A stretch of 26,536 nucleotides of DNA from a virus: IMG/VR virus record IMGVR_UViG_3300030339_000209, positions 1 through 26,536 of that record, one strand, 5' to 3'. Shown one piece after another: positions 1-26,536 of this stretch; within the stretch, counting starts at the first letter, position 1; the number at the start of each line of letters is the position of its first letter. The position numbers and the translations under genes were made by a program. The notes beneath the pieces were generated by a model. It was not told the origin of the DNA, searched no databases, and saw nothing but the letters and a program-made list of their open reading frames with translations.

Positions 1-4
1 ATTG

Positions 5-78
5 TATCAAGTACGGGGATCGAACCCGTAATCTCCTGGATGAAAACCAGACGTGTTAGCCAATTACACTAACCTGAC
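5..78 (-). tRNA. tRNA-Glu(TTC)
   Basis: Read on the minus strand this folds as a cloverleaf. The acceptor arms GTCAGGT/ACTTGAT pair with G·T wobbles and the discriminator is A. The D-arm contains TAATTGG, the anticodon stem TCTGG/CCAGG encloses loop TTTTCAT (anticodon TTC), and the T-arm loop is TTCGATC. Type I variable loop; CCA is not encoded. It is the first of three tRNAs at this end and pairs with a second tRNA-Glu next to it. Confidence 0.9.
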
Positions 79-87
79 ATTTATTTG

Positions 88-160
88 TACCCGGTACGAG
101 ATTCGAACTCGTGTGGCATGGATGAAAACCATGAATACTAACCAACTATATGAACCGGAC
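88..160 (-). tRNA. tRNA-Glu(TTC), second copy
   Basis: Minus-strand cloverleaf with acceptor GTCCGGT/ACCGGGT and discriminator A. Anticodon stem CATGG/CCATG encloses loop TTTTCAT, again anticodon TTC. T-stem ACGAG/CTCGT carries loop TTCGAAT. The body differs from the neighbouring tRNA-Glu at many positions, so this is not a recent copy although the anticodon loop is identical. Confidence 0.88.
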
Positions 161-175
161 ATAAATTTATAAAAG

Positions 176-260
176 TAGTTCAGGTGGGACTCGAACCCAC
201 ACGCCTCAAAGGACAACGGCGTTTAAAACCGTCTTGGCTTTCCAGTTACAACACTGAACC
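176..260 (-). tRNA. tRNA-Leu(TAA)
   Basis: 85-nt type II tRNA on the minus strand. Acceptor GGTTCAG/CTGAACT, discriminator A. Anticodon stem ACGGT/GCCGT (one T·G pair) with loop TTTAAAC gives anticodon TAA. A long variable arm with short stem CCT/AGG and T-arm GTGGG/CCCAC agree with Leu identity. It is the first gene of the three-tRNA cluster in the direction of transcription. A TATAAT-like box lies at 265-270 on the minus strand, but it is too close to the 5' end to be a confident promoter. Confidence 0.85.
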
Positions 261-281
261 ATTTATTATATTTCAAAGATC

Positions 282-324
282 ACAAAAAAACCCTAAGCTA
301 TTTTACTAACCTAGGGTTTTTTGT
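282..324 (-). terminator. Rho-independent terminator
   Basis: Inverted repeat with core CCCTA/TAGGG flanked by runs of A on one side and T on the other, so it can act in both directions. On the minus strand it ends the short unit starting at 419 and possibly read-through from the gp6 operon. It separates these from the tRNA cluster. Confidence 0.85.
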
Positions 325-327
325 TTG

Positions 328-419
328 TTATATTGTTATTATAACTACATACACTAGGTCATCAGTAACTGTTCTTGTAACTGTTCCAAAACCTCTAATA
401 TGTTGTTAATAATTTTCAT
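328..419 (-). CDS. Putative micro-protein, apparently needing a -1 frameshift
   Basis: An ATG at 419 follows a promoter-like element (434-462) and precedes a terminator. The ATG frame gives only 21 residues (MKIINNILEV..., stop TAG at 354-356), and after residue 8 its third codon positions become G/C-rich, unlike every other gene here. The overlapping frame starting near the ATTAGA at about 399 has AT-rich third positions and reads RGFGTVTRTVTDDLVYVV, ending TAA at 328-330. A single -1 shift after codon 8 would join both into a protein of about 30 residues. I do not recognise the product. The alternatives are a sequencing indel, an indel mutation, a programmed slip at ATATTAG, or chance. The coordinates given cover both frames. 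Confidence 0.4.
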
Positions 420-433
420 TTTGTTTTTATTTT

Positions 434-462
434 AAATATAATTATTTTATTTTTTTTGTCAA
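434..462 (-). promoter_or_regulatory. Promoter, Bacteroidota-like
   Basis: On the minus strand TTGACA (462-457) is followed after 16 nt by TATATTTA (440-433). Counted as TTG-N19-TATATTTA it matches the Bacteroidota -33/-7 arrangement (TTG-N19-TAnnTTTG) in all but the last base. It lies 15-20 nt upstream of the ATG at 419. This is the only copy of the recurrent TATATTTA motif here that also has a clear -35-like box. Confidence 0.65.
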
Positions 463-539
463 TTATTCTTAATTAATTTGATACCCTAAAGATATAACTA
501 GATTTAATACAATCCACGGATTTTTAATTATTTTTTTTA

Positions 540-2630
540 TTAACTATAAAGTTTTCCAATTATGTCTGATTCTGGGTATTTTACTTCAAAAATACTATTA
601 GGATAACCTTTAATTATATTATTATTTGCTAAAACTTCAAATTTACTCCCATAGCTATTAAGATATGTTGGGTTAATTTCAGGATATAACCCTATTTCAA
701 GCGGTTGATATTTTCTACCAGATACAGGATCAACAGAATCAACTCCTGTTCCTATTATATTATAAAACTTTAAATCAGCTACACTAATTACTCCACTAAT
801 TTCTTGTAATATTGTTGAAACATTTGAAATGTAAATCGGTTGTCCCATTTGCCAATTATTTACATCAAAATAAGCTACAAGTTTTTGTAAACAATCAATT
901 AATGTTTGTTGTTTATTGTTTGAATCTGCAAAAATTGTAAATTCTACTTGTAAATTATAAATTTTACCATCTAAAATATCAATCCAATCTCCTATTACTC
1001 TTTTATCTATTAAAAAGTTTTTAATATTTTCTTTTAAAATTTGATTAGGGGATACCCAAGCTCCTGAAGCATTTTTTTGTATTGTATTTAATTGGCCATC
1101 TTCTGTTTGTCCAATAATATATAATAAACCTTTTTCTCCTAACCATAAATTAGGATCAGCAACTAACATATTGTTTTTTACAGCATTAGTATTGTAATTT
1201 TTAAAATAATCTTTAATTTGGCTTGAAATCAATATTCTTTCGCTTTGTATAGTTGAGTTAATTAACTTATCTGTTAATGCTAATATATCAATTTCTATTG
1301 TTTTAGAATTTGCGACTCTTGGACCTATAACATCATAAGAAACTCTAAAAGGATTGCCAAATTTAGGAGGCATTAATTTAACCATAGTTTTAATATCTTC
1401 AGAAGTAACTCCTCTATCTTGAGCTGCAAAAGTTTTTCCAGATATTTCTCTTAATTCTTCTAATGTAGGAGTATCTCTACCTCCTGATGCATCCAAAGGG
1501 TTTGTTACTTTTAAAGAACTTCTAATTTTATTTATAAGAGGCATCGGTAAAGATAAATCTACCGCTTCCCATTGTTTTGCTGTAATTGAGTTAATTGTTC
1601 CACTTACAACATTTGTAGAAGACCCTCCTTTTATTCTATATTTTACAAAAATCGTGCTATTTACAGGAGGTAATGTTCCTAAATCAACATCATCATGAAC
1701 ATTATTAAAATATTCATCTGCTGTTACTGGAGAATAAAGTTTTTCTGTAACATCTTCGTTATATTGATTTCCAAAGGTAATAGTTGTAGTGTTTTTAGCA
1801 TCCCTTCTAACTATAAATCTTCTAGGGATTGGTTGATAAGCTCCTTGTTTAATTAAAGCAGTGCTAGATGTATTATCTATATTTGTTTCAAAAAAAGCTT
1901 TAGATTGAGTTAATTCTCTTACTTGATAATAAGCAACATTATAATTAACAAAACTATAATCTGTAGGAGCAACTGTTTGTTTTCCTTGTACTACTACTAA
2001 CCCTACAATTTCTGTAATATCTAAATCATTTAAAACAAACGACAAAAATGGTTTATATAAAGCTTCGCTAACATAAAAACTTTGAATTCTTGTTTCTCCT
2101 GCTTTTGCTGTTACTTTTTTTGTTATTGTGTAATCTATAACAGCTCCGTTTCCATCATAATTTGGAGTTTCAGTTCGATTTTGACTTAATGTAAAGTTAA
2201 CAGCCTCTGTAATTTCAAAACTTACACCTGAATCAGATTTTAATTTAGTTCCTGTACTTAAAATAGGACAAAATTTATAATCTGGTGAGATTGCGCCTAT
2301 AGTAGATGAAGTGAAAGGAATTTTAACACTTACTTCTACCTCTACGATAGAACTCATAGCTCCAGTGTTGTAAAAACCTAAATTATTAGAAATTCTTACT
2401 AAAGATTCTAAAGCTTGAGCAGTTGTTCTGAAATTTTCGTTAAATGTTTTATCTGTATAATAAGATAACATGTCTCCAACATATGCAACCATTTCAAGAT
2501 ACATAATATCAGTGTTTGCATCATTAAAAAAAACTAATTTATCAGAATGATACGTTTTAGCCCAATTTATTAAATCGTTTTTTATATTAAGGAAATCTCT
2601 ACTAAGATAATTTACTGTTGGTTGTGACAT
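540..2630 (-). CDS. Baseplate wedge protein, gp6-like (baseplate J family)
   Basis: 696-residue protein, last gene of the long minus-strand operon; a second stop codon directly follows the first. The N-terminus (YLSRDFLNIKNDL..., then DIMYLEMVAYVGDMLSYY around residues 42-58) matches the start of T4 gp6/cyanophage gp6-type wedge proteins. The middle (around residue 385 onward: RDTPTLEELREISGKTFAAQ, then RGVTSEDIKTMV) is the typical baseplate-J block. In T4-like phages this protein forms the inner ring of the baseplate and joins wedges into the hexagonal dome. Length is close to T4 gp6 (about 660). It is separated by 2 nt from the upstream gene and lies in the same operon as gp25- and gp5-like genes, which supports the assignment. 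Confidence 0.85.
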   Translation of the reverse strand: MSQPTVNYLSRDFLNIKNDLINWAKTYHSDKLVFFNDANTDIMYLEMVAYVGDMLSYYTDKTFNENFRTTAQALESLVRISNNLGFYNTGAMSSIVEVEVSVKIPFTSSTIGAISPDYKFCPILSTGTKLKSDSGVSFEITEAVNFTLSQNRTETPNYDGNGAVIDYTITKKVTAKAGETRIQSFYVSEALYKPFLSFVLNDLDITEIVGLVVVQGKQTVAPTDYSFVNYNVAYYQVRELTQSKAFFETNIDNTSSTALIKQGAYQPIPRRFIVRRDAKNTTTITFGNQYNEDVTEKLYSPVTADEYFNNVHDDVDLGTLPPVNSTIFVKYRIKGGSSTNVVSGTINSITAKQWEAVDLSLPMPLINKIRSSLKVTNPLDASGGRDTPTLEELREISGKTFAAQDRGVTSEDIKTMVKLMPPKFGNPFRVSYDVIGPRVANSKTIEIDILALTDKLINSTIQSERILISSQIKDYFKNYNTNAVKNNMLVADPNLWLGEKGLLYIIGQTEDGQLNTIQKNASGAWVSPNQILKENIKNFLIDKRVIGDWIDILDGKIYNLQVEFTIFADSNNKQQTLIDCLQKLVAYFDVNNWQMGQPIYISNVSTILQEISGVISVADLKFYNIIGTGVDSVDPVSGRKYQPLEIGLYPEINPTYLNSYGSKFEVLANNNIIKGYPNSIFEVKYPESDIIGKLYS

Positions 2631-2632
2631 TT

Positions 2633-3703
2633 TTAAATGTTTTTAAGAGGTTTTAATACTACGTATTTTTTTACAGCATCTGTAATAATAGAGAATAATC
2701 CTTTATTGTATTCATCAAAAGCAGGATCTTTATCTTCTCCATATTTTTTACTTATTTGATTTACTAAAGTATTAACAGATTGAGCTGGTTTATTTTTAAA
2801 AGTTACATCTACTCTTAATATATTTCTTGCATCGTTTATAGCTTTAAGCAAAGGAACTCTTTTACTTTCTTCTACTTGAGAAAGATCTAAATTATAATAA
2901 GGATTAGAAGATTCCATATCTGTTTTAAAAGTTATTCCTTTTAAAAATCTTACTTGTTCGTTAGCTCTTGGATTAAATTTTAATGCAGCTTTTAAAGCAT
3001 CTTTATAGTTAGGTAAACTTGGTTTACTATTATAAAGGTTTGCAAACGCATCTTTATAGTTAGGTAAACTTGGTTTACTATTATAAAGGTTTGCAAACGC
3101 ATCTATATAATCTTTTGATTCAAAAGTTTTATTTTTTATATACTCTTGAGCTAATTTAATAAACAAAATATGTGTTTCTTTTCTCATATTTTTAGTATCA
3201 AACAAATATTTTACAACCTTTAAAGTTTCTTCAGCCTCTTTTTTCCATTCTTCTTTTGATCTATCACTTGTGTGTTTAATTGAACTAATGTATCTATCTT
3301 TTAAAAAAGCTTTTATTACAATATCTGTGTTTTTATTACTATAACGTTTTCCATCATAATCAATATAAGTTTCTCCATCTTTTGCAATTTTAGCGTTTCT
3401 AACAAAAACTTCAACATATCCTTTAAGATCTTCAAATTCTCTTAACATTTTAGGGTTTGAAGATATCAAAGATTTTAGTTTGCTAAGAATTTCTTTTTTA
3501 TCTTTTTCTATTATATTTACCCCAAATTCTCCAAAGTGAAAACCGTTTCTAGATTGAATAGAGTAAGAATCTACAATCCAGGTAAGAAAATCAGTAGGGA
3601 TTTTCCAACTAATTTCTTCAAGAAATATTTTTTTATTTGTTTTTTCTTCTAATAATTTAATTAAAGAATTAATTATTAAATTATTTTTTTCTTCTTTAAG
3701 CAT
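2633..3703 (-). CDS. Unknown protein with shared leader motif and internal 17-residue tandem repeat
   Basis: 356-residue protein that I do not recognise. Its N-terminus (LIKLLEEKTNKKIFLEE, about residues 14-30) resembles the short leader found on several other proteins in this window and ends in FLE/LEE, a possible prohead-protease site. Residues about 200-236 contain a perfect 17-residue tandem duplication (unit AFANLYNSKPSLPNYKD) from a 51-bp DNA repeat. The rest is Lys/Glu-rich and predominantly helical in appearance. The start ATG overlaps the stop of the upstream gene in an ATGCTTAA arrangement, so translation is probably coupled. It sits between the YkuD-like gene and gp6, so a virion or tail-associated role is possible. 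Confidence 0.8.
   Translation of the reverse strand: MLKEEKNNLIINSLIKLLEEKTNKKIFLEEISWKIPTDFLTWIVDSYSIQSRNGFHFGEFGVNIIEKDKKEILSKLKSLISSNPKMLREFEDLKGYVEVFVRNAKIAKDGETYIDYDGKRYSNKNTDIVIKAFLKDRYISSIKHTSDRSKEEWKKEAEETLKVVKYLFDTKNMRKETHILFIKLAQEYIKNKTFESKDYIDAFANLYNSKPSLPNYKDAFANLYNSKPSLPNYKDALKAALKFNPRANEQVRFLKGITFKTDMESSNPYYNLDLSQVEESKRVPLLKAINDARNILRVDVTFKNKPAQSVNTLVNQISKKYGEDKDPAFDEYNKGLFSIITDAVKKYVVLKPLKNI
3001..3102. repeat. Perfect 51-bp tandem duplication inside a gene
   Basis: Two identical 51-bp copies, 3001-3051 and 3052-3102. The length is a multiple of three, so the reading frame is kept and the protein gains 17 residues. Complete identity suggests a recent slippage or recombination event, or an assembly artefact. 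Confidence 0.95.
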
Positions 3704-4304
3704 TATCTAAATCTTTTTCTGTTATTAATGTATAAGAAAAGCTATTTCCCCAAGTTTCTTTAGCTTTTTGACATAAAGTCATAAATTCATCAAATTCTAT
3801 AGGGTTTGCAATAACTTGACAACCTGCAGACCATTTATCAACAATTGTGCTAGTTTTTACTTCGTTTGCTCTATGGATATTTGTAAGTCCAATTTCTTCA
3901 ACAATAGTAACTTGATTAAAATCAAGTTTGTTGTCTCTATTATAATCTCTATAATATTTCATTGGTTTAACTTGTCTTAAAGCTTTGTAATCTTTATGTA
4001 ACCCTACTACATAACAACCATGGTATTGTCCAGGAACCATTATTGCAGCACCTTTAACATTCATAGGGTTTTGCAACCAATACAACCCAGGATCTGTAGT
4101 AGCTTCATATATTTTTAAATTCCATATTCCTTTATAAACCCAAGCGATGCAAATTAAATCATTAAATACATTTGGTGTTAAATCATTACTTCTAACACCA
4201 ATAATATTTAAATTAAAATCTTTATCATCTTTGTTGCATAAAGAAAACATGTTATTTTCAAAAACTTTTTTAAGTTTTTCTATTGTTATTTTATTTTTAT
4301 CCAT
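3696..4304 (-). CDS. Putative YkuD-like (L,D-transpeptidase fold) cell-wall enzyme
   Basis: 202-residue protein. The C-terminal half carries His144 in NIHRAN and, 15 residues later, WSAGCQVI with Cys162. This spacing resembles the HXn(S/T)HGC active site of YkuD-type L,D-transpeptidase folds and of related phage wall-degrading proteins. The preceding segment (GLYWLQNPMNVKGAA, then GCYVVGLHKDYKALRQV) is compatible with the beta-rich core. No signal peptide is visible. In a baseplate/lysis context it may act as an endolysin or tail-associated peptidoglycan enzyme; which one cannot be decided here. It overlaps the upstream gene by 8 nt (ATGGATAA) and the downstream gene by 8 nt. Confidence 0.6.
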   Translation of the reverse strand: MDKNKITIEKLKKVFENNMFSLCNKDDKDFNLNIIGVRSNDLTPNVFNDLICIAWVYKGIWNLKIYEATTDPGLYWLQNPMNVKGAAIMVPGQYHGCYVVGLHKDYKALRQVKPMKYYRDYNRDNKLDFNQVTIVEEIGLTNIHRANEVKTSTIVDKWSAGCQVIANPIEFDEFMTLCQKAKETWGNSFSYTLITEKDLDNA

Positions 4305-4539
4305 TTGTTTTTTTCACTTTAGAAAAAACATGCTTTTGAAAACTTTCGTAAAGTTTGTTAATATCTTTATCAGAAAAAAATTTATCATCATTTTTGATTG
4401 TAAAATTACCGTCTTTTCTTTTTTTTACATTATCAAGATAAAAATCATACACTTTTTGAGCAGATGGAAGTCCGCCGTCTGTAGTTGCAATACTAGCTGT
4501 TGTCATTTCTTCTTTGAGGTTTGTTTTTTCTTTTTTCAT
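4297..4539 (-). CDS. Small unknown protein
   Basis: 80-residue charged protein starting MKKEKTNLKEEMTTAS. No domain recognised. The early NLKE segment fits the [FIL]xE pattern seen in other leader-bearing proteins of this window, but it is too short to prove a link. It is the first gene after a promoter-like element (4551-4566) and its stop overlaps the next start, so it is probably cotranscribed with the YkuD-like gene. Confidence 0.7.
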   Translation of the reverse strand: MKKEKTNLKEEMTTASIATTDGGLPSAQKVYDFYLDNVKKRKDGNFTIKNDDKFFSDKDINKLYESFQKHVFSKVKKTNG

Positions 4540-4550
4540 TAAAATAGGTT

Positions 4551-4566
4551 TTATCTTAAATATTGT
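4551..4566 (-). promoter_or_regulatory. Promoter-like element (ACAATATTTAAGATAA)
   Basis: On the minus strand a variant of the recurrent TTATATTTAA box lies 12-25 nt upstream of the ATG at 4539, in the only gap of this operon section (4540-4582). Confidence 0.45.
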
Positions 4567-4582
4567 ATTGTAGCTAAAACTG

Positions 4583-4972
4583 TTAAATTAAAACTACTAA
4601 AGTTTGTAATTCTTTTCCTGGAAGTGCAAATTGAATACTAACCGTTAAAGTTGGTACATTAGTTTCATTATCAGTTTTTTGAGAAATTTCTACAACTATA
4701 AAAGATACACCTCTAAAGTAAGTGTTAAGCTCTTGTTTAACTTCATCTTCTACTGCGTATAATGCTTCTTTTTTTATTAAAGTATGCTTATAATCGCCTA
4801 AAACGCTTCCAATGATGTTTCCTCTTCTTTGCCCTCTTCTAGTTAAAAAAAACGCCTTTAATGCGGAAATTAACGTATCATTTATATTCTCTGTTCTTTT
4901 TAATATACTTTGTGTCCCATCAGTGGTTTCTTCAAATGGGAATAAAATAGAACCGTATTGTTTTTTTGCCAT
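4583..4972 (-). CDS. Baseplate wedge protein, gp25-like
   Basis: 129 residues, the usual size for the GPW/gp25 family. Features seen: N-terminal GSILFPFEETTDG, central SALKAFFLTRRGQRRG followed by GSVLGDY, which is the conserved arginine-rich, glycine-ending segment of gp25, and a C-terminal beta-hairpin (VPTLTVSIQFALPGKE). gp25 links inner baseplate wedges and contacts the sheath-initiating platform in contractile tails. It starts 1 nt after the stop of the gp5-like hub gene, and a gp5-gp25-gp6 order is typical of contractile systems. Confidence 0.85.
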   Translation of the reverse strand: MAKKQYGSILFPFEETTDGTQSILKRTENINDTLISALKAFFLTRRGQRRGNIIGSVLGDYKHTLIKKEALYAVEDEVKQELNTYFRGVSFIVVEISQKTDNETNVPTLTVSIQFALPGKELQTLVVLI

Positions 4973-4973
4973 T

Positions 4974-5888
4974 TTAGTTAATTTTTATATATTTGCTTTT
5001 TCCATTTATTTTAAGTTTTTCCAAAGTAAGTTGTTCTGAAATTACTTTAGATAAAATATTAGGAGCTGAAGTGCTTGGAGCTATTGGTGCTCCTGGAGAT
5101 GGAACACTTATTGACCCAGGAGAAAGTAATAAAGTCGCAATTTGCATTAATATATTGTGAATGTTTGTCAAATAATCAAATAAAGGGTCTGCAAAAACAG
5201 GTCTATGTTCTTTTGTAGAACTAGAAGATAAAATATCTATATTTTTCCCTTTTAATAAAACTAATTTAGATAAAACTAATTTAGATTCAGAATCTTTACC
5301 TTCGTCTTGAATCAAAGTAGTTTCTTTTTCGTCAAACAACAGCTTGTTATTAGACTTTCCTCTAATTCCAAGTTTGAAATTAACTGCAGATTTTTTTTTA
5401 TTTATTTTATTTCCTTTTTCATTTGGAAATTGTTCTCTTTTTATTTCTAAAGCTTGTTCTACTAAAGCCCATGCATCTTCTCCTTCAATTTCACCTTTTA
5501 GTTCGCTAAACAAATCAGAACTTGACATTGATTTAATTGCAGAAAACCAAACTCTACCGCTAAATGGAGAAGTTGGGTCAAGTAGAGCTACTAAAACAAC
5601 ACTATTTATTTCAGGAGTTTCTATAAATCTTCCGAAAGCTGGTATACACCAAGAAAGTTTATCATCACCTGAGTTGTCTTCTAATTGTCCTTTTTCGTTG
5701 TAATATAAACTATTATCAAGTAAAGGGATTCTAACTTTAATTCTATTAGAATTTTTATCATCTGATACACTTATTACTTGGCCAAAGTGAAAAACAGACA
5801 AAGCAGTGTAGTTATTTTCTACACTGCTATCTAATATTGCACTTGCTATCGATTGTCCTGGGTTAGACGCCCTTATTCTGTCTTTCAT
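4974..5888 (-). CDS. Baseplate hub/spike protein with gp5/VgrG-type OB fold
   Basis: 304-residue protein. Residues about 33-120 (GQVISVSDDKNSNRIKVRIP, then WCIPAFGR, then VVLVALLDPTSPFSGRVWF) match the N-terminal OB-fold of gp5/VgrG spike proteins. Unlike T4 gp5 there is no recognisable lysozyme domain. The rest includes a Ser/Pro-rich stretch (SPGSISVPSPGAPIAPST) near residues 257-275. Its place directly upstream of gp25 supports a central hub/spike role. It overlaps the upstream small coiled-coil gene by 26 nt. Confidence 0.75.
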   Translation of the reverse strand: MKDRIRASNPGQSIASAILDSSVENNYTALSVFHFGQVISVSDDKNSNRIKVRIPLLDNSLYYNEKGQLEDNSGDDKLSWCIPAFGRFIETPEINSVVLVALLDPTSPFSGRVWFSAIKSMSSSDLFSELKGEIEGEDAWALVEQALEIKREQFPNEKGNKINKKKSAVNFKLGIRGKSNNKLLFDEKETTLIQDEGKDSESKLVLSKLVLLKGKNIDILSSSSTKEHRPVFADPLFDYLTNIHNILMQIATLLLSPGSISVPSPGAPIAPSTSAPNILSKVISEQLTLEKLKINGKSKYIKIN

Positions 5889-6060
5889 TGAGTAATTCTA
5901 TAATTTCTATTGACTCAATACAACATTCTTCCATTTCTTTTGTTTTTCTCAAAACATCTTTCTTGAGAATTTCAATTTTATTATTAAGAAAAGATAGTTT
6001 GTTTTCAATCTCAATAGTTTCTAGATTTTCATATTTTTTATAAATTAATAATTTATCCAT
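5863..6060 (-). CDS. Small coiled-coil protein, unknown
   Basis: 65 residues from the ATG at 6060 (MDKLLIYKKYENLETIEIEN), rich in Leu/Ile/Glu/Lys heptad-like spacing. I chose this start over the upstream in-frame ATG at 6084 because it overlaps the preceding stop by 8 nt (ATGGATAA), the arrangement repeated between neighbouring genes. Two Cys occur together in MEECCIES. Possibly a small baseplate or tail-assembly factor by position only. Confidence 0.65.
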   Translation of the reverse strand: MDKLLIYKKYENLETIEIENKLSFLNNKIEILKKDVLRKTKEMEECCIESIEIIELLNERQNKGV

Positions 6061-6406
6061 TATTATTGTTTTTTTGTTTATCATGTTCTGCTAAAACTTG
6101 ATCAGCTAATGAAGAAATAAATTTATTGTCAAACTGTTGTATATTAGAAGCGTTAGATGTTGAAGCTTTATCTTTAATCATAGATGCTACTTTTATTAAT
6201 TTATCTCTAACAGAACCTTTAATTTTTAATGAATCGTTAAAAAGACTACCATAAACATCAAATCCTGTTGATTGCTCCATTTTTGTTTTATAGTTTTCTA
6301 TATTAATTTGAGCTTCTTCTAAGTCTTCAACTAATCCTTTTAAAATATTTTGAGTTAATGTTTTTAACCCTGCTTCGTTTAACTCAATTTTCGAAATTTC
6401 ATCCAT
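6053..6406 (-). CDS. Unknown small protein
   Basis: 117 residues, mostly helical in appearance, with Asn repeats at the C-terminus (KNNNNG). Not recognised. It overlaps both neighbours by 8 nt (ATGGATGA upstream, ATGGATAA downstream), implying translational coupling from the sigma-factor gene through to the hub gene. Confidence 0.7.
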   Translation of the reverse strand: MDEISKIELNEAGLKTLTQNILKGLVEDLEEAQINIENYKTKMEQSTGFDVYGSLFNDSLKIKGSVRDKLIKVASMIKDKASTSNASNIQQFDNKFISSLADQVLAEHDKQKNNNNG

Positions 6407-7073
6407 TATCTTTTTCTTTTAAATATAATTTAATTTTTTTTAAAGAAGAAGTAACTGTATTACTTTTTAATCCTGTGTAATTTAATAAAAGTCTTACAAA
6501 TTCGTTTTTATTACTAAACTCTAATTGCTCCCAGTTTTTCAACATATAAACTAAATGACTACAAACTAGCAAGTCGTTTTTAGAGCTATTATTGCTTAAA
6601 CCAAAATGTTTCAACTTTCTTATAGTTTCTTCTCTTGATTCTTTAAATATAGCTTCTCCTCTACTTTTATCTTCAATCACATTACAAAAATCATCAGAAT
6701 TTAAAACTCCACCTCTTTTTGCTATCATTTTATCGTTTTGTATTTTTTCATATAAGATAAAATTTTTAGCAGCTGTTCCGAAATATGAATAAGCTTTAAC
6801 AGGTTTACCATCTTTGCCTACTTTTGATTCATCAAATTTTTCTATATTATTTATTATATGATGATAGGTTTTTTCTGCTAACTCTTCCCTAGTAATACCT
6901 ATTATTTTTTGAAACATAGGCATTTGTTGCACACCGTCAATTAATTTTATTAAAGCAGGATTAATTATTTCTTCAAATAGTTTATCTTTTTCTCTTTTAG
7001 AATCAGAACTTAAATAAGTTTTTATAGCCTGCTCTTCTCTTTTTCCAAAATATTTATCTTGAATTTTACTCAT
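6399..7073 (-). CDS. Putative late-transcription sigma factor, gp55-like
   Basis: 224-residue protein. Residues about 64-118 (ELAEKTYHHIINNIEKFDES..., then AYSYFGTAAKNFILYEKIQ) resemble sigma-70 region 2 of T4/cyanophage gp55, where the pattern FDPEK...FAYFTQIAYNAFLRRI is typical. A basic C-terminus (SSLKKIKLYLKEKDNG) follows. In T4, gp55 directs RNA polymerase to late promoters together with the sliding clamp and gp33. Placement inside the structural operon differs from T4. The match is to a short helical region and is therefore moderate. Confidence 0.55.
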   Translation of the reverse strand: MSKIQDKYFGKREEQAIKTYLSSDSKREKDKLFEEIINPALIKLIDGVQQMPMFQKIIGITREELAEKTYHHIINNIEKFDESKVGKDGKPVKAYSYFGTAAKNFILYEKIQNDKMIAKRGGVLNSDDFCNVIEDKSRGEAIFKESREETIRKLKHFGLSNNSSKNDLLVCSHLVYMLKNWEQLEFSNKNEFVRLLLNYTGLKSNTVTSSLKKIKLYLKEKDNG

Positions 7074-7084
7074 TAAACTATAAA

Positions 7085-7711
7085 TTAAATATTTGACTTA
7101 GAATATTCTTTTCTTGCTGCTTCAAATAACTCTATTTTTTCTTCTTTACTAATACCTTCTAAAGTATAATCATAAGAAATAGTAGATAATATTTTAGGAA
7201 CTCCAACTACTGCAACTTTACTACTTGTAATTTTATTTAAAAACTCAAAATGGTAATAAATTCTTAAATCTTTTTTAAATTTATATTTTTTTGCAACTGA
7301 TAAAGGTATTAACCCACTATATAAGGTAGTATCTACTTGTTTTAAAGCTGTAGAATCGTCTAACTTTCCTTGTTCGATACAAAAGTTAGCCCACCAAAAA
7401 GAACTGTTAATAACGCCTTTAAAATTACCTTCTAAATCTTGTAATTCTACTAAAGGTAAATAAACTGTTTTTTCATCTTTACAATATTCTTTAATTAACG
7501 AAAGATAATTTTCGTTTAAAGAAAAATCTTGAGGCAATATAACGATATGGGTATAATCATCTTTAGCTTCTTTAATTGCTTTATTTAAAACTGTAGCTTC
7601 ATCGTTTTTTTCATCTACTACAACTCTTACAAAATCTTCAAAAACATTTTCAAGGTCATATATTTTTTCACCTATGCCTTCTTTTTCAACTATAATTCCT
7701 AATATTTTCAT
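7085..7711 (-). CDS. GT-A-like glycosyltransferase-related protein
   Basis: 208 residues. The N-terminal beta-alpha unit (MKILGIIVEKEGIGEKI), a long acidic helix region, then THIVILPQDFSLNENYLSLI resemble the nucleotide-sugar domain of family-2-type GT-A glycosyltransferases, where a strand ends in an acidic motif. Here the usual DxD appears as PQDFS, so the metal-binding motif is not clean. Trp-Trp in SSFWWANFC and the later GLIPLSVAKKYKF are compatible with an acceptor region. The adjacent operon gene two positions upstream is a GT-B enzyme, strengthening a sugar-transfer role. Substrate unknown (virion protein or DNA). Confidence 0.5.
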   Translation of the reverse strand: MKILGIIVEKEGIGEKIYDLENVFEDFVRVVVDEKNDEATVLNKAIKEAKDDYTHIVILPQDFSLNENYLSLIKEYCKDEKTVYLPLVELQDLEGNFKGVINSSFWWANFCIEQGKLDDSTALKQVDTTLYSGLIPLSVAKKYKFKKDLRIYYHFEFLNKITSSKVAVVGVPKILSTISYDYTLEGISKEEKIELFEAARKEYSKSNI

Positions 7712-7712
7712 T

Positions 7713-8270
7713 TTAATTATTTACTCTAATTATTTGTACTATTTTATTTCCTGTTTCTTGGTTTGAACTTGTTTGTTTCAAAGAGTTTTCGTATATTTCT
7801 TTTGCTTTAAAAAAAGAATAACCATGTGAATTTATTAAATCCTGTATTCCTTTTTTATATTCTTCTAACTCTTCTTTTGCTGTTCTTGCGTTTTCTGATT
7901 TTGCATTAAAAGCGCTTTGATTGTTGTTTGAATAATAATTTGTTGTTACAACTTGCTCTGTTAACGAAACATTTTTATCATCATCTTCTTCGTCTTCATC
8001 ACCATCTTCGTTTATAAAATCTTTATCTTCTTCTTCAAGTTTTTTCATAATTTCAGCTAATTCTTCTGAAGTTGGTAGATCAAAAGATAAATTATCTGTT
8101 ATTTGCTTTACAGATAAAGAAGGAGTACTTGGAAGTTCTTCTAATTCTTCAGAAATTAAATCTTCTGGAGATGTAAAATCAACAACTTTAGTATTTTCAG
8201 ACTCAACATGTGCTTTTATAATTTCTTCTGTATCTGAAAATACAGATTTTTTTTCATTTTTCTTTGCCAT
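7713..8270 (-). CDS. Unknown acidic protein
   Basis: 185-residue strongly acidic protein with a low-complexity stretch (NEDGDEDEEDDDKN, about residues 92-105) and a Ser/Pro segment. Its C-terminus (ELEEYKKGIQDLINSHGYSF) looks helical. Not recognised. It lies between the two glycosyltransferase-like genes with 1-3 nt gaps and may be a partner of one of them or an assembly factor. Confidence 0.65.
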   Translation of the reverse strand: MAKKNEKKSVFSDTEEIIKAHVESENTKVVDFTSPEDLISEELEELPSTPSLSVKQITDNLSFDLPTSEELAEIMKKLEEEDKDFINEDGDEDEEDDDKNVSLTEQVVTTNYYSNNNQSAFNAKSENARTAKEELEEYKKGIQDLINSHGYSFFKAKEIYENSLKQTSSNQETGNKIVQIIRVNN

Positions 8271-8273
8271 TTT

Positions 8274-9473
8274 TTATTTTTTTTCGTAATTATCTAATTC
8301 TCCTTTTTGAACCATTTCGTCAATAGCTGTAAATGTTTTAATTTTTTCTTCTTGAAGTAAATTAACAACTTTAATTAAACTTTCTTTAACATTACTTTCT
8401 CTGAAGTTATCTATGATTAAATCAGCAGAAGAACCTGTTGTTTGAAACAACGCTGTAGAGTTGCTACTCCATAAGTTGCAAAATTCTGCTAAATAATCTG
8501 CGAAAGCAAATTCATCACTGATATCTATTACGTTAAAACTTTCAATTCCTACGAAAGTTTTCAAGAAATTATTTTGATGTGTTATAACAGGAACTTTTGC
8601 ACAAACAGCTTCTACAAGAGGAGCAGGAATAGCACTTTTATCATCAGCAAACACAATAACTGCACATTTTCTTAATTCTTCACAGTATTGTTTAACTGTT
8701 TGTTTTTTTAACACTTTAAATTGGAAATAATTAAAATGAGGGTATTTGTTTGTAAAAATATTTACAATTTTAGAAGCTAACTCTCTATCTCTAATCATTA
8801 AACCTATTGTAGGAGCAACTTCGTTTGAATTTACTGGAGTAAGTAATTCTTCGTTAACTACATAACTTGTTACGTAATAATTTAATGCTGGGAAAACTTG
8901 TTGGTATTTGTCTTTTATGTCTTCAGAAATACAAATTACATCTTTAAAGCCTAAAACACCCCAGTTAACTCCTGGCTCCATAGAAGCTAAACCGTTATAT
9001 CCTAAAGCTAAAACAACTTTATGTAAAGGATTAAACTGGTAAAAACTTTTCATTATAGAAAAGAACCCTTCAGGTATAATAATTGTGTCAGATGGAGCAA
9101 ATTTCCATTCAGGTTGAGTTCTTTCTTTTTTTGAACTTAAATATCCTTTTGGGATGTCTTTTACCCATTCGAAATCTAACCATTTAGGAACAAACCCGTC
9201 AACTTCATGAAGAACAACAACGTTAAATCCTGCATCTTTCATTATTTTTGCGTATTCGTAAATTATTTTTACTAAAGAACAAGCAAAAGGAATATCTGGG
9301 CAATATAACAAATATTTATTCTCTTTATTAGCAATTTCTTCAAATATAACATCTAATTTGTCATATCTTTTTTCTTGCCTTACTTCTAAAGGTAAACTTT
9401 TATCATATTGTCTTTTTTTTGAGCTTTCTAACTCTTTAACAAATTCTGATTTTTTATCTTTTTTTATTTTCAT
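8274..9473 (-). CDS. GT-B fold glycosyltransferase
   Basis: 399 residues. An N-terminal Rossmann-like half (NKYLLYCPDIPFACSLVKII, then DAGFNVVVLHE) and a C-terminal half with the family-4-type motif EAVCAKVPVIT (residues 288-298). In that motif the Glu contacts the sugar nucleotide, as in the E-x7-E pattern of GT4 enzymes. Just before it lies CAVIVFADDKSAIPAPL. Likely transfers an activated sugar to a phage component or modified base; substrate not deducible. Gap to the next upstream gene is 5 nt. Confidence 0.65.
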   Translation of the reverse strand: MKIKKDKKSEFVKELESSKKRQYDKSLPLEVRQEKRYDKLDVIFEEIANKENKYLLYCPDIPFACSLVKIIYEYAKIMKDAGFNVVVLHEVDGFVPKWLDFEWVKDIPKGYLSSKKERTQPEWKFAPSDTIIIPEGFFSIMKSFYQFNPLHKVVLALGYNGLASMEPGVNWGVLGFKDVICISEDIKDKYQQVFPALNYYVTSYVVNEELLTPVNSNEVAPTIGLMIRDRELASKIVNIFTNKYPHFNYFQFKVLKKQTVKQYCEELRKCAVIVFADDKSAIPAPLVEAVCAKVPVITHQNNFLKTFVGIESFNVIDISDEFAFADYLAEFCNLWSSNSTALFQTTGSSADLIIDNFRESNVKESLIKVVNLLQEEKIKTFTAIDEMVQKGELDNYEKK

Positions 9474-9478
9474 TTTTT

Positions 9479-10111
9479 TTATTCTTTATTTAATTTTACT
9501 TCTAATTCTTGTAACCAATTTAATAATTTATTTTCTTTTGCTGTGTAATCAATTTTTTTATTTTCAAATTGCTCTGTTGGATCGAATAAATCAAATAAAT
9601 CTTTTCTTAAATTTCTTAATTCGTTTCCTGATTTTATCCATACTAACTCTTTAAAGAAAACTCTTGATTTGCTTAAAAAACTTAATGTTATAGGAATTTT
9701 TCTAGTATTAACTGTTTTATCGATTAAAACTACATCACATAATTTACTTTGACATATGTTAATAAACTCTACATTATTCTTTCTTAAAGTATCAATAGAT
9801 GCATATAAATTAAAAGACCAGTTTTCTAAAAACTTTTCTAAATCCTTTTGACAAAAGAAATAGTTTCTAAAACTGTAATCAAAAGAGTCATTATACTCTG
9901 GAGTTGGTGTGTTTAAATAAAAATCATAAGCTTCTCTACATTTTTTGCTTAAATTTTTAAAATATGTGGCATCTATATTAATTTCATCATCATCTGTGTT
10001 TCCTGATAATTCTCCGTTAATAACTTCTTGTTTCATTAAATTATAACATGAAACAAACTCAGGAAATCTTAATGTGAAATCTATAACTATTCCTACTTTT
10101 CTTCTATCCAT
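9479..10111 (-). CDS. Unknown protein, possible HAD-like fold
   Basis: 210 residues. The opening strand RKVGIVIDFTLRFPEF has an Asp at the position where HAD phosphatases carry the nucleophile. A later strand CDVVLIDKTVNTRKIPITLSF is also compatible, but the diagnostic DxDx(T/V) motif is absent, so this is only a suggestion. It overlaps the upstream nuclease gene by 8 nt (ATGGATAG). Confidence 0.55.
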   Translation of the reverse strand: MDRRKVGIVIDFTLRFPEFVSCYNLMKQEVINGELSGNTDDDEINIDATYFKNLSKKCREAYDFYLNTPTPEYNDSFDYSFRNYFFCQKDLEKFLENWSFNLYASIDTLRKNNVEFINICQSKLCDVVLIDKTVNTRKIPITLSFLSKSRVFFKELVWIKSGNELRNLRKDLFDLFDPTEQFENKKIDYTAKENKLLNWLQELEVKLNKE

Positions 10112-11078
10112 TTTTTTGTAAATTTTCTTCTATTATTTTAACTTCTTCTTTACTTAAAGATTGTTTTTCGCAATCATTACAGATGTCTTTTTTGTAAAAA
10201 CAAAATCCGCAATATTTTTTTAGTTTTCTTTCAATTTTAACTTTATTTAGGAATTGACCTTCTTTAAAAGTATAAATTTCTTTTGCAACCTTTTTAATAT
10301 CTTCTAATGCCCATTCTCTAAATTCATCAGTAACATTAATTCTATATTCTTTAACATCAGCTGGTTGTCTAATTAAAGTACAATATTCAACATCAATTTT
10401 ATTTACATCAATTTCGTATTTTTCAGAAGTAAAATGTTGATACAAAGCAGTTTGTCCAAAGAAGTATTTAGCACTTAAACTTTCGTATTCTTCTCTAGTT
10501 AACTCTTCATTGTTCTTTATTTTTTTATTTATTTCAGAAAAAGGTATTGTTCCAATTTTTTTCTCAAGATTCCATTCTTTAATTGCGCTTTTCCAATCTA
10601 AAACAATATATCTATCTTCTTTTTGATACTGTCCTAAGAAATCTATAAATCCTTTGAAATAAATTTGAATTCCGTTAACTTCTACTAAAGGTAAATAAAG
10701 ATCATCCTCTATACCTGCAATATCTATTCCTCTAAATCTTTCATAAAAATTTAACTTTTTAAGAATATCAACTCCATCTTTTGCCATATTCTTTCCAAAA
10801 AAAGAATTTGCCATTGTAGAATTACTATTTTCTTTAATTTTTTCTCTTAAAATGTCACCTATTTTGTCTTTTTTCGACGAATCTTTAAGAATTTCTTCAA
10901 TTGATTCATGAATTGCACTGCCGAATACTAAAAACTCGTTTGCAGGCTCTTTTATTCCTAAATAATATTGAAGATACCATCTAAATGGGCATTGTCTATA
11001 TAAATAATATTCTGAGAAAGAAATATGTTGTTTCTTTCTCAAATCAATATTATTTTGTACTATTACTGAATCCGACAT
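10104..11078 (-). CDS. Cas4/RecB-like PD-(D/E)XK nuclease with probable Fe-S cluster
   Basis: 324 residues. Residues 21-58 (FSEYYLYRQCPFRWYLQYYL, then FGSAIHE with His57) form the typical RecB/Cas4 N-terminal helix-Cys-His region. FKGFIDFLG (Asp146) and IVLDWKSA (Asp161, Lys163) provide the nuclease core. The C-terminal cysteines in YCGFCFYKKDICNDCEKQ, with Cys30 near the N-terminus, match the one-plus-three arrangement that binds 4Fe-4S in Cas4/AddB-type nucleases. The role is likely phage DNA recombination, end processing or host DNA breakdown. The ATG overlaps the upstream stop (TAATG). Confidence 0.8.
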   Translation of the reverse strand: MSDSVIVQNNIDLRKKQHISFSEYYLYRQCPFRWYLQYYLGIKEPANEFLVFGSAIHESIEEILKDSSKKDKIGDILREKIKENSNSTMANSFFGKNMAKDGVDILKKLNFYERFRGIDIAGIEDDLYLPLVEVNGIQIYFKGFIDFLGQYQKEDRYIVLDWKSAIKEWNLEKKIGTIPFSEINKKIKNNEELTREEYESLSAKYFFGQTALYQHFTSEKYEIDVNKIDVEYCTLIRQPADVKEYRINVTDEFREWALEDIKKVAKEIYTFKEGQFLNKVKIERKLKKYCGFCFYKKDICNDCEKQSLSKEEVKIIEENLQKNG

Positions 11079-11617
11079 TAGAATCTTCCATTATCTTTTT
11101 GAAACTTTTGATAAGCTCTAATAAAAGCCACATCTGAATCATCTCCTGGTCCAAATATTTCAATAGTAGCTGGAAATTCTTTTGTAACATGGTCAACTAT
11201 AACAAGTTTATCTTTTTCAGGATCTACTTCGTAATGTTGTAACTCATGATGAATTAGTCTAAACTTTTGATCTATCTCTAACTCTAACCATGTATCAAAA
11301 CCTATAATTATAGTTGCATCATAACCATGTAAAGTTTTTTGCAAGTCACTTTCAACTTTTGCTTGACCTAAAGTATAACCATCTCCTTTTTTTGAAGCTT
11401 TTTGTTTAAACACATAACCAATAGTGTAAGATCTCAAATCTGGTCTGAATCTTTCTATTAATTGCTTTGCTATTTCAAATACTTCGTCAGCTAATAAAAA
11501 CTTAGTGTCGTCTGAAGGCCAATTTGCAATCGGAACTTGAGTGCAAGTAAAACCAAATTTTTGACATATTTCGTCTTTAGTGTTTATTAAACTAACATTT
11601 AATTCTTGTAATTCCAT
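11078..11617 (-). CDS. Putative phage metallopeptidase (HExxH)
   Basis: 179 residues. LIHHELQHYEVDPEKDKL contains the zinc motif HELQH (His124, Glu125, His128), with further acidic residues after it that could complete the site. The upstream segment ATIIIGFDTWLELEIDQKFR fits the phage metallopeptidase family, where a conserved D-x-W strand-helix precedes HExxH. Function in infection is not established; a role against host proteins or in processing is possible. Directly coupled (TAATG) to the Cas4-like nuclease gene. Confidence 0.75.
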   Translation of the reverse strand: MELQELNVSLINTKDEICQKFGFTCTQVPIANWPSDDTKFLLADEVFEIAKQLIERFRPDLRSYTIGYVFKQKASKKGDGYTLGQAKVESDLQKTLHGYDATIIIGFDTWLELEIDQKFRLIHHELQHYEVDPEKDKLVIVDHVTKEFPATIEIFGPGDDSDVAFIRAYQKFQKDNGRF

Positions 11618-11620
11618 TTT

Positions 11621-11968
11621 TTAAAAATTAATTATTGTATTAAAAAGTCTATTTGCTAATTCGTTTTTTTCAACTATTTTCACTGTTTTATTGATATCAT
11701 CAACTTTGACTTCAAACTCTAATTGTTTGATATCCCAATCTGGGAAAATTAATATAATTAAACCTGTAAATGTTTCGTTTGCACAATTATCTATTTGGTC
11801 TTTTTTTATTTTTGAAAAAACTCTATTTTTTATAAGTACTTCGCAGTAATCTTTAAAAGTTTGTTTAGTATTGTCGCGGTTATATTGCTCTAAATAAAAA
11901 ACAATACTTTTTTGATGCTTTAAAGAAACATTGTTTTCTTTAAAATAAGGCTCGAGTGCTTTAAACAT
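11621..11968 (-). CDS. Unknown small protein
   Basis: 115 residues; helical N-terminal half (KHQKSIVFYLEQYNRDNTKQ) and a beta-rich end (LEFEVKVDDINKTVKIVEKN). No family recognised. The gap to FolE2 upstream is 25 nt without a clear promoter, so it is probably cotranscribed. Confidence 0.65.
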   Translation of the reverse strand: MFKALEPYFKENNVSLKHQKSIVFYLEQYNRDNTKQTFKDYCEVLIKNRVFSKIKKDQIDNCANETFTGLIILIFPDWDIKQLEFEVKVDDINKTVKIVEKNELANRLFNTIINF

Positions 11969-11993
11969 TGGTTAGTGGCTTTTTAGGTTTGAA

Positions 11994-12923
11994 TTAATTA
12001 ATTAGTGAATTAAAAACATTGTAATCAACATCATCTTTAAAACCGTTTTCAACACCTTTAACAATTACGCTGATTGCATTGTGGTTATGAAGAGATTCAG
12101 CGTGTGAACAAATAACTTTAAAATCTGTAATCTTTTCTTCTTTAACTAATTCTTGATAAAGAAGTCTTGCAGCATCTTCTACAAATTTTAAATAAGATCC
12201 GTTTAGTTCAGCAAAAGCTTGTTCGTCTTCTCTTTTAACCATAACTTGTGTTTCTGTTTTTAAAGCTTCTAAACAAATTTGTTGTAAATCTTCAATCCAA
12301 ACAAACCCATCAAACTTTACAGAAACTCTTGCTGTACTTCTTTGAGAATGAGGAACTACTGCTTTGTTTCTTTCTTTAGTAGCATGTCTTCCTAACTCAT
12401 AAGAACATGGACATGCACTTGAGTAAATAAAATCAAAATGAATAAACTTATCAAAATCTCCTTTTTGGTTTAGCTTTCCTTCAAGTGTTACATTGTAATA
12501 TTGCCAACCGTCAAGACTTGATCTTAAAGATTTTTGCTTAATAGGATAAGAAAAATTTAAAGAAATCGAAGCTTCAAAAGTATCAAGTTCTTCTTTGTAT
12601 TTTTTCAAAATATCTTCTAATAATGATAAATTGAAAACTTGGTTTTCATATTCATAAAAAGTTCTAACAATTCTACTCATGTTAATTCCTTTTTTGTCAG
12701 CCTCAAGAGATACTGATCCACAAATAGATGTTTTCAAATTAATTGTATTACCTTCTTTCGTTTGAAAGTTTAAAGGTAAGTTAAAATTATGAATCCCTAC
12801 TCTTTGAATTTTCACATTTTGCCCTTGAATGTGAATGTTTCCTGAATTTTGTAAATCTGGAAGAGTTGCAATGTAGTTTTTATCAACTACTAACCCTGCA
12901 TCGTATTTTTTATCTAATCCCAT
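11994..12923 (-). CDS. folE2: GTP cyclohydrolase IB (FolE2/GCYH-IB)
   Basis: 309 residues, full family length. Conserved blocks seen: VQRVGIHNF-like N-terminus, KKGINMSRIVR (78-88), SSACPCSYELGRH (Cys161, Cys163), VVPHSQRSTARVSV (181-191), LKTETQVMVKREDEQAFAEL (211-230), KFVEDAARLL and SHAESLHNHNAISV (263 onward). These include the metal-binding Cys/His set of GCYH-IB. The enzyme converts GTP to 7,8-dihydroneopterin triphosphate, the first step to folate and to 7-deazaguanines (preQ0). In phages folE commonly feeds 7-deazaguanine DNA modification, but no queD/E/C or dpdA is in this window. It is the first gene of the long minus operon. Confidence 0.93.
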   Translation of the reverse strand: MGLDKKYDAGLVVDKNYIATLPDLQNSGNIHIQGQNVKIQRVGIHNFNLPLNFQTKEGNTINLKTSICGSVSLEADKKGINMSRIVRTFYEYENQVFNLSLLEDILKKYKEELDTFEASISLNFSYPIKQKSLRSSLDGWQYYNVTLEGKLNQKGDFDKFIHFDFIYSSACPCSYELGRHATKERNKAVVPHSQRSTARVSVKFDGFVWIEDLQQICLEALKTETQVMVKREDEQAFAELNGSYLKFVEDAARLLYQELVKEEKITDFKVICSHAESLHNHNAISVIVKGVENGFKDDVDYNVFNSLIN

Positions 12924-12946
12924 TTTATTTATTTGTTTAACTTTAA

Positions 12947-12960
12947 CTTTAATATAAGTA
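12947..12960 (-). promoter_or_regulatory. Promoter-like element upstream of folE2
   Basis: Minus strand TACTTATATTAAAG, a variant of the recurrent TATATTTA box, 24-37 nt before the folE2 ATG, in the divergent spacer between folE2 and the plus-strand gene at 13005. This would be the start of the long structural/accessory transcript. Confidence 0.45.
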
Positions 12961-12975
12961 ATTTTTTTTTAAAAA

Positions 12976-12990
12976 TTTAATATTTAAAAG
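12976..12990 (+). promoter_or_regulatory. Promoter-like element (TTTAATATTTAAAAG)
   Basis: Plus-strand copy of the recurrent element 14-29 nt upstream of the ATG at 13005. It supports the motif being a strand-specific promoter, since it flips with the gene. Confidence 0.5.
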
Positions 12991-13004
12991 AAAAATACAC
13001 TAAA

Positions 13005-13577
13005 ATGGATAGAAAAAAGATATTTACAGCTATTGAAGAAAAAAAGCCTATTAGAATTTCTGTTAGTAAAGGAAATATAGTTAATTTTTATAAAATAATT
13101 CCAGAAAAAATTACAGGAGATAATACTGTGGTTGGAAAAACTGTAAGAGACGATCAAGAAGTTATTTTCGATTTAGAAGATGTTCTTGTAGAAAATATTA
13201 ATGTTTCCGCAGAAGTTTTGGATAAAATTGACACAAAAAAATTAGGAGATGTTTCAGAAACTGCAGATATTAATATAACTGAATCTGAAGATGGTGATTT
13301 CAACGTAGAAATTCCTGAAAGTAATGAAAACGAAGAAGAAGTTTTAGTAGATCAAGAATTATCAAAAGAAAATATAAAAACTTGGGCTGCTCAAATAAAA
13401 CTAAAAATTTCTAATATAAAAAAACTAAGTAGTGACATTTTAGCTTGCGAAATCGTCGTAAAAAACCTTTCAAAACTAGCATTAATATATCCTAATGGTG
13501 ATATAAAACTTAGTGGGCATTTGATTGAAGATTTTAATGATTTTAAAAATATAATTAAATATTTTAACGAAAATTAA
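13005..13577 (+). CDS. Unknown acidic protein
   Basis: 190 residues. N-terminal half is a compact beta-rich domain (KKPIRISVSKGNIVNFYKII), then an acidic linker (ESEDGDFNVEIPESNENEEE), then a helical C-terminal part (IKLKISNIKKLSSDILACEI). Not recognised. First gene of a two-gene plus-strand island against the direction of both neighbours; no Shine-Dalgarno, A-rich leader. Confidence 0.7.
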   Translation: MDRKKIFTAIEEKKPIRISVSKGNIVNFYKIIPEKITGDNTVVGKTVRDDQEVIFDLEDVLVENINVSAEVLDKIDTKKLGDVSETADINITESEDGDFNVEIPESNENEEEVLVDQELSKENIKTWAAQIKLKISNIKKLSSDILACEIVVKNLSKLALIYPNGDIKLSGHLIEDFNDFKNIIKYFNEN

Positions 13578-13601
13578 CTTTAATATCTTATTTTATAAAA
13601 T

Positions 13602-13934
13602 ATGAGATATGTTTATTTAATTAATAAAGAAGGAACTGAAGAATACAAAATTGGGGTTGGTGTTAAACCTGAAAAAAGAATAAAAACTTTACAAACAGGT
13701 AATAGTGAAACTTTAGTTATTGTAAATAAATTTAAATCTGAATTTTCCACTAAAATAGAAACCAATTTACATAAAAGATATTTCGGATCACACAAAAGAG
13801 GAGAATGGTTTTATTTGACAAATAAAGAAGCAAATGATTTTTTAAAATTATGTGAAAATTATGAAAGAGCTTTTAAAGTATTAGCAAATGAAAATATTTT
13901 CTTTCAAAAACAAATAGAACATTTAAAATATTAA
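13602..13934 (+). CDS. T5orf172/MUG113-type GIY-YIG-like protein
   Basis: 110 residues covering one domain. YVYLINKEGTEEYKIGVGV matches the GIY-YIG-related opening of T5orf172/MUG113 proteins. KRIKTLQTGNSETLVIV, IETNLHKRYFGSHKRGEWFY and the ending FLKL are also typical of this family (the metal-binding Glu usually lies in the E-x-x-L/H region). Members are small phage nuclease-like proteins, often of unknown role, some possibly mobile. A bidirectional terminator follows 7 nt after the stop. Confidence 0.8.
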   Translation: MRYVYLINKEGTEEYKIGVGVKPEKRIKTLQTGNSETLVIVNKFKSEFSTKIETNLHKRYFGSHKRGEWFYLTNKEANDFLKLCENYERAFKVLANENIFFQKQIEHLKY

Positions 13935-13940
13935 ACAAAA

Positions 13941-13968
13941 AAAAAGGAAGTTAATTAACTTCCTTTTT
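13941..13968. terminator. Bidirectional terminator between convergent genes
   Basis: Near-perfect palindrome GGAAGTTAATTAACTTCC flanked by A and T runs. It serves the plus gene ending at 13934 and the minus gene ending at 13951. The minus gene's final codons and stop lie inside the stem. Confidence 0.9.
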
Positions 13969-14229
13969 TATTCTCTCTAAACTCTCTTCAAAATCTTTTG
14001 TAATTTTATCAAGCCTTTTTTTCACTAAACTATAATCAACTTCTGAAACTATAGTTGGGTTTATACATTCAATTCTACTATCTCCTATAGTGTTTGGAAT
14101 AACATAATGAATTATATCTTCAACATGAAAAAGATTAAGTTCTTTTCTTACTTTTTTAATAACCTCATATGCTTCTTGAGTTGTTAATCCTGCTGTGTTA
14201 ACATAACACACTAAAATAATTTTATTCAT
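13951..14229 (-). CDS. Unknown small protein
   Basis: 92 residues from the ATG at 14229 (MNKIILVCYVNTAGLTTQEA). A longer version from a TTG at 14268 exists but adds an A/T-rich, unlikely N-terminus. The C-terminal half is a charged helix (KRLDKITKDFEESLERIKKE). No family recognised. Follows the 149-residue gene and ends in the bidirectional terminator. Confidence 0.65.
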   Translation of the reverse strand: MNKIILVCYVNTAGLTTQEAYEVIKKVRKELNLFHVEDIIHYVIPNTIGDSRIECINPTIVSEVDYSLVKKRLDKITKDFEESLERIKKEVN

Positions 14230-14261
14230 ACTTTTATTATTAAAATAAGTTATTTTTTTTA

Positions 14262-14711
14262 CTAACAATAATTTTCTTTAAACAATGTTTTGATTTTTTC
14301 TTTAAACCCCAAACTACCTGTATCTTCTCCTATTATAACCTTTTTTTTACTCATTCTCTCAAGTTTTTCTTTCAACAATGAAAGTTCTAATATATTGTTT
14401 TTATCTTCTAAAAAATCTCTTTTGATGTAATTTTGTATTTTAGTTTTTAAATAGTCTTTTTCAGAAATCTTTCCACCTATTATTTTTTCTACTATAGAAA
14501 TAAATTTATTTGCATATAACTCTGCGGTTGTATTTCCTTTTAAAACTTTAGCGCCAAAATCAACCATAACCTTTTCATCTTTCTCAGATAAACTATTTGT
14601 TGTATTTAACTTTGGCTCTGATCTCTTTGCTGCTGCTAAAACCATATTAAGAATTACATAACTTTGTTCTTCAAATTGTGGGTTAATATAATTTTGCGAT
14701 GTTATTTCCAT
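14262..14711 (-). CDS. Unknown protein with leader-type motif near its C-terminus
   Basis: 149 residues. Residues 108-130 (LELSLLKEKLERMSKKKVII, then GED) match the leader motif that is N-terminal in other proteins of this window, here internal. If processed at IGE it would release the last 20 residues. Rest helical (VILNMVLAAAKR). A promoter-like element lies just upstream. Confidence 0.7.
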   Translation of the reverse strand: MEITSQNYINPQFEEQSYVILNMVLAAAKRSEPKLNTTNSLSEKDEKVMVDFGAKVLKGNTTAELYANKFISIVEKIIGGKISEKDYLKTKIQNYIKRDFLEDKNNILELSLLKEKLERMSKKKVIIGEDTGSLGFKEKIKTLFKENYC

Positions 14712-14720
14712 TTATATATT

Positions 14721-14740
14721 TTATTTTAAATATTGATTAA
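14721..14740 (-). promoter_or_regulatory. Promoter-like element
   Basis: Minus strand TTAATCAATATTTAAAATAA, a copy of the recurrent box, 10-29 nt before the ATG at 14711 and downstream of the terL-C stop. No hairpin terminator is evident between terL-C and this gene. Confidence 0.45.
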
Positions 14741-14773
14741 GTTTGGTTTCTATCTTTTTAAAGTCTAAATATT

Positions 14774-17755
14774 TTATTCTAATAATTGATCAAAATAACT
14801 ATCATCTGAATAAGTGCTTCCTAAGTTAACAAAATTTCTTTCAATTGTTTTTAACATACCATCTCTATAGTCAGCTTGTTTTCTTTCTATGAAGAATATA
14901 TAAAAACACGCCATTGTTAAACTCATAAGTAGGTCATCATGTTTTCCTTCAGCATGGTCTCTTCTTCCTCTTTTACTCCAAACCCATGTGTACATTTCAT
15001 TAATAATCATTGTACAAGGAATAATTAATTCTTTAGTTCTTAAAACTTCTTCAAGTTTATCTCCACCTAATGCTCTAGTTTTTTCTGATTGCCAAAATCC
15101 AATTTTTCTTTTTTTATCTTTAGTTGTAGGATCATCTTTTTTAAGAGTAGAGTAAAATATGTTAGTATATTTATAAAAATCTCTTAACACTAACAAAACA
15201 GATAAACCAAACTGATGTTCTATAATTACTAAAGCTTTGCCATATTCTTTTGCTTTTTCGAATATTATTTCTGCAAATTTTGTTGTTTCAAATTGATCTT
15301 TATAAGTAGCTACAATTTCAAAAGTAGTTAAATTAATGATTACAAAGGTGGAATAATCCGACCCATCTCCTGTTGCAACGTCAGAAACAAGAATATATTT
15401 ACACCCTTCAACATATGGTTTGTATTGTTTGTAATTTTTGTAAGGGCCACTTTTAACTTCATTTATTTGAGGGATATCTTTCGCAATTAACTCGTGCTCT
15501 CTAATAACTTCTGGATCTAAGACTTCACCACCAGAACCTGCAAAACTGCAATCTAATTCACAACGAGTTAGTCTTGGGCCTAGTTTTTTTGCTTCTATAT
15601 CATACCATGGACTTCTTATTTTTCCATCTTTAATAAAATTATATTCCTCTTTGCATTTACATTTATAACGTTGAACATTTTTTTTATTAGTCATATCAGG
15701 CCAAGAATCTCCGTTCATGAATTCTAAAGTGCCTCCATCCGGATGATTTTTATCTATTTTCCATCTATATAAACCTAAGTTATAAATCGGATGCTCAGTC
15801 CAGTGTGCATCAATTATATTCCAGCCGTTTTCTTCAGCGTTTGTATACTGGTCAAAGTACCATCCTTGGCTACCTTTTGGTGTGTTATGGGAGATTATTG
15901 AATTGTAAACCACTGAATGACACCAGTTTACATCATTTGTTTCAGGTAAAGAAAAATCATAAGTATAGTTCTGTTTTTCTTCTATAGATTTGATTTGAGT
16001 CCATACCGAATTTTCAATTAAAACTTTATCTTGTATTTCTTTTACTCTTTCATTGTTTAAAAAATCTTCATTGGTCGATGAAATATGATTAATTAATTTT
16101 TCTATATTTGCTCTTCCAGGATTACTATTGTAATGAATATAAATTTTGTGTTTTGTTCTAATTGTATCTACAGAAGTTTTTCCTATTTTGCATAATTCTC
16201 TTACAATTTTCATCCCGCTAGGAATTGGTCTAGCAAATACTTCTTTGTTTGATTTTCTAGTATTAGCCTTCCTTTCTAACCTGAATCCTATTTCATCATG
16301 AAACTTTGTTGCAAAAAAACCATCTATTTCTAAATTATGAGAATCAAATCTATGAACTATTCCTTTTTTGCTATAATAAGAATTCATTTTTTCTACCGGA
16401 ATTATTGATAGCAAAGATAAAATTCCGAAATTAGATAATATAATTCTAATTTGCTCAATAAGCAAAGGTGATTTTAAATTTATACCTACTCTATTCTTTT
16501 TTATAGTAGAATAACCATCTCCATCGAATATACCTTGTAGTAAAGCTTTCATGTTTTCTTTACTAATAGACATTAGTCTTTTAGGTATTTGTTTTTTTGA
16601 AGCTGTATAACTAAGATCAAATCCTAAATATTCTAAAAACTCTATTAAAACTTTTCTGCAAATTTCATAAGATACACCTATATTACTAGGGTTTTTATAG
16701 TAACTTAACCCTAATTTATCAAATATTTCAGTAATTCCATCTCCACAAGATATAGTTATACTCTTATGACTCGACGACCCTTTTGTTATATATAAACCTA
16801 GAAAATAACACCAATCAGGTGTTAAAAAGTTTGGAATATTAACTTCTTTTCTACCATTTCCTAACTTATTAACAAAATCGGAAATATCATCATTATTCCC
16901 CCAACAATCTGTTCCATATTGGTGACATAACCAATCTCCTACTTCTAATTCTTTAGCTTTAGTCCATTGATATTCTCCATTTTTATATGACCAATATTTA
17001 TGTTCGTTACTACTTTCAACAGAGTTAAAACTTGTTGTAATTTTTCTTGTATCACAATAACCATTAACATGAAAAAGACTACCTTGGCGTTTAATATCTT
17101 TTCCTCTAACATTATATTGCTCTATTTCGCATGTTTGTTTCTTTGAACAATCAATATCTTCTGGAATAAAATCTTTTATTTGTTGAATACCATTATCTGT
17201 AAAGACATAAGTATCATCTGTAACACAAGAAATTATGATACAACTCCCTTGAGATCTAGTTAAAGTAAGACCTGCCGATGCCCAAATATCAGTCATCCAT
17301 GAGATAGCCGCGCAGTTGCTTGACACTATTTCGTTTGTAAAATATTCGCTACCTTTCTCTACATCTAACAAGTCAAATAATTCAATTTCTTTTACTATTT
17401 TCTTTTTAGAAATTATTTTACTTCCAGAAACTAATAAATCTCCTTTTTTTACAAACTTTAAATATTGAAAAGAATCATCCAACATTTTAATTTTATGATA
17501 AGGAGAGCCTGTCAATTCTTTTCCATTAGAAAGTTTAATTTCGTAACAATAGGGTTTTGTTATTTTTTTTATTGAAGAAAAGTCACTCCATCCGGTTGGT
17601 GTTAAAACTTCCCATTCAGATATTTTTTTTATTTCTTTTGAATCTTGAGCATTAACATTATCTATATCGATAACATTAAAATCTATTTCATCACCATCTT
17701 CAGGTAAGTCAACATTATTTTCTTCTATATATTTTTGAAGTTCGTTATAATCCAC
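14774..17755 (-). CDS. terL: Large terminase, C-terminal half: split-intein C-fragment, short extein, second intein, nuclease domain
   Basis: 993-residue precursor starting with GTG directly after, and in frame with, the TAA of the spanin-like gene. Order: residues 1-147 intein C-fragment ending IVSSN; extein 148-176 (CAAISWMTDIWASAGLTLTR...); residues 177-624 a complete LAGLIDADG intein (starts CVTDDTYVF, ends IISHN); then extein 625-993 starting TPKGSQGW. The last part holds the rest of the ATPase domain and the RNase H-like nuclease, with Asp792 in VSDVATGDGS, Glu846 in VIIEHQFG and Asp940/941 in EGKHDDLLM. Joined to the N-half at 18710-19336 it forms a 573-residue TerL, a normal T4-like length. 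TerL drives ATP-dependent packaging of DNA into the prohead and cuts the concatemer. Confidence 0.93.
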   Translation of the reverse strand: MDYNELQKYIEENNVDLPEDGDEIDFNVIDIDNVNAQDSKEIKKISEWEVLTPTGWSDFSSIKKITKPYCYEIKLSNGKELTGSPYHKIKMLDDSFQYLKFVKKGDLLVSGSKIISKKKIVKEIELFDLLDVEKGSEYFTNEIVSSNCAAISWMTDIWASAGLTLTRSQGSCIIISCVTDDTYVFTDNGIQQIKDFIPEDIDCSKKQTCEIEQYNVRGKDIKRQGSLFHVNGYCDTRKITTSFNSVESSNEHKYWSYKNGEYQWTKAKELEVGDWLCHQYGTDCWGNNDDISDFVNKLGNGRKEVNIPNFLTPDWCYFLGLYITKGSSSHKSITISCGDGITEIFDKLGLSYYKNPSNIGVSYEICRKVLIEFLEYLGFDLSYTASKKQIPKRLMSISKENMKALLQGIFDGDGYSTIKKNRVGINLKSPLLIEQIRIILSNFGILSLLSIIPVEKMNSYYSKKGIVHRFDSHNLEIDGFFATKFHDEIGFRLERKANTRKSNKEVFARPIPSGMKIVRELCKIGKTSVDTIRTKHKIYIHYNSNPGRANIEKLINHISSTNEDFLNNERVKEIQDKVLIENSVWTQIKSIEEKQNYTYDFSLPETNDVNWCHSVVYNSIISHNTPKGSQGWYFDQYTNAEENGWNIIDAHWTEHPIYNLGLYRWKIDKNHPDGGTLEFMNGDSWPDMTNKKNVQRYKCKCKEEYNFIKDGKIRSPWYDIEAKKLGPRLTRCELDCSFAGSGGEVLDPEVIREHELIAKDIPQINEVKSGPYKNYKQYKPYVEGCKYILVSDVATGDGSDYSTFVIINLTTFEIVATYKDQFETTKFAEIIFEKAKEYGKALVIIEHQFGLSVLLVLRDFYKYTNIFYSTLKKDDPTTKDKKRKIGFWQSEKTRALGGDKLEEVLRTKELIIPCTMIINEMYTWVWSKRGRRDHAEGKHDDLLMSLTMACFYIFFIERKQADYRDGMLKTIERNFVNLGSTYSDDSYFDQLLE
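15884..17227 (-). other. Contiguous intein with LAGLIDADG domain in terL (intein 2)
   Basis: 448-residue insertion, precursor residues 177-624. Cys at the first position with block A CVTDDTYVFTDNGIQQIKDF, block-B-like SSNEHKYW, and the C-terminal end NSIISHN followed by Thr. LAGLIDADG-like helices are FLGLYITKG (318-326) and LQGIFDGDG (406-414). The first lacks the catalytic acid (Lys in its place). The insertion site is exactly IIIS^TPKG, the conserved ATPase coupling motif after Walker B. Confidence 0.9.
17315..17755 (-). other. C-terminal fragment of a naturally split intein (intein 1)
   Basis: 147 residues. After an acidic extension (residues 1-47) the intein core begins WEVLTPTGWSDFSSI; block B is LTGSPYHKIK (His87); the end is LDVEKGSEYFTNEIVSSN with Cys+1. 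The layout and the sequence style (LTPTGWSDF..., DVEKGSEYFTN) resemble the atypically split AceL-TerL intein known from Ace Lake phage terminases, which also has a very short N-fragment. Penultimate residue is Ser instead of the usual His. Confidence 0.87.
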
Positions 17756-18433
17756 TTAGTCTTTTTTATTAATAAACTTTAAATTTACTTTAGAATTAGG
17801 TCTTGTTAAATTACCACTTCCTCCATAAACCCATTCTCTAAAATTCCAAGGGAGAATATTTTTAATTTTCCAAGGTTTTTCTTTATATCTATAAACTGCG
17901 CAAAAAATAGTATCATTAGTATATAAATCAAAATCAAGCTTGAACTCAGGAATCTTTAATTTAAAATTAATACTATCCCAAGGATTAGTCCATACACCAA
18001 ACATTAAAGTATCAATTTTACTTACAACAGTATCATGTTGAGTAATAGTATCACGTAAAACAACACTTCCTTGACTATGGGTTTTTATAGAACCAGTATT
18101 CATTGATATTAAATTTCTAATTTTAATATCTTTTACCTCTAATTGTTTTTTCATAAATTCTATCTCTTTTGAGCTAGATTCTTTAATTTCTTTTTTTGAA
18201 AGAATTAAAACGCCGTTTTCAATTACTATTTGATCTAACTTATCTTTGTATTCTTTTGATTGTTTATTTAAAGCAGCGACATTTGCTGTTTGTCTAATAG
18301 CATTAGCTTCTTGATTGTTTCTATCAATAAAAAGATACAAAAACATTAAAACAATTATTATTATCCCTATTGTTTTGTAAACTTTGGGATTTAAAACAAA
18401 CTTTCCTATAGAAGTTAATAACGCTAAATTCAT
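17756..18433 (-). CDS. Membrane-anchored spanin-like (Rz-type) protein
   Basis: 225 residues: an N-terminal transmembrane helix at about 19-38 (KTIGIIIIVLMFLYLFI), a long coiled-coil region (about 45-110, KQSKEYKDKLDQIVIENG), then a soluble C-terminal part ending in basic residues. The topology, one N-in anchor plus periplasmic coiled coil, matches i-spanins and similar proteins of Bacteroidota phages; assignment is by topology, not by a diagnostic motif. It lies between the two terL halves, its stop TAA is directly followed in frame by the GTG of terL-C, and it is 12 nt from the upstream small gene. Confidence 0.6.
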   Translation of the reverse strand: MNLALLTSIGKFVLNPKVYKTIGIIIIVLMFLYLFIDRNNQEANAIRQTANVAALNKQSKEYKDKLDQIVIENGVLILSKKEIKESSSKEIEFMKKQLEVKDIKIRNLISMNTGSIKTHSQGSVVLRDTITQHDTVVSKIDTLMFGVWTNPWDSINFKLKIPEFKLDFDLYTNDTIFCAVYRYKEKPWKIKNILPWNFREWVYGGSGNLTRPNSKVNLKFINKKD

Positions 18434-18445
18434 TTTTTTTATATT

Positions 18446-18670
18446 TTATATTTTATATTTAAAACCAATTATATTTTTACCTTCTCCTTGTCTAATAGAA
18501 AACTCTTCACTATGTAATAATAATGTTTGGTGAGAATTTATTTCTGGATTGTAAAAGGAACATTCATATAGAATTTGATCATATTTTATTTGAACCATAG
18601 AAATTGTTGCTTTTTGTTTACTTACAATAATAACTACTGGAGTTCCGCATTTAAATATTTCTAATTTCAT
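18446..18670 (-). CDS. Small beta-rich unknown protein
   Basis: 74 residues (MKLEIFKCGTPVVIIVSKQK...) with the rhythm of a small SH3-like barrel: GTPVVII, then TISMVQIKYDQILYECSFYN, then HSEEFSI. Such proteins are frequent in Bacteroidota phages but unassigned. First gene after a promoter-like box, transcribed toward the spanin-like gene and terL-C. Confidence 0.65.
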   Translation of the reverse strand: MKLEIFKCGTPVVIIVSKQKATISMVQIKYDQILYECSFYNPEINSHQTLLLHSEEFSIRQGEGKNIIGFKYKI

Positions 18671-18682
18671 TACAATTTGTTT

Positions 18683-18700
18683 TTTGTTTTAAATACTAAG
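18683..18700 (-). promoter_or_regulatory. Promoter-like element between terL halves
   Basis: Minus strand TTAGTATTTAAAACAA, a variant of the recurrent box, 14-30 nt before the ATG at 18670 and after the stop of terL-N. It would let the C-half of terL be transcribed separately from the N-half. Confidence 0.4.
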
Positions 18701-18709
18701 GATTATCAA

Positions 18710-19336
18710 CTATTTATAACTTTCATCATAAAATATTTTACCTATTTCTACTTTACTTAAAGCTTTGCTTGATTTATTTCGTATTAATACGTTAGTATCA
18801 AATGAAATGGATTCATCTATACATAGAAGTGATATTGTATCTCCACGACAAGCATCAGGTTTATTAGCTTCTGCTAAGATAGTACTACCGTTAACTAACC
18901 CAAAAGATTCTTTAGCATCATTACCAACAATATAATCAGGTATTAACCATGGAGCTTTTTTTCTTGCTCCATCTAAAAACTCTCTAACTCCTTTTAAAAA
19001 CTTACGAGATGTTTTTTTCTCTTGTGCTAATGCATTTACGACTTTTTTCTTTTTTGTTGCCATATACCATGCAACATAAGCTTGAGAAACAGTTGTTAAG
19101 CCTGTTTGTCTTGTTTTCATAGTTAAATTATAACTAAACTCTTCAAAACTTTTTATTGCTCTTTCTTGATAAGGATAAGGATTAAATAAAGATTCAAGAC
19201 CAGTAGCAGGGTCTGAAATAGGAAAATAATTTTTAATTGTATATAAAGGATCTCTAATACACTTAATATATTCTTTGAGAACTACTTCTGTTCTAGTTCT
19301 ATCATCTAAAGTTCCTAAATATTCTAAAGTCAGCAT
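18710..19336 (-). CDS. terL: Large terminase, N-terminal half fused to split-intein N-fragment
   Basis: 208 residues. Residues 1-175 are the N-terminal ATPase part of TerL: adenine-binding region (FNPYPYQERAIKSFEEF), a deviant Walker A (KTRQTGLTT, with the Lys upstream as in many terminases) and Walker B LLCIDE at 170-175. Residues 176-208 (SISFDTNVLIRNKSS... to the TAG stop) match intein block A. The chain therefore stops in the middle of Walker B unless trans-spliced to the downstream half, where the motif continues with CAAISW. It starts 3 nt after the 2H-phosphoesterase stop. Confidence 0.92.
   Translation of the reverse strand: MLTLEYLGTLDDRTRTEVVLKEYIKCIRDPLYTIKNYFPISDPATGLESLFNPYPYQERAIKSFEEFSYNLTMKTRQTGLTTVSQAYVAWYMATKKKKVVNALAQEKKTSRKFLKGVREFLDGARKKAPWLIPDYIVGNDAKESFGLVNGSTILAEANKPDACRGDTISLLCIDESISFDTNVLIRNKSSKALSKVEIGKIFYDESYK
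18713..18811 (-). other. N-terminal fragment of the naturally split intein (intein 1)
   Basis: 33 residues: SISFDTNVLIRNKSS..., then KVEIGKIFYDESYK. Block A pattern with Ser as the nucleophile and DT at positions 5-6. The short basic fragment (6 Lys/Arg) complements the acidic extension of the C-fragment about 1 kb downstream. Confidence 0.87.
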
Positions 19337-19338
19337 AA

Positions 19339-20001
19339 TTATTTTATTATAGTTTTCGGTAATTTTTCCTCTTTTGATAAAATATGTTCAAACTTTTTAG
19401 TTTTATTTCCATTATCAATTGGTTCCGAATAAACAATTTTATAAGGATTAACTGTAAAAAACTCTTCTTTAAACATTTCAATATATTTTTTTGCTGTACC
19501 TGAATTAAGATAAGCTATAGTAGAGTGTGGATGATAATCAGGAAAATCTGACGTATAAGAAAAGTTTAATGTTAAATCTTTATTAATTTTAAACAAAGGA
19601 TCTTTTTCCTTTGAATATATTCCTCTACCTACTTGTTGTTCGCAATCAAATTTAAGTACATCAAAATCTTTATTGTTAAAAGAAGAAACATTATGTAAAA
19701 GCAATTGTGGAAGTTTAGTTTTTAGAATTTCTTTAAATACTTCTTCACTATTTGTTTCTTTATAATGAAAACCATATAATAAAGTTAAATGAGGTTCAGT
19801 TTCAAGTCCGAATCCTGGTTTATTATAAATATCATCTGTTGATATTTTTTTTTGAAAATCTTTTAATTCAGGAAAGTCAAAATACAACATTGCGCATCCA
19901 AATTTATACTTCCCTTCGTTTACTTCTTTAAGAATAACTTTTTTACTACTTACAAGCTCTAGACGCTCTTTTAACATATGTATTTTCTCTTGTTTATTCA
20001 T
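19339..20001 (-). CDS. 2H phosphoesterase with N-terminal leader motif
   Basis: 220 residues. Two H-x-(T/S) motifs, PHLTLLYGF (His71, Thr73) and YHPHSTIAYL (His159, Thr161), are the signature of the 2H phosphoesterase superfamily (LigT/CPDase-like), acting on 2'-5' or cyclic phosphodiesters. Residues about 8-26 (HMLKERLELVSSKKVILKE) form the shared leader ending LKE. Known phage 2H enzymes include the anti-CBASS protein Acb1 of T4, so degradation of defence signalling nucleotides is one possibility; RNA repair is another. Upstream lie an attenuator-like leader (20067-20130) and a promoter-like box; terL-N follows after 2 nt. Confidence 0.8.
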   Translation of the reverse strand: MNKQEKIHMLKERLELVSSKKVILKEVNEGKYKFGCAMLYFDFPELKDFQKKISTDDIYNKPGFGLETEPHLTLLYGFHYKETNSEEVFKEILKTKLPQLLLHNVSSFNNKDFDVLKFDCEQQVGRGIYSKEKDPLFKINKDLTLNFSYTSDFPDYHPHSTIAYLNSGTAKKYIEMFKEEFFTVNPYKIVYSEPIDNGNKTKKFEHILSKEEKLPKTIIK

Positions 20002-20066
20002 TTTTAGCTATATATGTCTAAATATTAATTTAATTCGAATTTACACTGTTTTTGAAAGAAAAATAA

Positions 20067-20130
20067 CAAAGGGAGGAGTATCTAAAAATAAAAATTAGAT
20101 ATACTCCCTTTGTATTTGTGTTGGACTCAT
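20067..20130 (-). promoter_or_regulatory. Attenuator-like leader: 11-codon ORF overlapping a long hairpin
   Basis: Minus strand: ORF 20130-20095 encodes MSPTQIQREYI and its last codons and stop form the 5' arm of a hairpin (stem between 20067-20084 and 20095-20112, CAAAGGGAG pairing with CTCCCTTTG plus inner TATCTAA/TTAGATA) followed by a T-rich tract. Translation of the leader would block the hairpin. It lies between a promoter-like box and the 2H-phosphoesterase start, so it could set read-through. It may instead be a plain terminator of a short transcript. Confidence 0.45.
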
Positions 20131-20136
20131 AACCAA

Positions 20137-20150
20137 TTTTAAATATAATA
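20137..20150 (-). promoter_or_regulatory. Promoter-like element (TATTATATTTAAAA)
   Basis: Minus-strand copy of the recurrent box upstream of the leader ORF and 2H-phosphoesterase gene. Confidence 0.5.
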
Positions 20151-20172
20151 AAAATATAAAAATCGCAAAAAG

Positions 20173-20182
20173 TTATATTTAA
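20173..20182 (+). promoter_or_regulatory. Promoter-like element (TTATATTTAA)
   Basis: Plus-strand copy 13 nt before the ATG at 20196, back to back with the minus-strand copy at 20137-20150; the motif again follows gene orientation. Confidence 0.55.
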
Positions 20183-20195
20183 AAAAAACAAAAAT

Positions 20196-20855
20196 ATGAA
20201 AGAAACTGTACTTGCAAAAAAAATTGTAACTTATTTTGAAAACAAAAACCTTACTTGTTATAAAGAAGTAAGCAAATCAGGTACAGGTGGAGCAATTAGA
20301 TGTGATTGCTATTTTGTAAAAAAAGAAAAAGATGTTATAGTAGATGCATTTGTAATTGAAGTGAAAACAACTTTAAGTTTAAAAGTAATAGAACAAGCAT
20401 TTAGATGGAAAGCTTTTGCAAAAAAAGTTTACATTGGAGTTCCTAAACCTAAAAGAAGACCAGTAAAATCAAGAAGATTTGCTGTTTATGTTTGTCAAAA
20501 ACTAGGTGTAGGGATTTTTGAAGTTTCAGAAAATGGTAATGTAGAAATGTTAACAGAATCTGAAATTAACCCTAAGTTTAAACTACCGCCTTTGTTTGAA
20601 GAACAGAAAAAGTCAAAAGCTGGAAATGCTAAATCTGAATACTTTACAGTTTACAAAAAAACAATCGCGAATATAAATGATTTTATGAAAGATAAAACAG
20701 AATATAAATTATCTGATCTTTTTAAAGAAATCGACCATCATTACTCAAATATTTCTTCCGCTCAAGGATGTATAAAAAAATATATCAAAAAAGGAGTGAT
20801 TACAAATTATAAAATCAAACAAAAAGGAAAACAATTATATATTGAAAAAATTTAA
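20196..20855 (+). CDS. PD-(D/E)XK-like nuclease domain protein with C-terminal winged helix
   Basis: 219 residues. N-terminal domain: CDCYFVKKEKDVIVDAFVIE with VIEVKTT giving the ExK of a PD-(D/E)XK core (Asp in RCDCYF), then EQAFRWKAFAKKVYIGVP, typical of restriction-like folds that discuss host-transported DNA ends. The C-terminal part (KLSDLFKEIDHHYSNISSAQ, then KKGVITNYKIKQKGKQLYIE) reads as a winged helix. Lone plus-strand gene among minus-strand units. Could be an accessory nuclease or a DNA-binding regulator; function not established. Confidence 0.65.
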   Translation: MKETVLAKKIVTYFENKNLTCYKEVSKSGTGGAIRCDCYFVKKEKDVIVDAFVIEVKTTLSLKVIEQAFRWKAFAKKVYIGVPKPKRRPVKSRRFAVYVCQKLGVGIFEVSENGNVEMLTESEINPKFKLPPLFEEQKKSKAGNAKSEYFTVYKKTIANINDFMKDKTEYKLSDLFKEIDHHYSNISSAQGCIKKYIKKGVITNYKIKQKGKQLYIEKI

Positions 20856-21886
20856 CTAATAATTTTTCCAGAAATAGCACTTTTTAGTTTTACTTCTTCT
20901 TTAGAAAAAACTTTGCTATTATCATTACACCAAAAATCTCCATTTATTTTTTTCGAAATACCTTCCAAAGAATTAATGTTATTTTTCGCACAAGAATAAT
21001 AATTTCCAACATAAGTTGGACCTCCTTTTAGATTTATTAATTGATTGTTAGAGCAATCAAAAAAATCTCCTATGTTTTGTGGACAACCGATTAAAGAAGT
21101 TAATTTGTTATACGAGCAATTGAAATCTATTCTTACCTTTTGAGGTCCGTTTTTTAAAGAAGTTAATTGGTTGTATGAACAATTAAAATCTGTATTAATT
21201 TCACTAGGGCTTCCTGTCAAAGACAATAAACTGTTATTATGACATTCGTAAGACATTCCTACTTGCTGTGGTCCTCCAGATAAGCTTTTTAATTTATTAT
21301 GATGACAATAAAAATCTTTACCTATACTGCTTGCGCATCCTTCAAGAGATGATAATTCATTAAAAGAGCAATTTAAAACTCCAGGAATTATATTAGTACA
21401 TCCTTTTAAAGTTAACAAGCTATTATACATACATAAAAAACTGCTATTAAGTTTTTTAGGACTATATTCTAAAGATTCTAAACGATTATGACTGCAATTA
21501 TAAATACCAGATACTGCAATTGGTCCGTTTTTTAAAGTTAATAATTGATTATCAGAACAATCAAAATTCCCTTTTACATAACCAAAATTAATAGGAATTC
21601 TTTTTAAATTTAAACTTTTTATATAAACATCGCCTTCAACATTAATAGTGTATTTTTTATAATAAGTTTTGAAGATATTTAATTCTTGAGAACCTAAAAT
21701 TCCTTTAAAGATTATTTCATTTTTATCAATAGTAATTAATAAATCCAATTTTCTTTTTAATTCAGATATATCTTCTTTTTTGTTAACTTTATTAATTACA
21801 TTTTCATCTTCTGAAAGTATAATTAACTTATTAGATATACTTTCAAGTTTTTCTATTAATATTTGAAGTTTTTGAGAATTATTCAT
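20852..21886 (-). CDS. Leucine-rich-repeat protein with leader motif
   Basis: 344 residues. N-terminal leader QKLQILIEKLESISNKLIIL followed by SED (possible LSE site). From about residue 95 to 330 there are around ten repeats of roughly 21 residues with the pattern L-x-x-L-x-G-x-P-x-x-V-x-x-x-F-x-C-S-x-N-x, e.g. FNCSYNQLTSLKNGPQKVRI. This is an LRR type seen in several large phages, forming a curved solenoid probably for protein binding. Its stop overlaps the convergent plus-strand gene by 4 nt. It has its own promoter-like box. Confidence 0.75.
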   Translation of the reverse strand: MNNSQKLQILIEKLESISNKLIILSEDENVINKVNKKEDISELKRKLDLLITIDKNEIIFKGILGSQELNIFKTYYKKYTINVEGDVYIKSLNLKRIPINFGYVKGNFDCSDNQLLTLKNGPIAVSGIYNCSHNRLESLEYSPKKLNSSFLCMYNSLLTLKGCTNIIPGVLNCSFNELSSLEGCASSIGKDFYCHHNKLKSLSGGPQQVGMSYECHNNSLLSLTGSPSEINTDFNCSYNQLTSLKNGPQKVRIDFNCSYNKLTSLIGCPQNIGDFFDCSNNQLINLKGGPTYVGNYYSCAKNNINSLEGISKKINGDFWCNDNSKVFSKEEVKLKSAISGKIIS

Positions 21887-21894
21887 TTCTTTTT

Positions 21895-21907
21895 TTATTA
21901 AATATAA
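21895..21907 (-). promoter_or_regulatory. Promoter-like element (TTATATTTAATAA)
   Basis: Immediately follows (partly overlaps) the T-tract of the terminator at 21908-21937 and precedes the ATG at 21886. Confidence 0.55.
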
Positions 21908-21938
21908 AAACCCTTTTAAATTTCTATAAAAGGGTTTA
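21905..21938 (-). terminator. Rho-independent terminator
   Basis: Stem AAACCCTTTTA/TAAAAGGGTTT followed on the minus strand by a T-rich tract, 11 nt after the stop of the 505-residue gene. The T-tract is shared with the promoter box of the LRR gene. Confidence 0.85.
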
Positions 21939-21948
21939 AATTTTATTT

Positions 21949-23466
21949 TTATTTATTTTCGTCTATAAAAACTTCTGCACTTTCCAAATAATCTGGATCT
22001 TTAATTTTTTCTTCATTGCCAACCTTTATCGAAGATATTTTAAAACCATTATCTTTGTTATTTACCGTTATTGCAACTTCTTCAAAAGCATCTTCGTTAG
22101 CGTTTTTACACATTGGACATTTTAATTCAAAATTATTTTCTTCTACATCAAAAATAAACCCACATCTTTCACATACATATGCTGAAAAAGTTTCTTCATT
22201 TGCAGATTCAGATTCTTCTAAAGTTTTTTTAGGATTTTTCAAATCAACTAGACTTGTTAAAAAAACTTCAACATCAGGATCTTGTTTATGTTTTTCCAAA
22301 ATAGGTATTAATATATCTAAATCTTCTTGGTTTAAATCCACTCCTAAGTTAAATATATAATTATTATTAAGTTTACCCATTGAGTTTTTAATAATTTTAT
22401 ATATGTTTGAGTTTTCATTAAGGAAGTCTATTGTAAAAAGATTGTCTTCATGGTTAAAATATAGTTTAAAATTTTCAGTCTCGCGTGTATCGTTAACTTC
22501 TTCAACATTATCTTCATCATCGTAATCTTCGTCGTAATCTTCGAAACCTTCTTCAAGAGAATCCTTTTCTCCAGATGAAGACTCAACTTCTTTGTAATCG
22601 TATCCTTCGGCATAAGCTTTTATATCTTTATCTGTAGCTTTTGATTCTCCATTATAAAGAATTACAGCATCAAAATAAGGAATTGATCTTAAAATTTGTC
22701 TTGATTCTTCTTTATCTTTTGCAAAAATATTAAAAAAGCTTATAGACCAACCATTTTCTCCAGTTTCTGGGTTTTTCATATAAACCTCATAATTGTAAAC
22801 TTTAATATTTTCTTCATTATTAAATTCTACTTCTGTTGCCTCTTCTATTTGGTTTTCTTTAGCTGGTTTTAAGTAAACAGAATTCATTGGAACATCAAAT
22901 TCGTGAACTTCGTCTTGCCATACAATATCTATATTACCTGCAGCCCAATCTTCATCTACTACTTTTCCACTATCAAGATATTCTTTATTAGTTTCTGGAG
23001 ATATCATTAATTGATAAACAGTTACTCCTTTTTTTGCATCTTCTCTTTCGAAATAATTGTTTTCTTTAATCATCCAAGATTTAAAATCATCACTTTCCAT
23101 AACTACAGAAGTTTCTTCTTCAATAGGTAATTGTTGAGCATCTATAATAGCAGTTTGTGATTCATTTACAGAATTTGAAGATCTTTCAAGTTTATAAGCA
23201 TATCTACAATAATTATACTCTTGTGTATCAATAAAAAATTCTACATTTTTTTCTTTATCTAATAAAATAAAATATCGACCTGAAGGTGGGTTATCAAACT
23301 CGTCAAGAGGGTCTGGATTTGGTGTTTTGGAGTATAATTCTTCTAATGTAATTTGCTCTAAATCTTCAATATTAATATCAAATTCACTTTGAATCTCTTC
23401 AGGTGTAATTACATCATCATAAATTTCTTCGAACTCTGCTGGTTTTCTAACTTCTTTTAATATCAT
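21949..23466 (-). CDS. Unknown acidic multidomain protein with zinc ribbon
   Basis: 505 residues, very acidic. It starts MILKEVRKPAEF, i.e. with the LKE end of the leader family but without the helix. A central acidic run (DYDEDYDDEDNVEEVND, about 312-328) and a rubredoxin-like zinc ribbon YVCERCGFIFDVEENNF, then LKCPMCKN (about 430-455; two CxxC knuckles) are visible. Other parts look beta-rich (YNYEVYMKNPETGENGWSIS). No known family recognised. Single-gene unit with its own promoter box and terminator. Confidence 0.7.
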   Translation of the reverse strand: MILKEVRKPAEFEEIYDDVITPEEIQSEFDINIEDLEQITLEELYSKTPNPDPLDEFDNPPSGRYFILLDKEKNVEFFIDTQEYNYCRYAYKLERSSNSVNESQTAIIDAQQLPIEEETSVVMESDDFKSWMIKENNYFEREDAKKGVTVYQLMISPETNKEYLDSGKVVDEDWAAGNIDIVWQDEVHEFDVPMNSVYLKPAKENQIEEATEVEFNNEENIKVYNYEVYMKNPETGENGWSISFFNIFAKDKEESRQILRSIPYFDAVILYNGESKATDKDIKAYAEGYDYKEVESSSGEKDSLEEGFEDYDEDYDDEDNVEEVNDTRETENFKLYFNHEDNLFTIDFLNENSNIYKIIKNSMGKLNNNYIFNLGVDLNQEDLDILIPILEKHKQDPDVEVFLTSLVDLKNPKKTLEESESANEETFSAYVCERCGFIFDVEENNFELKCPMCKNANEDAFEEVAITVNNKDNGFKISSIKVGNEEKIKDPDYLESAEVFIDENK

Positions 23467-23492
23467 TATTTTATATTTTTTGTTTAAAGTTT

Positions 23493-23506
23493 TTTATTAA
23501 ATATAA
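23493..23506 (-). promoter_or_regulatory. Promoter-like element (TTATATTTAATAAA)
   Basis: Directly follows the terminator at 23515-23554 and lies about 27 nt upstream of the ATG at 23466. Confidence 0.55.
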
Positions 23507-23514
23507 TTAAAAAA

Positions 23515-23554
23515 ACAAAAACCTCTTCTAAAATAACTTAAAAGAGGTTTTTGT
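23515..23554 (-). terminator. Rho-independent terminator
   Basis: Stem AAAAACCTCTT/AAGAGGTTTTT with T-tract on the minus strand, 18 nt downstream of the stop of the 230-residue gene. Confidence 0.85.
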
Positions 23555-23572
23555 AAATTAAATGTCAATTGA

Positions 23573-24265
23573 TTACTTTTCTTCACTAAGTAATTGATCG
23601 TATCTTGCTTGAGTAACAACTAATGCTTTGTATTGTACATCAGATGTTTTTCCCCCTTCTGGAGCGTTTTTATTCCAGCTTGAGTAAGATTTTCTTGCTA
23701 ATTCTTCAGCTTCTTTTTGATCAAGTTTTTCTTCTCCAATTCCACCAATTACATCCCATTTTTCTTCTCCATCTTCTGTCCATCTTGCGATAGCTATGTA
23801 ATTTTTTGTATCAATGTTGTCGGTTGATTCTTCAATAGGTAAAGAAGAAACTTCTTTAAGAGGCGATTTACTGTTATAATTAGATAAAGCAAAACCATTT
23901 AATGTTTTGTTTATAACTTCATAATCTGGATAAATTCTTTGAATACTTTCTATTGTGTCATCCCATTCTGCTACATTATGAACTGCACCTCTAACTCTTT
24001 TTCCTTTATTATTAGTATAAAACTTACATTGGAAAGAAACAAGTTCTCCTCCTTTGCTTACACTTAAAGTTTCGGTTTCATCATCAATATTAACTACTTC
24101 TAAAATTGCTTCTTTTATTTCTTTTTCAACTTCTGAATCTGTTTTTTTTGGATATCTATCTCCATAATAAACATCTTCTTTAAATACTACTTTCTTTTTG
24201 CTAATACGTTGAATCTTTTCAACTAACAAGTCTATTTCTAATTGCTTTTCTTTTTCTGTTTTCAT
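23573..24265 (-). CDS. Unknown protein with near-identical leader (copy A)
   Basis: 230 residues. The first 30 residues (MKTEKEKQLEIDLLVEKIQR, then ISKKKVVFKE) are almost identical to the start of the next gene upstream, while the rest is unrelated. The leader ends FKE followed by D. The body contains SFQCKFYTNNKGKRVRGAV and a C-terminal segment IAIARWTEDGEEKWDVIGGI, beta-rich, not recognised. Probably cotranscribed with the gene at 25010 (19-nt gap). Confidence 0.7.
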   Translation of the reverse strand: MKTEKEKQLEIDLLVEKIQRISKKKVVFKEDVYYGDRYPKKTDSEVEKEIKEAILEVVNIDDETETLSVSKGGELVSFQCKFYTNNKGKRVRGAVHNVAEWDDTIESIQRIYPDYEVINKTLNGFALSNYNSKSPLKEVSSLPIEESTDNIDTKNYIAIARWTEDGEEKWDVIGGIGEEKLDQKEAEELARKSYSSWNKNAPEGGKTSDVQYKALVVTQARYDQLLSEEK

Positions 24266-24284
24266 TAATCTATTATAAATTATA

Positions 24285-25010
24285 TTATTTTTTTAAAGAA
24301 ATACTAAATTCACACCAATCTTTTTCAGATGTATTTAAATGTAAATCTACTTTTTTATACCAAGGATATTCTTTTGCCCATTGTTTGAAAAGCGCAGCAT
24401 ATCTTTTATACATTCCTGGTGCCCAAATTCTTTGATCATTATCTTCTCTCCAATCTCTGTCTCCATCGTCATAATCATGACCTTCTTCATCATCTATCCA
24501 ATTACCTAAATGTCTAAAATCACTAGTAATATAACTACCTCTTACTTCAATTTCATTAGGTCTTTGACCATCTGGACGAAAGCTATAAAAATCACTCTTT
24601 ATTTTTGAAACGATTTCTTCAGATTTGTTTACTCTACTTACTTTTTTTACAGGAGTTGAAGATACTACAGAAGGTGTGAAACCTTTAGGGGTTTTAGTTG
24701 GCGAATACCATTTTCCTGGTCTTTGATTCATATCTCTAACAACTTTATTCGCTTTTATTAACCTTTGTAATACAGGAATACTCATTGTTTGAGTTGGAAA
24801 AAGTCCAATTAATTCTTTTGCTACAGCACCTTCAGAACCTTTAGAATTTAAATAATCTAATACCTTTTGTTCGTATTCAGAACCGTAAGCCATTTCTACA
24901 ATAACTTCTTTTTCGGCCGATTCTTTAAAAACTACTTTCTTTTTGCTAATGCGCTGTATCTTTTCAATTAATAAATCTATTTCTAGTTGTTTTTCTTTCT
25001 CTGTTTTCAT
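24285..25010 (-). CDS. Unknown protein with near-identical leader (copy B) and winged-helix-like domain
   Basis: 242 residues from the ATG at 25010. A longer in-frame start at 25046 would add MFLIIFNKKLLL from the promoter region and is unlikely, since the ATG at 25010 begins the shared MKTEKEKQ leader. After the leader, residues about 40-95 (YEQKVLDYLNSKGSEGAVAK, then VLQRLIKANKVVRDM) look like a winged helix, and the C-terminal part is Trp/Asp-rich (HDYDDGDRDWREDND). Not recognised. Confidence 0.7.
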   Translation of the reverse strand: MKTEKEKQLEIDLLIEKIQRISKKKVVFKESAEKEVIVEMAYGSEYEQKVLDYLNSKGSEGAVAKELIGLFPTQTMSIPVLQRLIKANKVVRDMNQRPGKWYSPTKTPKGFTPSVVSSTPVKKVSRVNKSEEIVSKIKSDFYSFRPDGQRPNEIEVRGSYITSDFRHLGNWIDDEEGHDYDDGDRDWREDNDQRIWAPGMYKRYAALFKQWAKEYPWYKKVDLHLNTSEKDWCEFSISLKK

Positions 25011-25022
25011 CAATAAAAGTTT

Positions 25023-25036
25023 TTTATTAAATATGA
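25023..25036 (-). promoter_or_regulatory. Promoter-like element (TCATATTTAATAAA)
   Basis: Copy of the recurrent box directly after the tRNA-array terminator, 13 nt upstream of the ATG at 25010. Confidence 0.5.
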
Positions 25037-25040
25037 TTAA

Positions 25041-25087
25041 AAACAAAAAACCGTTTTAAAAATATTTTATTATCTTTAAAACGGTTT
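25041..25087 (-). terminator. Rho-independent terminator of the tRNA array
   Basis: Stem AAACCGTTTTAAA/TTTAAAACGGTTT with a T-tract on the minus strand, 8 nt after the last tRNA-like element. Confidence 0.85.
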
Positions 25088-25094
25088 AAAAAAG

Positions 25095-25168
25095 TCCCTT
25101 TAGTCAGACTCGAACTGACACAGTATTTCTCCGACCGCATCTAAAACGGTTCTTTACGACATAAAGGA
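25095..25168 (-). tRNA. tRNA-like element, Leu(TAG)-type, D-arm missing, overlapping a gene end
   Basis: Minus strand: acceptor TCCTTTA/TAAAGGG (7 pairs, one T·G), anticodon stem ACCGT/GCGGT with loop TTTAGAT (anticodon TAG), a 14-nt variable region as in tRNA-Leu, and T-arm GTCAG/CTGAC with loop TTCGAGT. Only 11 nt lie between acceptor and anticodon stem, so there is no room for a D-arm. The 5' 28 nt are also the last codons of the endonuclease-like ORF ending at 25141. It may be a degraded or hybrid tRNA. Confidence 0.5.
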
Positions 25169-25819
25169 TAAAGTTTCATTAAAAAAGAAACTTCTTTTAT
25201 TAAAAAATTAGGGTTTCCATATATTAATTTTATTTGTTTTTCTACTATATCTAGCTTTTCTTTTTGCTTTGTAATGCAATAAGGGTTTTTAGGGTCTAAA
25301 TAAACATTAAAATCTTGTAGATAAAAATCTGCATAATATCTATGTTTTTTTTCATTTTTATCTAACCAGACTACGGCAGTTTTAGGTCTTAACCAAATAA
25401 TATTGTTTTCGTCTAACCATTTTGCTATTTTAACTTCCCAATTAGAATCAAAAAACTGCCCGTTATATTCTTGCTTTTTAATTCCCTTAGCATTATATGA
25501 TTTCATTTTCGCAAAGCACTCATCACTGCATAAACGTGGAAAATGACCACTTTTTAATTTTATAGAAATAAATTTTTTTTTACAATATGTACATTCCAAT
25601 ATTTTTTCTTGTCTCAACACTTGTTTTTACTTGGGATTTCTTTTTTTTTACCCCTTCATCACTCTTATAATATGCTTTTAAATTTTCTTGCACTTTTCTT
25701 TTACTTTCTTCTGTTCTGGGTTTTCTTCTTGTATTGTTAAATTTAGCTGCGCATGATTTACTACAAAACCTAGGATTGCTAGTTTCTTTATCACAAAATA
25801 AACACTTAGTTGTTTTCAT
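25141..25819 (-). pseudogene. Homing-endonuclease-like gene (zinc fingers, NUMOD3, PD-(D/E)XK), frameshifted
   Basis: Two overlapping ORFs read as one protein. ORF 1 (25580-25819, 79 residues) has a zinc knuckle CLFCDKE...RFCSKSCAAKFN and a NUMOD3-like DNA-binding helix RKPRTEESKRKVQENLKAYY. ORF 2 (25141-25620, GTG start) has a second knuckle CTYCKKKF...RLCSDECF and a nuclease domain SNWEVKIAKWLDENNI...RYYADFYLQDFNVYLDPKN. A one-base shift at the A6 run (25602-25607 on the plus strand, six T) would fuse them through RKILECTYC. It may be a real mutation, a programmed +1 shift or a homopolymer error. Such genes are typical invaders of phage tRNA clusters. Confidence 0.7.
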
Positions 25820-25823
25820 TTTA

Positions 25824-25835
25824 GTTTAAATATAA
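25824..25835 (-). promoter_or_regulatory. Promoter-like element (TTATATTTAAAC)
   Basis: Copy of the recurrent box 5-16 nt upstream of the ATG at 25819, so the endonuclease-like gene has its own promoter inside the tRNA array. Confidence 0.5.
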
Positions 25836-25865
25836 TTTAAAATTTAAATTATCAGATTATATTAG

Positions 25866-25946
25866 ACCTTATGACAGGGTTCGAACCTGCATTTTCAACT
25901 CCAATTACATTGTATTTGATTCGTATTCAAACTTGGTTACATAAGG
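25866..25946 (-). tRNA. Aberrant tRNA-like element with Arg(ACG) anticodon arm
   Basis: Minus strand: acceptor CCTTATG/CATAAGG (7 perfect pairs), T-arm GCAGG/CCTGT with loop TTCGAAC. Anticodon hairpin TTTGA/TCAAA with loop ATACGAA matches the standard tRNA-Arg(ACG) loop, but it sits only 8 nt after the acceptor. A D-arm-like segment CAATGTAATTGGAGTTG (compare TGTAATTGG in the first tRNA-Glu) follows it, and then a normal 5-nt variable loop. The two arms therefore appear in swapped order. Discriminator T is also unusual. Confidence 0.5.
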
Positions 25947-25950
25947 ATAG

Positions 25951-26024
25951 TACCCTCTATCGGATTCGAACCGATACTGTATAGTTTCTAAAACTATTAT
26001 CTCTGCCAGTTGGACTAAGAGGGC
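25951..26024 (-). tRNA. tRNA with anticodon TAG (Leu by codon) in a type I body
   Basis: 74-nt canonical cloverleaf on the minus strand: acceptor GCCCTCT/AGAGGGT, D-loop with CTGG, anticodon stem ATAGT/ACTAT with loop TTTAGAA (anticodon TAG, reading CUA), 5-nt variable loop, T-arm ATCGG/CCGAT, discriminator A. Leu tRNAs normally have a long variable arm, so amino-acid identity is less certain than the fold. Confidence 0.75.
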
Positions 26025-26036
26025 ATTTTAAAAAAG

Positions 26037-26123
26037 TGTGCTAGGTAGGATTCGAACCTACATTAGTCATCTGACGTTACGGAATCACAACCCGTTCGGC
26101 ATCCCTTACCGGCTACAAGCACC
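26037..26123 (-). tRNA. tRNA-His(GTG) with extra-long variable arm
   Basis: Minus strand: G(-1) then GTGCTTG/CTAGCAC (one T·T mismatch), D-arm CGG/CCG, anticodon stem ACGGG/TCCGT with loop TTGTGAT (identical to the E. coli tRNA-His loop), T-arm GTAGG/CCTAC. The variable region is 17 nt and forms a small hairpin (GTCA-GA-TGAC), which is unusual for His. Confidence 0.75.
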
Positions 26124-26195
26124 ATGTATTTTTAAAAATAATATTATAAGCCGTACACTTTTCACAGTCGCAAATACTTATAATACTATTTTCTG

Positions 26196-26276
26196 CGGAG
26201 AATATAGGAATCGAACCCTGTCGTTGCCGACCGCTACAGATTTCAAGTCTGCTTGTACCCATGTACGCTACCCTCC
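26196..26276 (-). tRNA. tRNA-Ser(TGA)
   Basis: Minus strand: acceptor GGAGGGT/ATTCTCC with two G·T pairs, discriminator G as expected for Ser; D-arm GTAC/GTAC; anticodon stem GCAGA/TCTGT with loop CTTGAAA (TGA); long variable arm with TCG-GCAA-CGA. The T-stem is weak (GGG/CCT plus two mismatches). Confidence 0.8.
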
Positions 26277-26279
26277 AAT

Positions 26280-26536
26280 TTAATTTTTAACTTTTACCCC
26301 TAGTTCTGTTAACTCTTTATATTTTAAAATTGTTAACTTATAAGGAAATGCATTCCATTTTAATTTATCTTCCAGTCTTTCAAACCCCTTTACTTCAATG
26401 TATTCATCCGTATCGATTAAATAAAAATCAGGAATATAATATCTTACTTTTCCTTCTTTTTCGTACGGAAACTTAATTTTATTTCGTCTCCAGTTAATAT
26501 TGTTTTCATCTAAATACTTTACATATTCTAACTCCC
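26280..26536 (-). CDS. PD-(D/E)XK homing-endonuclease-like protein, partial (5' end outside window)
   Basis: The last 85 codons are visible, stop TAA at 26280-26282, 3 nt from the tRNA-Ser 5' end. Residues include LEYVKYLDENNINWRRN, RYYIPDFYLID and EYIEVKGFERLEDKLKWNAF. The PDFY...EVK pattern is a complete PD-(D/E)XK core (Asp in IPDFY; Glu and Lys in IEVKG). It is a relative of the broken endonuclease at 25141-25819 (shared LDENNI-W and YY-DFYL spacing) with an intact ExK. Probably a free-standing homing endonuclease of the tRNA array. Confidence 0.7.
   Translation of the reverse strand, partial: ELEYVKYLDENNINWRRNKIKFPYEKEGKVRYYIPDFYLIDTDEYIEVKGFERLEDKLKWNAFPYKLTILKYKELTELGVKVKN

What the first reader, a model, noticed from the sequence alone, without database searches (positions are those of the whole stretch)
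14774..19336. TerL encoded by two separate genes joined by a naturally split intein inside Walker B
terL-N (18710-19336) stops after LLCIDE followed by a 33-residue intein N-fragment starting SISFDTNVL. terL-C (14774-17755) starts with a 147-residue C-fragment ending IVSSN before CAAISW. Removing both gives the normal terminase sequence IDE-CAAISWMTDIW. A functional motor then requires trans-splicing of two proteins. Related atypically split inteins in phage TerL are known (AceL-TerL from an Ace Lake metagenome), but this is a separate case with a longer C-fragment, Ser1 and an SSN|C end.
Basis: partly seen in the sequence, partly recalled or inferred. Interest (0 to 1): 0.9.

Follow-up and report, generated by a model that had tools for sequence, protein, structure and literature searches.

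The report
Phage packaging motor in two genes
A large uncultured phage encodes its DNA-packaging motor as two separate genes whose products are very probably stitched together by a naturally split self-splicing element, an unusual but already known arrangement of which this is a further natural example.

Summary
TerL is encoded by two genes, terL-N (18710-19336) and terL-C (14774-17755), which end and begin with the two parts of an atypically split intein (33 + 147 aa) directly after the Walker B Asp-Glu. Four related viral contigs have one uninterrupted TerL (52-56% identical) that aligns across the junction without a gap. The C-part is clearly an intein: profile E = 2.7e-22; its predicted fold best matches the Cat atypically split intein, 6DSL. 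The N-part is too short to be significant in a blind scan but stands out at its own position.
It is not a new kind. GOS-TerL already has Ser1/Cys+1, and T4-like phages SEA1, HY03, TG1 and PspYZU05 have terL fractured at the same site. Of 80 related viral loci 65 look split, 54 of them in TerL.
Particular here: two ordinary phage genes, no homing nuclease, between the halves; a 43-aa acidic leader; an SSN end without the penultimate His; a second, contiguous intein in terL-C, so the motor needs one trans- and one cis-splicing event; and three more fractured genes in a near-identical 111-kb record.

The parts
18812..19336 (-). terL-N extein, 175 aa (ATPase with P-loop region and Walker B LLCIDE)
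   Evidence: PHROG 5989 terminase large subunit 5.7e-29; relatives L003-L006 match residues 1-175 or 2-175 at 58-60% and go on without a break
18713..18811 (-). IntN, 33 aa, Ser1 (SISFDTNVLIRNKSSKALSKVEIGKIFYDESYK); stop codon at 18710-18712
   Evidence: scored against an alignment of 30 IntN of other atypically split phage inteins: 1 of 4,625 scored shuffles reaches it and it is the best of 166 ORF tails; blind scan not significant
18446..18670 (-). 74-aa ORF between the halves, no convincing family match
   Evidence: Pfam best 0.066, below cut-off; coding bias +21 over 74 codons
17756..18433 (-). 225-aa DUF6549 protein between the halves (N-terminal hydrophobic stretch by eye; membrane-anchored by inference); not a nuclease
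   Evidence: PF20186 3.7e-14; a close-relative scan of viral contigs found only G001
17627..17755 (-). 43-codon acidic leader of IntC (GTG start, net charge -11)
   Evidence: coding bias +28.8 and charge; pLDDT 58-79 by ten-residue block, one helix at residues 3-13
17315..17626 (-). IntC core, 104 aa, HINT fold, block B H87, block F D128, ends SSN before Cys+1 (residues numbered from the GTG)
   Evidence: HMM E = 2.7e-22; phmmer 4.7e-11 to 6DSL_B CatC; AF2 pLDDT 91-98 by block and Foldseek 5.3e-9, TM 0.83 of target, to 6DSL_B
17228..17314 (-). terL extein, 29 aa between the two inteins (CAAISWMTDIWASAGLTLTRSQGSCIIIS)
   Evidence: gap-free with L003-L006 on both sides
15884..17227 (-). second, contiguous intein of 448 aa with LAGLIDADG endonuclease, Cys1 ... 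SHN|Thr+1, in the TerL coupling-motif region (IIIS|TPKG; motif name recalled)
   Evidence: PF14890 2.8e-12 and PF14528 3.6e-8; relatives have IS-TPKG uninterrupted
14777..15883 (-). terL-C extein, 369 aa (rest of ATPase and nuclease domain); stop codon at 14774-14776
   Evidence: 48-54% to L003-L006 over 354-375 aa; PHROG 24361 terminase 2.7e-13

Best explanation
The phage makes TerL from two precursors: TerL(1-175)-IntN(33) and IntC(147)-TerL-intein2(448)-TerL. IntN folds onto IntC to complete a HINT domain of the TerL atypical (S2) split type. Ser1 attacks the Glu175-Ser1 peptide bond, the acyl group passes to Cys+1, the terminal Asn of SSN cyclises, and an S-N shift leaves IDE-CAAISW joined by a normal peptide bond. 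Separately, intein2 removes itself in cis and joins IIIS to TPKG. Only then is a complete 573-aa motor present; neither half alone holds P-loop, Walker B, coupling motif and nuclease together. Shown: the anatomy, the homology, the predicted fold of IntC, and uninterrupted relatives. Inferred: binding, catalysis, order of events, and need for splicing. The arrangement most likely descends from an intein with a homing-nuclease gene between its parts, the nuclease gene having been lost and two phage genes now standing there (inference).
For: Exact, gap-free junctions against four uninterrupted relatives, two of them 98.5% alike. IntC profile E = 2.7e-22, PDB profile best hit CatC 7.5e-35, Foldseek best hit CatC. 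Same-site contiguous mini-inteins in SRB7757, Vme-32 and L116/L119 and same-site split genes in SEA1, HY03, TG1, PspYZU05, L055 and L059. IntN above shuffles. One TerL N-part and one C-part in the 111-kb record. No intron family match at E up to 1 in the window. Ser1, block B His, block F Asp, terminal Asn and Cys+1 are all present. GOS-TerL with the same Ser1/Cys+1 pair splices, with measured rates (PMC11766414, passages).
Against: No expression or splicing data. The penultimate His is Ser (76 of 77 placed relatives have His, one Lys; but the search pattern asked for SHN). IntN alone is not significant in a blind scan. GTG start without a tested initiation signal. Two curated intein-end models do not call the split intein confidently: intein_Cterm finds nothing in the window, intein_Nterm gives the IntC only 16.6 bits, under its cut-off of 24.5. 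G001 may be incomplete, so an intact second terL elsewhere is not excluded.
Confidence: 0.87

Rival explanations
1. The split intein is dead or inefficient (penultimate Ser, Ser1) and the two TerL chains work as a non-covalent complex, like the genes-in-pieces ribonucleotide reductase of phage Aeh1.
For: SSN instead of SHN; PMC10448857 (passages) cites a homing-nuclease-split reductase that works as two peptides (the phage name is recalled).
Against: The Aeh1 case lacks inteins (recalled). Here both intein parts keep the nucleophiles, block B His, block F Asp and terminal Asn, and Cys+1 stands where relatives have Val or Ala, exactly where splicing needs a nucleophile. A Walker B cut would split the ATPase core.
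Confidence: 0.09
2. The two parts are joined at RNA level by an intron or by ribosome bypassing.
For: The halves lie on one strand 954 nt apart, in the same order as in an intact gene.
Against: No intron family in Rfam at E up to 1; two ORFs with coding bias lie between; both ends carry intein sequence that RNA splicing would leave in the protein.
Confidence: 0.02
3. Decayed or misassembled locus: a broken terL copy or chimeric contig.
For: Metagenomic contig; the usual penultimate His is missing.
Against: The same arrangement in a second record that differs by substitutions and an indel, though I could not learn whether it comes from an independent sample; all frames open; one TerL only in 111 kb; other phages with the same arrangement.
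Confidence: 0.02

Closest known systems
GOS-TerL split intein (Bachmann and Mootz 2015; the paper is not held, known here only through passages of PMC11766414, PMC10189870 and PMC13014065)
   Same: TerL extein by name, naturally split at the atypical S2 position, Ser1/Cys+1, short IntN (37), no motif-NX His by report
   Different: Published lengths 37/115 against 33/147 here; its sequence and insertion site were not available to me
AceL-TerL split intein (25/104; loci L113/L114 have these lengths)
   Same: Same kind of split position, TerL extein, homologous IntC; no gene between the halves in L113/L114
   Different: Inserted at EFE|CEFLGS, not after Walker B; Cys1; SHN end
Fractured terL of T4-like phages SEA1, HY03, TG1, PspYZU05
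   Same: Same site (IDE|C), IntN 41-43, IntC 107, two genes
   Different: Cys1, SHN end, one ORF between the halves that some records name endonuclease, no second intein in the terL genes read
L055 (IMGVR_UViG_3300009503_000208) split terL
   Same: Same site; IntC 46-47% identical, the closest of the loci apart from G001; IntN CSFGDTKITIKN...
   Different: Cys1, SHN, 106-nt gap without an ORF
Mycobacteriophage TerL inteins TerL1-e (Walker B) and TerL6-f (C-motif) (PMC5050341, passages)
   Same: Inteins in the same two TerL motifs as the two inteins here; representatives of both spliced in a reporter
   Different: The two sites are in different TerL families, not in one protein; described as whole inteins, the word split does not occur in that text
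Delta-group crAss-like TerL with two inteins (PMC7886860, passages) and Campylobacter phage IBB_35 terL interrupted by an intein and a nuclease-bearing intron (PMC3322345, passages)
   Same: More than one insertion, or a nuclease-split terL, already in print
   Different: The passages do not describe one split plus one contiguous intein in TerL

Membership tests
Atypically split TerL intein (AceL/GOS/Cat type) | HINT-fold IntC homologous to CatC | tested here: met
   phmmer 4.7e-11; AF2 plus Foldseek 5.3e-9
Atypically split TerL intein (AceL/GOS/Cat type) | Short IntN (25-37 aa), split after helix alpha1 (S2) | tested here: met
   33 aa ending after the VEIGKIFYDESYK segment, in register with an alignment of 30 IntN; S2 definition from a PMC13014065 passage. 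The helix is inferred from the alignment; IntN was not modelled
Atypically split TerL intein (AceL/GOS/Cat type) | Terminase large subunit extein | tested here: met
Atypically split TerL intein (AceL/GOS/Cat type) | Ser or Cys at 1, Asn at the end, Cys at +1 | tested here: met
   sequence
Atypically split TerL intein (AceL/GOS/Cat type) | Penultimate His (usual in inteins, not defining: inteins without it are known to splice, recalled) | tested here: not met
   Ser instead
Atypically split TerL intein (AceL/GOS/Cat type) | Protein trans-splicing activity | not testable with these tools
   needs coexpression
Fractured gene (Dassa et al. 2009, recalled; the paper is not held) | Two genes, each with one extein half and one intein part | tested here: met
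Fractured gene (Dassa et al. 2009, recalled; the paper is not held) | Free-standing homing nuclease gene between the halves (frequent, not universal) | tested here: not met
   DUF6549 and an orphan ORF lie between. In the survey 38 of 49 gaps hold an ORF of at least 45 aa and 11 hold none, e.g. L055, L070, L113

The most novel reading that the evidence does not exclude
The phage has placed packaging, replicative helicase, replicative polymerase and nucleotide synthesis all under protein trans-splicing with four mutually orthogonal split inteins, and the motor additionally under cis-splicing. Splicing would then act as a timing or quality checkpoint (the homing nuclease in terL having been lost while the split was kept), and the Ser1/Cys+1/SSN intein with its acidic leader would be a distinct fragment-recognition and catalytic variant.
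Probability: 0.15. Interest if true: 0.7.

Novelty: new member of a known kind. Interest (0 to 1): 0.42.

Why it matters
[quoted passage not shown] It shows a fractured terL without a nuclease gene between its halves. And it points to a phage in which four core genes look fractured, a natural test of whether split inteins in one cell are orthogonal and of whether splicing limits phage assembly.

Tried and rejected
Intron or recoding: Rfam at E up to 1 gave five tRNAs and two sub-threshold matches, all outside the terL genes. GTG start doubted: the 43-codon leader has coding bias in its own frame only, so a non-standard start just before the core is not needed. IntN as a stand-alone homology claim: dropped. 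The first profile (which contained one untrimmed row by my error) gave E = 1 for terL-N and the refitted one E = 0.75; only the test at its own position is used.

DUF6549 gene as part of a conserved terL neighbourhood: no match in the stretches held of L003-L006, and a scan that finds close relatives only returned no viral contig but G001. Relatives of the second intein in viral contigs: only G001, again by a close-relative scan. In isolate phages it matches 53 records; of the 20 listed, 13 are annotated helicase, one terminase (Perkons), at 23.7-27.7% identity. Bacterial genomes: 12 stretches carried the pattern, none was a relative. L003-L006 were found by terL-N and were not selected for lacking inteins in TerL; L003 and L004 are 98.5% alike, so they count as three independent cases at most.

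Bias told: the 80 viral loci were found with a pattern that includes SHN, so their penultimate His says little, and loci ending like the window would be missed. Split or contiguous was assigned by script from the open frame upstream; N-halves were picked by a motif and by eye.
Full report
What is there. The window is a 26,536-base IMG/VR virus record. On the minus strand terL-N (18710-19336, 208 aa) precedes terL-C (14774-17755, 993 aa), with two genes between them (74 aa and 225 aa). terL-N reads TerL up to LLCIDE and then 33 residues starting SISFDT. terL-C reads 147 residues ending IVSSN, then CAAISW... of TerL (29 residues), then a 448-residue insert from CVTDDTY to SHN, then TPKGSQG... 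of TerL (369 residues). 175 + 29 + 369 gives 573 residues.

The junctions are exact. Four related TerL proteins from other viral contigs (L003-L006; 52-56% identical to the joined 573 residues over 566-569 aligned positions; L003 and L004 are 98.5% alike) are uninterrupted and align without a gap at both places: IDE|VAAIT and IS|TPKG against IDE|CAAIS and IS|TPKG. Two more distant TerL (31% and 30%) also run through the split junction without a gap. At the split site the window has Cys where the relatives have Val or Ala, which is what a +1 nucleophile needs.

The C-part is an intein. A profile of seven C-parts of TerL inteins finds residues 44-147 of terL-C with E = 2.7e-22 among 2,860 six-frame segments of the window and of G001 from base 19,001 on. 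Against the PDB, the 147 residues alone best match CatC, the consensus atypically split TerL intein (4.7e-11); a 43-sequence profile gives 7.5e-35. An AlphaFold2 model (mean pLDDT 87.9; core blocks 91-98) has its best Foldseek match in CatC of 6DSL (E 5.3e-9, TM 0.83 of the target), followed by other inteins. The general intein-end models are less sure: intein_Cterm finds nothing in the window and intein_Nterm scores part of the C-part at 16.6 bits, below its cut-off of 24.5.

The N-part is weaker on its own. With 30 N-parts of other split phage inteins as profile, a blind six-frame search ranks terL-N fourth with E = 0.75, not significant; an earlier profile with one bad row gave E = 1. Tested where it must lie, the 33-residue tail scores 10.7 bits; 1 of 4,625 scored shuffles (5,000 made) does as well, none of 20,000 in an ungapped score, and it is the best of 166 mechanical ORF tails of G001, itself included.

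It is not a sequencing slip. A second record (G001, 111,457 b) matches window 3-24276 at 99.95-99.96% and has the same arrangement; in 13,962 b compared base by base it differs by 3 substitutions and a 7-bp deletion. Whether the two come from independent samples I could not learn. G001 holds one match to the N-extein and one to the C-extein.

The family in isolate phages. tblastn with the intein core (E up to 10) matches 77 of 50,697 records; of the 60 listed, the majority are annotated as terminase or DNA packaging protein. I opened eight. SEA1, HY03, TG1 and PspYZU05 have terL in two genes split at the same Walker B site, IntN 41-43 and IntC 107 residues, with an ORF between that some records of this group name endonuclease. 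SRB7757 has a contiguous mini-intein of 136 residues at this site. Vme-32 has a contiguous one here, and its ORF begins with a C-part at the P-loop, whose N-half I did not look for; PhiW-14 is split at the P-loop. Campylobacter F341 begins its TerL C-half with a C-part; I did not look for its N-half.

The family in IMG/VR. A scan with the C-part profile gave 84 relatives, of which 80 loci were returned. By script, 12 are contiguous, 3 could not be placed, and 65 look split (51 distinct cores); 54 of the 65 and 11 of the 12 have TerL downstream by an HMM made from ten TerL, 2 of the 65 end too soon to tell, and 9 lie in other proteins or were not recognised. Seven of the 65 lie at the Walker B site, among them two that are by their contig lengths the PspYZU05 and TG1 genomes again. 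An N-half was matched for 49 loci; 38 of the 49 gaps hold an ORF of at least 45 aa, and 34 of these ORFs fall into three similarity groups of 19, 11 and 4 that by eye look like GIY-YIG, VSR-like and T4-type homing nucleases; 11 gaps hold none. Several loci are nearly identical contigs, so these are not independent events.

What is particular here. First, Ser1 with Cys+1. [quoted passage not shown] The window intein has a single His in all, in block B (by eye). Second, the end is SSN, not SHN. Third, a 43-residue leader of net charge -11 precedes the core, while IntN is +2. Of 65 split-like loci only one has as long a leader (44; median 9). Fourth, between the halves lie a DUF6549 gene (3.7e-14) and an orphan, no recognisable nuclease. 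A T5orf172/GIY-YIG ORF lies beyond terL at 13602-13934. Fifth, a contiguous LAGLIDADG intein sits in the coupling-motif region of the same protein. Mycobacteriophage TerL carry inteins in the same two motifs, in different proteins, and representatives of both splice (PMC5050341, passages).

More fractured genes. In G001 three further genes are cut the same way: a ribonucleotide reductase (Pfam barrel positions 1-212 in one ORF and 212-523 in the next-but-one, a 265-aa ORF between), a DnaB-like helicase (73479-74810 and 76069-76518, with a DUF559-containing ORF between; Pfam sees only the intein end in the short C-half), and DNA polymerase III alpha (positions 10-106 and 110-260, no ORF of 100 aa or more between). 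Split inteins of the first two kinds are known from metagenomes (recalled). Nine paper searches (split intein with terminase, TerL, AceL-TerL, GOS TerL, fractured gene, several of these genes, Walker B) showed, in the titles and abstract beginnings listed, none that announces this phage or four fractured genes in one genome; I read passages of only some of the papers, and the library lacks most subscription journals.

Mechanism. Most likely ordinary class 1 trans-splicing after assembly of IntN on IntC, followed or preceded by cis-splicing of the second intein. Anatomy, homology and the predicted IntC fold are shown; catalysis is inferred. The main rival is a dead intein with non-covalent TerL halves (about 9%). 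Filed as a new member of the atypically split TerL inteins: all defining sequence features tested are met, the usual penultimate His is not, and the activity could not be tested.

Noticed in passing
G001 (near-identical 111-kb record, loci L044-L046): 65117-66277/67071-68813, 73479-74810/76069-76518, 93775-95361/95549-98029: Three more fractured genes with split inteins: ribonucleotide reductase, DnaB-like helicase, DNA polymerase III alpha (cut in PPDID|CDVSE). ORFs that look nuclease-like lie between the halves of the first two (DUF559 over its cut-off in the second; the first by eye).
   Followed up: partly
window 19339-20001, 20852-21886, 23573-24265, 24285-25046 (-), and 14262-14711 (-) internally; also L043 11817-12332, L047, L048: Unrelated proteins share a ~25-residue segment (xxLLxEKLxxISxKKVxxKE), mostly at the N-terminus, ending in a hydrophobic-x-Glu. 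It resembles T4 capsid-targeting peptides cut by the prohead protease (recalled). One pattern, written from the window's own copies, matches 5 of 73 window segments, 5 of 283 in G001 (4 the same genes) and 3 of 171 in relatives. Candidates for packaged and injected proteins, one of them 2H-phosphoesterase/Acb1-like (below cut-off).
   Followed up: partly
window 17753-17758: The TAA of the DUF6549 gene is directly followed, in the same frame, by the GTG of terL-C; readthrough would fuse a DUF6549 protein to IntC.
   Followed up: no
window 13602-13934 (+) and 25141-25620 (-): Two possible free-standing homing nucleases: T5orf172/GIY-YIG type (7.4e-9) and a zinc-ribbon/VSR-like ORF (by eye).
   Followed up: no
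window 11994-12923 (-); G001 69329-70126 and 76910-77665: A FolE2-like GTP cyclohydrolase and two QueC-like ORFs by eye, suggesting 7-deazaguanine DNA modification.
   Followed up: no
L086, L115: TerL apparently cut by two split inteins (three pieces), by motif and eye; L086 has a Ser1 N-part (SVSYETCL) at the EFE site, whose C-part is not in the locus held.
   Followed up: no
L084/L085: The IntC frame is open only if TGA is read as a residue (EWEIDTPNGW with Trp), so this phage may use a recoded UGA (L084 only).
   Followed up: no
L006 contig (G005) 11848-16398 and 21628-22683: This relative has no intein in TerL but five Intein_splicing matches elsewhere, four of them in one 1,838-aa open frame downstream.
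   Followed up: no
window 19091-19114 (-): The P-loop of this TerL clade reads TRQTGLTT, without the Lys of GKT; relatives L003-L006 also lack it.
   Followed up: no
window 2994-3109 (-): A tandem repeat of about 50 bases inside ORF 2633-3703 (DAFANLYNSKPSLPNYK twice).
   Followed up: no
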